Source: Bacteroidales bacterium (GTDB lineage Bacteria; Bacteroidota; Bacteroidia; Bacteroidales; F082). Taken from it: a stretch of 64,000 nt of DNA. Position 1 is the stretch's first letter, and the number at the start of each line of letters is the position of its first letter. Of the stretch, positions 1 through 64,000 are shown piece by piece. The position numbers and the translations under genes were made by a program. The notes below the pieces were generated by a model. That model did not search any database. It saw only the letters and a program-made list of their open reading frames with translations, and was not told the DNA's origin. The stretch is from NCBI GenBank assembly GCA_013141455.1, contig JABFQW010000006.1:54227-118226 (forward strand). The letters run 5' to 3'.

Positions 1-357
1 AATCAGACACAGGTATTTAAAATCGTCGGGTACACCATTTTTCTTCAAAATCGGCTCAATTACAGGAAACCAGCGATTGGTACGTTTCAGCAACATAAGG
101 GTAGAACTGTGCCAGTAAGTATTCACGATCAGTTCACGTTCGAGGCTTTCGCGGGTGTAAAAAATATCAAGCGGGATTTTCTCACCGGCAAAAGAAAGAT
201 CATCAGGATAACCCGGCACTTCGATAAAATCCTCAACGGTTATGCTGGTTACTTCGGTTCGTTGTTGCGAACTTGCCGACAAATGAGAAAGTAGAAATCC
301 TAAAGCTAATCCTATAGTGAAGATTACTGCGGGTACAAACCATTTCTTTTGTAACAT
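1..357 (-). CDS. Lytic murein transglycosylase-like protein, N-terminal part (runs off left edge)
   Basis: Reverse-strand translation from ATG at 357: MLQKKWFVPAVIFTIGLALGFLLSHLSASSQQ...ERELIVNTYWHSSTLMLLKRTNRWFPVIEPILKKNGVPDDFKYLCLI; typical start of Bacteroidota membrane lytic transglycosylases. Not in the ORF track because it is open at the edge. Confidence 0.8.
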   Translation of the reverse strand, partial: MLQKKWFVPAVIFTIGLALGFLLSHLSASSQQRTEVTSITVEDFIEVPGYPDDLSFAGEKIPLDIFYTRESLERELIVNTYWHSSTLMLLKRTNRWFPVIEPILKKNGVPDDFKYLCLI

Positions 358-444
358 GGAATCAGGTTTTTAAAAGAAAGTTTAATGAATATTCAAATTA
401 TTAAATGAAACGACGTCCTTATGATTTGTGAACGGAGCAATACA

Positions 445-1008
445 TTAAAACGGACTCACAAAATCCTTAAAAAGAGGCGATTGCTGGTCTTTCTCCGAAA
501 GGATAGGATTTGCTACACCCCAGTCAATCTTTAAATCGGGATCGTTCCACCGAACGCTGCCTTCCGAGTTTTTATTGTAAACATTCGTACATTTATAAAA
601 GAAGACTGTATTGTCTTCCAGGGTCACAAAACCATGTGCAAGTCCCGGTGGAACCCAATACATCCATTTATTCGATTCGGTAAGCTCAATCGATGCCCAT
701 TTGCCATACGTTGGCGAGTTCTTACGAATATCAACCGCAACATCGAGTACAGCGCCTTTCATCACGCGCACCAGCTTACCCTGGGCAAAGGGCGGCGCCT
801 GAAAATGCAGACCACGCAGCACGCCTTTCATCGATTTCGATTCATTGTCCTGCACAAAATTATGGTCAATCCCTTTCTGAAGAAACTTTTCTTTGTTATA
901 TGATTCGAAGAAATAACCACGATTGTCTTCAAAAACAACCGGCTTGATGATAAGCAGGTCCCTGATTTTTGTCTCAATAATTTCCATTGCTGATTGTTTG
1001 GTTAGCAA
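445..1008 (-). CDS. rfbC: dTDP-4-dehydrorhamnose 3,5-epimerase (start may be the internal Met at 987)
   Basis: Family motifs: FEDNRGYFFESYN, VQDNESKSMKGVLRGLHFQ, QGKLVRVMKGAVLDVAVDIR, PPGLAHGFVTLEDNTVFFYKCTN. Confidence 0.95.
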   Translation of the reverse strand: MLTKQSAMEIIETKIRDLLIIKPVVFEDNRGYFFESYNKEKFLQKGIDHNFVQDNESKSMKGVLRGLHFQAPPFAQGKLVRVMKGAVLDVAVDIRKNSPTYGKWASIELTESNKWMYWVPPGLAHGFVTLEDNTVFFYKCTNVYNKNSEGSVRWNDPDLKIDWGVANPILSEKDQQSPLFKDFVSPF

Positions 1009-1072
1009 ATAGTTAGTTTAATTAAACAGCTTTGTAATCAGGGGCTTAACTTAAAGTGAAGCCCTGACTAAA

Positions 1073-2464
1073 TTACAGGTGAATTACTTCGCCATAGGCA
1101 TCGGCAGCCGCTTCCATAATGGCTTCCGACATGGTCGGATGCGGATGCATTGCTTTTATAATTTCATGACCCGTCGTTTCCAATTTACGCGCAACCACTG
1201 CCTCAGCAATCATTTCGGTAACATTATCACCAATCATGTGGCAACCAAGCCATTCACCGTATTTGGCATCAAAAATCACTTTCACGAATCCATCTTTGTT
1301 ACCCGAAGCACTGGCCTTGCCGGAAGCAGAAAATGGAAATTTCCCGACTTTGATTTCGTATCCGGCTTCGATGGCTTGCTTTTCAGTCAGACCGACTGAG
1401 GCAACTTCAGGATTTGTATAGGTACATGAAGGAACATTCTTATAATCAACCGGCTCAGGATGATGACCGGCGATAGCTTCCACACAGGTAATCCCTTCGT
1501 GGGAGGCAACGTGTGCCAGTGCGGGACCGTGAACAATATCGCCAATGGCATAAACCCCTTCAATATTCGTACGGTAATAATCGTCAACAAGAACTTTGCC
1601 CTTATCAGTTTTAACACCAACTTCTTCCAGGCCAAGGCCTTCGAGATTCGTTGCTACTCCAACGGCAGACAACACAATATCGACATTCACGATCTCCTCA
1701 CCTTTTTTTGTTTTTATAGTGACTTCACAAAGATCGTCTTTCAGTTCAACTTTTTCGACCGTTGAACTTGTCATCACTTTCATCTTTGCCTTTTTGAAAG
1801 AGCGTTCGAGTTGTTTAGAAACCTCCTCGTCTTCGATCGGTAAAACATTTGGCATAAATTCGACCAGTGTTACATCAACACCCATCGAATTGTAGAAATA
1901 AGCAAATTCGGAACCAATAGCGCCCGAACCGACAACCACCATCGATTTAGGCAGCTCAGGCAAAACCATAGCCTGGCGATATCCGATTATTTTTTTACCA
2001 TCTATTTTCAGATTTGGCAACTCTCTTGAACGTGTTCCGGTCGCTAAAATCACATGGTCAGCTTCAAAAATTGTAACTTTACCCTCACCATCAGTTACTT
2101 CTACTTTTTTACCAGCTTTCAGTTTTCCAAAACCTGAAATCAGTTCAATTTTATTCTTTTTAAACAGGAACTGAACACCTTTGCTCATACCTTCGGCAAC
2201 GCCACGGCTACGTTTCACAATAGCTTCGAAGTCGGGTGTTGCTTCAACGCCTAATTTTATACCATAATCTTCGGCATGTTTCAGGTAATTGAAAACCTGT
2301 GCGCTTTTCAGTAGCGCCTTGGTAGGGATGCAACCCCAGTTTAAACAAATACCACCAATTTCGGCTTTCTCAACAACAGCCACTTTTTTACCCAGTTGGG
2401 AAGCCCTGATAGCAGCCACATAACCGCCCGGGCCGCTGCCGATTACAATTACATCATATTTCAT
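1073..2464 (-). CDS. lpdA: Dihydrolipoyl dehydrogenase (E3)
   Basis: YDVIVIGSGPGGYVAAIRASQLGKKVAVVEK, redox-active GGICLNWGCIPTKALL, GAIGSEFAYFYNSMGVDVTLVE, AIGDIVHGPALAHVASHEGI, HAHPT-like HPHPTMSEAIMEAA. Confidence 0.97.
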   Translation of the reverse strand: MKYDVIVIGSGPGGYVAAIRASQLGKKVAVVEKAEIGGICLNWGCIPTKALLKSAQVFNYLKHAEDYGIKLGVEATPDFEAIVKRSRGVAEGMSKGVQFLFKKNKIELISGFGKLKAGKKVEVTDGEGKVTIFEADHVILATGTRSRELPNLKIDGKKIIGYRQAMVLPELPKSMVVVGSGAIGSEFAYFYNSMGVDVTLVEFMPNVLPIEDEEVSKQLERSFKKAKMKVMTSSTVEKVELKDDLCEVTIKTKKGEEIVNVDIVLSAVGVATNLEGLGLEEVGVKTDKGKVLVDDYYRTNIEGVYAIGDIVHGPALAHVASHEGITCVEAIAGHHPEPVDYKNVPSCTYTNPEVASVGLTEKQAIEAGYEIKVGKFPFSASGKASASGNKDGFVKVIFDAKYGEWLGCHMIGDNVTEMIAEAVVARKLETTGHEIIKAMHPHPTMSEAIMEAAADAYGEVIHL

Positions 2465-2680
2465 AATTCGTAGAATTTCAATTAAGGAATGTTTGACTGC
2501 AAAAGTAAGAAATATTACTGCTGCTAAGGAGAATGGAATCTGAAATATGGTGAGGATAAGAAAGAATTACTGTTGGGAAACCCTGATAATTTATAATTTT
2601 CTCTGGTTTTTGATCAATCAGTATGATGGCGTTGAAATCCACAATCAACATGCAACAAACGAGGAACAATAATCAGCAAC

Positions 2681-2971
2681 TCACTCATTAACTATCAGAT
2701 AAATCACCTCATTGTCGCGTTTCATAAGATATTTTTCGCGGGCAATGCGCTCAAGAAGCAAGGTATCATTTTCGAGGGCTGCGCTCAGTTTGTTATTGTT
2801 GGCAATTTCGGTCAGATAATATTTTTTCTGATCGAGCAAATTCAGGTATCTGGCTTTCAGATCGTATTGCTTCGAGATTTTGTTCTCATCAAAAAAGAAC
2901 ATCCACACAAGAAATAACAAAATCGTATATAGATATTTATGGTTGACGATGTGTCGCAATATGGATTTCAT
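2681..2971 (-). CDS. FtsB/DivIC-like septum formation initiator family protein
   Basis: Short single-TM protein with coiled coil: YTILLFLVWMFFFDENKISKQYDLKARYLNLLDQKKYYLTEIANNNKLSAALENDTLLLERIAREKYLMKRDNEVIYLI. Confidence 0.85.
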   Translation of the reverse strand: MKSILRHIVNHKYLYTILLFLVWMFFFDENKISKQYDLKARYLNLLDQKKYYLTEIANNNKLSAALENDTLLLERIAREKYLMKRDNEVIYLIVNE

Positions 2972-3261
2972 AAAACCAATCTTTCGTAGATTTATTAATA
3001 CGAAGCAGCAAAGATAGCTATTCGTTCAGGTTCAAATGCTTCGTTTTTTAATAATTATCCCCAGCCGATTGTTAATTGCAAAGCATGAACCCAGTCCGAT
3101 TTTTGATAATTGACAAATACAACACCAACTACTGTTCTATCAAACCCACCTCAACCTAAAAACCAGCGTTCTCCCCCGTTTCGGGAGCCGGGAGGCAAGA
3201 TTTTCCCTTTTCTTACCAAAAAATCTAAAATACTGATTTAAAGCATTTTATCAAATAATAT

Positions 3262-3349
3262 AGATAAAATGTATGGGCATCATTCCGTTGCATTAGATAC
3301 GTTGTCGGGGGTAAAAACTTTTTTACACCATTTTACAGCTACATCTTTG
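3262..3349 (+). promoter_or_regulatory. Array promoter element, copy A (ATGTA box at 3269-3273, TGTCGGGGG at 3303, TTTG -7 box at 3346)
   Basis: ATAAAATGTATGGG ... TTGTCGGGGGT ... ACATCTTTGC; TGTA-to-TTTG distance 76 nt as in the other copies. Confidence 0.65.
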
Positions 3350-3376
3350 CGACTTCAAAATAATCTAAAAGTAAAT

Positions 3377-3577
3377 ATGGAGAAGAAAAACAGGCAAATC
3401 CTCAACCCGGTTCACGACAATGAGGGGTCTGACAATGAGGCCGGTGAAAACCCGGATGATATTGAAATTTTTATTAATCGTCTGGCCATCCAACGTAAAC
3501 TGCTCGACAAATTTGTTGATTCCGAAGAAGTGCGTAAAAGCCGGACCGTAAAAGAGAAAAAACTTTCAAATAAATAA
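3377..3577 (+). CDS. Small acidic ORF of the array-associated family, copy A (start revised from 3269)
   Basis: MEKKNRQILNPVHDNEGSDNEAGENPDDIEIFINRLAIQRKLLDKFVDSEEVRKSRTVKEKKLSNK; ATG 31 nt after the TTTG box; shares [IF]xRLxIQRKLLxxxVD with copies B-E. Confidence 0.7.
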   Translation: MEKKNRQILNPVHDNEGSDNEAGENPDDIEIFINRLAIQRKLLDKFVDSEEVRKSRTVKEKKLSNK

Positions 3578-3670
3578 TTTATGTCTAACTCTTAACAAAA
3601 TCTGCACGATGAAAAAATGTTTAACGCTTTTGAAATTGATCTATGTTCAACCCTTAAATCTACTACGACC

Positions 3671-6055
3671 ATGAAAAGACTACTACCCTTGCGATTATTT
3701 ATTTTCAGTGCATTATTATTTATTTGCGCTGCGAACCCGATTTATTCAGCCATAATAACCTCTGCCCAATCCGGCCTTTTCAGCGTTGGTTCAACCTGGG
3801 TAGGAGGCTCAGCACCAGCACTATACGATGATATCGTAATTGCAACCGGACATACTGTTACCCTTGATGCAAATGTTACAATATTTAATATTACTATTCA
3901 AACCGGAGCAATATTGGATAACAGCACATTTATCATAACAATCGATAACGGGATCGCTTCAGGCAATCCAAAATACACTAACAATGGCACCCACAATGGA
4001 ACAGGTAACATTAAAACTTATTCAAATTTTGATACAGAAATAACGGGCTCCGGAATAACAAACTGCACATTTGAAATTATTAATTATGGGCTCAAACCCT
4101 TGAATGATTGTAACCTCACAATTAATGGTAACATTCAGCATCAAAATCCTGGAAACACCGGAATGAACGGTAAATATTTAATACAAATGAGTTCCGGCAA
4201 CTTAACTATTAATGGAAACCTTATTACTGATGCAACCTTTGGCGCTGTGGGAATTACCACTTCTGGTACCATTACTGTGAACGGGAATGTGAGTATGTTA
4301 GGAAGTACAGATTCCGGTGCTGGAGCAACAATTGTAAATTCAGGCACAATCAATATCTCGGGTGATTTAACTTTAGGAGTTTACGCAAGCTTTTGTCAAA
4401 ATGATGGCAGTATGATCATTGGTGGTGATTTATTGGGTTCTGGCTTAGGTGATTCTTATTTCTGGAATGGATTAAACGCTACCGTTAAGTTAGGTGGCAA
4501 TGTTTTTCCTGATCCTTTTGGCGGTTTATTTTTTGGAATAACAGAACCCGCAGGTTCATCGTCAACCGAGCCCAATACAATTGAATACAACGGAACTTTG
4601 GCACAAACGATCAGGGTACCCGATGATGCTGCATATTCAAATCTGATCATCAACAATCCTGCGGGTGCAACAATGAATTTAGCCACTACGGTTAACGGAT
4701 TTCTCACAGTCAAACCAGGCGCTACACTTACCGATGTAAGTGGTTCACTCGCAGTTACCGGTGCATTCACCCTACAGAGCGATGCTACCGGTACCGGTTC
4801 TCTGATCACCACTGCTGCCACAACAGCCAATGTTGAAAGGTATATTGCAGGATCAGTAGTAGCTAATCATGGCTGGCATCTGCTCAGTTCGCCGGTTGCA
4901 GCACAGGCCATCAGTGCTTTCCATACAGCCGGTTCGGGTAACGATTTCTACAAATGGAATGAACCTACATTTACCTGGATCAATCGTACGGCAACCGGAG
5001 GTGGATTAAACGGTGATTTTGAAACAAACTTCCTCGTGGGAACCGGTTACTTAATCGCCAATATGGCAACAAGTACGCAAACATTTGCCGGATCATTGAA
5101 TATATCCAATGTTGCTGTCAGCAATCTCAGCTATACCGGAAGTAATGCCTACACGGGCTGGCACCTGCTGGGCAACCCTTTCAGCAGCGCCATCCGATGG
5201 AACGATGGCAGCTGGGCGCTCAGTAATGTTGATGCCAATTGCCAGATATGGAATGAAGCAAGCGCCTCCTACTCCGTCATTGCAGCGAATGGTATTATTC
5301 CTTCCACAAACGGTTTTATGGTTCATGCCAGCGTAAACAATGCTTCGCTCACCATTCCGGCTGCTTCACGCGTTGTAAGCAGTGCCAACTGGTATAAGAA
5401 TGTTGAACAAAACAACCAGATCGTACTTACGGTAAACGACCCCGAAGGCCAGACAGCCCAGCCTACCATCATCCGTTTCGATGCCAATGCCACTGATGCT
5501 TACGACAGTCAATACGACAGCTATTTCCTGACAGGATTTGCACCTGTTTTCTATAGTCAAAGCCAGCAGGAAATGTACGCGCTGAATACATTATCCGGAA
5601 TCACCGAAGGAATGAGTATTCCACTTGGTTTCGTGAAGAATGCATCAAACCAGTTCAATATTGAGCTCACCGAAAATATTTCCGGACAATCCATTTACCT
5701 CACCGATAATAAAACCAACCAGACCCTTCTTCTGAACGATGGCAACTATGCTTTCACTTCTGAAGCCGGTGACAATGCCGATCGTTTTGTAATTCATTTT
5801 GGTGTTGTAGGTGTTGGTGAAAAAGCGGATGATGCAACCATTCATGCATGGTACGCGAACGGACAATTATACCTTCAAAACACGGATCAGGACGTTCAAC
5901 TGAGCATTTTTGATGTACAGGGGCGTAATCTGCAAAGCTCGGTGATCAATTCAACAGGCTTGTACAGCCAGGCTCTGAACCTTCCGGCAGGTATATATAT
6001 GGTTCGCTTGCAGAACAGCTTAAGTGTAAACACGGTGAAAATAATTGTTCAGTAA
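3671..6055 (+). CDS. T9SS-exported surface protein with G8/beta-strand repeat-type N-terminus and type A sorting domain
   Basis: Signal peptide MKRLLPLRLFIFSALLFICAANPIYSA (ORF-track start 3617 lacks a signal peptide); SAQSGLFSVGSTWVGG...ATGHTVTLDANVTI; C-terminal domain ...IYMVRLQNSLSVNTVKIIVQ. Confidence 0.8.
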   Translation: MKRLLPLRLFIFSALLFICAANPIYSAIITSAQSGLFSVGSTWVGGSAPALYDDIVIATGHTVTLDANVTIFNITIQTGAILDNSTFIITIDNGIASGNPKYTNNGTHNGTGNIKTYSNFDTEITGSGITNCTFEIINYGLKPLNDCNLTINGNIQHQNPGNTGMNGKYLIQMSSGNLTINGNLITDATFGAVGITTSGTITVNGNVSMLGSTDSGAGATIVNSGTINISGDLTLGVYASFCQNDGSMIIGGDLLGSGLGDSYFWNGLNATVKLGGNVFPDPFGGLFFGITEPAGSSSTEPNTIEYNGTLAQTIRVPDDAAYSNLIINNPAGATMNLATTVNGFLTVKPGATLTDVSGSLAVTGAFTLQSDATGTGSLITTAATTANVERYIAGSVVANHGWHLLSSPVAAQAISAFHTAGSGNDFYKWNEPTFTWINRTATGGGLNGDFETNFLVGTGYLIANMATSTQTFAGSLNISNVAVSNLSYTGSNAYTGWHLLGNPFSSAIRWNDGSWALSNVDANCQIWNEASASYSVIAANGIIPSTNGFMVHASVNNASLTIPAASRVVSSANWYKNVEQNNQIVLTVNDPEGQTAQPTIIRFDANATDAYDSQYDSYFLTGFAPVFYSQSQQEMYALNTLSGITEGMSIPLGFVKNASNQFNIELTENISGQSIYLTDNKTNQTLLLNDGNYAFTSEAGDNADRFVIHFGVVGVGEKADDATIHAWYANGQLYLQNTDQDVQLSIFDVQGRNLQSSVINSTGLYSQALNLPAGIYMVRLQNSLSVNTVKIIVQ

Positions 6056-6078
6056 CAACACAAGAAAAAAAGTATCCC

Positions 6079-6318
6079 ATGAAAAAGATAATCACAAAAA
6101 TAGCATTGTTAAGTGTATTCCTGATAGCAAGCCAGATCCTTCTGGCACAAGGCCCACCTCCGCCTTCGGGCGGAGGCCATGGCGCCGGTGGTAACGAAGT
6201 GGCCGGTGGTGGCGCTCCCATTGGCGGCGGTCTCGAAATACTGATAACACTTGGCCTCGTCTATGGCGGAAAAAAATTGTACAACTGGAAAAATAATGGC
6301 CAGAAATTGGAAGAATGA
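6079..6318 (+). CDS. Short secreted Gly-rich protein with PID-CTERM-like sorting tail
   Basis: MKKIITKIALLSVFLIASQILLAQ signal; GGGxxG linker; APIGGGLEILITLGLVYGGKKLYNWKN resembles the PIDGG-hydrophobic-YGxKK tail of PID-CTERM proteins. Confidence 0.65.
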   Translation: MKKIITKIALLSVFLIASQILLAQGPPPPSGGGHGAGGNEVAGGGAPIGGGLEILITLGLVYGGKKLYNWKNNGQKLEE

Positions 6319-6327
6319 TCAGAAGAT

Positions 6328-6365
6328 ATTACCCGGTAACTATGCGTGTATAGTTACCGGGTAAT
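6328..6365 (+). terminator. Perfect 15-bp hairpin after the PID-CTERM-like gene
   Basis: ATTACCCGGTAACTA-tgcgtgta-TAGTTACCGGGTAAT. Confidence 0.7.
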
Positions 6366-6390
6366 TCTAACCTGTATTATTCACAAAAAA

Positions 6391-6506
6391 ATCTCGCAAA
6401 TCAGCTAAGTCGCAGTGTATATGAATTTGAGTGAAATTAATAAAAAAAATATTTGTATTCATATCATTAAACTGTTGCAATTCAGAACTTTGCGCCTTTG
6501 CGAGAT
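6391..6506. repeat. ~116-bp MITE/REP-like element with terminal inverted repeats
   Basis: ATCTCGCAAA at 6391-6400 and its reverse complement TTTGCGAGAT at 6497-6506; absent from the homologous interval upstream of the duplicated gene at 9854. Confidence 0.5.
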
Positions 6507-6581
6507 GAATTAATCAGGCTAATAAAAACTGATGAAAATAGTTTGAACATCAACTCATATTTTTTGCAAACAAAAATCAGG

Positions 6582-9500
6582 ATGAGAAAAAGCTTTATTT
6601 TTTTGGTATTCATTTATACCTTATTTCTTTTCGGTCTGAACAACGGACCGGTAACTGCCCAATGGACTTCCATTGGTCCCGAAGGTGGTTATATACACTG
6701 TATGACGAGATCTGGGAATAATTTGTATGCGGTTTCTGGAATGTATTTTTTAATTCCACCTCAATTATTCGTTTCTACGGATAACGGGCTTTCCTGGTCA
6801 AAAATGAATAGTATAACATTTCCTGACGATGTAAGAGCTATTGCTTCTATTGGGAATTATATTTTCATAGGCACAGGATCGGGTGTGTTTCGCTCTGACG
6901 ATAATGGGCTTACATGGATAAAAAAAATAAATGGATTCCCCTATGGTGAAAAATACATCAATTATTTAGCTGTAAGTGATACAAGTTTATTTGCGGCTGG
7001 TACTGGTTCCGGACTTATTCGATCAACTGACTATGGTGAAAACTGGACAACTGTCACAAATGGGCTTACCGATACCTACCTGTATTCACTCACTGCAAAT
7101 GAAACCACTGTTTTTGCCGGAACTGGTGATAATAATTTAGGTGTATTCCGTTCAACTGACAATGGCGCTACCTGGCTTCAGGTAAGCGATGGAATGGCAT
7201 ACTATTACAATGGTAACTGGATACCCAATATGGCACCCATGATAACATCGCTTGCCTATGTGGGCAGCGATCTGTATGCCGGCACTTCCGAATTCCAGGG
7301 TATCTGGAAATCTTCAGATGATGGTGACAACTGGGTATTTACAAGCATGGAAACCATGAATTACAATACCATTTCTGCAATTTCAGGAAATGAATCAATG
7401 GTTTTGGCAGGTTCGTTTAATGGTGAAGGAATTATAAAGTCAAACGATGGAGGTGTTTCATGGATCGAGGCGAACCATGGGATTGATGTTTACGGGCTGG
7501 TTTCAACTTTTCTCATGGAATCCGGAAATACTTTTGTGAGTACAAAAGGTGGAATTTATAAATCAGTTAATAATGGTGATAGTTGGACGAACGCTAATAG
7601 TGGAATTAAAGCAGATCAGATTACAGGTTTTGCCGTATTTGATACCGATTTATATGTGGGTGCCGGTGGTGGTGGAGTATTCCATTCAACTGACGAAGGT
7701 ATGAGTTGGAATACCGTAAACAATGGCTTACCAATTAGTGAATGGACTCTGGATGGGTTGAAATCGAATTCGACCGCAATGTTTGTCTGGGATCGTCTTT
7801 CGTTTGACGGTGGTAATACCTGGGAAATGTCAAACATTTATTCTCCGGGTTCAATATCATTTGGTTTTGATGGCCCCAGATGGCTTGAACATGGCAACGC
7901 CTGGTTTGCCATAAATTCGTATGAAAATGCAGGGGTCTATCGCTCAACGGATAACGGTCAAAACTGGACTACAATAACCAACGGCATCAACAACCCATCT
8001 AACTTGTTATATATGAATATTAATTCTGATGGACCCACTTTATTTTTGGGCACTTCAGAAGCCCCTTATTATTCTACCGACAATGGCGACACCTGGCATG
8101 CCGGAAGCTTTCCAGGAATTAATAACTGGGCTTTGGGCGGTGCCGAATTTCTCTCAACCGGAACATCTCACTTATACGGTCTGGTCGATGGTGGTGGTTC
8201 AAAAGGAATATACCGATCTGCCGATAATGGAAGCCATTGGCTTAAGGTTTTTGATGGTCTGGTAACAGGGAATTTTGTCATGCTTGGAACCGATATCTTT
8301 GTTTCAGGTTGGACTAAAGAAATCATTAATGACGAAGAAGTTATAATTAAACAAATTTTGGTATCCCATGATGACGGACAGAATTGGACAAAATTACTTT
8401 CTGAAGAAATCAGTAACATTAACATTTCTTCATTTATTGCTGCCGATTCAAAACTATTCTTTTCAACATCAGCCGGACCGGAATACAAAGTTTATTGTTC
8501 AGTTGACAATGGCAATAACTGGGTAAATATCAGTGACGGACTTTCACAGAAAACAATGGTCAGTTCACTTTATGAATTCAATGATAAATTATACGCGGGC
8601 ACCGGCACTTCTTCAGTATGGTCGCGTAACCTTAGCGAATTTGTAATACCGACACAGCCAAGCCCTATTGTTGGCTCTGAAACTCCTTGCATCGGTTCAT
8701 CACAAACTTATAGCGTAACCAATGTACCGGGAGTAAATTATACCTGGCAGGCTCCTCAGGACTGGACCATAGTTTCAGGAAACGGTACCAATTCAATTAC
8801 GGTAAATATTGGTAATTCAACAGGATTGGTACTTGTTATCCCGTCAAATAATTTCGGCAGCGGTCCATCACAATATTTGATGGTTAGTCCGGTAGCTGTT
8901 TCAGAAATAACGGCAGGCATCGAAGCCGATCAAAATAATGTGTGTGAAGGCGTTCCGATAACTTTCACCTCAAATACCACAAACGGAGGTAATCAGCCGG
9001 TTTATAACTGGTTTGTTAACGGTTTATCTGCAGGTGACAATTCTGCTGCTTTTTCCTATACTCCGGTCAACAACGATGTTGTTTCGATGATTTTTTCATC
9101 AAATGCTGCCTGTCTTATCGAAAATCCTGTTACTTCAAATACAATTACTGCCATAGTTAATCCAATACCCGAAGTAAGCTGGACAAACTTTGAATACGAT
9201 ACCCTTTGTATAACCTGGTTACCTGTCAACCTGAGTGGCGGATTGCCGGCCGGTGGAATCTATTCGGGCAATGGCGTAACGAATAATGTTTTTAATCCAT
9301 CGGTTGCCGGTGCCGGGGATCATGTAATTACATATACCTGGTCGGATGGTAATGATTGCACAAACACCACTTCAATTACCTTATCGGTCAATAGTTGTCT
9401 GGGTATTGAAGAACTGTCTTCGGCCACACTCGTTTACCCGAATCCGGCGACTTACAGACTCACTATCGTTTTACCCGACAACCGGGTTATCCGTGAAATC

Positions 9501-9659
9501 GCCTTATTCAATCTGATGGGAACCAAAGTTTTTGAAATGAGTTCGATAAATGCTTCCGGTTCGGTCACACTGCCGGTTCAGGATATTCCTTCGGGTAACT
9601 ATATTATCCGCATCAACGGAAATGACGAAAGTATTGTAAAACCGATTATACTGAAATAA
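6582..9659 (+). CDS. T9SS Asp-box beta-propeller surface protein with PKD/Ig-like domains (start revised from 6498)
   Basis: Signal MRKSFIFLVFIYTLFLFGLNNGPVTAQ; many S[TS]DNGxxW Asp-boxes; GSETPCIGSSQTYSVTNVPGVNYTWQ PKD-like; C-terminal LVYPNPATYRLTIVLPDN...PSGNYIIRINGNDESIVKPIILK. Confidence 0.9.
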   Translation: MRKSFIFLVFIYTLFLFGLNNGPVTAQWTSIGPEGGYIHCMTRSGNNLYAVSGMYFLIPPQLFVSTDNGLSWSKMNSITFPDDVRAIASIGNYIFIGTGSGVFRSDDNGLTWIKKINGFPYGEKYINYLAVSDTSLFAAGTGSGLIRSTDYGENWTTVTNGLTDTYLYSLTANETTVFAGTGDNNLGVFRSTDNGATWLQVSDGMAYYYNGNWIPNMAPMITSLAYVGSDLYAGTSEFQGIWKSSDDGDNWVFTSMETMNYNTISAISGNESMVLAGSFNGEGIIKSNDGGVSWIEANHGIDVYGLVSTFLMESGNTFVSTKGGIYKSVNNGDSWTNANSGIKADQITGFAVFDTDLYVGAGGGGVFHSTDEGMSWNTVNNGLPISEWTLDGLKSNSTAMFVWDRLSFDGGNTWEMSNIYSPGSISFGFDGPRWLEHGNAWFAINSYENAGVYRSTDNGQNWTTITNGINNPSNLLYMNINSDGPTLFLGTSEAPYYSTDNGDTWHAGSFPGINNWALGGAEFLSTGTSHLYGLVDGGGSKGIYRSADNGSHWLKVFDGLVTGNFVMLGTDIFVSGWTKEIINDEEVIIKQILVSHDDGQNWTKLLSEEISNINISSFIAADSKLFFSTSAGPEYKVYCSVDNGNNWVNISDGLSQKTMVSSLYEFNDKLYAGTGTSSVWSRNLSEFVIPTQPSPIVGSETPCIGSSQTYSVTNVPGVNYTWQAPQDWTIVSGNGTNSITVNIGNSTGLVLVIPSNNFGSGPSQYLMVSPVAVSEITAGIEADQNNVCEGVPITFTSNTTNGGNQPVYNWFVNGLSAGDNSAAFSYTPVNNDVVSMIFSSNAACLIENPVTSNTITAIVNPIPEVSWTNFEYDTLCITWLPVNLSGGLPAGGIYSGNGVTNNVFNPSVAGAGDHVITYTWSDGNDCTNTTSITLSVNSCLGIEELSSATLVYPNPATYRLTIVLPDNRVIREIALFNLMGTKVFEMSSINASGSVTLPVQDIPSGNYIIRINGNDESIVKPIILK

Positions 9660-9663
9660 CCCC

Positions 9664-9741
9664 GCCATATAACATCTGGCCTTGAATATAGCAGAAAAAA
9701 ATTGTACAATCGAAAACATAATAGCCAGCAATTAGCAGAAT
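9664..9741 (+). pseudogene. Remnant of the 3' end of the PID-CTERM-like gene, left by tandem duplication
   Basis: TAACATCTGGCCTTGAATATAGCAGAAAAAAATTGTACAATCGAAAACATAATAGCCAGCAATTAGCAGAATGATCAGAAGATATTACCCGG aligns with 6246-6335 of the intact gene and its hairpin. Confidence 0.7.
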
Positions 9742-9752
9742 GATCAGAAGAT

Positions 9753-9790
9753 ATTACCCGGTAAATGTGTATGTATATTTGCCGGGTAAT
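9753..9790 (+). terminator. Hairpin, second copy of the 6328 element
   Basis: ATTACCCGGTAAAT ... ATTTGCCGGGTAAT followed by TTTTT. Confidence 0.7.
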
Positions 9791-9853
9791 TTTTATAGAA
9801 CTGATGAAAATATTTAATAATCAATGTATGTTTTTTTAAAACAAAAAATTAGA

Positions 9854-12800
9854 ATGAAAAAAAACTTTATTTTTTTGGTATTCATTTATACCTTATTTCT
9901 TATTTGTCTGAACAACGGACCGGCAAATGCCCAATGGACTCCCATTGGCCCCGAAGGTGGGTTTATCAATTGTATGACAAAATCAGGCAACACATTGTAT
10001 GCGCTTACAGGATTTTATTTCACTGTCTCACAACTCTACAGTTCTACAGATGACGGCCTCCATTGGGAGAAAATAGAAAGCGAATCATTCCCTATTGCTG
10101 ATGTATTCGGTATGACTTCTGTCGGAAACAGTCTGTTTATCAGTTCTGATGGCATTTACCGCTCCGATGATAATGGCCATACCTGGGTAAAAAAATACAA
10201 TATGGGTGCAGGGCTTCTCACAGCGAATAGTACAACCGTATATGCTGCTATCCAGAATCAAGGAATACTTCATTCATCTGACAATGGCGAAAACTGGACT
10301 TTATCAAATAATGGCCTGACCGATTTATGGTTTTATTCGATGACCGCGAATGAAACCTCTGTTTTTGTTGGGACAGGTGATAATAATGAAGGTGTATTCC
10401 GTTCAACTGACAATGGCGCTAACTGGCAACAGGTAAGCAATGGCTTTGCGTATTATTATAATGGGAATTGGATCCCCAATATGGCGCCTATGATCAGTTC
10501 ACTCGCTTTTATTGGAAACGATTTATATGCCGGCACCCAGGAAAACCAGGGAATATGGAAATCGACCAACAACGGTGATTATTGGGAATTTACAAGCATG
10601 GAAACCATGAATTATACCAATATAACATCATTTACAGGAAATGAGGCTATGGTATTAGCCGGTACAGGCCTTGGAGGTGTCTTAAAATCGATCGATGGCG
10701 GAGCAACATGGTCCGAATCAAACGCAGGAATTGCCATTTATGGTAACGTAACTACTTTAAAGATGGATAATGGAAATATCTATGTAGGTACGATGGGTGG
10801 AATTTATAAATCAGATGATAATGGCAACAACTGGAGAAGTTCTTACAGTGGAATCAAGGCACTCATCATCACTTACCCGGGTTTCGCACTATTGGGAGAT
10901 GACTTGTATGTAGGATCAGGTTACAGTGGAATTTTTCATACTGCCGATGAAGGCACTACATGGAATGATGTAAATGAAGGACTTCCGGTAAATGAATGGA
11001 CTTTAAATAACCTTTATGCGAATGAAACTGCATTGTTTGCCTGGGATCGCGTTTCTTTCGATGGTGGAGCAAGCTGGGAAATGAGAAATGACTATTCACC
11101 CGGATCTGTATTTTTTGAATACAATGGTCCAGGATGGTTAGAGCACGGAAACGCCTGGTTTGCAATAAATTCGTATGATAATGCAGGTGTTTACCGCTCA
11201 ACCGATAACGGACAAAACTGGAGTACAATAAACAATGGTATCCCAAATCCCGAATCGACCTTTTTTTATTCCATACATTCAAAAGGGACGACATTATTTC
11301 TCGGAACCTCAACAGGATTCTATTATTCAAATGATAATGGAGATAGCTGGCAAAAAGGTACATTTCCTGATTTATTTTACTGGTCTTTACTCGGAGCCAG
11401 TTATCTTTCAACAGAAACGGTTGATGTCTGCGGCCTGATTGGTGGTGGGGGATCAAAGGGAATTTACCGATCTACTGACAATGGAGATACCTGGACAAAG
11501 GTAAGTGATTTGTTGACCCATAAATTTGTAACAGCCGGTAATACCATTTTTGCTTCGGTAATGAACCCTGAACTGGTGAACGGCGAAATGGTTGATGTTC
11601 CACGCATTTTTAAATCACAGGATAACGGGCAAAGCTGGACAAATACTTCAGAATCAATTAATATCTCATTAAATTCATTAGCTTCAGACGGGTCAAATAT
11701 TTTTATCGCGCAAAATACATCCGGGAATAGTGCGATTTATATTTCGAAGGATGAGGGAGATAACTGGGTCGAAATTTCCGATGGCCTCTCGCCAACAATT
11801 TATACAAGCTCATTTTTCATACACAACAACAAGATTTATGCAGCTACCGTTTCCTCATCTGTTTGGGCCCGCAACATCAGTGAATTTGTAGCCCCGACCC
11901 AACCAAGCCTTATTGTTGGCTCTGAAACACCCTGCATTGGTTCATCACAAACGTATAGTGTAACCAATGTCCCGGGGGTAACCTACACCTGGCAGTTTCC
12001 TTCGGATTGGGTAATCACCGGCGGAAATGGTACCCATTCGGTTACCGTAACCGTTGGAAACACAGCCGGAGTTATTCTTGTCATTCCTTCAAATGCATTT
12101 GGTTTCGGTCCGGCACAAATACTTGTTACCAATCCGGTTTCTACAATCGATGCCTCGGTTTCCATTGAGGCCGACCAAAACAATATCTGTGAAGGAAGCC
12201 AGGTAAGTATCACAGCAACGCCAACAGAGGGTGGCGATTCACCTGTTTACCAATGGTTTGTGAATGGTATCGAAAACGGGGAGTCAGGTGCAGTTTTGAC
12301 TTACCTGCCCGCAAACAATGACGAAGTGTATGCCTTATTGACTTCTTCTCTCGAATGTGTGACCAACGATTCCGTGCAATCAAACACCTTACACTTATTG
12401 GTGACAATTGCTGCGGATGTCGATGTTTCGATTACGGCGGATAAGAATAATGTTTGTGCCGGTGAAACAATAACATTTACTGCATCAACAACCAATGGCG
12501 GCGCTCAACCCACCTACGAATGGTATGTGAACGAAACCAAATTGGGTGAAAATTTACCGGACTTCTCCTATGTACCGCAAAATGGTGATTTCATTTCATT
12601 GCGTTTTACTTCGGATGAATGGTGCGTTTTGCAAAACCCTGTTACTTCAAATGCGATTGTTGCCATAGTAAAAGTACTACCCGATGTAAGCTGGACAAGT
12701 GTTGCGTACGATACCCTTTGTATAAATTGGTTACCTGTCAACCTGAGTGGCGGATTGCCGGCCGGAGGAACCTATTCGGGCGATGGCGTAACGAATAATG

Positions 12801-13171
12801 TTTTTGATCCATCGGCTGCAGGTGCAGGAGATCATGCGATTACATATACCTGGTCGGATGGCAATGATTGCACAAACTCTGCTTCAATTACCCTTTCTGT
12901 TAATAATTGTCTGGGTATTGATGAATTATCTTCGGCCACGCTTGTTTACCCGAATCCGGCGACTGACAGGATCACGATCGTTTTAACCGACAATCGGGTT
13001 ATCGGTGAAATTGCCCTATTCAATTTGATGGGAACCAAAGTTTTTGAAAAGAGTTCAATAAATGTTTCCGGACTGGTCACCATCCCGGTTCAGGATATAC
13101 CATCTGGAAACTATATTATCCGCATCACCGGTAATAATGAAAGTATTGTAAAACCAATTATATTGAAATAA
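9854..13171 (+). CDS. T9SS Asp-box beta-propeller surface protein (tandem paralogue of 6582-9659; start revised from 9824)
   Basis: MKKNFIFLVFIYTLFLICLNNGPANAQW; Asp-boxes; two Ig/PKD-like repeats; LVYPNPATDRITIVL sorting domain. Confidence 0.9.
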   Translation: MKKNFIFLVFIYTLFLICLNNGPANAQWTPIGPEGGFINCMTKSGNTLYALTGFYFTVSQLYSSTDDGLHWEKIESESFPIADVFGMTSVGNSLFISSDGIYRSDDNGHTWVKKYNMGAGLLTANSTTVYAAIQNQGILHSSDNGENWTLSNNGLTDLWFYSMTANETSVFVGTGDNNEGVFRSTDNGANWQQVSNGFAYYYNGNWIPNMAPMISSLAFIGNDLYAGTQENQGIWKSTNNGDYWEFTSMETMNYTNITSFTGNEAMVLAGTGLGGVLKSIDGGATWSESNAGIAIYGNVTTLKMDNGNIYVGTMGGIYKSDDNGNNWRSSYSGIKALIITYPGFALLGDDLYVGSGYSGIFHTADEGTTWNDVNEGLPVNEWTLNNLYANETALFAWDRVSFDGGASWEMRNDYSPGSVFFEYNGPGWLEHGNAWFAINSYDNAGVYRSTDNGQNWSTINNGIPNPESTFFYSIHSKGTTLFLGTSTGFYYSNDNGDSWQKGTFPDLFYWSLLGASYLSTETVDVCGLIGGGGSKGIYRSTDNGDTWTKVSDLLTHKFVTAGNTIFASVMNPELVNGEMVDVPRIFKSQDNGQSWTNTSESINISLNSLASDGSNIFIAQNTSGNSAIYISKDEGDNWVEISDGLSPTIYTSSFFIHNNKIYAATVSSSVWARNISEFVAPTQPSLIVGSETPCIGSSQTYSVTNVPGVTYTWQFPSDWVITGGNGTHSVTVTVGNTAGVILVIPSNAFGFGPAQILVTNPVSTIDASVSIEADQNNICEGSQVSITATPTEGGDSPVYQWFVNGIENGESGAVLTYLPANNDEVYALLTSSLECVTNDSVQSNTLHLLVTIAADVDVSITADKNNVCAGETITFTASTTNGGAQPTYEWYVNETKLGENLPDFSYVPQNGDFISLRFTSDEWCVLQNPVTSNAIVAIVKVLPDVSWTSVAYDTLCINWLPVNLSGGLPAGGTYSGDGVTNNVFDPSAAGAGDHAITYTWSDGNDCTNSASITLSVNNCLGIDELSSATLVYPNPATDRITIVLTDNRVIGEIALFNLMGTKVFEKSSINVSGLVTIPVQDIPSGNYIIRITGNNESIVKPIILK

Positions 13172-13183
13172 ACCTGCAAAATC

Positions 13184-15508
13184 ATGAAAAAAACACAATT
13201 AAAGATTATTACAATTTTAAGCTTTCTGATTGTAATTTGTTCTCAGAATCCTTTGCATTCAGCAGTAAGGGTTTCAGCTCAATCGGGCAATTATTATAAT
13301 CAAAATACCTGGGTAGGCGGGTTTTATCCTGCTTTTGGGGACGATATCGTAATCTCTTCAGGTCATACAGTTACACTCGATGCGGCTGGTGCTTCTGTGC
13401 GAAACATTACTATCGAAGCAGGAGCAACGCTGGTGAACGGAGCATTTGACCTTACGATTTTAACAGTCCAGGTAGAGAATCCTGTTTATACAAACAATGG
13501 TGTTCATAATGGCCCGGGAAAACTAATTGCCTATGAATATTACGACACAGAGGTAACTGGCTCAGGGGTTACAAACTGCACCATTGAAATAGTTTCTTAC
13601 GGATTAAGGATTTTGGCATCATGTAACCTAACTATCAATGCAAATGTTCAACACTCTGCCAATACTTCGCAAAGTATGAATGGCAAGTATTTTATTGACA
13701 GCTCGCAAGGTGGTAGTTTAACCATAAACGGAGATATTATAACTACTCCCTTATGGGCGGTTGGTATACAAAATGGTAGCAACCTTACTGTAAATGGAAA
13801 TATTTTTCTTTATGGTGGATCCAATTGGGGTGCAGGTTCTACGCTCGAGAATATGGGGAATTTAAATATCTCGGGGAATCTATTGCTCGGTGACAATCTT
13901 GGTTATGCATGGAACCACACTAATGGTGTAATGAATATTGGAGGTGATCTTTTAGGTTCCGGAGCCGAAGTTACTTATTTTTTTCAGGATCCAAACTCCT
14001 TAGTCAGGTTTGGTGGAAGTGTTTTTCCTGCAACCAATGATGGGGAATTGTGTGTTGCGGGTCCTGCTGCTGAACCGAATATTGTAGAATATAATGGAAA
14101 TAACAGTCAAGAGATTAAAGCACCTTCTGATGCTGAGGTACTTGAATTGGGATATACATTAAATACTTACTCTAATTTAGTGATAAATAATTCGAGTGTT
14201 AACGGAGTTACACACAATTCAGATATCACTGTTAATGGAATTCTCACCCTTACCGATGGTATCGTAAACCTAGGAAGTAACAATTTATTACTTAATGAAG
14301 GAGCCACTATTGCCGGAACACCCTCAGCTGATAATATGGTAGTTGCAACAGGAACGGGTGAACTGAGAAAGCGTATGACCGGTGCCGGAAGCTTTACCTT
14401 CCCGGTGGGCGACAACGATGGCACGGCTGAATATTCGCCAATAACAATCGATTTCACAGCAGGCACTTTCGACAGCGCTTATGTCGGTGTAAACCTTGTG
14501 AACCAAGCCTATCCGGGTGTTACCGAAAATTACATCAACCGCTACTGGAACCTAAGCTCCGAAGGAATCACCGATTTTAGTTGCAATACCCGGTTCGATT
14601 ATGTTCAGGCTGATGTTGCCGGAATCGAAGATTCAATTTATTGTTTCCGGATGACGCCCACTACCGACCTTTATAGCATCACCAATGTGAATTTGAACCG
14701 GTTAACAGCAACCGGAATAAGTGCTTTAGGAAGTTTCACCGGCAGGACGAAGGGACTCCCGTTTGGATTTGAAGTAACAGGAACCGGTTCGTATTGTGAT
14801 GGTGGCGAAGGACTTCCGGTAGGATTATCGGGTTCAGAAACCGGAGTCGTTTATACACTCTATAAAGATGCTGTTATCGAAGCATCAATGGCCGGTACCG
14901 GATCGCCAATCAGTTTTGGTATTCAGCTTCCCGCAACCTATACCATAAGTGGAACCAATGACTACGGCACAACACCCATGTCAGGTAATGCTGTGATCAC
15001 TGAGAATCCTTTGCCTGTTGTAACCTGGCCATCATTCTCACCTACCACTATCTGTATCGAAGATTGGGGACCGATCACACTCACCGGCGGACTGCCCGAA
15101 GGCGGAATCTATTCGGGTGACGGTGTTACAAATAATATTTTCTATCAGGCTGTTGCCGGTATTGGAAGCCATATCATCACCTACACCTACTCCGATGAAA
15201 ATAGCTGTTCAAATCAGGTAAGCATGGAATTGTTTGTTGATGCCTGCCTTGGTGTTATTGAGAACAATAAAGAATTACTCGTTTACCCGAATCCGGCGAC
15301 TGACAGGCTCACTATTGTTTTACCCGACAATCAGATTATTGATGAAATTACCTTATTCAATCTGATGGGAACCAAAGTGTTTGAAAAGAGTTCGATGAAT
15401 GCTTCAGGGCCGGTCACACTATCAGTTCAGGATATTCCTTCGGGTAACTATATTATCCGTATCATCAGCAATGACGAAAGTATTATAAAACCAATTATAT
15501 TGAAATAA
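13184..15508 (+). CDS. T9SS surface protein, G8-like N-terminus
   Basis: Signal MKKTQLKIITILSFLIVICSQNPLHSA; NYYNQNTWVGGFYPAFGDDIVISSGHTVTLDA; LLVYPNPATDRLTIVLPDN sorting domain; 12 bp after the previous stop. Confidence 0.85.
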   Translation: MKKTQLKIITILSFLIVICSQNPLHSAVRVSAQSGNYYNQNTWVGGFYPAFGDDIVISSGHTVTLDAAGASVRNITIEAGATLVNGAFDLTILTVQVENPVYTNNGVHNGPGKLIAYEYYDTEVTGSGVTNCTIEIVSYGLRILASCNLTINANVQHSANTSQSMNGKYFIDSSQGGSLTINGDIITTPLWAVGIQNGSNLTVNGNIFLYGGSNWGAGSTLENMGNLNISGNLLLGDNLGYAWNHTNGVMNIGGDLLGSGAEVTYFFQDPNSLVRFGGSVFPATNDGELCVAGPAAEPNIVEYNGNNSQEIKAPSDAEVLELGYTLNTYSNLVINNSSVNGVTHNSDITVNGILTLTDGIVNLGSNNLLLNEGATIAGTPSADNMVVATGTGELRKRMTGAGSFTFPVGDNDGTAEYSPITIDFTAGTFDSAYVGVNLVNQAYPGVTENYINRYWNLSSEGITDFSCNTRFDYVQADVAGIEDSIYCFRMTPTTDLYSITNVNLNRLTATGISALGSFTGRTKGLPFGFEVTGTGSYCDGGEGLPVGLSGSETGVVYTLYKDAVIEASMAGTGSPISFGIQLPATYTISGTNDYGTTPMSGNAVITENPLPVVTWPSFSPTTICIEDWGPITLTGGLPEGGIYSGDGVTNNIFYQAVAGIGSHIITYTYSDENSCSNQVSMELFVDACLGVIENNKELLVYPNPATDRLTIVLPDNQIIDEITLFNLMGTKVFEKSSMNASGPVTLSVQDIPSGNYIIRIISNDESIIKPIILK
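13877..15081 (+). repeat. 1205-bp perfect direct repeat, copy 1
   Basis: By eye identical to 18530-19734 (constant offset 4653), AATCTATTGCTCGGTGACAATC ... GGACCGATCACACT. Confidence 0.85.
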
Positions 15509-15520
15509 ATCCGGGAAATT

Positions 15521-17821
15521 ATGAACAAAATCATCTTTAAAAAAATGACATTTTTGGGGCTGCTGGCTCTGCTTTTATTGAACTGTACGATTCAGGCTGC
15601 TACAGTTACCTCAGCACAATCCGGGCTGTTCAGTATCGGTTCCACCTGGGTGGGTGGTGTAGCGCCAGCTCTATACGATGATATCGTAATTGCAACCGGA
15701 CATACTGTTACCCTTGATGCAAATATTACAATATTTAATATTACTATTCAAACCGGAGCAATATTGGACAACAGTACATATACTATTACAATCGATAATG
15801 GTATCGCTTCAGGCAATCCAACGTACACCAACAATGGCACCCATAATGGAACAGGAAATATTATTACTTATTCTAATTATGATACAGAAATAACGGGCTC
15901 CGGAATAACAAACTGTACTTTCGAAATTGTAAATTATGGACTCAAACCCCTGAATGATTGTAACCTTACAATAAATGGTAACGTTCAACATCAAAATCCT
16001 GGTAATACCGGGATGAACGGTAAATATTTAATACAAATGAGTTTCGGTAACTTAACTATTAATGGAAACATTATTACTGATGCAACCTTTGGCGCTGTGG
16101 GTATTACCACTTCTGGTACCATTGCTGTGAACGGTAATGTGAGTATGTTAGGAAGTACAGATTCCGGTGGTGGAGCATCAATTGTAAATTCAGGCACAAT
16201 CAATATCTCGGGTGATTTAACTTTAGGAGTTTACGCAAGCTTTTGTCAAAATGATGGTAGTATGATCATCGGTGGTGATTTATTGGGTTCTGGCTTAGGT
16301 GATTCTTATTTCTGGAATGGATTAAACGCTACCGTTAAGTTAGGTGGCAATGTTTTTCCTGATCCTTTTACTGGTTTGTTTTTTGGGATAACAGAACCTG
16401 CAGGTGGGTCATCAACTGAACCCAATACGATTGAATATAATGGAGTTTCTGCACAAACAATCAGAGTACCTGATGATGCTGCTTATTCAAATCTGATCAT
16501 CAATAACAGCAGCAGTGGATTATCATTGATCGCAGAGATCACGGTTAACGGAATCTTAACCCTTACCGATGGCATCGTGAACCTTGGAAGCAACAATTTA
16601 ATACTTGCCGAAAATGCCACTGTTGCAGGAACACCTTCGGCTGAAAATATGGTGATCGCCACCGGCACCGGTGAACTGAGGAAGGTAGTGACAAACACCG
16701 GAAGTTTTACATTCCCGGTAGGTGATAACGATGGTACCGCCGAATATTCGCCGGTAACACTCGATTTCACTTCAGGCACTTTCAACAGCGCTTATGCTGG
16801 CGTGAATCTTGTAAATGAAGCCTGGTCAGGTGTAAGCGGAAATTACCTGAACCGTTACTGGAACCTGACTTCCGAAGGAATCACCGATTTCAGTTGCAAT
16901 GCCTCGTTCGACTATGTTCCAGCCGACGTAACCGGTATCGAAGATTCAATTTATTGCTACCGTGTGACACCTACTACCGACCGTTATTCAGTCACCGACG
17001 TGGTTTTGCACCGCCTGACTGCAACCGGAATCAACTCATTAGGTACATTTACAGGCAGAGAACAAGGTTTTCCGTTTGCCTTTGAGGTGACCGGAACCGG
17101 TTCGTATTGTGATGGTGGCGATGGTCTTCCGGTAGGTCTATCAGGATCGGAAACCGGAGTCGTTTATACGCTCTATAAAGATGGTGTTGCCGAAGCATCA
17201 ATGGCCGGTACGGGTTCAGCAATCAGTTTTGGCATTCAGCTTCCCGCAACCTATACAATTACCGGAACCAATGACAACGGTACTACACCCATGTCGGGAA
17301 ATGCCGTTATCACCGAAAACCCATTGCCTGTAGTCACCTGGACGACTTTTGAACCTACCATAATTTGTATCGAAGATTGGGGTCCCGTTACACTAACCGG
17401 AGGATTACCCGAAGGTGGAGTATATTCAGGTGATGGAGTTACCGGAAATATTTTCAACCAGGCTGTTGCAGGTGTTGGCAGCCATATCATAACTTACACC
17501 TATTCGGATGAGAATAGCTGTTCGAACCAGGCAACGATGGAATTGTTTGTTGATGCATGCCTTGGCGTTACTGAGAATAACAAAGAATTACTTGTTTACC
17601 CGAATCCGGTTTCCGACATGCTCACCATCGGTTTACCTGATAACCGCGTTATACGCGAGATTGCTTTATTCAATCTGATGGGCATCAAGGTGTTCGAGAA
17701 AACCGCGATGAATGCTTCAGGGCCGGTCACACTATCTGTTCAGGATATTCCTTCGGGAAACTATATTATCCGCATCACAGGCAATGACGAAAGTATTGTA
17801 AAACCAATTATATTGAAATAA
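15521..17821 (+). CDS. T9SS surface protein, G8-like N-terminus
   Basis: Signal MNKIIFKKMTFLGLLALLLLNCTIQA; N-terminal half nearly identical to 3671-6055, C-terminal half like 13184-15508; LLVYPNPVSDMLTIGLPDN sorting domain. Confidence 0.85.
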   Translation: MNKIIFKKMTFLGLLALLLLNCTIQAATVTSAQSGLFSIGSTWVGGVAPALYDDIVIATGHTVTLDANITIFNITIQTGAILDNSTYTITIDNGIASGNPTYTNNGTHNGTGNIITYSNYDTEITGSGITNCTFEIVNYGLKPLNDCNLTINGNVQHQNPGNTGMNGKYLIQMSFGNLTINGNIITDATFGAVGITTSGTIAVNGNVSMLGSTDSGGGASIVNSGTINISGDLTLGVYASFCQNDGSMIIGGDLLGSGLGDSYFWNGLNATVKLGGNVFPDPFTGLFFGITEPAGGSSTEPNTIEYNGVSAQTIRVPDDAAYSNLIINNSSSGLSLIAEITVNGILTLTDGIVNLGSNNLILAENATVAGTPSAENMVIATGTGELRKVVTNTGSFTFPVGDNDGTAEYSPVTLDFTSGTFNSAYAGVNLVNEAWSGVSGNYLNRYWNLTSEGITDFSCNASFDYVPADVTGIEDSIYCYRVTPTTDRYSVTDVVLHRLTATGINSLGTFTGREQGFPFAFEVTGTGSYCDGGDGLPVGLSGSETGVVYTLYKDGVAEASMAGTGSAISFGIQLPATYTITGTNDNGTTPMSGNAVITENPLPVVTWTTFEPTIICIEDWGPVTLTGGLPEGGVYSGDGVTGNIFNQAVAGVGSHIITYTYSDENSCSNQATMELFVDACLGVTENNKELLVYPNPVSDMLTIGLPDNRVIREIALFNLMGIKVFEKTAMNASGPVTLSVQDIPSGNYIIRITGNDESIVKPIILK

Positions 17822-17833
17822 ACCTTCATAATC

Positions 17834-20158
17834 ATGAAAAAAACACGCATAAAGATTATTACAATTTTAAGCTTTCTAATTGTAATTTGTTCTCAGAATC
17901 CTTTGCATTCAGCAATAAGGGTTTCAGCCCAATCGGGCAATTATTATAATCAAAATACCTGGGTAGGTGGGTTATATCCTGCTTTTGGGGATGATATCGT
18001 GATCTCTTCCGGTCATACAGTTACACTTGATATGGCTGGTGCATTTGTCAAAAACATTACCATTGAACCTGGTGCAACCCTGGATAACGGAGAGTTTGAC
18101 CTTACTATTTTAACTATAGAAGTTCATAATCCCATTTACAGCAATAATGGCATACATAATGGCCCAGGGAAACTAATTGCCTATGAATATTATGACACTG
18201 AGATAACCGGCTCAGGGATTACAAACTGCAATATTGAAATTGTCAGCTACGGTCTCCGGATTTTAAATACATGTAACCTGACAGTCAATGGGAATATTCA
18301 ACATTCAGCAAATCCCAGCTGGAACATGAACGGTAAAATTTTCATCGACAACAGCCAGGGAGGGACTTTTACGGTAAATGGCGATATCATCACCACGACA
18401 CTGTATTACGTGGGCATCCAAAATGCCATGGGTACGCTCAATTTAAACGGAGATGTTTACCTGTATGGTGGATCGGAATTTCTATCGGGTTCCAATATTG
18501 AAAATTCGGCAGTTTTGAATATTTCCGGAAATCTATTGCTCGGTGACAATCTTGGTTATGCATGGAACCACACTAATGGTGTAATGAATATTGGAGGTGA
18601 TCTTTTAGGTTCCGGAGCCGAAGTTACTTATTTTTTTCAGGATCCAAACTCCTTAGTCAGGTTTGGTGGAAGTGTTTTTCCTGCAACCAATGATGGGGAA
18701 TTGTGTGTTGCGGGTCCTGCTGCTGAACCGAATATTGTAGAATATAATGGAAATAACAGTCAAGAGATTAAAGCACCTTCTGATGCTGAGGTACTTGAAT
18801 TGGGATATACATTAAATACTTACTCTAATTTAGTGATAAATAATTCGAGTGTTAACGGAGTTACACACAATTCAGATATCACTGTTAATGGAATTCTCAC
18901 CCTTACCGATGGTATCGTAAACCTAGGAAGTAACAATTTATTACTTAATGAAGGAGCCACTATTGCCGGAACACCCTCAGCTGATAATATGGTAGTTGCA
19001 ACAGGAACGGGTGAACTGAGAAAGCGTATGACCGGTGCCGGAAGCTTTACCTTCCCGGTGGGCGACAACGATGGCACGGCTGAATATTCGCCAATAACAA
19101 TCGATTTCACAGCAGGCACTTTCGACAGCGCTTATGTCGGTGTAAACCTTGTGAACCAAGCCTATCCGGGTGTTACCGAAAATTACATCAACCGCTACTG
19201 GAACCTAAGCTCCGAAGGAATCACCGATTTTAGTTGCAATACCCGGTTCGATTATGTTCAGGCTGATGTTGCCGGAATCGAAGATTCAATTTATTGTTTC
19301 CGGATGACGCCCACTACCGACCTTTATAGCATCACCAATGTGAATTTGAACCGGTTAACAGCAACCGGAATAAGTGCTTTAGGAAGTTTCACCGGCAGGA
19401 CGAAGGGACTCCCGTTTGGATTTGAAGTAACAGGAACCGGTTCGTATTGTGATGGTGGCGAAGGACTTCCGGTAGGATTATCGGGTTCAGAAACCGGAGT
19501 CGTTTATACACTCTATAAAGATGCTGTTATCGAAGCATCAATGGCCGGTACCGGATCGCCAATCAGTTTTGGTATTCAGCTTCCCGCAACCTATACCATA
19601 AGTGGAACCAATGACTACGGCACAACACCCATGTCAGGTAATGCTGTGATCACTGAGAATCCTTTGCCTGTTGTAACCTGGCCATCATTCTCACCTACCA
19701 CTATCTGTATCGAAGATTGGGGACCGATCACACTTACCGGCGGACTGCCCGAAGGCGGAACCTATTCGGGTGACGGCGTTACAAATAATATTTTCTATCA
19801 GGCTGTTGCCGGTATTGGAAGCCATATCATCACCTACACCTACTCCGATGAAAATAGCTGTTCGAATCAGGCGACCATGGAATTGTTTGTTGATGCCTGC
19901 CTTGGTGTGACTGAGCTTAGTTCAGGACTAAATGTTTATCCAAATCCTGCCTCAGAAAGTTTCAAAATCCAACTGAATAATCAGTCAATTGTTGAAGTGA
20001 GCCTCTATAACGCGATGGGAATCGGTGTATATGAGTATCATGATTTGAAAGGTCTGGAAAGTATTACAACACCTGTTCAGAACCTTCCGGCGGGCACTTA
20101 TATACTGAAAGTTACAACTGAGAGCGAAACATTCATCAAACCGATAATTATTAAATAA
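17834..20158 (+). CDS. T9SS surface protein, close paralogue of 13184-15508 with a different sorting domain
   Basis: MKKTRIKIITILSFLIVICSQNPLHSA; ends LNVYPNPASESFKIQLNNQSIVEVSLYNAMGIGVYEY...ETFIKPIIIK. Confidence 0.85.
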   Translation: MKKTRIKIITILSFLIVICSQNPLHSAIRVSAQSGNYYNQNTWVGGLYPAFGDDIVISSGHTVTLDMAGAFVKNITIEPGATLDNGEFDLTILTIEVHNPIYSNNGIHNGPGKLIAYEYYDTEITGSGITNCNIEIVSYGLRILNTCNLTVNGNIQHSANPSWNMNGKIFIDNSQGGTFTVNGDIITTTLYYVGIQNAMGTLNLNGDVYLYGGSEFLSGSNIENSAVLNISGNLLLGDNLGYAWNHTNGVMNIGGDLLGSGAEVTYFFQDPNSLVRFGGSVFPATNDGELCVAGPAAEPNIVEYNGNNSQEIKAPSDAEVLELGYTLNTYSNLVINNSSVNGVTHNSDITVNGILTLTDGIVNLGSNNLLLNEGATIAGTPSADNMVVATGTGELRKRMTGAGSFTFPVGDNDGTAEYSPITIDFTAGTFDSAYVGVNLVNQAYPGVTENYINRYWNLSSEGITDFSCNTRFDYVQADVAGIEDSIYCFRMTPTTDLYSITNVNLNRLTATGISALGSFTGRTKGLPFGFEVTGTGSYCDGGEGLPVGLSGSETGVVYTLYKDAVIEASMAGTGSPISFGIQLPATYTISGTNDYGTTPMSGNAVITENPLPVVTWPSFSPTTICIEDWGPITLTGGLPEGGTYSGDGVTNNIFYQAVAGIGSHIITYTYSDENSCSNQATMELFVDACLGVTELSSGLNVYPNPASESFKIQLNNQSIVEVSLYNAMGIGVYEYHDLKGLESITTPVQNLPAGTYILKVTTESETFIKPIIIK
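18530..19734 (+). repeat. 1205-bp perfect direct repeat, copy 2
   Basis: Same sequence as 13877-15081; the antisense spurious ORFs in both copies also translate identically. Confidence 0.85.
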
Positions 20159-20244
20159 AGAAACCTTTGTTTTTTTGGTTAGGAACATCAAGACCTGTTT
20201 CAATAGAAAGCAAACGTGTAGGGAGAGAGAAGGTCTGATTTAGG

Positions 20245-20275
20245 AAAGGGGTTGCCAGTTGGCAGCCCTTTTTTG
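20245..20275 (+). terminator. Intrinsic terminator after the cassette A surface operon
   Basis: AAAGGGGTTGCCagttGGCAGCCCTTTTTTG. Confidence 0.8.
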
Positions 20276-20361
20276 ATTTATAACCGTTCACATCAAAGTA
20301 TAATTTTGTACAGCTGATCCTATTCGATATATTTGCAAATATTTATCAGTATTCAGCCTGA

Positions 20362-22101
20362 ATGAGACATGAAAAGATTCATTTGAAATTAGTGTTGACC
20401 ATCGTTTTCGTATGGTGCTCAGTAACACTATTTTGTCAGGCAAACGAAACCTTCGACAGCCTGTCTAAAGCGTTGATTCAATCAAATACTGAAAAAGATA
20501 AAATCGGAATTCTGTTGGCACTCTCGGCAGAGGTAGAAGGGAAACACCCCGAAGATGCTGTTAACTATGCAAAAAACGCCCACGAAATCGCGGTCAATTT
20601 AGATATGCCTAAGGAAACCATCCTGACATTAATCCAGTTATCGAATAGTTACCTTCGTTCAAGCAGGTATCAGGAAGCCACCGAATGCGCTGAGAATGCA
20701 CTTGATATGGCAACCGACCTGCACCTAAAAAATGAAATCGCCCGGGCAAGGGAAAAACTTTCGGTGATCTTTTTCGAGTTAGGCGACTTCGATAAAAGCG
20801 CAAAATTCGATTTCGAGAATCTTAAATATTATGAGCATATTAACGATCAAAAGCAGATAGGAGTAACTCTTGGGAATATCGGCATTGACTTTATCAGTCA
20901 GAACAATTACCAGAAAGGATTGGAGTTTTTAAAGAAATCGCTTGATATTGCCCTGAAAAATGGCGATTCAAACGGAATTGCCTTTCAATACAACAATATC
21001 GCGAGCGTTTATTTTGAGCAATACAATGATTATAAAATTGCACTCAGTTATTTCAGGGAAGCACTGAAAATCAACGATAACCATACCGAAAAGCAACAAC
21101 AGGGCATTTACCTGATGAACATTGGCGTCTGTCTTGCAAAACTTAACCAAACCGATAGCATACTGGCTTACTATCAAAATGCTACCGGTATATTCAGAAA
21201 TTTAAAGCAAAATGATCTTTATGCTGAGTGTCAATCACTGCTGAGCGATTATTATTTAAAAAAAGGTGAGACTGCCAAAAGCATTGCTTATGCCGACACT
21301 GCCTTCCAAATCAGCAAAAAATATAATTATAAAGAAAATTTGAGAAAGTCGGCCGGACTGCTTCATAAGATTTACCTGAGTAAAAAAGATACCACAAGAG
21401 CTTACCACTACGCCATGATCGAAAACGAGGTAAAAGACAGTCTCTTTATCCTGAGGAATCAAAAAGACGTTTACCGGCTTGAGTTTCAGTACAATTTTGA
21501 AAAATACGATAAACTAAAGCAGATTTCGCGCCAGAAGAAAGATAATCTGATGGTAGTTATTATACTAAGTCTGGTTTCGGGTTTGATTATTATCATCCTG
21601 ATGTTTTCGAGGCACCGTATCAAAGCCAGGAATCTGGCCCTTGAGAAACAATCAATCGAGAAAGAACTTCAGTTCAAGGATAAAGAACTCACCATCAATC
21701 TCATATCTCTTATTAAAAAGAACGAGTTACTGTCTGATATTTCCAATAAACTTTATGAAATAGGGCAAAGCGCGAAAAAGGATGAAACCGTTGAAGCAAT
21801 CAACCGGATTCATCGCGAGCTTCGCCACAGCGCGGATGATAAGATGTTAAAGGAGTTTTCGGTACGTTTTCAGGAAATCCATAGTGGATTTTATGAGACC
21901 TTGTTGAAGAATCACCCCGATCTCACGCAAAATGAATTGAAACTTTGCGCTTTTCTTCGGTTGAATATGTCGAGCAAAGAAATTTCTGATTTAACCGGTC
22001 AGCGAATTTTAACGATTGACCATGCCCGGTACCGGTTGCGTAAGAAACTCGGTATTTCCAATTCGGAGGTGAACCTCGTCACTTTTTTGTCACAGATTTA
22101 A
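20362..22101 (+). CDS. Membrane-anchored TPR / LuxR-type HTH transcriptional regulator (A)
   Basis: Signal peptide, TPRs (e.g. GVTLGNIGIDFISQNNYQKGLEFLKKSLDIA), TM VVIILSLVSGLIIIILMFS, coiled coil, C-terminal LTQNELKLCAFLRLNMSSKEISDLTGQRILTIDHARYRLRKKLGIS. TATATTTG promoter at 20328. Confidence 0.88.
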   Translation: MRHEKIHLKLVLTIVFVWCSVTLFCQANETFDSLSKALIQSNTEKDKIGILLALSAEVEGKHPEDAVNYAKNAHEIAVNLDMPKETILTLIQLSNSYLRSSRYQEATECAENALDMATDLHLKNEIARAREKLSVIFFELGDFDKSAKFDFENLKYYEHINDQKQIGVTLGNIGIDFISQNNYQKGLEFLKKSLDIALKNGDSNGIAFQYNNIASVYFEQYNDYKIALSYFREALKINDNHTEKQQQGIYLMNIGVCLAKLNQTDSILAYYQNATGIFRNLKQNDLYAECQSLLSDYYLKKGETAKSIAYADTAFQISKKYNYKENLRKSAGLLHKIYLSKKDTTRAYHYAMIENEVKDSLFILRNQKDVYRLEFQYNFEKYDKLKQISRQKKDNLMVVIILSLVSGLIIIILMFSRHRIKARNLALEKQSIEKELQFKDKELTINLISLIKKNELLSDISNKLYEIGQSAKKDETVEAINRIHRELRHSADDKMLKEFSVRFQEIHSGFYETLLKNHPDLTQNELKLCAFLRLNMSSKEISDLTGQRILTIDHARYRLRKKLGISNSEVNLVTFLSQI

Positions 22102-22590
22102 GCCGGATTCAGTTATTATCAGGTATATGATTCATCGCGCAGAATCCAATGTCGATTAGTTAAGAATATTGAATTTTGAGTCCCCTCAGATATGCCAACT
22201 ATTGCCACCAAAGCACAAAAACACCAAATTTCACCAATAGTAAAGCGCTGATTGTGAGCACTTGGAGTATTTTGGAGATTTGGTTTCGTCATAGCATGCA
22301 TGACGAGATAGTGGCATTCCTTTTTTAAACAGTTTTCTGAGTGGGCTAAAGTTTAATTGGCATTACATCTATTATCAGTTTTTGGACTGGGCTCAATTTT
22401 ATAAGTTTTTACAGCAAAGCTGCCTGATGATTGTCCGATAATAAATTGATTGCCGGCTCACACCAATCTGATAACAAATACGTTTTGTTTAAATCCCGTT
22501 GAAACAGCTCCTGCTCCCACCCTGTTCCAACCATTTTACTCCATCCTAACTTTCCATTCAACGCGCTGAATATATGTACCATAACTATTT

Positions 22591-22682
22591 ATATACATAA
22601 AATGTAGGGGTACTATTTTATAGCGATGTGTATGTTTTAGGGGTTAATTATTTCTCCACATTAAATATCAGGCTAACCTTTG
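22591..22682 (+). promoter_or_regulatory. Array promoter element, copy B
   Basis: TACATAAAATGTAGGGG (TGTA 22603) ... TTTTAGGGG ... AACCTTTG (TTTG 22679); spacing 76. Confidence 0.65.
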
Positions 22683-22707
22683 TTGCTGTTAAAAAAAAAG
22701 AAAACTC

Positions 22708-22920
22708 ATGATACAAAATAACAAGGCGGCCAGTGACAACGAACCAGACCATGATGAATTTTATGAAGAAAACGAGGAAAATAAGGAAGACCTGAAAAAA
22801 TTCATCGATCGGCTTGCAATTCAGCAAAAGCTGTTAAAAAAATTAGTCGATCCGGTTACCGTCAGATCAACAACCCGAATTGAAAATGAAGATAATCCTA
22901 ATAATCAACATAGTAACTAA
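22708..22920 (+). CDS. Small acidic ORF family, copy B
   Basis: MIQNNKAASDNEPDHDEFYEENEENKEDLKKFIDRLAIQQKLLKKLVDPVTVRSTTRIENEDNPNNQHSN; ATG 29 nt after TTTG. Confidence 0.7.
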   Translation: MIQNNKAASDNEPDHDEFYEENEENKEDLKKFIDRLAIQQKLLKKLVDPVTVRSTTRIENEDNPNNQHSN

Positions 22921-22939
22921 TAATTAACAAATCTGTAAA

Positions 22940-25900
22940 ATGAAAAAAAATCTATCTTTTTTTGCATTTATCCATGTACTGATCCTGCTTCTGAGTATCA
23001 GTACTGTTTCGGCCCAGTGGACCACAACAGGTCCCGAAGGCGGTTTTATCAAGTGTATGACACGTTCAGGTTCTACGCTGTATGTTGTTACAAACGGGGT
23101 TGGGCGTGCAATATACAGTTCAAATGACAACGGCAATACCTGGACTTATTTAAGCAGCCCGACTTTACCAACGGATATCAGGGCGATTGCCATTATCGGG
23201 GATATGATGTTTCTTGGAACCGGCTCCGGATTGTATCGTTCAGACGATGCCGGTGCAAGTTGGGTACTAAAAACAAATGGATTTCCGGATGGAGGGAATT
23301 GGGTTAACCAGTTGGCCGTAAGCGACACTACACTCTTTGCAGCGGCAACATCATCCAAAATGTTGCGTTCGACTGATTATGGTGAAACATGGACTATTAA
23401 AAATACAGGCCTGACATGTAACGACATTTATGCCCTGGTTGCTACCGAAACAGCCATCTTTACAGGAGGCGGGAGTAATAAGAAAGGCGTTTTTCGTTCA
23501 ACAAACAACGGAGATTCATGGCAACAGGTAGTAACAGGAATGGCCTATTGGTTCCAAAACGGATGGGTACAGGGTTATTATCCTAATGTTCAGTCATTGG
23601 GCTTTAACGGTACCGATTTATATGTCGGTTCCAACAGTTTTCAGGGAATCTGGAAATCATCAGATAACGGCGCTCACTGGGTCTTGACTAATCCGGCTAC
23701 CAGAACAAATCAGTGGTATAATGCCATATCGGGTGATGGAAACACCATATTTGCTGCAAGTCTAATCAATGGTGTGTTTACATCAACCGATCAGGGCGCA
23801 ACATGGTCAGCGGCTAATAACGGAATTGACATTTATCACAATGCAAGAACAATTTTTCTCAATGAAGGAACCGTTTTTGCGGGTACAAAAGCCGGACTTT
23901 ACCGGACAAATGATAATGGTGCAAATTGGACGAAAACATGTACTGGTTTAAATGGTCACGGAACCGCTTTTAGTGGAATTCTTACGGTGGGTACCGATAT
24001 GTTTGTCGGGACAACTTACGGCGGCGTTTATCGTTCCTCCGATGCAGGCAACCTGTGGACAGCCGTTAATAATGGTCTTCCAATGAATGTTAACTTAAGC
24101 TATAATACAGCTATTTATTCAAATTCAACAACTTTGTTCGGGTATGACCTGATGTCAACGGATCATGGTGATAATTGGATCCCAATCGTAACGCCAGGTG
24201 ATTATGTTAGTGGAATGGGTATGCCTTGGACTGAGCATGGAACCTATTTATTTGCTTCAAATTCAACAAATAATCCGGGAGTTCATCGCTCGATGGACAA
24301 TGGCCAAACATGGGAATTGGTTAATAATGGTTTTGACCCAAACACACTAAGTTTTGGACAGGTCAGTTCGGATGGCACTAATTTGTACATTGAAACTGAT
24401 ATGGGATATTATTATTCATCAGATAATGGAAATACATGGAATCTGGGAGTTTTTCCATTGGATATTTTTGTCGGTACCAGAATTGCTTCAATCAATTCAG
24501 CCCGGATTTTAGGAATAGGTGGCGAATGGGGCCAGAGAGGAATTTTCAGAACAACCGATAATGGAGCGAACTGGGTGCAGGTTAATGATTTTCTGGTACA
24601 TAAATTTATTGTTAGCGGTAATAAAATTTGGGCAAGTGGAACAAACCTTGAAGTTATCAATGGAAATGAAATAGAGGTGCCATCCATTTTCCTGTCACAG
24701 GATGAAGGTCAAAACTGGACAAAGATCAGTGGAGCAATATCTGTTAGTACATATTCAATTGCTGCTGAAAATGACAATATTTATGTTGCTACCTATTCTC
24801 CTGTTTTTGATGTATTTCGATCATCTGATAATGGAAATAGTTGGATTAGCATAAGTGACGGTCTGAACCCAAACACTGAAGTATCAACGTTAAATATAAT
24901 TAATAACAAGCTTTTTGCAGGTACTCAGGGGCATTCCGTCTGGCAGAGAAACCTGTCCGATTTTGTCGCCCCCGCTCAACCCGATCAAATTATAGGCTCT
25001 GAAACCCCTTGCATCGGTTCATCTCAAACTTACAGTGTGACTAATGTATCAGGTGTTACTTACAATTGGCAGTTCCCCTCAGGCTGGATCATTACAGCCG
25101 GAAACGGAACTCATTCGGTAACTGTTACCGTTGGAAGTACGGGCGGTGTAATAGCAGTTACTCCTTCGAATGGTTTTGGAACCGGACCCTCACAGTTTCT
25201 TGTTGTAAGTCCCGCTCAAACGGTCGAAGCCACTGTTTCAATTGTCGCCGATCAAACGAGTGTATGTGAAGGCACATCGGTTTTATTTACAGCTACTCCT
25301 GTAAATGGAGGTGAAACACCGGTTTATCAGTGGTATGTAAATGGTATCGAAAGTGGTGAAAATAATCCGGTCTTCACGTATATCCCGGTAAACAACGATA
25401 TCGTAAGTCTTCAGTTAACTTCATCCATTGGTTGTGTAACCAACAACCCGGTTCAGTCGAATACCATTCAGATTGAAGTAACAAGTCCGACCGATGCTGT
25501 ATCTGTTACCATCAACATTGATCAATCAAACATTTGTGAAGGCTCCTTAGTTACCTTCACGGCTACTCCGTTAAATGGTGGTGAAACGCCTGCTTATCAA
25601 TGGTATGTGAATGGTGTGGCATCGGGAACAAACAGCCCGGTTTTCGGCTATGTTCCAACGCATAACGATGTAGTTTATGTGGTGCTTACCTCCTCAATCA
25701 GTTGTGTTATCAACAATCCAGCACAATCAGACCCGATCACCTTACAGGTCACTACTGCCATTGAAGTTACGGCAAGCATATCCGTTGACCAGAACGATCT
25801 TTGTGAAGGCAGTGAAATGACATTTTTCGCTTCGACAAGCGGAGGTGGTACAGAACCTTCCTACGAGTGGCTGATAAACGGAACAAGCGCCGGTGTTAAT

Positions 25901-26515
25901 GCCGAATCATTCAGTTTTATTCCCGAAAACGGTGATGCGATATCGTTGGTATTCACCTCAAGTGAATGGTGTACAGCACAAAATCCGGTTACATCAAACA
26001 CGCTTGTTGCCATCGTAAATGCCTTACCAGAAGTTAGCTGGAATTATACCGATCCTACCACAGTTTGTATTGAGGACTGGGGCCCGATTACATTGACTGG
26101 TGGGTTACCCGAAGGCGGAACCTACACAGGAGATGGTGTTACAGGTAACATTTTCAATCAGGCTGTTGCAGGTGTAGGGAATCATATCATCACGTATTCC
26201 TATATTGATGCCAACAACTGCTCCGCTCAGGCTCAGATCGAATTTATAGTGGATGCATGTCTTGGAATTACGGAAACAGCGAATGGATTGTTTGTTTATC
26301 CAAACCCGGCTTCGGACAACTTCACCATAAAGCTGAACAACCAGAATATTGTTGGGGTAAATCTCTACAACACCATGGGAATCAGGGTATATAGCAACCC
26401 AAGTGTAAAAACTTCAGGTATTACTGTCCCGGTTCAAAATTTACAATCAGGAAACTACATCCTGAAAGTGACTTCGGACCATGAAACTTTTGTGAAAACT
26501 GTCATGATAAAATAG
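22940..26515 (+). CDS. T9SS Asp-box beta-propeller surface protein (B), with three to four Ig/PKD-like repeats
   Basis: MKKNLSFFAFIHVLILLLSISTVSAQW; Asp-boxes; repeated CEGxxVxFTATPxNGGETPxYQWYVNG; LFVYPNPASDNFTIKLNNQ. Confidence 0.9.
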   Translation: MKKNLSFFAFIHVLILLLSISTVSAQWTTTGPEGGFIKCMTRSGSTLYVVTNGVGRAIYSSNDNGNTWTYLSSPTLPTDIRAIAIIGDMMFLGTGSGLYRSDDAGASWVLKTNGFPDGGNWVNQLAVSDTTLFAAATSSKMLRSTDYGETWTIKNTGLTCNDIYALVATETAIFTGGGSNKKGVFRSTNNGDSWQQVVTGMAYWFQNGWVQGYYPNVQSLGFNGTDLYVGSNSFQGIWKSSDNGAHWVLTNPATRTNQWYNAISGDGNTIFAASLINGVFTSTDQGATWSAANNGIDIYHNARTIFLNEGTVFAGTKAGLYRTNDNGANWTKTCTGLNGHGTAFSGILTVGTDMFVGTTYGGVYRSSDAGNLWTAVNNGLPMNVNLSYNTAIYSNSTTLFGYDLMSTDHGDNWIPIVTPGDYVSGMGMPWTEHGTYLFASNSTNNPGVHRSMDNGQTWELVNNGFDPNTLSFGQVSSDGTNLYIETDMGYYYSSDNGNTWNLGVFPLDIFVGTRIASINSARILGIGGEWGQRGIFRTTDNGANWVQVNDFLVHKFIVSGNKIWASGTNLEVINGNEIEVPSIFLSQDEGQNWTKISGAISVSTYSIAAENDNIYVATYSPVFDVFRSSDNGNSWISISDGLNPNTEVSTLNIINNKLFAGTQGHSVWQRNLSDFVAPAQPDQIIGSETPCIGSSQTYSVTNVSGVTYNWQFPSGWIITAGNGTHSVTVTVGSTGGVIAVTPSNGFGTGPSQFLVVSPAQTVEATVSIVADQTSVCEGTSVLFTATPVNGGETPVYQWYVNGIESGENNPVFTYIPVNNDIVSLQLTSSIGCVTNNPVQSNTIQIEVTSPTDAVSVTINIDQSNICEGSLVTFTATPLNGGETPAYQWYVNGVASGTNSPVFGYVPTHNDVVYVVLTSSISCVINNPAQSDPITLQVTTAIEVTASISVDQNDLCEGSEMTFFASTSGGGTEPSYEWLINGTSAGVNAESFSFIPENGDAISLVFTSSEWCTAQNPVTSNTLVAIVNALPEVSWNYTDPTTVCIEDWGPITLTGGLPEGGTYTGDGVTGNIFNQAVAGVGNHIITYSYIDANNCSAQAQIEFIVDACLGITETANGLFVYPNPASDNFTIKLNNQNIVGVNLYNTMGIRVYSNPSVKTSGITVPVQNLQSGNYILKVTSDHETFVKTVMIK

Positions 26516-26593
26516 TTTCCTCGTTTTTGAGTTCGTAAAAGACTGATTTGCTTTTGTAAGCGTACAATAAAACTAATAAGACGGGTCAGTATA

Positions 26594-26627
26594 GGGATAA
26601 GGGTTGCCAGATGGCAACCCTTATCCC
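26594..26627 (+). terminator. Intrinsic terminator
   Basis: Perfect 15-bp stem GGGATAAGGGTTGCC-agat-GGCAACCCTTATCCC then TTTCATTTTT. Confidence 0.85.
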
Positions 26628-26708
26628 TTTCATTTTTACACCTTAAGTAAAATTTTGTCAGCCAGCTCCTATTCGATATATTTGCAAATATATATGCGCA
26701 ATCTTATA

Positions 26709-28448
26709 ATGAGAATTAGGGAAGTTGACCTGAGGTTTTTACTTACAATTGCTTTTTCAGTTGCTCTATCGTTGTTGTACTCACAAAACAATGATTCATT
26801 CGACAGTCTGTCCAAAGAACTGATTCAAACGAATGATGAAAAAGCCAGGGCCAATATCCTGATTGCCCTTTCAGCAGAGGTTGAAGGCAATCGCCCGGAG
26901 AATGCACTTACCTATGCAATGTCAGCGCATGAAATCGCTGTAAATCATCATCTTGATAAAGAAAACATCCTCTCGTTAGTCCGGCTTGGCAATTGTTATA
27001 TGCGCCTCAGCAATTATCGCGAAGCCCTGATTAATGCTGACCAAGCCTTAGAACTGGCTACAAAATTGAACCTGAAAGACGAAATTGCGAAGTCAAGAAC
27101 AATTCTTGCACTCATTTATTATGAATTAGGAAATTACGAACAGAGTGCTAAACTCGACTTTGAGAATTTAGCATATTATGAACAAGTGAAAAATCAGAAA
27201 CAAATCGGGGTAGTTCTCGGTAACATCGGGATCGATTTCATCAGTCAGAATAATTACGAAAAGGGACTTGAATACCTGAAAAAATCGTTCGATATTGCTG
27301 TCGAGACGAACGATTTTCGTGGTATGTCGTACCAATACAATAATATAGCGAGTCTTTATGCCGATTACTTTAAAGATTACAGCATTGCACTCAGATACTT
27401 TAAAGAGGCTTTGAAAATTAATAAAAAACTCGATGACAAACAACAACATGGTATCTATCTGATGAACATAGGTAATTGTTTATCCAAATTAGATGAAAAT
27501 GATAGTGTATTGTGGTATTTTCAAAGTGCAACACGAATTTTTAAAGGATTAAACAATACGTATCTTTTATCAAAATGCCAATCGCAAATTAGTAGTTATT
27601 ACCTAAAAACTAATGATTTGCATTTAAGTATCCTACATGCAGATACGGCCTTACAAATTGGACAAAAATATAACTACCATGAAAATATAAAAGCCGCTGC
27701 CGAATTACTGCATAAAATTAATCTGATTAAAAATGATACAATCAAAGCATACAGATATGCAATAATAGAAGATGAAGAGGAAGATAGTCTTGTTATTTTA
27801 TTAAATCAAAAAGAAGTTTATAAGCTTGAATTTCAATATAGTTATGAAAAAAGCGATAAAATAAAACAGATTGCCCGCCAAAAAAAAGAAAATTTGATGG
27901 TAGTAATTATTATTAGTCTGATTTCTGGTTTGGTAATCATTTTATTAATATTCTCCCGATATCGTATTAAAGCTAAAAGTGTCGCGATCGAAAAGAGGTC
28001 TATTGAAAAAGAGTTGGAATTTAAAAACAAAGAATTGACCATCAACCTATTATCGCTGATCAAGAAGAATGAAATGCTATCAGAAATCTCGAATAAAATG
28101 GTAGAGATTGGGAAAGATGCAAAAAAGGATGAGACAAAAGATGCCATCAATAAAATCAGTCGTGAACTACGAAATAGTTCCGATGATAAAATGATGAAAG
28201 AATTTTCGCTTCGGTTCCAGGAGATACATAGCGGATTTTATGAAACACTATTACATAATTATCCTGAGTTAACGCAAAATGAATTGAAACTGTGTGCTTT
28301 TCTACGACTTAATATGTCAACGAAAGATATATCAGAATTAACCGGACAACGGTTTCTTACCATCGATCAGGCGAGATTCAGATTAAGAAAGAAACTTGGT
28401 ATTACAAACTCTGAGACTAACCTGGTAACATTTCTTTCCCAGATTTAA
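26709..28448 (+). CDS. Membrane-anchored TPR / LuxR-type HTH regulator (B); start revised from 26604
   Basis: MRIREVDLRFLLTIAFSVALSLLYSQ aligns with the start of regulator A; the ORF-track start overlaps the terminator and lies upstream of the TATATTTG promoter at about 26681. Confidence 0.87.
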   Translation: MRIREVDLRFLLTIAFSVALSLLYSQNNDSFDSLSKELIQTNDEKARANILIALSAEVEGNRPENALTYAMSAHEIAVNHHLDKENILSLVRLGNCYMRLSNYREALINADQALELATKLNLKDEIAKSRTILALIYYELGNYEQSAKLDFENLAYYEQVKNQKQIGVVLGNIGIDFISQNNYEKGLEYLKKSFDIAVETNDFRGMSYQYNNIASLYADYFKDYSIALRYFKEALKINKKLDDKQQHGIYLMNIGNCLSKLDENDSVLWYFQSATRIFKGLNNTYLLSKCQSQISSYYLKTNDLHLSILHADTALQIGQKYNYHENIKAAAELLHKINLIKNDTIKAYRYAIIEDEEEDSLVILLNQKEVYKLEFQYSYEKSDKIKQIARQKKENLMVVIIISLISGLVIILLIFSRYRIKAKSVAIEKRSIEKELEFKNKELTINLLSLIKKNEMLSEISNKMVEIGKDAKKDETKDAINKISRELRNSSDDKMMKEFSLRFQEIHSGFYETLLHNYPELTQNELKLCAFLRLNMSTKDISELTGQRFLTIDQARFRLRKKLGITNSETNLVTFLSQI

Positions 28449-28620
28449 GTTTCCTCCAACCAATCATTTTTACATAGTAAGTTAGTCAGGTATTAAATTA
28501 TTTTTAAAAATTTACATATCATTCCTGTTTAAAAGCAAAGGGCGTTTCTGTTAAACTGTTTGCGCTTACCTCTATTCCACTCCATTTATAAACATCTGAC
28601 TACATGTACTATAACTCCAT

Positions 28621-28712
28621 GCATAAACAAAATGTATGGATGACATTCCCTGCTTATAAACACAATGTATAGACGATAAATCATTTATCTGAATTTTTCA
28701 TGATGATATTTG
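28621..28712 (+). promoter_or_regulatory. Array promoter element, copy C
   Basis: AAACAAAATGTATGG (TGTA 28633) ... GATATTTG (TTTG 28709); spacing 76. Confidence 0.6.
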
Positions 28713-28738
28713 CCCTATCAAATTTAATACAGATCAAA

Positions 28739-28969
28739 ATGCATATCCTTAATAAAAATACTGGTATTACAGGTCAGGATGATGAAGGGCCTGATCAGGA
28801 AGATATTGAAGTCACCGACGATAATGAGGCTTTTATCAGACGGCTTGAAATCCAACGAAAATTGTTAAACAATTTCGTCAATCAAACAAAAGCGCAAATG
28901 CCTCAGATTTCGAAGAAAAAAAAACTAAATAATCATTCTATTAATAATTTAACAAAACCCTTACAATGA
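28739..28969 (+). CDS. Small acidic ORF family, copy C (start revised from 28700)
   Basis: MHILNKNTGITGQDDEGPDQEDIEVTDDNEAFIRRLEIQRKLLNNFVNQTKAQMPQISKKKK...; ATG 30 nt after TTTG; stop overlaps the next start (ATGA). Confidence 0.7.
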   Translation: MHILNKNTGITGQDDEGPDQEDIEVTDDNEAFIRRLEIQRKLLNNFVNQTKAQMPQISKKKKLNNHSINNLTKPLQ

Positions 28970-31900
28970 AAAAAAAGTTTATTCTGCTCAGTTTAATCTG
29001 TGTTCTGAAGTATCTGACAGGCATAGATACCGCTTCAGCCCAGTGGCAATCCGTTGGCCCGGAAGGAGGTTACATAAAATGTATGACTCAGATTGGCCCA
29101 ACAATATTCGCGATTGTAAATCCTGCCAAATTGTACAGTTCTTCTGATAATGGAAATACATGGGTTCTTATTGCATCCCCCGAATACATCAATGCCATTA
29201 CTGCACTCGGAAATAGTCTTTTCGTAAGTACAAATGAAGGTATCTATCGTTCTGATGATTATGGATTGACGTGGGTTCAGAAATACAATTTGGGAGCTGG
29301 ATATATGACCGTGAGTGGTTCAAGCCTGTTTGCGGCAAATGGGGCATATTCAGGCATTCTACGTTCAACAGATAATGGCGAAAACTGGACCGTTGTAAAT
29401 GAAGGACTTTCAGATACTTATCTTTATTCGCTTACTGCAAGTAATACCGCAATTTTTGCCGGAACAGGGATTCAAATGTTAGGTGTTTTTCGTTCAACTG
29501 ACAACGGAGATACCTGGCAACAGGTTAAAAATGGTATGGCTTATTATTTCGAAGGGGAATGGTACCCTGATTATGCACCCGTGATTTCTTCACTTGGATT
29601 TAATGGTAACGATTTATATGCCGGTACAACCGAAGGTCAGGGGATGTGGAAATCTTCTGACAATGGTGACAATTGGGTTTTAACAAACCCGGAAACAATG
29701 AACTACGAATTTCGTAATGCAATAATCGGGAATGGGACAACAGTATTTGCAAGTACCTATGCAGGTGTATTAAAATCTAGCGATAATGGGGCAACCTGGG
29801 CAACAGCAAATACTGGTATTAATTGCATAGTTAATAATTTCGGATATATCAATTCTTTTATAATAAAAGACGCTAATGTATTCATTGGGACTGGGGACGG
29901 AATATATAAAACTGTAAATAACGGAGCTACCTGGACTATGTCATATAGTGGAATACGTGCGCTTGAACCAATTTACCAAACTTCATCTTTCTCGTCAATT
30001 GGTTCAGATATCTACTTTGGTGGTGCTCTCTCTGGCGTTTTCCATTCTTCTGATAATGGTGCGAATTGGACTAATGTGCATCCACGCAGCACACTTAGCG
30101 AATTATATTCTACTACTTCGGTTTTGTTTGCTGATGACAAATTTTCAACCGATGAAGGAGATACATGGCAAGTAACTACCTGCCCGGGCTATGGTTTACA
30201 CTGGATTGAACAAGGTTCAGCGTTTTTTGCATTCTCAAATTATGGTACCGAAATTGGTGTTTATCGTTCATTGGACAATGGTGCTACATGGTCAATGATA
30301 ACGAATGGGATTTCCTCTCCCGGCGAGGCCCAGTATTCATGCCTTAATTCAGATGGTGAAACTTTATTTCTTGGTACATCAACCGGAGTATATCATTCTG
30401 TTGACAATGGAGAAAATTGGATCGTAAATGAAAGCCCATTCCCAAATTTTAATGTGGCAGCTTTTTATGGTGCCAAATATGTTTCGACTGAAACAGCCGA
30501 TATTTATGGATTAGCCGGTGGCGGTGGCATACGGGGCATATACCGTTCAACCGACAACGGTGCAAATTGGGTTCAGGTTCATGACTTATTGGTTCATAAA
30601 TTTGTTCGTAGTGGCAACATTATTTATGTATCAGGCACAAATTTAGAACTTGTAGATGGAGAGTATGTCGAGGTTCGCAGAATATTATCCTCACTTGATA
30701 ATGGTCAAAATTGGTCTGTCATTTCATCGAATTTAGATAACATAGCAAATTTAAGCCTTGCGGCTGAAGGTTCAAACGTATATGTCTCAATATTTTTAGC
30801 GCCGAATCATGGTGTTTACCGTTCATCGGATAATGGAGCAACCTGGATTAATATTAGTCAGGGATTACCACAGGCCTATATTAGCTCATTACATATTGTG
30901 AATAATAAAATATTTGCCGCGGCGAATGGCGCCTCTGTCTGGTCGCGAAATCTGGATGAATTTTATCCACCGGCACAACCGAGTGCCATTGCTGGCTCTG
31001 AAACACCCTGTATCGGGTCTTCTCAAATTTACAGTGTGACCAATGTTCCGGGAGTAAGCTATACCTGGCAATTCCCTTCCGATTGGGTAATTACAGGGGG
31101 TAATGGCACAAATTCAGTTACTGTTACCGTTGGCAGTGTTGCAGGGGTTATTCTTGTCATTCCCTCGAATGCCTTTGGCTCCGGTCCGGCACAAACACTT
31201 ATCGTCAATCCGGTTTCAACTATCAATGCCGGTGTTTCCATCGAAGCCGATCAAAACAATATATGTGAAGGAACTTTGGTAAACATTACTGCAATACCTG
31301 TTGAAGGAGGTCAAAATCCGGTATATCAATGGTTTGTGAACGGCATCGAAAATGAAGAAACCGGTGCAGTTTTAACATACAATCCTACCGATAATGATGA
31401 GGTATATACCCTTATGACCTCATCGCTCGGATGTGTAACCAATAATCCTGTACAATCGAATACTATACAGTTTTCGGTAACCGATGCATTAGAGGTCATC
31501 GTTTCGATTACTGAAGATAAAAATGATGTTTGTGCCGGTGAAATAATAACATTTACCGCATCAACGACCAATGGAGGAAATCAGCCTACCTACAATTGGT
31601 ATGTAAACGAAACCAATGTGGGCGACAATAGTGCCACTTTCGCCTACGCTCCCGAAAACGGTGATATCGTTTCATTGGTTTTTACTTCAAGTGAATGGTG
31701 TGTTTCACAGAATCCGGTAACGTCAAACGCTATCGTTGCGATTGTAAATGCTCTACCCGAAGTTAGCTGGAACTATACCGATCCAACCACCGTTTGTATT
31801 GAAGACTGGGGTCCAATTACATTAACTGGTGGATTACCCGAAGGTGGCATCTACTCAGGAGCCGGTGTTAGCGGTAATATTTTCAACCAGGCAGTAGCAG

Positions 31901-32250
31901 GTATTGGTAATCATGTCATTAGCTATACTTATACCGATAGCAACAACTGTTCGGCCGAGGCCCAGATTGAATTTACGGTTGATGCCTGTCTTGGTGTAAC
32001 GGAATCAGCAAATGGATTACTTGTTTACCCAAACCCGGCAAATGACAATTTCACAATCAAAATGCAGGATAATCGGGCTATATTGGAAATTACCGTATTC
32101 AACAAAATGGGAATATGTGTTTATAATGAACATGATATTAAATCAATGGGAACAATAACGATTCCAGTTCAGAATCTTCCTGCAGGAAATTACATTCTAA
32201 AGGTAACCGGTAACGATGAAACACTAATAAAATCAATCATTTTAGAATGA
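28966..32250 (+). CDS. T9SS Asp-box beta-propeller surface protein (C)
   Basis: MKKKFILLSLICVLKYLTGIDTASAQW; Asp-boxes; Ig-like repeats; LLVYPNPANDNFTIKMQDNRAILEITVFNKMGI. Confidence 0.9.
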   Translation: MKKKFILLSLICVLKYLTGIDTASAQWQSVGPEGGYIKCMTQIGPTIFAIVNPAKLYSSSDNGNTWVLIASPEYINAITALGNSLFVSTNEGIYRSDDYGLTWVQKYNLGAGYMTVSGSSLFAANGAYSGILRSTDNGENWTVVNEGLSDTYLYSLTASNTAIFAGTGIQMLGVFRSTDNGDTWQQVKNGMAYYFEGEWYPDYAPVISSLGFNGNDLYAGTTEGQGMWKSSDNGDNWVLTNPETMNYEFRNAIIGNGTTVFASTYAGVLKSSDNGATWATANTGINCIVNNFGYINSFIIKDANVFIGTGDGIYKTVNNGATWTMSYSGIRALEPIYQTSSFSSIGSDIYFGGALSGVFHSSDNGANWTNVHPRSTLSELYSTTSVLFADDKFSTDEGDTWQVTTCPGYGLHWIEQGSAFFAFSNYGTEIGVYRSLDNGATWSMITNGISSPGEAQYSCLNSDGETLFLGTSTGVYHSVDNGENWIVNESPFPNFNVAAFYGAKYVSTETADIYGLAGGGGIRGIYRSTDNGANWVQVHDLLVHKFVRSGNIIYVSGTNLELVDGEYVEVRRILSSLDNGQNWSVISSNLDNIANLSLAAEGSNVYVSIFLAPNHGVYRSSDNGATWINISQGLPQAYISSLHIVNNKIFAAANGASVWSRNLDEFYPPAQPSAIAGSETPCIGSSQIYSVTNVPGVSYTWQFPSDWVITGGNGTNSVTVTVGSVAGVILVIPSNAFGSGPAQTLIVNPVSTINAGVSIEADQNNICEGTLVNITAIPVEGGQNPVYQWFVNGIENEETGAVLTYNPTDNDEVYTLMTSSLGCVTNNPVQSNTIQFSVTDALEVIVSITEDKNDVCAGEIITFTASTTNGGNQPTYNWYVNETNVGDNSATFAYAPENGDIVSLVFTSSEWCVSQNPVTSNAIVAIVNALPEVSWNYTDPTTVCIEDWGPITLTGGLPEGGIYSGAGVSGNIFNQAVAGIGNHVISYTYTDSNNCSAEAQIEFTVDACLGVTESANGLLVYPNPANDNFTIKMQDNRAILEITVFNKMGICVYNEHDIKSMGTITIPVQNLPAGNYILKVTGNDETLIKSIILE

Positions 32251-32376
32251 AGAACCCCATATTATGTTTTAGTTAAAGTATGACCTGGTCATGAATAAGA
32301 CACGATGAAGGTTTTCAAATCGGGTCAATGCTTTGAAAGGATACATTGACTATTCGGACGTAAATCCTGACACTGA

Positions 32377-32404
32377 AAAGGGTTACCTTATGGTAGCCCT
32401 TTTC
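32377..32404 (+). terminator. Intrinsic terminator
   Basis: AAAAGGGTTACCttatGGTAGCCCTTTT. Confidence 0.8.
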
Positions 32405-32534
32405 TTGTTTCAGTCAAAAAAAAACTACTTCGAATATTCGATATCCGGTTTCTGTTATAAAATTGATTTAAGATTACGCTGATTTTTACTGTATTTTTGA
32501 AACGGTTAAATCACTTTAATAACCTAATTTTTAT

Positions 32535-34313
32535 ATGAATTCGAGGTTTATAATTAGAATAATTTTCATCCATCTTTTCTTCGTCCAAATAGCCGTAGCT
32601 CAAGATACTATGAATTCAGTCAGCCTTGATTCATTATTACAAACCATTAATGACCCTAAAAAAAAGGTTGATGCAATTATCGCCTATCTGGAAGAACCTG
32701 AAAACCGATATTTAGAAAATGTTGCTGATTACGCTAACCGTGCATTTATAATTTCGCAGCAGAATAATTATATGAAAGGTAATATCCAGGCAATGATAAA
32801 GCTTGGAAACTATTATTTCAGAAGTAGTGATTATAAAAAAGCCATGGAATTTGCACAGAAGGCAAAGGTAATGTCTGAAGATCTGAATTTAAAAATTGAA
32901 CTGGCCAATTCATTAAACCTTATTGGTACTATATATTCTGAACTCGATGATTATGACCATAGTTCACAATATTTATTCATGAGCCTGAAGTTATTTGAAA
33001 AACTTAAGGACAAAAAAGGAATATCTTCATTATTAGGTAAAATAGGTATTGACTTTTACAGCCAACAGGATTATAATAAAGCACTTGAATACTACAACAA
33101 TTCATTAAAACTTGCTAAAGAAATCAATTCCTTGTCATCAATAAAAACGGCGTATAATAACATAGCAGTTGTTTACCAATACCAAAAAAAATATGATACG
33201 GCAATAATTGCTTTAAGAGAGGCATTAGCAATAAATATTAAATTGGGAGATAGGCTATCGCAGGGAATAAATATCATGAATATTGGATACGATCAAATGA
33301 ATAATGGTAAGTTAGATGATGCACTACAAAGTTTTCAGCAATCGCTCGACCTATTCACAGGATTGAATAATCGGATACATATGGCGGAATGCTATTTAAA
33401 TTTTGGTTATTGTTATCAGGCAATGAACCAGATTGATAAAAGCATTGATTATTTTAAAAAAGCTTTATATGAAGGGCAGAATAAAGGATATTACCGTATC
33501 ATATCACCATCCGCAAAATCACTTACTCAAATATATACCGAAAAGAGAGATACCGTTAGTGCATTTAAATATGTTGTTCTGGAAAAACTTGCCGGGGATA
33601 GCCTGTTTGCTTCCAAACAACAAAAACTTTTATCAAAGTTTGAACTTCAGTATTTATATGAGAAAAAAGAATTTGAAAGACATCAGGCACAGCAAGTAAA
33701 AAATATAATTATGTGGATTATAATATTAAGCCTGGTTGCTGTGCTCATTATTTTTGGATTAGTAATTTCGAGATACCGGCTAAAATCAAAATTCGTAATT
33801 CTTGAAAAGGAAAAAATAGAGCTTGAAAAAGAGAACATTGAACTTGAAAAGGAAAAATTACAGTCCGAGTTAGATATTAAAGATAGAGAACTAACCGTTC
33901 ATTTGATTTCATTAATTAAGAAAAACGAGATGCTTGCTGATTTTTCTGATAAACTTGCACTATTTGAACAAAATGTGAAAAGTAATGAAACGAAAGTTGT
34001 ATTGACGCAAATCGGCCAGGAATTACGGAAAAATATTGATGATAAAATGCTTGAAGACTTTTCGTTGCGTTTTCAGGAAGTTCATGCCGGATTTTATGAG
34101 AAATTACTGAAAGATTACCCGGATTTGACACAAAACGAATTAAAACTTAGTGCATTCCTTCGACTGAATATGACAACCAAAGAAATCTCCGAATTGACAG
34201 GTCAACGATTTGCAACAATTGACCAGTCAAGACATCGGCTCCGAATAAAATTAGGCATATCAAATTCAGAAACAAACCTTGTTGTTTTCTTAGCAAACAT
34301 CAAATGCAATTGA
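32535..34313 (+). CDS. Membrane-anchored TPR / LuxR-type HTH regulator (C)
   Basis: Signal peptide, TPRs, TM IIMWIIILSLVAVLIIFGLVIS, long EKE coiled coil, LTQNELKLSAFLRLNMTTKEISELTGQRFATIDQSRHRLRIKLGIS. TATTTTTG promoter at about 32493. Confidence 0.87.
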   Translation: MNSRFIIRIIFIHLFFVQIAVAQDTMNSVSLDSLLQTINDPKKKVDAIIAYLEEPENRYLENVADYANRAFIISQQNNYMKGNIQAMIKLGNYYFRSSDYKKAMEFAQKAKVMSEDLNLKIELANSLNLIGTIYSELDDYDHSSQYLFMSLKLFEKLKDKKGISSLLGKIGIDFYSQQDYNKALEYYNNSLKLAKEINSLSSIKTAYNNIAVVYQYQKKYDTAIIALREALAINIKLGDRLSQGINIMNIGYDQMNNGKLDDALQSFQQSLDLFTGLNNRIHMAECYLNFGYCYQAMNQIDKSIDYFKKALYEGQNKGYYRIISPSAKSLTQIYTEKRDTVSAFKYVVLEKLAGDSLFASKQQKLLSKFELQYLYEKKEFERHQAQQVKNIIMWIIILSLVAVLIIFGLVISRYRLKSKFVILEKEKIELEKENIELEKEKLQSELDIKDRELTVHLISLIKKNEMLADFSDKLALFEQNVKSNETKVVLTQIGQELRKNIDDKMLEDFSLRFQEVHAGFYEKLLKDYPDLTQNELKLSAFLRLNMTTKEISELTGQRFATIDQSRHRLRIKLGISNSETNLVVFLANIKCN

Positions 34314-34471
34314 TAATTTTATTTTATCCATTGGTGAACCCATTGCATTTTTAGCAATTTCTCTCTCTAATCTCTCCATTCACCAATCAACTCCCTCCTT
34401 TAATAATAATTTATCTATATTAATCATTTTTAAGTATTTATATTTTTTCACCCCCTTCCTACTATTATTTT

Positions 34472-34561
34472 GTAAAGAAAATGTAAATAATTTTCCCGCA
34501 TTTGATAACGTAATTGTATGGGTAAAATATTAGATTTTATGCTTTATCAGCGTTTCCTTTG
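34472..34561 (+). promoter_or_regulatory. Array promoter element, copy D
   Basis: AAAGAAAATGTAAAT (TGTA 34482) ... TTCCTTTG (TTTG 34558); spacing 76. Confidence 0.55.
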
Positions 34562-34584
34562 CAGAGAAATTAATCTGAAACTCG

Positions 34585-34758
34585 ATGGACACGAATAATA
34601 ATCTTTCTAAGCCGACTGATAAAAATGACAAAGATTTCGAAGAAAAAAATGAAAATGTTCAGGTCAACAACGAAAAATTAGTTAAGAAACTGGAGATACA
34701 GCGGAAAATACTAAAAAGTATTATCGACCAGAAAAGCACATTCAAACCCGACAATTGA
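34585..34758 (+). CDS. Small acidic ORF family, copy D (57 aa, below the ORF-track cutoff)
   Basis: MDTNNNLSKPTDKNDKDFEEKNENVQVNNEKLVKKLEIQRKILKSIIDQKSTFKPDN; ATG 27 nt after TTTG; KKLEIQRKILKSIID matches the family motif. Confidence 0.7.
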   Translation: MDTNNNLSKPTDKNDKDFEEKNENVQVNNEKLVKKLEIQRKILKSIIDQKSTFKPDN

Positions 34759-34807
34759 AAATATTTCTATTAATCTATATTTTAATTAAAATTAAAAAAT
34801 CTGAATT

Positions 34808-37800
34808 ATGAAAAAACGTTTAACTCTAACACTTTTACTTAGTATTATAATGGTTTTTTACCTTGGCATTGGAACCGCCACAGCACAATGGACTGCGATT
34901 GGACCTGAGGGAGGTGATATAATAAATATGTTTAATGCTGACGGTACACTTTATTTAACGGCGGGTTCAGCCGAAAGGGCAAATCTCTATACTTCTGTTG
35001 ATAACGGAAACACATGGGAACCTCTGTCGAGCCCAACATGGCCTTCCGGGACTGGTAGTTTCAAATATGCAATTGCTAAGTTTGGAAACAGTTTATTTAT
35101 TGGATGTTCTGACCATATTTATCGTTCTGATGATAATGGCATATCATGGCAAATTGTTTCTGACTATGGGGGAACTGCATTTGCAAAAGAAGGTAATACA
35201 ATTTGGGCGGGAACCTTATATGGAATACTTAAATCAGAAGATAATGGCGATAACTGGACTTATACAAATTTGGGATTAGGTTATTCTGCTATTTCCTCAA
35301 TTTTAATATCAGGCAATGAAATCTGGGCAGGAACTGATTCACAGGAAGGTATTTTATATTCTGCGGATAATGGAGTTACTTGGTCAACTATACCTGGTGA
35401 ACTCGGCGGTGCAAGTGGGCTTGTAGTTTCAAAAATCGGGAATGATATATTCATAGGAACAGATTGGATTGGTGTATGGAAATTGACAAATGGTACAGGA
35501 ACATGGATTAAAGTACTTGACGGGTCGTCGGATAATTATAATTTTAAATCAATTGTAGGCAATTCAAATGTAATAATTGCTACCGGTAGTCGAGTAATGC
35601 GCTCTCTCGACGGAGGTACAACATGGACAGATATTACAAATAACGGAATCGACATTAATATATGGTACATAGCAATGGTTGCTTCGACCACAAACGATGG
35701 ACTATTAGTCGGCTCTCTCGGAGGAGTATATAAAAGTATTGATAATGGAGATACCTGGGTTCAATCAAATACTGGTATTTACTCTCAGGATATCTTAACC
35801 CCTGCATTAGTTACAATAGGCAATGATATATTCTCCGAAAATATTGTAAGCCAGATTTTTCGTTCTTCAGACGAAGGAAATACCTGGACAGAGGTAAGTA
35901 GTCCTGAAATAAATACATTTTCCGAACTAAAGCCATTTGGTGCCATTTCTACAACCTTATTTTCCGGTGAATTTATGTCAACAGATAATGGAAATACCTG
36001 GACCCCTCATAATTCACCGGGAAAGGTTAATAATTTACCCTGGATTGAAAATAATGGAAGGTTAATTACCGTTGATCAAAATACCGGAATTTATATTTCT
36101 GATGATAACGGGGCGACATGGAATTTAAGTATTAGTGGAATTAGTCTTCAAACTGTCGCTTATTATAATTTAATCGCCGATGGAACAACATTATGTATTG
36201 GCCTTAATGCCAATGGTATTGAAAGTACTATATATTATTCAAATGATAATGGAAATACCTGGTCTCCAAGTGCTTTCACAAATACAGTCTGGCCTCCGAA
36301 TATGGTGTTATATCCCAAATTCATAAACACAGGTACTTCTTTAATTGTTGGCACAGCAAATCCGGGTGAATACTATGGAGAAGGTGTATATCGTTCAACA
36401 GACCATGGAGTTTCCTGGGAGCGTGTAATTCCCAACGTTGGATGTTATTCAATTGTAGCATCTGAAAATTATGTTTATGCAGTTGGAACACAGGATAATA
36501 CCGGAAATAACCCGGCAATGTACATGTCGGAAGATGATGGTGAAACCTGGACAATAATTTCAACCGAAAGCGATTTGTATTATCCTTCTCTTGCTGCTTA
36601 CGGATCTTATATATTTGTTGCTAAATGGTCTTATTTAAGTAATACTATACTATTTTCTGATGATGCCGGTGATAACTGGTACGAAATTCCTCAGGGCGGA
36701 GAAGTTGGAGATTATGGTATTTCCGTAGTAAAAGGCTTTTCATTTTTTAACGATAAAGTGTATGCCGGAACAAGAGGTAATTCATTATGGGTAAGAAATT
36801 TAAGTGATTTTGAATTACCTGGACAACCCAGTGCAATTGAAGGGACTGCAACGCCTTGCATTGGTGGAACATATACTTATAGTGTAGAAAATATTTCCGG
36901 GGTTACCTACACCTGGGTGTTCCCCTCTGACTGGGTTGTTCTTTCAGGGCAGGGATCAAATTCTGTTACTGTAACGGTCGGAAGTGAGTCGGGAATTATA
37001 TTGGTTACTCCTTCAAATATGATTGGAAATGGACCTTTCCAGTATCTCATCGTTGCACCGTCGTTAGCTATTGATGCGGGCGTATCAATAGTTTCATATC
37101 CGGAAATTATTTGTTCCGGGACTCCAGTTACTGTTACTGCAACGCCCACCGAAGGCGGTGACACACCTGTTTATCAATGGTTTGTGAACGGTATCGAAAA
37201 TAGTGAAACCGATGCAGTTTTGACTTATGTGCCTGTTAATAATGATAATGTATATGCCGTATTGACTTCGTCACTCGAATGTGTAACGAATGATCCCGTG
37301 CAATCCAACACCATCCAAATATTGGTGACTGATGCCGTAGATGTCATCGTTTCGATTACTGAAGATAAAAATGATGTTTGTACCGGTGAAATAATAACAT
37401 TTACCGCATCAACGACCAATGGCGGCGATCAGCCTACCTACAATTGGTATGTAAACGAAACCAATGTGGGCGACAACAGTGCGACTTTTGCCTACGCTCC
37501 CGGCAACGGTGATATCATATCTTTGGTATTCACTTCAAGCGAATGGTGTGTTTCGCAAAACCCGGTTACTTCAAACGCTATCATTGCGATTGTAAATGCA
37601 CTACCCGAAGTTAGCTGGACTTACACCGATCCAACCACCGTTTGTATTGAAGACTGGGACCCGATTACATTGACAGGTGGATTACCCGAAGGTGGCATCT
37701 ACTCAGGCACCGGTGTTAGCGGTAATATTTTCGATCAAGCTGCGGCAGGTGTTGGTAATCATGTTATTAGCTATACTTATACCGATAGCAACAACTGTTC

Positions 37801-38092
37801 GGCACAGACCCAGATCGAATTTACGGTTGATGCCTGTCTCGGAATAACAGAATCAGATTCTGGATGGAACGTTTACCCCAATCCGGCTTCAGATAATTTT
37901 ACCATAAAGCTAAACAACCAGAATATTGTTGATGTGATCCTTTACAACAGCATGGGGATCAAAGTATATGACAAACTGAATGTGAAAGCCGCAAATATGA
38001 CGATTCCGGTACTGAACCTGCCCTCAGGCAATTATATCCTGAAAGTAACCACCAATCATGAAACCATCGTTAAAACTATCATAGTAAAATAA
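34808..38092 (+). CDS. T9SS Asp-box beta-propeller surface protein (D)
   Basis: MKKRLTLTLLLSIIMVFYLGIGTATAQW; Asp-boxes; Ig/PKD-like repeats; WNVYPNPASDNFTIKLNNQ. Confidence 0.9.
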   Translation: MKKRLTLTLLLSIIMVFYLGIGTATAQWTAIGPEGGDIINMFNADGTLYLTAGSAERANLYTSVDNGNTWEPLSSPTWPSGTGSFKYAIAKFGNSLFIGCSDHIYRSDDNGISWQIVSDYGGTAFAKEGNTIWAGTLYGILKSEDNGDNWTYTNLGLGYSAISSILISGNEIWAGTDSQEGILYSADNGVTWSTIPGELGGASGLVVSKIGNDIFIGTDWIGVWKLTNGTGTWIKVLDGSSDNYNFKSIVGNSNVIIATGSRVMRSLDGGTTWTDITNNGIDINIWYIAMVASTTNDGLLVGSLGGVYKSIDNGDTWVQSNTGIYSQDILTPALVTIGNDIFSENIVSQIFRSSDEGNTWTEVSSPEINTFSELKPFGAISTTLFSGEFMSTDNGNTWTPHNSPGKVNNLPWIENNGRLITVDQNTGIYISDDNGATWNLSISGISLQTVAYYNLIADGTTLCIGLNANGIESTIYYSNDNGNTWSPSAFTNTVWPPNMVLYPKFINTGTSLIVGTANPGEYYGEGVYRSTDHGVSWERVIPNVGCYSIVASENYVYAVGTQDNTGNNPAMYMSEDDGETWTIISTESDLYYPSLAAYGSYIFVAKWSYLSNTILFSDDAGDNWYEIPQGGEVGDYGISVVKGFSFFNDKVYAGTRGNSLWVRNLSDFELPGQPSAIEGTATPCIGGTYTYSVENISGVTYTWVFPSDWVVLSGQGSNSVTVTVGSESGIILVTPSNMIGNGPFQYLIVAPSLAIDAGVSIVSYPEIICSGTPVTVTATPTEGGDTPVYQWFVNGIENSETDAVLTYVPVNNDNVYAVLTSSLECVTNDPVQSNTIQILVTDAVDVIVSITEDKNDVCTGEIITFTASTTNGGDQPTYNWYVNETNVGDNSATFAYAPGNGDIISLVFTSSEWCVSQNPVTSNAIIAIVNALPEVSWTYTDPTTVCIEDWDPITLTGGLPEGGIYSGTGVSGNIFDQAAAGVGNHVISYTYTDSNNCSAQTQIEFTVDACLGITESDSGWNVYPNPASDNFTIKLNNQNIVDVILYNSMGIKVYDKLNVKAANMTIPVLNLPSGNYILKVTTNHETIVKTIIVK

Positions 38093-38150
38093 GTTCCTTG
38101 TTTTTGATTTTTTGTTAATGAAAAATATCAGGCCATTTAGCCTGATATTG

Positions 38151-38179
38151 AAAAAGGTTACCTCCGGGTGACCTTTTTT
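38151..38179 (+). terminator. Intrinsic terminator (a second hairpin ATATCAGG/CCTGATAT lies just upstream at 38125-38148)
   Basis: AAAAAGGTTACCtccgGGTGACCTTTTTTT. Confidence 0.8.
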
Positions 38180-38420
38180 TATTCATTTAACCCACTTTAA
38201 GGAATTGTATGTCTCAATAAATAACTCAATATAACCAATTTAACATGATCAATCAGGCTCAAACTTCCATTTACTTAATTACTTTGTCAATTACAACTTT
38301 TCTTACCCTATTAACTTAACTAAGTTGTAATACCTTGATTTTACAGCATAATTGCAAAATGTTTACTTTTATACCTGAATAATAACAAATAGTAAATCAT
38401 TTTCAATTGACTATTGTTCG

Positions 38421-40151
38421 ATGAAACCATTATGTCATCTATTGCTTACTTTACTGTACCTAATTTGCACACAAAGTATTATGGCGCAGGGACATGAAAA
38501 TACAAATCGTATTGACTCGATGTTAAATACAGTGAGCGACCCGGAGAAAAAAATTGATTTAATGTTGGAACAGTCCTCCCAATTAAAAGGACAATCACCG
38601 GAGGCTGCACTCAGTTATTCGAATCTTGCTTATTCTAATTCGATAAGCATCAATTATTTAAAGGGTGAAATTAATGCATTAATTTCCATTGGGAGTGTGT
38701 ATTTGTACCTTGGTGATTTCGATAAATCAAAAGAAAATATTGAAAAAGCTATTTTAAAATCTGAACAGTTTTCGATGAAATCCGAAACTGCAAGAGCGGA
38801 AAGCATTTTGGCTTTAATTTATCAGGAATTGGGTGATTATGAAAAGAATGCATTTTACGATTTTAAAAGTTTGAAATATTATGAACAAATTCAGGATTCT
38901 TCTGGTATCGAAATAACCTTAGGTAATATTGGTATAGATTTTATCAATCAAAAAGACTACAAAAGAGCGCTGGAATATTTAAATAAATCGCTCCGTATGG
39001 CAATAAAAATCAATGACATTGATGGAATCGCATATCAATACAACAACATTGCAAATGTATATCTGGCCTATCAAATGGATTATGACAGCGCTTTGAAAAA
39101 TTTTCAAGAGGCATATAAAATAAACCTAACCCTCAAAAATAAAAAACAGGAAGGTATCTATCTGATGAATATTGGCAATGCCTATCTGAATTTGAATAGG
39201 AATGACAGTGCCCTGGATTATTATAAAAAAGCCAGAAGAATCTTTCGTGAGATTAATAATGAACTTTATGTTACAAACTGTCAGATAGCTATGGGTGAAT
39301 ATTATTATAAAATACATGAAATGAACCTGAGCTTAAAATATGCCGATTCATCTTTTAATACAACACTGAAAAACAACTTCAAACCAGGAATATTATACTC
39401 TGCTTCATTATTAAACCAAATCTATTTAAGCAGGAACGATTCATCAAAAGCTTATAAATATTTAGTTATCAAACATCAGATAATGGACAGCATTGCTGAT
39501 GAAATGAATAAAAAAGAACTATATAAAATAGAACATCAATATAATTATGACAAGGCAGAAAAACTGAAGTTGATTCAACAGCAAAAGAGAAATTTTTGGA
39601 TAATCCTAACCATCGTAAGCCTGATACTGATGGTTATCATAACTATCTTACTTTATTCCCGGCAACGGATTAAAAACAGAAATAATGCACTCGAAAAGGA
39701 AAAAATTGAACAGCAACTAAATTTTAAAGATAAAGAACTGGCATTTAATATCATGGCCCTCATCAAAAAAAATGAAATGTTTTCTGATATTCTGAACAGA
39801 CTAACAACAGTTGAAAGTCAAATTAAACATGTAGAAACAAAAGATATTGTGTCCAAAATTGTGAAGGATCTCAGACATAATAATGATAATAAAATGCTAA
39901 CCGAGTTTACTCACCGTTTTCAGGAAGTTCATGCTGGTTTTTACGAAAAATTACTGAGCACTTATCCCGATCTTACACAGAATGAATTGAAACTATGCGC
40001 ATTTTTGCGATTAAATATGAGTTCGAAAGAAATTTCAGAAATAACCGGTCAACAACCGCTTACCATTGATAAGGGTAGAACAAGACTAAGAAAAAAATTG
40101 TGTATTTCAAACACCGAAACCAACCTGGTAACCTTTCTGACACACATTTAA
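38421..40151 (+). CDS. Membrane-anchored TPR / LuxR-type HTH regulator (D)
   Basis: Signal peptide, TPRs, TM FWIILTIVSLILMVIITILLYS, LTQNELKLCAFLRLNMSSKEISEITGQQPLTIDKGRTRLRKKLCIS. Confidence 0.87.
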   Translation: MKPLCHLLLTLLYLICTQSIMAQGHENTNRIDSMLNTVSDPEKKIDLMLEQSSQLKGQSPEAALSYSNLAYSNSISINYLKGEINALISIGSVYLYLGDFDKSKENIEKAILKSEQFSMKSETARAESILALIYQELGDYEKNAFYDFKSLKYYEQIQDSSGIEITLGNIGIDFINQKDYKRALEYLNKSLRMAIKINDIDGIAYQYNNIANVYLAYQMDYDSALKNFQEAYKINLTLKNKKQEGIYLMNIGNAYLNLNRNDSALDYYKKARRIFREINNELYVTNCQIAMGEYYYKIHEMNLSLKYADSSFNTTLKNNFKPGILYSASLLNQIYLSRNDSSKAYKYLVIKHQIMDSIADEMNKKELYKIEHQYNYDKAEKLKLIQQQKRNFWIILTIVSLILMVIITILLYSRQRIKNRNNALEKEKIEQQLNFKDKELAFNIMALIKKNEMFSDILNRLTTVESQIKHVETKDIVSKIVKDLRHNNDNKMLTEFTHRFQEVHAGFYEKLLSTYPDLTQNELKLCAFLRLNMSSKEISEITGQQPLTIDKGRTRLRKKLCISNTETNLVTFLTHI

Positions 40152-40394
40152 GCACAGTCAATCTCACCCATCACGATCCTTTTCCTGTCATATCATCAGT
40201 AAAGCTGAAATTTCCCGAAATAAACCCATAAACGCACAGAACTTTCTTCCGAGAAATTCTATAATCCCCTATTCAAATTCCTGCATCACATTACGTACAA
40301 TACGTATCACAGGCTGAAAATAGCTTTAATTGTAGTTTTCTACAAATAAAAAAAATTGCCTATCCTATTCATTATTAACTATATACACTAAAAT

Positions 40395-40483
40395 GTCCTT
40401 AAATTGTACGTACAGTTTTTTTTCAGGTACTTATTTTGTCATGGCATATAATTTTTATTTAGTATGGCATTAGAATAATTTTA
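40395..40483 (+). promoter_or_regulatory. Array promoter element, copy E (1-nt deletion)
   Basis: TTAAATTGTACG (TGTA 40405) ... CAGGTACTTATTTTGTCATGG ... TAATTTTA (40480); spacing 75. Confidence 0.5.
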
Positions 40484-40507
40484 TCCCGGTTTTTAAACAG
40501 TTCATAA

Positions 40508-40723
40508 ATGGGTAAAAAAAGAAAAAATGCTCCTGTCAAGGTAAACAATGAAACAGATATCTATTCGGATAATCTTATCGAAAATAGACTAATGATTAAA
40601 ATATTAGAACTTCAAAGAGTTGTACTGAAAAAGTTGATTGATCGTGAAACTTCACCTTTCAATCAGTCCAAAAATAATAACGATAGAAAAAATACTGATT
40701 TAAATAGTAATTCACTCAATTAA
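40508..40723 (+). CDS. Small ORF family, copy E
   Basis: MGKKRKNAPVKVNNETDIYSDNLIENRLMIKILELQRVVLKKLIDRETSPFNQ...; ILELQRVVLKKLIDRE matches the motif. Confidence 0.65.
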   Translation: MGKKRKNAPVKVNNETDIYSDNLIENRLMIKILELQRVVLKKLIDRETSPFNQSKNNNDRKNTDLNSNSLN

Positions 40724-40747
40724 TCATTCATTAATACATCATGAAAC

Positions 40748-43700
40748 ATGAAAAAAAATCAACACTTTACACTCATTATTAGTACGTTACTGTTTTTTTG
40801 CCTTAATATTGGAATAAGCATGGCTCAGAATTGGGAACCAACGAACGGGCCTTATGGCGGTGCTGTAAGATGCTTCGCTGAAAACGAAGAATACCTTTTT
40901 GCCGGGACGACAGGCGGTGTATTCGCCAAAGGAGTATTCCGTTCGTCAGATCATGGAGCTACATGGACAACCATTAATAATGGCATCCAATCAGGTGGTC
41001 AAGGTTTACAAATTGATGCATTGGCAGTGAGTGGATCTAATGTTATTGCATCTACACTCGGGGGTGTTTATTCTTCCTCAGACAACGGTAATACCTGGGA
41101 AATCAGCAACTTTCCTTTGGAAATTTCCGGAACCCCACAGGCTTTTTTGCAAGTTGGCGATACATTGTTTGCCGGCGCCTATGGATTATTTACATCTACT
41201 GATAACGGTGCAACCTGGACAGAAAGCACGGCTGTATTTCCGGAAATCCCCGAAGGAGAGCGACCAAATATAAAATCATTTGCATTAAGTGGCAACAATT
41301 TGTATATCAGTACACAAGGGCACGGCATTTATCGTTCAACCGATTCAGGCGTAACATGGACCAATGTGAATGGTGGTTTAGGGACTGCCTATTATATTTC
41401 GAGTAGTACTTTTGTCAACCTTAGTGTAAACGGAACAGATGTTTATGTAAATAAATTTTATAACAAAGATTTTTTTCGATTACTGAATAATGGTACTACC
41501 TGGACCAAACATCAATTGCCCACTATTACCGTATCACTTTACTCTATGGTTGTAAAAGGCGACTATATTTACGCATCCACCCGTGATGGAGTTTATCGTA
41601 CGAACCATACAGGTACGATAAATTGGAACCAGTATAACGGAAATGCCACTGGTCTTGGCTTTCCCAAACTCTTTTTAAGTGGTTCGGATGTTTTCGCTGG
41701 TGAAAACATAAGAGGCGTTTATATCACAACCGACGATTTTTCAACATGGAATCAATCTGCTGATGGAATGCTCGGCTTAAGTGTACGTGGAGTTTATAAA
41801 GGTTTGGGAACAGAAATACTTGCACAGACATATGAAGGGTATTTATACCATTCTTCCGATCTTGGTGATCATTGGACATGCGGAAACTCGGCTTGGGGTG
41901 TTCCTGTATATGCATATGGCGACACCTTGATTGCCGGTGGCTACCGTTCATTTGACAACGATATAAGCTGGGAACATATGCCTTTCTTTGAAGAAGGTAT
42001 GTTTATGAGAAACTGTTATTTTAAAGGAGATACTATTTTTGCCGGTTGTACAGGTCCCAATGGGGTTTACTATTCTACTGACAATGGCGATAGCTGGAAT
42101 GAAACATCAGGTATTTTCAGCAATTATGGTACGCCCGCCGTTTTTTCAATAGCAGCTATCGGTTCAAATATGTTTGCAGGTACATATCTCGACGGTTTAT
42201 TCAAATCCACTGACAATGGTCTTACCTGGTTACAATGTAATCCTGCTGCTATGCCAATAATCGAAGTGAGTTCTGTTGTAACTAGTGGCTCTTATATTTT
42301 TGCAGGAAACAGCAATAGATATGATGATCCTGAATATATACCTATAGGGATTTATCGTTCAGCTGATCTTGGTAACAGTTGGGTACAGGTTAATTCCGGA
42401 CTGCCCAGTTTAGATATCAGATCGTTGCTTGTAGATGGTGCAGATATTTATGCAGGAACCAGGGAGGGAATTTTTAAATCCTCTGATAATGGTGAAACAT
42501 GGACATCGTACAACCAGGGCTATCAACCATCTCCTTTGGCAACTTCATTGCTTATTTATGACGATTACATGTTTACCTCTGATTTTTTAGCAGCTGGAAC
42601 GGTTCACCGTCGTTTGATGTCAGGTTCAGTTCCAGATATGCCTGACGAAATAGTGGGATTGTCAAATATTTGTATTGGTTCAACTCAGATATATAGTGTA
42701 ACTCTCGTACCCGATGTAACTTATACATGGGAGGTTCCTCAGGATTGGAGTATCATTGATGGTCAAAATACAAATATGATTACCGTATTAGTTGGTAATT
42801 CAAGTGGTATGGTAACAGTGACGCCTTCCAATATCTGGGGTAACGGCCCGGCTCAATCACTGTCGGTAAATGCGATCGAAGTTGTTGTTGCAAGTATTTC
42901 TATAGAATCTGATTTGAATAATATTTGTGAGGGGACCTTGGTGAACTTTACAGCCACCGCCGTTAATTGTGGGGATACTCCTGTTTATCAATGGTATGTG
43001 AACGGAATTTCAAGTGGCGACAACAGTTTAAACTTCACCTATTCTCCAGCAAATAATGACGAAGTAAACGTTCAGTTAACATCTTCACTCATGTGTGTTG
43101 CTGATAATCCTGTACAATCAAATACGATTCTGATGCAAGTGACTGATGCCGTGGATGTCATTGTTTCTATTGTCGAAGACCAGAACAATATCTGCGAAAG
43201 TAACATCATGACTTTCACTGCATCAACTACCAATGGCGGCGATCAGCCCTCTTACAGCTGGTATGTAAACGAAACCAATGTGGGCGACAACAGCGCGACT
43301 TTCGCCTATGCTCCCGAAAACGGTGATATCGTTTCATTGGTTTTTACCTCCAGCGAATCGTGCGTTTCGCAGAACCCGGTTACATCAAATGCTATCGTTG
43401 CGATTGTAAATGCCTTACCCGAAGTTAGTTGGAACTATACCGATCCTACCACCGTGTGTATCGAAGACTGGGGCCCGGTTACATTAACGGGTGTACTTCC
43501 CGAAGGTGGAGTTTATTCAGGCGATGGCGTTACCGGTAACATTTTCGATCAGGCTGTGGCCGGTGTTGGAAACCATGTTATTAGCTATACCTATACTGAT
43601 GCAAACAATTGTTCGAATCAGGCAAGTATTGAGTTTACGGTTGATGCCTGTCTTGGTGTAACGGAATCAGCAAATGGATTACTTGTTTACCCAAACCCGG

Positions 43701-43906
43701 CAAATGACAATTTCACAATCAAACTGAACAACCAGAATATTGTTGGGGTAAATCTCTACAACAACATGGGAATCAGGGTATTTAGCAGCCAAAATGTAAA
43801 AGCTTCAGGCATTACTGTGCCGGTACAAAATTTACAATCAGGAAACTACATCCTGAAAGTGACTTCGGACCATGAAACTTTTGTGAAACCACTCATTGTT
43901 AAGTAA
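40748..43906 (+). CDS. T9SS Asp-box beta-propeller surface protein (E)
   Basis: MKKNQHFTLIISTLLFFCLNIGISMAQNWEPTNGPYGG; Asp-boxes; Ig-like repeats; LLVYPNPANDNFTIKLNNQ. Confidence 0.9.
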   Translation: MKKNQHFTLIISTLLFFCLNIGISMAQNWEPTNGPYGGAVRCFAENEEYLFAGTTGGVFAKGVFRSSDHGATWTTINNGIQSGGQGLQIDALAVSGSNVIASTLGGVYSSSDNGNTWEISNFPLEISGTPQAFLQVGDTLFAGAYGLFTSTDNGATWTESTAVFPEIPEGERPNIKSFALSGNNLYISTQGHGIYRSTDSGVTWTNVNGGLGTAYYISSSTFVNLSVNGTDVYVNKFYNKDFFRLLNNGTTWTKHQLPTITVSLYSMVVKGDYIYASTRDGVYRTNHTGTINWNQYNGNATGLGFPKLFLSGSDVFAGENIRGVYITTDDFSTWNQSADGMLGLSVRGVYKGLGTEILAQTYEGYLYHSSDLGDHWTCGNSAWGVPVYAYGDTLIAGGYRSFDNDISWEHMPFFEEGMFMRNCYFKGDTIFAGCTGPNGVYYSTDNGDSWNETSGIFSNYGTPAVFSIAAIGSNMFAGTYLDGLFKSTDNGLTWLQCNPAAMPIIEVSSVVTSGSYIFAGNSNRYDDPEYIPIGIYRSADLGNSWVQVNSGLPSLDIRSLLVDGADIYAGTREGIFKSSDNGETWTSYNQGYQPSPLATSLLIYDDYMFTSDFLAAGTVHRRLMSGSVPDMPDEIVGLSNICIGSTQIYSVTLVPDVTYTWEVPQDWSIIDGQNTNMITVLVGNSSGMVTVTPSNIWGNGPAQSLSVNAIEVVVASISIESDLNNICEGTLVNFTATAVNCGDTPVYQWYVNGISSGDNSLNFTYSPANNDEVNVQLTSSLMCVADNPVQSNTILMQVTDAVDVIVSIVEDQNNICESNIMTFTASTTNGGDQPSYSWYVNETNVGDNSATFAYAPENGDIVSLVFTSSESCVSQNPVTSNAIVAIVNALPEVSWNYTDPTTVCIEDWGPVTLTGVLPEGGVYSGDGVTGNIFDQAVAGVGNHVISYTYTDANNCSNQASIEFTVDACLGVTESANGLLVYPNPANDNFTIKLNNQNIVGVNLYNNMGIRVFSSQNVKASGITVPVQNLQSGNYILKVTSDHETFVKPLIVK

Positions 43907-43989
43907 ATCCTTTGTTTTAAATAATCAGTGAATGACCTGATTCAGCAAACGAATAATTAAAATAACAGAAACTGATCAGGTGCGATTCA

Positions 43990-44022
43990 AACGGCCAATG
44001 GTGAATAACCATTGGCCGTTTT
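43990..44022 (+). terminator. Intrinsic terminator
   Basis: AACGGCCAATGGTgaataACCATTGGCCGTTTT. Confidence 0.8.
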
Positions 44023-44162
44023 AAGTTTTTTAGTAACTCCTAACCTCTTCCCAGGAATTTATGAATCCTAACTATCATCTAAAAACAGTTAAAATCATGG
44101 GTATAAAATTTCGTAAATTGTTTATTTTTGCCAAAATCATATAAATTAAACGCGTTTTTCTC

Positions 44163-45899
44163 ATGGTCATTCCTTCGCAACGAAGATTGTGCCTTTTGGT
44201 GTTAAACCTTTTCATCATGAGTTTTCTGAACGGTCAGACGAACTTAAACCCCGATAGCCTGAACGTGATACTTCAGAATACCAAAGATGAGACTGCAAGG
44301 GCACGCCTGTTACTCAGGTTATCTATGGCCGAAGAACTACGTGATCCGGGTATTGCCTATAAATATGCCGAACAGGCCCGATTAATTGCTCAGAGAGCTG
44401 ATTACGACAGCGCCGAAGTGAGGTCAATGATCCTGATGGGAACAAACCTGATTAGGATGCACAAACCAAAAGAAGCCATTGAAATTGGCATTCAAATCAT
44501 TGAAAAGGCTACAAGATATAATATGCAATTGGAAATAGCTGATGGCAGAGGATTGATGGCCGTGGCTTACGCCTTGGGTGGTGATTTCGACAACAGTTCG
44601 AAACTGTATTTCGAAAACCTGAAACTTTATGAGAAACTGAATGAGAGAAGGTTATTGGGCAGTACGCTTGGAAATATCGGGGTCGATTTTATTGAACAAC
44701 AAACCTATAAAAAAGCCCTGGAATATACAAAGAGAGCTCTTGATATCGGCTTAGAAATAAACGATTTAACATTACAGACCGATCAGTTTAACAATCTCGC
44801 TGCTATTTATGAGAGTGGTTTTGCCGATTATACTAATGCCTTAAATAATTATTTTAAAGCGTATAGTGTTGCAATAAAAACCGGAGATATACAGCAACAA
44901 GGGACAATTTTACTCAACATTGGTCACATCTACCTTGTGAAAAAGAAATACGATTCTGCCTACAATTATTTAAACCAATCATTTTTATTGTATAAAAAGC
45001 TCGATAACCCGATTCTTTTAGCCGATAGCTATACCTTTTTCGGAAGTTATTATTTTCAGACGGCAGACTATGTAAAAGGTAAACAATTTGCCCTATCAGC
45101 GCTCGAGATCGGGAGAAAATATGGTTTACAACAATCAATAATTGATGTAAGTAATATTTTACACAAAATCTGTCTTTCTGAAAATGATACCGCGGGCGCC
45201 TATCATTATCATATTATTCTTTCAGCGGCCAAAGACAGTCTGTATAAAATGCAGAAACAAAAGGAACTTTTCAGGATTGAGTTCCAGTATAGTCAGGAAA
45301 AAATTGCCAAAGAACAAAAGCTGAGACAGCTCAGTAACTATTTCATTCTCGGGTTTATAATTCTCGGATTAATCTCGGGTCTGTCGATTATCATACTTTT
45401 TAACTCCAGACAAAAAATAAAAATCAAAAATACCCTACTTGAAAAAGAAAAGGTGGAGACAAACCTCAAATTCAAAAGCAAAGAGTTAAGTATTAATTTG
45501 TTAGCACTGCTAAAGAAAAACGAACTCATCACCGAGATCAGTCAGAAACTCTCTGAAATTGAGAATGCCCCTTCAAATACCGATTTGAAAGAAGCTGCTG
45601 CCAAACTCAGACGGGACGTTAAGAATAACTCGGATGACAGGTTGTGGCAGGAATTCACCATAAGGTTCAGCGAAACCAACAGCGAGTTCTACGAAATATT
45701 GCTTACACGGTATCCTGATCTTTCTCAAAGTGAATTGAAGTTATGCGCCTATCTCAGGCTGAATATGTCAACCAAGGAAATTTCAGATTTAACAGGCCAG
45801 CGTACCGAATCACTCGAAAAAGCACGTTATCGGCTGCGTAAAAAGTTTGGTTTGACCAATTCCGAAAGTAATCTGGTCGCTTTTTTATCCCAAATCTGA
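44163..45899 (+). CDS. Membrane-anchored TPR / LuxR-type HTH regulator (E)
   Basis: Signal peptide, TPRs, TM YFILGFIILGLISGLSIIILF, LSQSELKLCAYLRLNMSTKEISDLTGQRTESLEKARYRLRKKFGLT. TATTTTTG promoter at about 44123. Confidence 0.87.
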   Translation: MVIPSQRRLCLLVLNLFIMSFLNGQTNLNPDSLNVILQNTKDETARARLLLRLSMAEELRDPGIAYKYAEQARLIAQRADYDSAEVRSMILMGTNLIRMHKPKEAIEIGIQIIEKATRYNMQLEIADGRGLMAVAYALGGDFDNSSKLYFENLKLYEKLNERRLLGSTLGNIGVDFIEQQTYKKALEYTKRALDIGLEINDLTLQTDQFNNLAAIYESGFADYTNALNNYFKAYSVAIKTGDIQQQGTILLNIGHIYLVKKKYDSAYNYLNQSFLLYKKLDNPILLADSYTFFGSYYFQTADYVKGKQFALSALEIGRKYGLQQSIIDVSNILHKICLSENDTAGAYHYHIILSAAKDSLYKMQKQKELFRIEFQYSQEKIAKEQKLRQLSNYFILGFIILGLISGLSIIILFNSRQKIKIKNTLLEKEKVETNLKFKSKELSINLLALLKKNELITEISQKLSEIENAPSNTDLKEAAAKLRRDVKNNSDDRLWQEFTIRFSETNSEFYEILLTRYPDLSQSELKLCAYLRLNMSTKEISDLTGQRTESLEKARYRLRKKFGLTNSESNLVAFLSQI

Positions 45900-46011
45900 T
45901 AATTACACGTATCAATCTTTCATTTTCTTCCAATCCATGACAGCCTGGTGATAATTATATCTCCAAATCACTTTTTATAACTATCGTTATACGAAGTATT
46001 TACATTGCCTT

Positions 46012-46101
46012 GTCTGGTAAATGTCCAGTCTGATATTTACCTGAACGCAGTATTTGTACAGCCCCTATTTGAATATCCTGAAAAATAGCTTAATAGTTTT
46101 G
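46012..46101 (+). promoter_or_regulatory. Array promoter element, copy F
   Basis: GGTAAATGTCCAG (TGTC 46022) ... TGTACAG at +33 ... TAGTTTTG (TTTG 46098); spacing 76, perfect TAnnTTTG. Confidence 0.55.
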
Positions 46102-46280
46102 TATCGGAATTAATCGGAAAGAACAATTCGCACAATTTGTTTCAAAAATAGTGGTTGCCGAAAAGCTAAGGGGTTGGTATTAACAAAAAATGAAATATCG
46201 AATGATAGAAATAAACCAAATTAGAATTTAACATGAACCAAAGTATTTTAGATCAGTGTATTAATTAAAACATTTACATC

Positions 46281-49200
46281 ATGAAAAAAAATTACCTTAT
46301 GAAAAAAAAATCAGGATTATTAAAATTGGGTTTATTACTCTTTTGTTTAACAATAGGGTCAATGAACACATTTGCTCAGTTTAGTCAAACCAATGGCCCA
46401 AAAGGCGGTGATATCAGAAGTTTTGTTAAACATAATTCATACCTGTTTGCAGGAACGTTTTCCGGTGGCGCTTTTCGTTCTTCTGATAACGGGGATAATT
46501 GGAACGCTATTAATACCGGCCTAACAACAGGCAGTTATGCACCTAACCAGGCATTACGGGTTAAAGCTTTCCTATCTTATGGTAATGATTTGTATGCCGG
46601 AACTGATGGTGGAGCATTCCGTTCATCTGATAATGGTGAAACATGGAACATGATCGATGGGATACCCATGAATGTTTATTCCTTCACCGCAATTGATTCA
46701 GTTCTCTTTGCAGGGACAAATACAGGTATTTACCGTTCAACAGATTATGGCAGTTCCTGGCAACGGATAACAAATGTATTTAATAGTGCCTGTAATGCGC
46801 TCATCAAAAAAGGAAGAAAAATAATTGCCGGCAGTTCATACCAGGGTGTTTATATTTCTGATAATAATGGTGATAGCTGGACCATCTCAAATTCCGGCTT
46901 ATCCGATAAACATATACTCTCCTTCACGGTCAAAGGAACCGATTTGTTTGCAGGTACCTTTACCGGTGTATTTCGTTCTTCGAACAATGGTGGTACATGG
47001 ACAAAAGTCAGCACGGTTGCAACAACAGGTTCATTTTGTTATTCAATGACGAATGATGGCGCCAGTGTATTTGTTGGAAGTAGCATCGGTGTTTTTACTT
47101 CATCAAATAACGGGGGAAGCTGGACAAGTGTAAACAATGGAATCCCTGCAATAAACACCTATGCTTTGGCTTACGATAGCACCAATATTTATGTCGGAAA
47201 TTACACAGGAGTTTATAGGTCAGGCGATAATGGTGCTTCTTTTATCGAAACCAATAACAACTTAAACGCCAGGTTCATCTCCTCATTTGCTTCTATCGGT
47301 AGTTATCTGTTTTCATCATCACAATATGGTGGTGGTGTTTACCGCTCCGATGACAACGGCGAAACCTGGGAACTCAAAAATAATGGCTTACCCTATTTTT
47401 ATACTTCTATTAAACTTTCATCTGAAGGAAATGCTCTAATTGCGAATGGTTATCTGGCTTCACCGATGGGTTATTATGATTATGTTTCGTATGATTACGG
47501 CGAAAGCTGGACTTTATTTAACCACAATCTTCCGGTTGTTGAATATATATTCTCACACATCGACATTGGGGATACCATCATAGTAAACACCGATGGTGAT
47601 GGTGTCCTGCGTTCGATTGACGGCGGAGCATCATATCAGACAGTTAATTCAGGCTTGGAGGCAATCATCGACCCAATGACCGGATTATATCTGGCAGTTC
47701 CAAGTATGTATTTATATGATACAACTTTATTTATCGGAACACCCAATGGTATCTATCGTTCAGCCGATTATGGAGATTCATGGACCTACAGCGGGTTACA
47801 GGGTGTCACTTTAGTCGGTTCTTTTGCCTTTGAGTCAATTGGCCCGAATTTATTTGCCGCAACTTTATTGAGCGAAAGCAGCGATCATACTGATGCCGTG
47901 TATCTTTCATCCGACAATGGGCTTACATGGGAAACAATCTCATCAGGAATTACCCAATTTGCTACAGAACATTTTAAGAAAATGTATGTGATGAATACAA
48001 ACCTGTTTGTAACGACAGATAATGCATCTGTTTTAATAACAAGAGATTACGGAGAACATTGGATCAATATCACTCCGTCAGTATCCGGAGGAGGCTGGGA
48101 CAATTTCGATGTTGCAGAATCAGATTCAGTGATGTTCATTTCATCTTTCTTTACTGGCATATATGCTTCAATTGATGATGGGTTGAATTGGGTTGATATC
48201 AGTAATGGTATTAATGATGAACCTTATATCAGTGTTGGGACGATTATCGTTAAAGACGATTATTTATATGTCGGCACATCAAATCAGTCGGTCTGGAAAC
48301 GAAATTTATCCGAAATAGCAGCTCCGGCTCAACCTGATGCAATTGCAGGTCCAACAACACCGTGCATTGGATCATCTCAAACGTATAGTGTAACCAATGT
48401 AGCCGAAGTAACTTACGCCTGGCAATTCCCACAGGGATGGACAATTACCGAAGGATCCACAACCAGTTCGGTAACGGTAACGGTTGGCAGTGCGGCAGGA
48501 GTTATTGCAGTAACACCTTCGAATAGTTTCGGCACAGGGCCTTCTCAATTTCTTGTTGTTACACCAGCTGCTTACCTTGAAGCCGGAGTCACTATCGTGT
48601 CAGATCAGAATAATATTTGTGAAGGAACAGCGGTTACTCTAACTGCTACACCTGCCAATGGCGGTGAAAACCCTGCTTATCAATGGTTTGTGAATGGTGT
48701 CGAAACCGGAGAAAATAGTCCGGCCTTTAGTTTTATACCGGTAAATAATGATGAAGTGAGTGCTCTGTTGACTTCCTCATACGAATGTATATCGAATAAT
48801 CCCGTAGAATCGAACACCATACAGTTTCAGGTTACCGGAATGGTAGATGTAATCGTCTCAATCACTGAGGATAAAAACGATATTTGTGCAGGCGATGTTA
48901 TGACCTTCACCGCTACCACAACGAATGGTGGCGATCAACCGGCATATAGCTGGTTTGTTGGTGAAGAAAATGTTGGTGAAAATGCGGATACATTCTCTTA
49001 TATTCCCGAAAATGGCGACATCGTTTCACTTGTTTTCACTTCAAATTATTGGTGCGTTTCACAGAACCCGGTAACTTCAAATGCTATCGTTGCGATTGTA
49101 AATACACTACCCGTTGTTACCTGGAATTATACCGATCCTACCACCGTGTGTATCGAAGACTGGGGTCCAATTACATTAACTGGTGGATTACCCGAAGGTG

Positions 49201-49598
49201 GCATCCACTCAGGCACCGGTGTTAGCGGTAATATTTTCGATCAGGCTGTGGCCGGTGTTGGAAACCATGTTATTAGCTATACTTATACCGATGCGAACTA
49301 TTGTTCAAACCAGGCAACTATCGAATTTACAGTTGATGCCTGCCTTGGTATAACAGAATCAAATCATGGATTGCTCGTTTATCCGAACCCAGCCTCTGAA
49401 AATCTTACAATCAAACTGAACAACCAGAATATAGTAGATGTGATCCTGTACAACAGCATGGGAATCAGGGTATATAACGAGCTTAATGTGAAAGCTTCAA
49501 ATATAACAGTTCCGGTACAAAATCTGCAGGCCGGAAATTACATGCTGAAAGTTATAACTGATAGCGAAACAATTGTGAAACCGGTAATAATTAATTAG
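46281..49598 (+). CDS. T9SS Asp-box beta-propeller surface protein (F)
   Basis: Signal MKKKSGLLKLGLLLFCLTIGSMNTFAQF; Asp-boxes; Ig-like repeats; LLVYPNPASENLTIKLNNQ. Confidence 0.9.
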   Translation: MKKNYLMKKKSGLLKLGLLLFCLTIGSMNTFAQFSQTNGPKGGDIRSFVKHNSYLFAGTFSGGAFRSSDNGDNWNAINTGLTTGSYAPNQALRVKAFLSYGNDLYAGTDGGAFRSSDNGETWNMIDGIPMNVYSFTAIDSVLFAGTNTGIYRSTDYGSSWQRITNVFNSACNALIKKGRKIIAGSSYQGVYISDNNGDSWTISNSGLSDKHILSFTVKGTDLFAGTFTGVFRSSNNGGTWTKVSTVATTGSFCYSMTNDGASVFVGSSIGVFTSSNNGGSWTSVNNGIPAINTYALAYDSTNIYVGNYTGVYRSGDNGASFIETNNNLNARFISSFASIGSYLFSSSQYGGGVYRSDDNGETWELKNNGLPYFYTSIKLSSEGNALIANGYLASPMGYYDYVSYDYGESWTLFNHNLPVVEYIFSHIDIGDTIIVNTDGDGVLRSIDGGASYQTVNSGLEAIIDPMTGLYLAVPSMYLYDTTLFIGTPNGIYRSADYGDSWTYSGLQGVTLVGSFAFESIGPNLFAATLLSESSDHTDAVYLSSDNGLTWETISSGITQFATEHFKKMYVMNTNLFVTTDNASVLITRDYGEHWINITPSVSGGGWDNFDVAESDSVMFISSFFTGIYASIDDGLNWVDISNGINDEPYISVGTIIVKDDYLYVGTSNQSVWKRNLSEIAAPAQPDAIAGPTTPCIGSSQTYSVTNVAEVTYAWQFPQGWTITEGSTTSSVTVTVGSAAGVIAVTPSNSFGTGPSQFLVVTPAAYLEAGVTIVSDQNNICEGTAVTLTATPANGGENPAYQWFVNGVETGENSPAFSFIPVNNDEVSALLTSSYECISNNPVESNTIQFQVTGMVDVIVSITEDKNDICAGDVMTFTATTTNGGDQPAYSWFVGEENVGENADTFSYIPENGDIVSLVFTSNYWCVSQNPVTSNAIVAIVNTLPVVTWNYTDPTTVCIEDWGPITLTGGLPEGGIHSGTGVSGNIFDQAVAGVGNHVISYTYTDANYCSNQATIEFTVDACLGITESNHGLLVYPNPASENLTIKLNNQNIVDVILYNSMGIRVYNELNVKASNITVPVQNLQAGNYMLKVITDSETIVKPVIIN

Positions 49599-49653
49599 TG
49601 CCATTTTCATTGTAATTTGTAAGTTGAAAACAACGGACTATTTTGTCCGAAAC

Positions 49654-49689
49654 TAAAAAAGGGCTGCCTTAGGGCAGTCCTTTTTTTTG
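49654..49689 (+). terminator. Intrinsic terminator
   Basis: AAAAAAGGGCTGCCttaGGGCAGTCCTTTTTTTT. Confidence 0.8.
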
Positions 49690-49842
49690 GTATAGCGGAG
49701 TCTGTCTAAAAAAGTCCACTCTCCTTGTTATGATTGCACCAATACATCGCATTTACGATAAGTAAACTCCACATATTGGCACATGCCCCGATAACAAACT
49801 TTTTAGCTCAGACACTGGGTTTATGGATAAAAACTGATTATC

Positions 49843-50754
49843 TTAATAAAGATTCTCAACTGACAGATAACGCTCTCCTGTGTCGTAGTTGAAAGTCAGG
49901 ACGCGGGAACCGACAGGCAGGTTGGGAAGACTTTTTGCCACAGCAGCCAGGGCAGCACCGGTTGATATCCCGACAAAGATCCCTTCTTCCCTGGCTATTT
50001 TTCGTGCATAATCGTAGGCTTCATCTTTACCAACCCTGACTATTCCATCGATCAGATCGGCCCGGTAAATTTTCGGGACAAATCCTGCTCCGATTCCCTG
50101 TAATGGGTGCGGACCCGGATCACCACCGCTTAAAACGGGCGAAAGCTCCGGCTCAACAGCAAAAACCTTTACGTTTGGAAACTTCGCTTTAAGTACTTCG
50201 GCAATACCTGAAATATGACCACCTGTTCCAACGCCTGTAATTATATAATCCAGACCGTCAGGAAAGTCGGTTAGAATCTCCTGAGCCGTTGTCCATTTGT
50301 GTATCTCAACATTTGCCTGATTGTTAAACTGCTGAGGCATCCATGAATTCGGGATTTCAGAAGCAAGTTCGGCAGCCCGTAGTATGGCTCCTTTCATCCC
50401 CTTTTCTTTGGGCGTCAATTCAAACTGCGCACCAAAAGCCGACATGAGTTTCCGGCGTTCGATACTCATCGACTCAGGCATGACCAGGATGATTTTGTAT
50501 CCTTTTACCGCTGCCACCAAGGCCAGTCCAACACCCGTATTACCCGAAGTCGGCTCTATGATTATGCTGTCTTTGTTCAGTTCGCCTCTATTTTCGGCGT
50601 CCTCAATCATGGCCAGAGCAATCCGATCCTTGATGCTGTTACCCGGATTGTTTCTTTCTAATTTAATCCAAACTTCGTGTACACTGCCAAAAAGTTTGTT
50701 TATTCTAACATGCGGGGTGTTCCCGATGGTTTCTAAAATGTTATTTGCTTTCAT
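49843..50754 (-). CDS. cysK: Cysteine synthase (O-acetylserine sulfhydrylase)
   Basis: [32 protein letters not shown] (PLP Lys), [46 protein letters not shown]. Confidence 0.95.
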
Positions 50755-50769
50755 AGTTTTGAATGTGAT

Positions 50770-51585
50770 TTATATAATAAAATTTAATGGTTCAGGAAAT
50801 TGTTGATTTGTTTTGATAATGATCTCACTCTTGTGAAATACAAGCGAACAGTCGGGGATCGACTGCGTGGTCCACACATTGCCGCCAATGACCGAATCGT
50901 CGCCAATGACTGTGTTACCTCCCAGAATGGTGGCATTGGCGTAAATCACCACCCTGTTACCGATTGTAGGATGCCGTTTGGTTCCTGCTATCTTCCTGCT
51001 GACACTCAGAGCTCCAAGGGTAACACCCTGATATATTTTTACATCGTTGCCAATTTCGCAGGTTTCACCGATGACCACTCCCGTTCCGTGATCGATCAGG
51101 AAACGCTCCCCTATTCTGGCTCCCGAATGAATGTCGATACCGGTTTTAAAATGCGCGTATTCTGATAGTAAACGCGGAATGATTTTCACCTCAGCCAGAA
51201 ACAGCGCATGGGCCAGGCGATGGATCGCCACGGCATAAAATCCCGGGTACGAAAACAACACCTCATCGATCGACCGGGCGGCCGGATCAGAAATGAAGAT
51301 GGTTTCCAAATCACTTTTTAACAGTCCGTGAATGACCGGAAGCTGATTAAAAAATTCTCTGACGAAAGCTGCCGCATCTCCGGGATACGCGTTTATCTCC
51401 CGGATGAAATGTTGCAAATCCTGTTTCAACTCTGCCTCTTTCGACAGAAAAACCTCAATCCGCGAATACCTGGGATGGATAGAAAAAAGCCAGTCGAAGA
51501 TTTCATCGGCCCAGGCTGACAGGCTTCTCTTGTCGAACGAAAGCCGCAAAAACCGTGCATTATTCTCAAAAATCGGATGTGTCAT
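50770..51585 (-). CDS. cysE: Serine O-acetyltransferase (EpsC/CysE family)
   Basis: Left-handed beta-helix hexapeptides: GIDIHSGARIGERFLIDHGTGVVIGETCEIGNDVKIYQGVTLGALSVSRKIAGTKRHPTIGNRVVIYANATILGGNTVIGDDSVIGGNVW; 15 bp upstream of cysK on the same strand. Confidence 0.93.
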   Translation of the reverse strand: MTHPIFENNARFLRLSFDKRSLSAWADEIFDWLFSIHPRYSRIEVFLSKEAELKQDLQHFIREINAYPGDAAAFVREFFNQLPVIHGLLKSDLETIFISDPAARSIDEVLFSYPGFYAVAIHRLAHALFLAEVKIIPRLLSEYAHFKTGIDIHSGARIGERFLIDHGTGVVIGETCEIGNDVKIYQGVTLGALSVSRKIAGTKRHPTIGNRVVIYANATILGGNTVIGDDSVIGGNVWTTQSIPDCSLVFHKSEIIIKTNQQFPEPLNFII

Positions 51586-51678
51586 ATCTTATGATTATTT
51601 GTAAAATTAACTTCTTATATGTACTGATATACAAACTATTAACTATCGCTAAGTTTTATAAAATATAGCAGGTAAACG

Positions 51679-51710
51679 AAAAAAGCCCTTCTGCTTTCGC
51701 GGAAGGGCTT
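51679..51710 (-). terminator. Attenuator terminator 2 of the cysE-cysK leader
   Basis: On - strand: AAGCCCTTC-cgcgaaagca-GAAGGGCTT followed by a U run. Confidence 0.85.
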
Positions 51711-51740
51711 CTGAGAACGTGATCTGCTTTTACAACAAAT

Positions 51741-51839
51741 TCAACAACACATAGGTTTGCCTTTCCGCATTTGTAAACACAAACAGCAACACATACAGTT
51801 TTGAACTGCGGAAGGAATGAATTTGGACTGATCTATCAT
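51741..51839 (-). CDS. Cys-rich leader peptide 2 (32 aa)
   Basis: MIDQSKFIPSAVQNCMCCCLCLQMRKGKPMCC; 7 Cys codons, read directly from the reverse complement. Confidence 0.8.
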   Translation of the reverse strand: MIDQSKFIPSAVQNCMCCCLCLQMRKGKPMCC

Positions 51840-51859
51840 GACAAAAGTTCTAGAATGAT

Positions 51860-51890
51860 AAAAAAAAGGCTTCCCGTTAACGGAAAGCCT
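51860..51890 (-). terminator. Attenuator terminator 1 of the cysE-cysK leader
   Basis: On - strand: AGGCTTTCCG-ttaa-CGGGAAGCCT then TTTTTTT. Confidence 0.85.
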
Positions 51891-51927
51891 GATCTGAATA
51901 ATATTTTATTATAAGGCTCTCCGGAAA

Positions 51928-51999
51928 TCAAACGTACACCGTACAACACATAACTGTGTCGCAGGAAACGTTTAAAATATTTTGAGCGCTGTGATTCAT
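51928..51999 (-). CDS. Cys-containing leader peptide 1 (23 aa)
   Basis: MNHSAQNILNVSCDTVMCCTVYV; UGC and tandem UGU UGU codons a short distance before the stop. Confidence 0.75.
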   Translation of the reverse strand: MNHSAQNILNVSCDTVMCCTVYV

Positions 52000-52018
52000 T
52001 GTTCTTATTTGTGAACTG

Positions 52019-52050
52019 CAAAAGTAGAAGTAAGTTTTATTAATAAACAA
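52019..52050 (-). promoter_or_regulatory. Putative promoter of the cysE-cysK leader
   Basis: On - strand: cTTG at 52050, 21 nt, TACTTTTG at 52026-52019 (Bacteroidota -33/-7 consensus TTG / TAnnTTTG). Confidence 0.65.
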
Positions 52051-52324
52051 GTTTCTTTTTCACTTTTTTTAACTAGCTGAATATATGCACGATAACCTAT
52101 TATTATAAATTTTGTCATGAACTATCATTCTCCGGTTGTTCGACAGGATCACTGTTTGTTCAATGATCTGGTTGAAACAAACGGATAGGAATCTATTCTC
52201 GATGAACACCTTTCTATTTCAAGATTTTGCAGGTTCATAGCGAAGACAGACCCAAAGAAAGGATTTTGTTTCGATATAGAAATAGATTACTAATATATTA
52301 AATATCAATTATATATGTTCATTT

Positions 52325-52414
52325 GTACATAAATTGTACAGATGGATTTATTTCCTGGTAAGTATAATGTCGTGGTGAATTATTTTTTTTTCCTGATGAG
52401 GAGAATGACCTTTG
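52325..52414 (+). promoter_or_regulatory. Array promoter element, copy G
   Basis: TGTACATAAATTGTACAGATGG (TGTA 52335) ... AATGTCGTGG (52368) ... GACCTTTG (TTTG 52411); spacing 76. Confidence 0.7.
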
Positions 52415-52437
52415 TCATTATAAAAAAAAAGTCAGAA

Positions 52438-52587
52438 ATGAATGATCAGGTAAACAAAAATGAGGAGAAAACAGTGAATTTGTATGTATTGGTAAGCAAA
52501 TTAAAAATCATTAATTGTCTGAAAAATAACAATTTATCTATCAGATATATTTCCTTAACCCTTTTCATTTATTCCATTCTGTTCTGA
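52438..52587 (+). CDS. Degenerate small ORF family member, copy G
   Basis: MNDQVNKNEEKTVNLYVLVSKLKIINCLKNNNLSIRYIS...; ATG 27 nt after TTTG; LVSKLKIINCLK resembles LVKKLEIQRKILK of copy D but the C-terminus differs. Confidence 0.4.
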   Translation: MNDQVNKNEEKTVNLYVLVSKLKIINCLKNNNLSIRYISLTLFIYSILF

Positions 52588-52648
52588 TTACCCAATTTTA
52601 ACAAAACAAACTGATTCAAATTAATCATTAACAATTAAATAAACATCT

Positions 52649-55600
52649 ATGAAAAAAAATCTGAATTTTACTCTGTTATTCAGTGCTTTGCTGTTTTTTT
52701 TCCTGAGCATCGAATCGTTGCAGGCCCAAACCTGGGAGCCTACCAACGGGCCGTATGGCGGACCGGTACAGTGTTTTGCCGAAAACGATTCTTATCTGTT
52801 TGCAGGATCATCGGGAGGTGTGTTTGCAAAAGGAGTTTTCCGCTCAGCTGACCACGGAGCAAACTGGACAACCGTAAACAATGGTCTGAGTAATGTTGGT
52901 ATGGGAAAAGACATCTATGCACTTGCTGTAAGCGGATCATATATCGTTGCTTCAACAGGCCAAGGTATCTACCGTACAGCCGATAATGGTGACAACTGGT
53001 CAGTCTGCGATTATAGTGGTACGTATGTTCCCAATGCTTTTTACAGTATCGGATCCGATTTATTGGCCGGTGGCTCGTCAGGATTGTATGTTTCGACAGA
53101 TAATGGACTTACCTGGGCTTCGCAAAACGAAGGTTTTCAAGGAATTAGCCCGCCAAGTGTACCCGAAATACAATCATTTGTAATGAATGGAACAACCCTT
53201 TATACCGGAACCAATCAAAAAGGTATCTTCCGTTCCACCAATAACGGACTAACCTGGACCACGGTGAATGGTGGATTAGGAACCCCTTCACAACTGAGCC
53301 AAAGAAACTTCAACAGCCTTGTGTTCGAAAACGGGGACATTTTTGCCGGGACATTCGGACAGGGTGTTTTCCGTTTGCGCGATAATGGCAACAACTGGAC
53401 CAATGAGGTAAACGGTTTACCCAACTTTCAATCCAAATATATCAGGTCAATCCTCATAAAAGATAGCTACGTTTATATCACTACTCTGACTGGTCTTTAT
53501 CGTTCTGAACTGGCTGGTACAATCAGTTGGACGCTTCAGGATATTACTCCCTCGGATTTAAATTTAGTAAAACTTTTTGGCAGTGGTTCAGATATCTTTG
53601 CTTCAACAGAAAGAGGCGTTTGTATATCTACCGATAATACTGCAACCTGGACCACATCTTTTGATGGCATGCTTGGATTAAATGCAACAGTGTATTCAGC
53701 AGGCGGAACTGATTTGTTTGCTGCTACCTCGGGAGTTGGCAACGGTTATTTTTATCGTTCATCCGATTTTGGCGAATCCTGGGATATGGGTAATATGGTT
53801 GGTGCCCCCTACCCTTTTAACGGATATCTGTTTTTATGGAAAGCTGAAGGAATTTTCCGTTCGGCTGATAATGGTGAAACCTGGGATTTAATTTATGATT
53901 TCGGTGGCTTGTGCTATTTTCATTCGATGGGATCAACACTTTTTGCAACCATAACCTGCTGTGAAACAATTTACTATTCAAATGACAACGGTATAAGCTG
54001 GACACCCTCAACCTTGTTGGATTTGGGTGGCTTTTGGGGAAATAACATACTTGATCTCACTAATGACGGTACTACACTCTATGCAGGAACTTTGAATATC
54101 GGGGTACTAAAATCTATAGACAATGGCGTGAACTGGACCACCTGCAATACAGCGATGGGTAATATTCCTATCCGCGCCATGGCAACCGACACTACCTATA
54201 TTTATGCAGGCACAAGTAATTTTTATGAAGATCCAAATCTCCAGGCAGTCGGGATATATCGCTCTGCTGACAATGGCACTACATGGACCCTTGTAAATAA
54301 TGGACTTGGTAATCTGGATATCGGTTCATTGGTAATCAATGGCAATGATATCTATGCCGGAACAAAATCAGGTATTTATAAATCATCAAATAACGGCGAT
54401 AACTGGATTCCAATGAATGATGGATTTACAGTTTCGCCCAACACAACATCCATGGTGGTCTCAGGTAATTATCTGTTTGCCAATAATTTTGCACCCTCAT
54501 TGGGCGCTCCGATTTACCGACGGGCTTTATCAGGCTCAGTTCCTGAACAGCCGGATGAAATCGTTGGCACGGCAACTCCCTGCATCGGTTCGAACCAAAC
54601 TTATAGTGTAACCAATGTTCCCGGCGTGACCTATGCCTGGCAGGTTCCTTCCGATTGGACCATTCTGTCGGGTAACGGAACCAATTCAATCAATGTGACG
54701 ATTGGTGTTCAGGCCGGCGCGGTATTGGTTACTCCATCGAATGGCTGGGGAAGCGGACCTACCCAGTTCCTGGCTGTTGTTCCAACCACAGCAGTAGAAG
54801 CAGAAGTTTCGATCGCAGCAGATCAGGATATTTTCTGCAGCGGATCAACAGCCATTATTACTGCAATGCCTGTCGAAGGCGGCGAAACACCCGTTTACCA
54901 ATGGTTTGTGAATGGAATCGAAAATGAAGAAACCGGCTCGGTATTAACCTATATTCCAACCAATAACGATGAGGTATATACGTTGTTAACTTCATCACTC
55001 AGCTGCGTAACCAATAACCCTGTACAATCAAACACCCTGCAGTTACAGGTAACTGAAGCCATTGATGTAATCGCATCTATCGATGTTGACAAAAACAATG
55101 TATGTGCGGGCGATGTTATGACATTTACCGCCACAACAACGAATGGTGGTGAACAACCTGAATACAGTTGGTACGTGAACGAGGCAGTTGCCGGTGAAAA
55201 TGCTCCGATTTTCTCATATACACCAGAAAATGGTGATATCGTTTCATTGGTTTTCACTTCAAGTGAATGGTGTGTTTCGCAAAATCCGGTAACATCAAAC
55301 GCGATTGTTGCCATCGTGAAACCGCTACCCGATGTTAGCTGGAATTATACCGATCCAACCACGGTTTGTATCGAGGATTGGGGTCCGATTACATTAACAG
55401 GCGGACTTCCCGAAGGAGGTATTTATTCAGGCGATGGCGTAAGTGGTAACATCTTCAATCAGGCTGTTGCGGGTGCAGGTAATCACGTTATTAGCTATAC
55501 CTATACCAATGCAGACTTTTGCTCAAACCAGGTAAGTATCGAATTTACGGTTGACGAATGCCTTGGTATTTCAGAAGCGACCTCCAGACTGCTCGTTTAT

Positions 55601-55822
55601 CCAAACCCGGCAATCAATAATATGACGATCAAACTGATGGATAACCAGACGATCCTGGATATTACATTGATCAACAATATGGGCATAACTGTATATGAAA
55701 ACCATGACGTAAAATCAATGGGAACAGTGATAATACCGGTTCAACATATAAAGGCCGGAAACTACACAATCAAAGTGACCGGCAATAACGAAACAGTAAT
55801 AAAATCAGTGATCATTGAATAA
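52649..55822 (+). CDS. T9SS Asp-box beta-propeller surface protein (G)
   Basis: MKKNLNFTLLFSALLFFFLSIESLQAQTWEPTNGPYGG; Asp-boxes; Ig-like repeats; LLVYPNPAINNMTIKLMDNQ. Confidence 0.9.
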   Translation: MKKNLNFTLLFSALLFFFLSIESLQAQTWEPTNGPYGGPVQCFAENDSYLFAGSSGGVFAKGVFRSADHGANWTTVNNGLSNVGMGKDIYALAVSGSYIVASTGQGIYRTADNGDNWSVCDYSGTYVPNAFYSIGSDLLAGGSSGLYVSTDNGLTWASQNEGFQGISPPSVPEIQSFVMNGTTLYTGTNQKGIFRSTNNGLTWTTVNGGLGTPSQLSQRNFNSLVFENGDIFAGTFGQGVFRLRDNGNNWTNEVNGLPNFQSKYIRSILIKDSYVYITTLTGLYRSELAGTISWTLQDITPSDLNLVKLFGSGSDIFASTERGVCISTDNTATWTTSFDGMLGLNATVYSAGGTDLFAATSGVGNGYFYRSSDFGESWDMGNMVGAPYPFNGYLFLWKAEGIFRSADNGETWDLIYDFGGLCYFHSMGSTLFATITCCETIYYSNDNGISWTPSTLLDLGGFWGNNILDLTNDGTTLYAGTLNIGVLKSIDNGVNWTTCNTAMGNIPIRAMATDTTYIYAGTSNFYEDPNLQAVGIYRSADNGTTWTLVNNGLGNLDIGSLVINGNDIYAGTKSGIYKSSNNGDNWIPMNDGFTVSPNTTSMVVSGNYLFANNFAPSLGAPIYRRALSGSVPEQPDEIVGTATPCIGSNQTYSVTNVPGVTYAWQVPSDWTILSGNGTNSINVTIGVQAGAVLVTPSNGWGSGPTQFLAVVPTTAVEAEVSIAADQDIFCSGSTAIITAMPVEGGETPVYQWFVNGIENEETGSVLTYIPTNNDEVYTLLTSSLSCVTNNPVQSNTLQLQVTEAIDVIASIDVDKNNVCAGDVMTFTATTTNGGEQPEYSWYVNEAVAGENAPIFSYTPENGDIVSLVFTSSEWCVSQNPVTSNAIVAIVKPLPDVSWNYTDPTTVCIEDWGPITLTGGLPEGGIYSGDGVSGNIFNQAVAGAGNHVISYTYTNADFCSNQVSIEFTVDECLGISEATSRLLVYPNPAINNMTIKLMDNQTILDITLINNMGITVYENHDVKSMGTVIIPVQHIKAGNYTIKVTGNNETVIKSVIIE

Positions 55823-55943
55823 AGAAATCCTTTGTTTTGATTTAGTTGCTTTGTGACCTGAACAGGCTGAAAGCGTGTTACAGGTTGATAGGTCAGGTTT
55901 ATCAGGGTACGGAACGGAAGTTGGACGATGTATTTTCCTGATC

Positions 55944-55978
55944 TAAAAAAAGGGTAGTCTCAGGGCTGCCCTTTTTAT
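55944..55978 (+). terminator. Intrinsic terminator
   Basis: AAAAAAAGGGTAGTCtcaGGGCTGCCCTTTTTATTT. Confidence 0.75.
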
Positions 55979-56104
55979 TTTTAACTGCAAATCAATACAA
56001 GTTTGCACCTACATAGCTCAACGAATTATCTTCTTTCTATATAAAATGAACTGTTCTACGAACCTTAAGTTATACTGTTCAATACCAATCACATAAATAA
56101 GATT

Positions 56105-56194
56105 GTTCATAAAATGTACAGATGGTTTTCGTATCAGGTTATTACAATGTCGGGGTCGATTTTTTTTATATGCCAGATTAGAATATCAATTTTG
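56105..56194 (+). promoter_or_regulatory. Array promoter element, copy H
   Basis: TGTTCATAAAATGTACAGATGG (TGTA 56115) ... CAGGTTATTACAATGTCGGGG (TGTCG 56148) ... CAATTTTG (TTTG 56191); spacing 76. Confidence 0.7.
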
Positions 56195-56309
56195 CGCAAT
56201 GAAACTGGATTCAGCGTTGAGAGAGAGAATCTCACATTATTCTGAAACGGAAATAGCAACACTATAACATAGCTGATTCAAATTAACATTAACAATTAAA
56301 TAAGCATCT

Positions 56310-59300
56310 ATGAAAAAAAAATTAAACTTTATCTTGTGGTTCAATGCTTTTCTGATTTTTGTCGTGGGCATTGAAACCCTGTCTGCTCAAACCTGGGAAC
56401 CTACCAATGGTCCTTATGGAGAAAGAGTTCAGTGTTTTATCGAAAACAGTTCTTATATTTTCATTGGGACAGGCGGTGGTTATTATGCGCATGGAATTTA
56501 CCGCTCGGCAGATGATGGACTTAGCTGGAGCAGTTGCAATAACGGATTATCCACAGTAAACATGGGACTCGATGTGCCAACCATGGGTTCATCTGGAAAC
56601 TATTTACTTGCTGCTGCCGGATTTAAAGTGTATCGTTCTGATAACAATGGTGATACCTGGATACAAACCAATTATAATGACACTTATGTTCCCACTGTTT
56701 TTGTAAATGATGGAAGCTATTTATATGGGGCAGGGAATATGGGTCTTTATGTTTCGACAGATAACGGTTTAAACTGGATATCAAAAAATAACAATATACC
56801 GGGATTTAGTTCTCAAAATCCTGCGCCAATCCAATCGTTAGTCGTAAGCGGATCATACCTGTATGCCAGCACAAATAACCATGGAATATTCAGGTCGGCT
56901 GATCATGGCGAAACATGGACAACGGTAAATACCGGTTTAGGTAATGCCTATGAAATAGCGCACAGAAACTTCAAAAAGTTAGTCGTTGCCGGTGATGATG
57001 TCTTTGTAGTTGCAGAAGGAACAGGTGTATATCCGATCACTTTTGCAGGAGTTTTCCGGTTAGCCAACAATGGCAATACCTGGACGAATGAATCTACCGG
57101 CTTACCGGTAAATTTCTGGAATGGCCTGATGGTGAAAGATAATCTGATCTATTGTGGTGGTATTTCAGGAATTTATGTTTCCAGTTACAGTGGTCAGTTG
57201 AACTGGTCGGCTTTGAACAGTGATTTGCCGATTCAAAATATTTCCGTACTATACCAGGGATTTACAGATGTTTATACAGCCGGTGAAATGCAGATTTACC
57301 GTTCAACAGATAATTTATCAACATGGACGGCTGTCTATGATCAATTACCGGGCTATCATTCAAATATGATTACCAACATCGGAGATGATGTGTATGCAGA
57401 AATGAACTCGCATCTGTTTCACACGTCTGATTTCGGTGAAAACTGGACCTCACTGAATATGGGTACCTTGAGCGCAGGACCATGGGAACATGGAAACTAT
57501 CTGTTTTGCAGCTACCAATACAGCGATTTTTACCGTTCATCTGACGGTGGCCTTACCTGGACTGAACTTCCAGAATTTGTAAATCTAACATGGGAAGCGC
57601 CTTCTACTTTTTTATCGAAAGGAGATACAATTTTTGCAGGTGGAGGCTTCCAGGGTGATGCCTATGGTATTTTTTATTCGTTGGATAATGGTGAAACCTG
57701 GAGTCAAACCGCTGGTTGTTATGTAGCGCCCGGATCTATAAATCAAGTAGGTAACACTATGTATGCTGGAACTGTAAACGGAAGTTTCATCTCTACGGAT
57801 AATGGTTTGAACTGGAGTCCGTGTTTCCCTTTAAACCCGGGTATTTCGTTGTTTTTTAATGGTTCGGATATCTACTCCACCGGAGGAGGTGTTTTTCATT
57901 CATCAGACAATGGCGCCCATTGGAGTAACATTAGTATTCCTGACAGAACCCACAGTAAATTAGTTTTCAACGGAGACGAAGTATATACAGCCACACTTGA
58001 ACAGATAGGATCGGAATTCATTCCGGGAGGAATATATAAATCAACGGATCAGGGTGCACACTGGACAGAATTTAATGAAGGTTTTGAGTCACTCCCTTAC
58101 GCAACGTCATTGGCAGTTGCCGGAAATTATTTATTTGCAAATAACTTTTTTACTGGTGCTGCAGCGTATCGCAGGGCATTGTCGGGCGATGCTCCATCTG
58201 AACCCGATCCGATCGTAGGTAATGAATCGCCCTGTATTGGCTCAACACAAATCTATAGCGTAACAAATGTTCCTGAAGTCAACTATACCTGGGAAGTACC
58301 TCAGGACTGGATCATCACCGCCGGACAGAATACCAATTCAATTACTGTAACAGTTGGTACTTTCACCGGTTGGGTAAAAGTAACACCTTCAAACGGCTGG
58401 GGAAACGGTCCGGCACGTCTACTAACCGTAACCCCCACACTTACAGCCGATGCCAGTATTTCGATAGAAGCCGGTCAGAACAATGTTTGCCAGGGATCAC
58501 CAGTCGTTATCACAGCCACCCCATCTGAAGGAGGAGACTCACCAGTGTATCAATGGTTTGTGAACGATGTCGAAAATGGCGAAACCGGCCCGGTCTTAAC
58601 CTATATTCCGACCAATAATGATGAGGTGTATGCCTTATTAACCTCTTCACTCGAATGTGTCGTAAACGATCCGGTACAATCAAATATCATACAGATACAG
58701 GTTAGTGAGCCTATTGAAGTAACCGTCACTATTGATGTTGACAAAAACGATGTTTGTGCAGGCGATGTTATGACATTTACCGCCACAACCACGAATGGTG
58801 GTGATCAACCTGAATACAGTTGGTACTTGAACGAGGCAGCTACCGGAGAAAATGCTCCGACATTTGCTTATACTCCTGAAAATGGTGATATCGTATCATT
58901 GGTTCTCACTTCAAGCGAATGGTGTGTTTCGCAGAACCCGGTAACATCAAACGCGATTGTTGCCATCGTGAATCCATTACCCGAAGTTAGCTGGAATTAT
59001 ACCGATCCAACCACGGTTTGTATCGAGGATTGGGGCCCGATTACATTAACTGGGGGTTTACCCGAAGGTGGCGTCTATTCAGGTGACGGTGTTAGCGGTA
59101 ATATTTTCGATCAGGCTGTTGCCGGAGCTGGTAATCACCTTATTAGCTACACCTATACGGATGCTGAGTTTTGCTCAAACCAGACAAGTATCGAATTTAC
59201 GGTTGACGAATGCCTTGGTATTTCAGAATCAGCCACCAGATTGCTCGTTTATCCAAACCCGGCAAACAAAAATATAACGATCAAACTGATGGATAACCAG

Positions 59301-59474
59301 GCTATATTGGATATTACGTTGTTCGACAATATGGGCATAGCTGTATATGAAAACCATGACGTAAAATCAATGGGAACATTGATAATACCGGTTCAACAGG
59401 TAAAGGCCGGAAACTACATTATCAAAGTAACCGGCAATAACGAAACATTAATACGATCAGTGATCATAGAATAA
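56310..59474 (+). CDS. T9SS Asp-box beta-propeller surface protein (H)
   Basis: MKKKLNFILWFNAFLIFVVGIETLSAQTWEPTNGPYGE; Asp-boxes; Ig-like repeats; LLVYPNPANKNITIKLMDNQ. Confidence 0.9.
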   Translation: MKKKLNFILWFNAFLIFVVGIETLSAQTWEPTNGPYGERVQCFIENSSYIFIGTGGGYYAHGIYRSADDGLSWSSCNNGLSTVNMGLDVPTMGSSGNYLLAAAGFKVYRSDNNGDTWIQTNYNDTYVPTVFVNDGSYLYGAGNMGLYVSTDNGLNWISKNNNIPGFSSQNPAPIQSLVVSGSYLYASTNNHGIFRSADHGETWTTVNTGLGNAYEIAHRNFKKLVVAGDDVFVVAEGTGVYPITFAGVFRLANNGNTWTNESTGLPVNFWNGLMVKDNLIYCGGISGIYVSSYSGQLNWSALNSDLPIQNISVLYQGFTDVYTAGEMQIYRSTDNLSTWTAVYDQLPGYHSNMITNIGDDVYAEMNSHLFHTSDFGENWTSLNMGTLSAGPWEHGNYLFCSYQYSDFYRSSDGGLTWTELPEFVNLTWEAPSTFLSKGDTIFAGGGFQGDAYGIFYSLDNGETWSQTAGCYVAPGSINQVGNTMYAGTVNGSFISTDNGLNWSPCFPLNPGISLFFNGSDIYSTGGGVFHSSDNGAHWSNISIPDRTHSKLVFNGDEVYTATLEQIGSEFIPGGIYKSTDQGAHWTEFNEGFESLPYATSLAVAGNYLFANNFFTGAAAYRRALSGDAPSEPDPIVGNESPCIGSTQIYSVTNVPEVNYTWEVPQDWIITAGQNTNSITVTVGTFTGWVKVTPSNGWGNGPARLLTVTPTLTADASISIEAGQNNVCQGSPVVITATPSEGGDSPVYQWFVNDVENGETGPVLTYIPTNNDEVYALLTSSLECVVNDPVQSNIIQIQVSEPIEVTVTIDVDKNDVCAGDVMTFTATTTNGGDQPEYSWYLNEAATGENAPTFAYTPENGDIVSLVLTSSEWCVSQNPVTSNAIVAIVNPLPEVSWNYTDPTTVCIEDWGPITLTGGLPEGGVYSGDGVSGNIFDQAVAGAGNHLISYTYTDAEFCSNQTSIEFTVDECLGISESATRLLVYPNPANKNITIKLMDNQAILDITLFDNMGIAVYENHDVKSMGTLIIPVQQVKAGNYIIKVTGNNETLIRSVIIE

Positions 59475-59531
59475 AGAAAACCTTTGTTTTGATTTAGTTA
59501 CAATTTGCTTACAAGGACATACCGTCCGGAC

Positions 59532-59562
59532 GAAAAGGGCTACATTTAGGTAGCCCTTTTTA
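59532..59562 (+). terminator. Intrinsic terminator
   Basis: AAAAGGGCTACatttaGGTAGCCCTTTTTAA. Confidence 0.8.
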
Positions 59563-59695
59563 ATTATGTAAACAATCCTTTTTCCATCTTTCTCGGGCTA
59601 CAAAACCAGTTTCGGAGAATACGATTTGGAGTTATATTGATTTTTACAGTAATTTTGACATCATTGTAACTTCATCCAATAAATTCGTTGTATTG

Positions 59696-61420
59696 ATGAG
59701 ATCGGGCTTATTAATTTTTTTATTCATATATTTTTTCAGCATTCAATTCGCTGAAACACAGCATTATGTGAAAACAGACAGCCTCGATTCGGTATTACGT
59801 GCCCTGAAAGAACCGAACAGGAAGGTTGATGCCATCATCAAATTTCTGGAAGATCCTGAAAATCAATATCTCGAAAACGCATTAGAATTTGCTAAAAGAG
59901 CAAACCAAATTGCACAGGAAGCAGATTATACTACCGGCAGACTGAAAACGATGCTGATTATGGGTAATTATTATTTCAGAAGCAGTGAATATGAGTTGGC
60001 AATGGAATATGCCCAAAAATCGAGAGAGTTGGCCGAGGATCTGAATTATGATAAGGAACTGGCGAATTCATTAAGTTTGATCGGCACCATCTATAACGAA
60101 CTTGGTGATTATGATAAAAGCTCGGGTTACTTTTTTAAAAGTTTAAAATTAAACGAGAAAATTGGCTATAAAGAAGGTATATCGCACTCTTTGGGTAATA
60201 TCGGCATGGATTTCTTTTCGCTGCGTGATCATAAAAAAGCACTCAATTATTTCAACGATGCCCTGACTATTGCGCTTGAAATTCAAAATCAACAAGCCAT
60301 AAAACGGCAATACAACAATATTGCCGTGGTCTATCAGGACCTTCAGAAATACGATACCGCGAACACATTCCTACGCAAGGCACTCGAAATAAATATCAAC
60401 CTGGGTGATAAACTCGGACAGGGTACCAACATCATGAATATCGGCTATGGCCAGTTGAACAGCGCCGATTTTGATAATGCACTTATTAGTTTTCAACAGG
60501 CATTGGATTTGTTTACCGAATTAGATAATCGCCTGCATATGGCTGAGTGCTATCTTAATTTTGGATTTTGTTATCATGATGCAAAAAAAACAGATAAGGG
60601 TATCGAGTATTTTAAACTCGGTTTGAAAGAAGGTCAGAGTCAGGGTTATGACCGCATCATTTACTCGGCTGCAGAAGCACTCAGTAATATTTACACAGAG
60701 CGAAGAGATACAGCAAATGCCTATTCCTATGTTATGATCGAGAAATCGGCTGGTGACAGCCTGTTTGCCAACCAGAAACAGAAACTCTTATCGAAACTTG
60801 AGCTTCAATATATTTATGAGAAGAAGGAGTTTGAACGACAATTAGCCCAACAAACAAAAAATACGATCATGCTGATTATCATTTTCAGCCTGATATCCGG
60901 ATTAGTTATTCTGGGTTTGATTTTTTCGCGGCACAAACTCAAATCCAGGTTCATCTTGCTTGAGAAAGATAAAATAGAATCGGAGTTAGATATAAAAAAC
61001 AGGGAACTCAGCGTTAATCTGATATCACTGATTAAAAAGAATGAGATGCTTTCTGAAATTTCAGATAAGCTCGTACACCTCGAACTGAACGAGAAGGCGA
61101 ATGATACAAAAACTGCCATTTCGAAAATAAGCCGGGAATTACGTAACAGCACCAACGATAAGATGCTCAATGAGTTCTCGATGCGTTTTCAGGAAGTACA
61201 TGCCGGATTTTACGAAAAGCTGCTGAAATCGTATCCCGATTTAACCCAGAACGAGTTAAAGTTATGTGCATTCCTCCGTCTGAATATGTCAACAAAAGAT
61301 ATCGCGGAACTTACCGGTCAACAACTGCCATCGATAGATCGTGCACGATACAGACTTCGTAAAAAATTAGCTTTACCCAGCTCCGAAACCAATCTTGTAA
61401 CCTTCCTATCTCAAATTTAA
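59696..61420 (+). CDS. Membrane-anchored TPR / LuxR-type HTH regulator (H); ATG at 59696, ORF track used a TTG at 59693
   Basis: MRSGLLIFLFIYFFSIQFAETQ signal, TPRs, TM IMLIIIFSLISGLVILGLIFS, LTQNELKLCAFLRLNMSTKDIAELTGQQLPSIDRARYRLRKKLAL. TAATTTTG promoter at about 59649. Confidence 0.87.
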   Translation: MRSGLLIFLFIYFFSIQFAETQHYVKTDSLDSVLRALKEPNRKVDAIIKFLEDPENQYLENALEFAKRANQIAQEADYTTGRLKTMLIMGNYYFRSSEYELAMEYAQKSRELAEDLNYDKELANSLSLIGTIYNELGDYDKSSGYFFKSLKLNEKIGYKEGISHSLGNIGMDFFSLRDHKKALNYFNDALTIALEIQNQQAIKRQYNNIAVVYQDLQKYDTANTFLRKALEININLGDKLGQGTNIMNIGYGQLNSADFDNALISFQQALDLFTELDNRLHMAECYLNFGFCYHDAKKTDKGIEYFKLGLKEGQSQGYDRIIYSAAEALSNIYTERRDTANAYSYVMIEKSAGDSLFANQKQKLLSKLELQYIYEKKEFERQLAQQTKNTIMLIIIFSLISGLVILGLIFSRHKLKSRFILLEKDKIESELDIKNRELSVNLISLIKKNEMLSEISDKLVHLELNEKANDTKTAISKISRELRNSTNDKMLNEFSMRFQEVHAGFYEKLLKSYPDLTQNELKLCAFLRLNMSTKDIAELTGQQLPSIDRARYRLRKKLALPSSETNLVTFLSQI

Positions 61421-61548
61421 ACTGCCGTTTTATATTGGTTATTCGTTATTTATGAATCAGAAACACCTTTCTGATCGAATTCCATTGCAAAATCCCGAAT
61501 ACTTGATTCAAATACAACACATTCATTATCAAATATCTACCTGTGATT

Positions 61549-61638
61549 GTACATAAATTGTACAGATGATTTTCGCCTCAGGTTATTACATTGTCGTGAC
61601 GGATAATTTTTTATTCCAATAAATGCAAATGACATTTG
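61549..61638 (+). promoter_or_regulatory. Array promoter element, copy I
   Basis: TTGTACATAAATTGTACAGATG (TGTA 61559) ... CAGGTTATTACATTGTCGTG (TGTCG 61592) ... GACATTTG (TTTG 61635); spacing 76. Confidence 0.7.
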
Positions 61639-61753
61639 TGACTTTATAATTGAACCGATAACTAACCTTAACTTAAGATCGGTTCAATGTATTGAACAAT
61701 TTTTGAATTTGAATCTGGACAAAACATCACGAATAATTAACTAAAACATCCTT

Positions 61754-64000
61754 ATGAAAATGAAAAATTTACTCTTATTGTTTTTAGCACTTTTTATTTC
61801 AGGTGTCAGCTGGGGGCAACTTAGCGGCGTCAAAACCATTCAGCCGACTGGTGGAGATTATGCGACCTTTACCTTAGCGATCAATGCCCTGAACACTTCA
61901 GGAGTCGGCGCCGGAGGAGTAACCTTTAATGTAGCTGCCGGGGAAGTATTTCCCGAAAACTGCCCTATCATCACCGCAACCGGCACGTTAGCAAATCCGG
62001 TCGTTTTTCAACGATCAGGCGCTGGTTCAAACCCGGTTATTTCGTCACCAGGTGCCGGTACCACCACTGATGCCGGTATTGCGATCAGAGGTGGTGACTA
62101 TATCACTTTTGATGGAATCGATATCGAAATCAGTTCAGGTACGAATTTAGAAATCGGTTATTATATTTATAATCAGAATGGTACCAACGGAGCTCAGCAT
62201 GTCACTATTAAAAATTGTACTATTACCCTCAACCGGTCAAATTTAAATTCGAAGGGTATTTACCAAAATGTAGCCGTAACCCCAACGAACGTAACCGGTG
62301 TAAATTCATACAATACATTCGATAATAATTATATACGAAATGCCTTTTCAGGTATTTATCTGAAAGGTAATTTAGGTAAACCCGACCTTAACTGTTTCGT
62401 TTCCAATAATACAATCGGTGCTGCTTCAGCCAACGATATCGGAAACGGATCGGGTCCGACACATGGTATCAGGATTAATAATGTACAGGACGTTAGTGTG
62501 TTCAACAATGAAATCAGAAATGTAAGTGTTGAAGGAAATTTTGCACTCTATGGTTTATATATGGAGGTAATGAAAGGCACACTAAACCAGGTATATAATA
62601 ATAATATCCATAATATCACCTCATACGGTTCGGCATATTCTTCAACCGTGTATGGAATGCGTGCCGATGTTTATACCACTGGGTCCTGTGATTTTTATAA
62701 TAATTCAATTAGTGCATTGCAACACGGAAGCACTTCTCCTGATCTGGTAGCAATGGTAGTTCAGGGTATCACTTTTGGTCTTGCCTCGGGTAATCTGGGA
62801 GCCGGAACTGGTAATTTTCATTACAACTCAGTCAGTATTAATGAAGATGAATTCCCGCCAACAGCCAATTTCTACTGGGGTGGATATGGTATTCTGAATT
62901 TAAAGAATAACATTTTTGCCAATTTCTCTACTGCCGGAACTACTCCTAAGTATTGTATTTATGCGATTTCGGGAACTTTGGGTTCTTCTGATTACAATGA
63001 TTATTATATCACAGGCGGTACCAATAATTTTTTAGCATATAATGCAGGCACAACCTATTCAACTTTGACCGAATGGCAGACCGCCACCGGACTTGAAGCA
63101 GCTTCAATTGGTTCTGACCCTCAGTTTACTTCTACCACAAATTTGTTACCTGTTGCGGGTTCTGCTACCATTGGAGCCGGAACCCCTATCAGTGGTTTTA
63201 CTACCGATATCACGGGTGCACCACGTAGTCTGACAGCGCCAACCATCGGCGCCTACGAAGTGTCAACGTTAACCTGGACGGGTACAACCGACAACGACTG
63301 GAATACTTCGACGAACTGGAACCCAGAAGGTATTCCGTTTGCCTCGACAAATGTGATCATCCCGAATGTAACGAACGCCCCATTAATCAATCAGTCAATA
63401 ACAAACCCGGCTCAATGCAACAACCTGACAATCGAAGCTGGTGCAGTACTTACAATTAACTACGGAAAGGCATTGACCGTAAACGGCACACTGACCAATA
63501 ACGCCGGTGTAACAGGACTTTTACTAAAATCGGATGCTACGGGTACTGCTTCACTGATACACAATACAGCCAATGTTGATGCCACCATCGAGAGATACAT
63601 TGATGGAAATACGGTTATCAACGGAACATTCGATTTCCATCTCGTTTCCATTCCATTAAGTGCCCCGGTTACATCGGCCCAATTCAATTCGATGTACCTG
63701 TACGAATTTGATGCCACCACCCAGACATGGGTTTCGCTGGGCAGTTCAACTTCCACACCCTTAGCTATAAACAAGGGCTATATGGTGTTTTATCCCAACA
63801 CGAATACAACAATATCCTTCGCAGGTCAGTTAAATAGCGGCACATTTACAACTTCTACACCTACTGATGCCGTGGACGAATTCAATCTGGTACCAAACCC
63901 CTACCCTTCGGCCATCGATTGGGATGCAGCCACAGGCTGGACAAAAACCAATGTACAGGATGCCTTTTACATCTGGAATCCGGTCAGCAATAATTATGTA
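61754..64000 (+). CDS. Secreted right-handed beta-helix-like surface protein, 3' truncated by window edge
   Basis: Open frame from ATG 61754 to the edge: MKMKNLLLLFLALFISGVSWGQLSGVKTIQPTGGDYATFTLAINALNTSGVGAGGVTFNVAAGEVFPENCPIITATGT...; absent from the ORF track because it has no stop in the window. Confidence 0.8.
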   Translation, partial: MKMKNLLLLFLALFISGVSWGQLSGVKTIQPTGGDYATFTLAINALNTSGVGAGGVTFNVAAGEVFPENCPIITATGTLANPVVFQRSGAGSNPVISSPGAGTTTDAGIAIRGGDYITFDGIDIEISSGTNLEIGYYIYNQNGTNGAQHVTIKNCTITLNRSNLNSKGIYQNVAVTPTNVTGVNSYNTFDNNYIRNAFSGIYLKGNLGKPDLNCFVSNNTIGAASANDIGNGSGPTHGIRINNVQDVSVFNNEIRNVSVEGNFALYGLYMEVMKGTLNQVYNNNIHNITSYGSAYSSTVYGMRADVYTTGSCDFYNNSISALQHGSTSPDLVAMVVQGITFGLASGNLGAGTGNFHYNSVSINEDEFPPTANFYWGGYGILNLKNNIFANFSTAGTTPKYCIYAISGTLGSSDYNDYYITGGTNNFLAYNAGTTYSTLTEWQTATGLEAASIGSDPQFTSTTNLLPVAGSATIGAGTPISGFTTDITGAPRSLTAPTIGAYEVSTLTWTGTTDNDWNTSTNWNPEGIPFASTNVIIPNVTNAPLINQSITNPAQCNNLTIEAGAVLTINYGKALTVNGTLTNNAGVTGLLLKSDATGTASLIHNTANVDATIERYIDGNTVINGTFDFHLVSIPLSAPVTSAQFNSMYLYEFDATTQTWVSLGSSTSTPLAINKGYMVFYPNTNTTISFAGQLNSGTFTTSTPTDAVDEFNLVPNPYPSAIDWDAATGWTKTNVQDAFYIWNPVSNNYV

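Follow-up and report, generated by a model that had tools for sequence, protein, structure and literature searches.

Two short, cysteine-rich ORFs succeed one another ahead of cysE-cysK in this Bacteroidales genome, each followed by a hairpin and a U tract, which raises the question of whether the operon is governed by ribosome-mediated attenuation and, if so, which of the possible RNA pairings such control would use. For the second leader, a sequence-only reading had proposed the textbook geometry, in which segment 1 pairs with 2, 2 with 3, and 3 with 4 in the terminator stem. Our analysis of the window, i.e., the whole 64,000-nt stretch of DNA, indicates that this leader is very probably a ribosome-mediated transcription attenuator responding to cysteine, one of two arranged in series on the cysE-cysK leader.

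The cysE-cysK operon and its two leaders

cysE and cysK form an operon downstream of both Cys leaders (Table 1), and their function agrees with the regulatory codon. The cysE product also matched TIGR01172 with an E value of 1e-51, under that model's cut-off, and a cysK homologue adjoins cysE in 33 of the 34 related loci with a leader. Direct reading of leader 2 found its three segments, and the C-M-C-C-C-L-C run between segments 1 and 2, exactly where the sequence-only reading had placed them. The amino acid made by the downstream operon is thus encoded by a codon run in this short ORF (7 Cys among 32 codons). Segments 1 and 2 both lie within it, segment 3 belongs to the terminator stem, as had been claimed, and the intrinsic terminator sits between the ORF and cysE. 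Position and Cys run of leader 2 are homologous in L002, L003, L004, and L112.

Table 1. Features of the cysE-cysK leader region, with window coordinates
Feature	Position	Strand	Remarks
Putative Bacteroidota -7 promoter element, TACTTTTG (consensus TANNTTTG)	52019..52026	-	motif scan
Leader 1 ORF, MNHSAQNILNVSCDTVMCCTVYV, then stop	51929..51999	-	3 Cys codons
Leader 1 segment 2, CGGAGAGCC	51913..51921	-	pairs with 5' arm of terminator 1
Terminator 1 (3:4), then U tract	51867..51890	-	
Leader 2 ORF, MIDQSKFIPSAVQNCMCCCLCLQMRKGKPMCC, then stop	51741..51839	-	32 codons, 7 Cys
Leader 2 segment 1, CCTTCCGCA	51807..51815	-	able to pair with segment 2; read directly
Cys codon run C-M-C-C-C-L-C	51777..51797	-	codons 15-21, between segments 1 and 2
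Leader 2 segment 2, TGCGGAAAGG	51760..51769	-	within leader 2 ORF
Leader 2 segment 3, CCCTTCCGC	51699..51707	-	5' arm of terminator 2; read directly
Terminator 2 (3:4), then U tract	51682..51711	-	-18.8 kcal/mol
cysE, serine O-acetyltransferase	50770..51585	-	EpsC-type NCBIfam match barely over cut-off
cysK, cysteine synthase A	49843..50754	-	TIGR01139 over cut-off

L002, L004, L005, and L006 have a homologue of leader 1 in the corresponding position, 23 residues long and with an invariant CC. The 2:3 duplex of leader 1 (-17.9 kcal/mol) is matched by about 1 in 2000 shuffles, and 91% of the cells of this helix are paired in the five orthologues versus 32-58% in slid controls. In terminator 1, 96% of cells are paired and two pairs are altered on both sides; formal covariation across the five orthologues supports 3:4, at a level reached by 16 of 500 shuffles. 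The 2:3 helix is too invariant among them for covariation, so that weight falls on the comparison of matched and mismatched duplexes described below.

Two further Cys codons of leader 2 lie beyond segment 2 (51749-51744), and trailing Cys codons also occur in L032, L038, L125, L134, and L138. Stalling on the two in leader 2 would favour termination, a point against the attenuator model. We considered them as a second, opposing sensor and dropped the idea, since the family as a whole shows no in-frame enrichment of Cys codons past segment 2 (13/318, versus 39/576 in the other frames); for the same reason, the trailing codons of leader 2 look incidental.

Alternative pairings and the position of the ribosome

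The claim that segment 2 can pair with either 1 or 3 was borne out. In leader 2, the 2:3 stem region folds with -21.2 kcal/mol, the 1:2 hairpin with -13.4, and 3:4 with -18.8, while the bare duplexes reach -16.8 kcal/mol for 2:3 and -12.8 kcal/mol for 1:2, values equalled by 0.7% and 0.8% (P 0.008) of dinucleotide shuffles, respectively. A prohibitive 2:3 energy, which had been named as fatal to the proposal, was therefore not encountered. None of 30 foreign terminator arms matched the leader's own arm in pairing with the segment-2 region, and 1 of 30 foreign upstream regions equalled its own segment 1 in pairing with segment 2. When folding was followed on a growing, ribosome-free leader 2 transcript, 1:2 appeared earliest (0.95) and was replaced by 2:3 (0.83-0.87) once segment 3 emerged; in the final state, 3:4 stood at 0.97 and 1:2 was restored at 0.70.

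We also scanned the predicted pairing codon by codon with a modelled ribosome, whose footprint, taken from E. coli ribosomes in general, is an approximation, as is thermodynamic folding. P(2:3) is ~1 as long as one of the first four Cys of the run (codons 15-19) occupies the A site; it falls to 0.62 on the fifth (Cys 21) and to 0 a few codons further on, including the stop codon. With this footprint, a stall on the run frees segment 2, and a ribosome at the stop codon covers it; the scan hence predicts antitermination upon stalling on the first four Cys and termination once translation is finished. The same scan over 38 leaders yielded a median P(2:3) of 0.95 on the first Cys and 0 on the stop.

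From the ORFs, the alternative pairings, their conservation and order, and the change of predicted pairing as the ribosome moves, all of which were computed, we infer translation of the leader, stalling, termination, and a response to cysteine. With ample Cys-tRNA, the ribosome would pass the Cys run, reach the end of the ORF, and cover segment 2; segment 3 would then pair with 4 and transcription would end. When Cys-tRNA is scarce, a ribosome stalled on codons 15-19 would leave segment 2 free to pair with the emerging segment 3, no terminator would form, and the polymerase would continue. In this copy of leader 2, segment 1 would add the 1:2 hairpin, a structure that should promote termination of an untranslated leader as well. 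This scheme assumes transcription-translation coupling in Bacteroidota.

Conservation of the pairings among related leaders

For the comparison with relatives, we took cysE loci from the window genome's order and a genome collection and looked for short Cys-rich ORFs with a terminator behind them, a requirement under which terminator-less leaders would be missed. The comparison set comprised ~45 homologous leaders, with homology searches sampling part of the phylum. A Cys-rich leader with a terminator precedes cysE in many Bacteroidales, Flavobacterium, Edaphocola, and one Saprospiraceae MAG; under stricter detection rules, 110 of 149 cysE homologues have no such leader. Other Cys leaders were also sought in the window genome with a TGY-run pattern, which gave 47 matches versus 24 for the reversed pattern; the first ten of these loci contained no short ATG ORF with CCC.

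Among 31 non-redundant leaders, duplexes between the segment-2 region and the terminator arm of the same leader average -14.6 kcal/mol, and those with foreign arms -10.1 (p 2e-4, the lowest value that the permutation test could give). Eleven held-out leaders, that is, ten fetched after the hypothesis had been fixed plus L035, which the first screen had overlooked, behaved similarly (-14.4 own versus -11.1 foreign, p 1e-4), while 31 ordinary terminators put through the same test as a negative control did not differ (-8.3 versus -8.4, p 0.56). This matched-pairing test is the main evidence pointing to selection on 2:3. Chance would have short ORFs and hairpins simply coincide in an AT-rich intergenic region, where lone complementarities of 8-9 bases are indeed common; homologous leaders in many genera, the held-out confirmation, and the negative control contradict it and leave it a practically negligible probability.

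The outcome for 1:2 was different. Own segment 1 regions pair no better than foreign ones, either across relatives (-6.3 versus -6.2, p 0.34) or in the held-out leaders (-7.5 versus -7.8, p 0.67), and leader 1 of the window operon itself lacks a 1:2 pairing (shuffle P 0.36). These results bear on a strict trp-type attenuator, in which 1:2 would be essential and selected, as a pause hairpin and as the means of terminating by default without translation. The low shuffle P of 1:2 in leader 2 and the predicted succession in which it alternates with 2:3 and 3:4 speak for such a device, which we nonetheless consider unlikely in view of its lack of conservation. As 1:2 is not a family feature, the full three-way textbook geometry is particular to leader 2 of the window: of the geometry originally proposed, 2:3 (present in essentially all orthologous leaders) and 3:4 stand as conserved, and segment 1 with its hairpin is not kept. 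The 1:2 pairing thus appears to be a local addition outside the family design, and segment 1 accessory at most. The antiterminator 2:3 and the terminator 3:4, which exclude each other, uphold the broader proposal of a Cys leader-peptide attenuator in two serial modules before cysE-cysK. In relatives, termination with cysteine is most simply explained by the ribosome reaching the stop codon and covering segment 2, which lies within the ORF in most copies and just past the stop in the leader 1 group.

Two other modes of control have to be weighed against ribosome-mediated attenuation. A cysteine riboswitch or a T-box sensing the amino acid or tRNA directly, with incidental ORFs, would fit the operon and the terminator/antiterminator pair. 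We regard it as highly improbable: Rfam covariance models matched no family, T-box or riboswitch, within the 64-kb window, the Cys runs are kept while the surrounding sequence varies, and in most leaders segment 2 begins 6-18 nt past the run, a spacing that a ribosome-set switch requires. Alternatively, the leader ORFs could work through translation, by re-initiation or by the Rho-dependent polarity proposed for mycobacteria, the hairpins being secondary. Precedent exists in mycobacteria and other Actinobacteria, where polycysteine uORFs, likewise short Cys-rich ORFs before cysteine biosynthesis genes, are devoid of conserved terminators and possibly Rho-dependent (PMC1262725); a later study, Canestrari 2020 as cited in PMC13236596, terms their action translation attenuation. 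Moreover, across the ~155 nt that separate the end of ORF 2 from the cysE start, an effect on the latter is conceivable. However, nearly every leader returned by the screen, which itself called for a terminator, has a strong U-tract terminator and a matched antiterminator, needless for translational control, which makes this mode improbable here.

Stacked modules and their relation to known systems

In the window, ~20 nt separate the putative -7 element from the start codon of leader 1 that follows it. The motif scan placed TANNTTTG immediately ahead of this leader both there and in L002, L004, L005, and L006, and the stretch from terminator 1 to leader 2 contained no match. Space for another promoter is scant in L002 and L004, where the first ATG in frame with leader 2 follows terminator 1 by at most ~30 nt. 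For these reasons, one polymerase most likely meets both terminators in series, the single promoter before both modules being a putative one recognized by its motif alone. A second TANNTTTG match (TACGTTTG, window 51935-51928) at the end of leader ORF 1 has no matching upstream element and is probably due to chance.

Comparison of single and tandem arrangements, which the sequence-only reading had suggested, revealed two complete modules in five loci, namely the window, L002, and L004 (Bacteroidales-type MAGs) and the Flavobacterium loci L037 and L038, a single module being the rule among the remaining ones; these counts hinge on simple detection rules, as L004 has two modules or, under stricter rules, one. 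Cultivable carriers of the tandem are Flavobacterium endophyticum and F. akiainvivens. L005 and L006 have two terminators and only one leader ORF, with the second terminator right behind the first (L005 2948-2982, L006 2883-2916); it is perhaps a decayed or nascent second module. A cysE tree unites the window with L002-L006, L008, and L112 in one clade of eight members (support 100/100) and puts the two Flavobacterium tandems into a different group, also supported. Five changes of the tandem label are required on this tree, and supported branches force at least three of them. Its simplest reading is that the tandem was gained separately in two Bacteroidota groups, although some of the changes may be losses.

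Since a polymerase would meet terminator 2 only after getting past terminator 1, the fractions read through should multiply. Stacking is therefore expected to lower the basal level, or leak, and to steepen the response. The graded response that had also been envisaged is unlikely from two serial terminators and would need modules of clearly unequal sensitivity; the thresholds of the two leaders may differ, since leader 2 carries more Cys codons than leader 1.

The E. coli trp, his, and leu leaders are the classical ribosome-mediated transcription attenuators. They share with the present leaders a leader peptide rich in the end product, mutually exclusive antiterminator and terminator, and a biosynthetic operon downstream; here, in contrast, the amino acid is cysteine, two modules can lie in series, 1:2 is not conserved in the family, and segment 2 is mostly inside the ORF. 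Cys codons in a uORF followed by an intrinsic terminator also characterize the Rhodobacterales uORFC-8-2 motif (PMC8632094), which differs in belonging to Alphaproteobacteria, preceding cysS, being single, and having its tandem Cys codons within the first stem, whereas the Bacteroidota leaders precede cysE-cysK, contain more Cys codons, and are single or double. The Actinobacterial uORFs differ, again, in their translational or possibly Rho-dependent action. Two short ORFs with attenuators within one leader are known from Salmonella mgtCBR, a "singular example" according to its authors (PMC3641672); its signals are different, ATP and proline, and act additively, whereas here both ORFs contain Cys codons and have their own intrinsic terminator. 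A comparable layout occurs in tandem T-boxes and other contiguous riboswitches, with two complete same-signal modules in series, for which a digital, pseudo-cooperative response is expected (PMC12452182); they sense ligand or tRNA directly, not via the position of a ribosome on a leader peptide. For Flavobacterium psychrophilum, clues to leader-peptide attenuation of amino acid operons have been mentioned, in a main text that gives no details (PMC9723704).

A literature search that left subscription journals largely outside its coverage returned no description of a cysE-cysK leader in Bacteroidota and no same-signal tandem of leader-peptide attenuators. The mechanism is classical. In Bacteroidota, the version built on cysteine seems to be widespread, and its doubling is unusual; there is weak evidence for regarding the Bacteroidota attenuator as a new form of ribosome-mediated attenuation. 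The wider view of a phylum-wide family whose same-signal modules were stacked more than once into a digital, multiplicative switch is one we hold tentatively, leaning marginally against it. If true, it would extend to leader peptides a stacked same-signal design known for riboswitches, newly so per the literature searched. In any case, the cysteine attenuator would be a conserved element missing from Rfam and, in a phylum with little-described leader-peptide control, an RNA switch of cysteine supply that lends itself to testing, and natural single and double versions before the same operon make the effects of stacking on sensitivity, leak, and noise directly measurable.

The cysE of the window (cys operon at 49843-51585) is patchily distributed: searches of three genomes of the same genus did not return it, good similarity occurs in only one other genome of the same family, and copies ~70% identical, with leaders, reside in a different family of the order, a pattern possibly reflecting horizontal acquisition. 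The operon is flanked by three large plus-strand paralogues (window 46281-49598, 52649-55822, and 56310-59474), opposite to it in orientation and 40-54% identical over their full length, in which S-x-D-x-G-x-x-W-like motifs recur and the C terminus carries a sorting-type domain.

Follow-up and report, generated by a model that had tools for sequence, protein, structure and literature searches.

Predicted tandem cysteine attenuators in the leader of cysE-cysK in a member of the Bacteroidales

What is an intrinsic terminator doing between a small open reading frame with adjacent cysteine codons and an operon for cysteine synthesis? We analysed a 64,000-nt stretch of Bacteroidales DNA (the window) in which two such leader ORFs, each with its own terminator, lie in series upstream of cysE-cysK. 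We consider it very likely that they are tandem ribosome-mediated transcription attenuators that sense charged tRNA-Cys in the cysE-cysK leader. Codons for the end product occur in the leaders, intrinsic terminators stand before cysE, and antiterminators that exclude the terminators are predicted to lie clear of a stalled ribosome.

The cysE-cysK operon is the target expected of a cysteine signal. The serine O-acetyltransferase (EpsC-like) encoded by cysE (50770-51585, minus strand) matches NF041874 at 151.4 bits (cut-off 150) and TIGR01172 at 175 bits, which is under the cut-off of that model; this genome has no other strong match to cysE. cysK (49843-50754, minus strand) encodes cysteine synthase A (TIGR01139, 399.6 bits, above the cut-off). 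The nearest gene upstream of the leaders begins at 52649 on the plus strand, divergent from cysE-cysK. Because this neighbour is divergent, terminator 1 sits in the 5' leader and serves no other gene, and we ruled out that it marks the end of the upstream gene. The operon (49843-51585, minus strand) is flanked by genes for three alike long proteins of ~1050-1100 amino acids on the plus strand (46281-49598, 52649-55822 and 56310-59474) and lies between the first and the second. Two of their products were scanned (46281-49598 and 52649-55822), and these have Sortilin/BNR-like repeats, PKD_6 and Por_Secre_tail (type IX secretion). The Por_Secre_tail domains and the named relatives of cysE both point to Bacteroidota as the host phylum.

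The -7 promoter consensus of Bacteroidota is TAnnTTTG. A putative -7 box that matches it (TACTTTTG, 52019-52026, minus strand) lies ahead of leader 1, with a TTG at 52050-52048, 21 nt upstream of the box. Transcription would start just 5' of leader 1. Sequence inspection found no TAnnTTTG box directly before leader 2; we therefore assumed a single transcript and rejected a separate promoter for leader 2. About half of the relatives likewise have a TAnnTTTG box 5' of their leader. Upstream of cysE in two genomes, the end of the -7 box is 4 nt from the leader ATG (TATCTTTG-TGGC-ATG in L008 and TATGTTTG-CATC-ATG in L010), so these leader peptides may come from leaderless or near-leaderless RNA.

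Leader 1 (MNHSAQNILNVSCDTVMCCTVYV; 51928-51999, minus strand) ends in a UGA stop codon at 51930-51928. Its Cys codons 18 and 19 are adjacent (UGU UGU, 51948-51943), and Cys 13 is at 51963-51961; relatives usually have 3-5 adjacent Cys codons. A preliminary description of this DNA had claimed that a segment 5-14 nt past the leader 1 stop can form 10 contiguous pairs, one of them G-U, with the 5' arm of a terminator. We found these features in the sequence, with all coordinates correct. That is, the antiterminator segment CGGAGAGCCU (51914-51923, minus strand) pairs with AGGCUUUCCG at 51890-51881, which forms the 5' arm of terminator 1. Terminator 1 is a 10-bp hairpin (AGGCTTTCCG-TTAA-CGGGAAGCCT; 51867-51890, minus strand) followed by a 7-U tract (51866-51860). 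Antiterminator 1 begins 19 nt past the leader 1 Cys pair.

Both structures stand out from shuffled sequence. A pattern scan of 51500-52700 on both strands gave 2 terminator sites, compared to 0.3 expected from shuffles, and terminator 1 was the sole site on the minus strand. The score of the antiterminator 1 helix gave the lowest p value that 300 shuffles of the sequence in between can yield (p=0.003). Folding energies are -15.1 kcal/mol (z -4.5) for the antiterminator 1 hairpin and -15.9 kcal/mol (z -5.1) for terminator 1 in a 51-nt context; the two are thus near isoenergetic, and they are mutually exclusive.

The proposed switch depends on where the ribosome stops. The front edge of a ribosome is ~12 nt past the A-site or translated codon (PMC4833913). 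With ample Cys-tRNA, a ribosome would pass the Cys codons, reach the leader 1 stop and cover 51927-51916, a stretch that includes 8 of the 10 antiterminator bases. Terminator 1 would then form and transcription would end. With scarce Cys-tRNA, the ribosome would stall on UGU UGU with its edge at ~51931, and all of 51923-51914 would be free. This segment would then capture the 5' arm of the terminator while its 3' arm is still to be transcribed, allowing the polymerase to read on.

Leader 2 (MIDQSKFIPSAVQNCMCCCLCLQMRKGKPMCC; 51741-51839, minus strand) would pose the same test again, here with three Cys codons in a row (CCC) and with an antiterminator that lies within the ORF. Its Cys residues follow the pattern C-M-CCC-L-C, with codons 17-19 at 51791-51783. 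Antiterminator segment 2 (UGCGGAAAGGC; 51759-51769, minus strand) begins 13 nt past the Cys run and pairs, with one mismatch, with GCCCUUCCGCG of terminator 2 (AAGCCCTTCCGCGAAAGCAGAAGGGCTT and a U tract; 51683-51710, minus strand). The simple pattern scan of 51500-52700 passed over terminator 2 because of an internal mismatch; a second scan and a fold detected it. With two tests in series, cysE-cysK would be made only if both terminators were passed. A second Cys-Cys pair is found at the end of leader 2 (51741-51749, minus strand), immediately before the stop codon, and a ribosome stalled there would be downstream of antiterminator 2.

Each leader also contains a possible protector. In leader 1, AGCGCUC (51984-51990, minus strand) pairs in the minimum free energy fold of 52010-51865; according to this single-sequence prediction, it is possible that it holds antiterminator 1, via GAGCCU, when leader 1 lacks a ribosome. 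In leader 2, CCUUCCGCA (51807-51815, minus strand) is complementary to antiterminator segment 2, and sequence inspection gives a 7-bp match of UUCCGCA with UGCGGAA.

We found that units of this kind recur upstream of cysE in other Bacteroidota. We collected relatives of cysE from ~1,400 genomes (same family, order, class and phylum) and a named collection, and screened 269 Bacteroidota cysE upstream regions for a small ORF with a Cys-Cys pair ahead of an intrinsic terminator. A leader with a Cys run and a terminator was present in 32 of the 269 regions, for 33 units in all; examples are MRNFKLYKNCCCCDFFTAGEVFI (L055), MNKGMSYMFTCCCCCVLHQHG (L085) and MFLDQIYMACCKCCFRIREGLAMS (L094, Flavobacterium suaedae). 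The window is the only one of the 32 positive loci with two units; about thirty relatives have one.

For each unit we located the best helix between the sequence following the Cys run and the 5' arm of the terminator. Peptide length and spacing vary among units. In 30 of 33 units, the antiterminator begins 9-21 nt past the Cys run (median 14, quartiles 13-17). Shuffled regions placed a mean of 7.5 units, and at most 16, in this interval (500 trials). In contrast, the distance from the stop codon to the start of the antiterminator varies widely (quartiles -29 to -12; range -41 to +79). Based on the constant distance from the Cys run and the variable distance from the stop codon, we infer that it is the stalled ribosome, rather than the stop, that sets the geometry. 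Two units (L127 and L227) depart from this spacing, and a third (L112) is within the 9-21 nt range with weak pairing; L227, with a spacing of 100 nt, is probably a chance match. Leader 1, in which the segment follows the stop, is one extreme of the family geometry. One relative, L195, has the same geometry, with a segment that likewise begins just past the stop.

The antiterminator segment and the 5' arm of the terminator co-vary across the units of the family. The mean pairing score was 17.3, compared to 11.8 for shuffled sequences (sd 0.39), and the leader 1 unit had the highest score of all 33. Segments paired with their own arms scored 16.0, compared to 13.2 when arms were swapped among genomes; the maximum from 10,000 permutations was 15.0 (p=1e-4). 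Arm sequences are diverse, and the leader segment changes with them: GGGTAGA pairs with TCTACCT in L085, AATGAAGG with CCTTCATT in L093, TCTTGGAGG with CCTTCAAGA in L092, CAGGGGAGG with CCTTCCCTG in L083, and TCCGCAGAG with CTCTGCAGA in L176. The covariation on which the preliminary description had meant its pairing to be judged is therefore found among the family units; the leader 1 pair itself has no ortholog in the genomes searched.

We also asked how a ribosome would affect pairing by folding each RNA with a 30-nt ribosome mask, as it would be before the 3' arm of the terminator exists. For the family, the mean antiterminator probability was 0.83 with a ribosome stalled at the Cys run, 0.53 with no ribosome and 0.25 with a ribosome at the stop, and it was higher at Cys than at the stop in 31 of 32 cases. 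This contrast is partly geometric, since a mask placed at the stop will to some extent cover the segment by design. The corresponding values for shuffled regions were 0.26, 0.24 and 0.14, indicating that the masking effect exceeds geometry. For the complete RNA at equilibrium, nearly every unit was predicted to adopt the terminator. Since the terminator is favoured at equilibrium, the switch would need kinetic capture, with the outcome set by which helix forms first.

For leader 1, the antiterminator probability was 0.98 with a Cys-stalled ribosome, 0.98 with no ribosome and 0.37 with a ribosome at the stop. It did not exceed 0.15 in the complete RNA at equilibrium. Because the truncated RNA forms this antiterminator even without a ribosome, transcripts that are not translated might escape termination. 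The preliminary description had proposed that a ribosome stalled at UGU UGU frees the segment, which agrees with both the predicted edge and the masked fold; the stall would then lead to read-through. It had also proposed that a ribosome at the stop covers the segment and lets the terminator form. This part is consistent with the 8 covered bases and the lower predicted probability at leader 1, but occlusion specific to the stop is not conserved, because in most relatives the segment is inside the leader ORF. Thus, the mechanism is supported at the level of the family, and the conserved ruler runs from the Cys run to the antiterminator.

How did the window come to have two units? The closest cysE genes that we found, in L032 (70% identity) and L033 (68%), have one leader each, and that leader matches leader 2. 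Over codons 1-19, leader 2 and the single leader of L032 are identical at 31 of 57 nt. In these two leaders and in leader 1, codon 19 is the last of the Cys run. Leader 1 matches the L032 leader at 27 of 57 nt, or at 19 of 45 once the Cys run is excluded (codons 2-16; p=0.01), and matches leader 2 at 21 of 57 nt (p=0.06), or 13 of 45 without the Cys run. Leader 1 may be a recent copy of leader 2, but it resembles leader 2 weakly and the L032 leader better. We found neither an ortholog of leader 1 nor a second tandem in 174 genomes of the window's family and 19 genomes of the family of the nearest cysE carriers. Based on these comparisons, leader 1 is likely to be a duplication or an acquisition within this lineage. 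A cysE of this similarity is present in 2 of the 174 genomes of the window's family, and the nearest cysE belongs to another family of the order, which together suggest that the cysE-cysK operon was probably acquired horizontally.

The arrangement in series is the most unusual feature of the locus, and it rests on one genome. We lean, with some reserve, toward the view that leader 2 is ancestral and leader 1 was added in this lineage, perhaps by duplication, and that the two attenuators respond to the same cysteine signal. Their termination probabilities would multiply, and the response would be sharper or less leaky than that of a single unit.

Could unit 1 instead be a decayed or redundant copy that causes constitutive partial termination, with leader 2 and terminator 2 as the only working attenuator? 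In close relatives the only leader is of the leader 2 type, leader 1 has a single Cys pair and a short tail, and its weak similarity to the L032 leader and the shared 19-codon length hint at a duplicate. However, decay should have broken at least one of the parts of leader 1 that are intact: its ORF, a strong terminator, a 10-bp antiterminator, and a Cys-to-antiterminator distance in the range of the family. We therefore regard a decayed copy as unlikely. It is harder still to attribute the arrangement to chance, that is, to a small ORF with two Cys codons that happens to lie near an unrelated terminator. Cys-Cys pairs and short ORFs are common, and leader 1 is not conserved. Against this, the upstream gene is divergent and leaves terminator 1 with no other gene to serve, and spacing and pairing in the family are far above shuffles. 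In addition, a small ORF with a run of at least 3 Cys codons precedes the terminator at 22 of the 46 loci that have a terminator near cysE; at the same 46 loci, runs of Leu were found at 13 and runs of every other residue at 3 or fewer. We give chance hardly any credence.

A second architecture occurs upstream of cysE in other Bacteroidota (L206, L207, L208, L211, L213, L214, L218, L222, L253, L256, L259 and L264). These leader ORFs finish in, or close to, a run of Cys codons at the stop (for example, ...SLVCCCCCC or ...NCCCCLCCCCGC, each followed by the stop codon), 39-77 nt before cysE. A pyrimidine-rich stretch follows the stop, and our search of these loci found no intrinsic terminator. 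These leaders are possibly under translational or Rho-dependent control. One could propose from this group, and from mycobacterial Cys leaders, which likewise lack terminators (PMC1262725), that the leaders in the window also act chiefly on translation, by reinitiation or by unmasking the cysE start, and that the hairpins are incidental. Each leader in the window, however, is followed by a strong hairpin with a U tract, for which there is a matching antiterminator, and leader 1 is >300 nt from the cysE start, to which we saw no pairing. We consider a mainly translational role very unlikely for this locus, and favour tandem transcription attenuators.

Attenuation in Bacteroidota is poorly described. 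Bacteroidetes attenuators were reportedly treated by Lopatovskaya in 2010, and Canestrari is said to have described the polycysteine leader ORFs of mycobacterial cys operons in 2020. The cysE leaders provide about thirty natural variants of one switch, with a ruler of ~14 nt from Cys run to antiterminator that reads out the front edge of the ribosome. The tandem lets one ask what is gained by placing two sensors of one signal in series, and the terminator-less leaders with Cys at the stop are a natural comparison between transcriptional and probably translational solutions on cysE. Mentions of leader-peptide attenuation in Bacteroidota are general ones, in transcriptome papers (PMC9723704, PMC7366714). 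In a search that was light on subscription literature, we found no report of Cys attenuation of Bacteroidota cysE or of a tandem that responds to one signal.

Classical ribosome-mediated attenuators are found in the trp, his, ilv, leu and pheA leaders of amino-acid operons. The window has in common with them a leader peptide rich in the regulated residue, an antiterminator and a terminator that exclude each other, sensing through the position of the ribosome, and a biosynthetic operon downstream. It differs in its cysteine signal, its cysE-cysK target, its Bacteroidota host, and its two complete units in series. An Rfam scan found no leader family at the gathering threshold; the best-scoring leader families were Phe_leader with 20.2 bits (threshold 55) and L10_leader with 18.7 (threshold 44).

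Three other known systems resemble it in part. The uORFC-8-2 motif upstream of cysS in Rhodobacterales has been proposed to act through Cys-tRNA stalling (PMC8632094). Like leader 1, it has two adjacent Cys codons in a uORF and a terminator stem with a U run. Unlike the window, it is from Alphaproteobacteria, targets cysS, and has a different two-stem structure and a single unit; by target (cysE) and host (Bacteroidota), the window is not a member. The cys operons of mycobacteria have polycysteine leader ORFs without intrinsic terminators (PMC1262725). There, too, a leader ORF with a Cys run controls cysteine/sulfur genes, but there is no conserved intrinsic terminator and the Cys run is near the stop. 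Both leaders in the window have terminators, which places it outside the mycobacterial type; the second Bacteroidota group, with its Cys run at the stop, is closer to the mycobacterial leaders than the window is. A parallel to the series arrangement is mgtCBR of Salmonella, in which tandem attenuators answer ATP and proline (PMC3641672). In both cases, two leader ORFs with attenuators lie in series on one mRNA. In mgtCBR the two units answer different signals, whereas both units in the window carry Cys codons.
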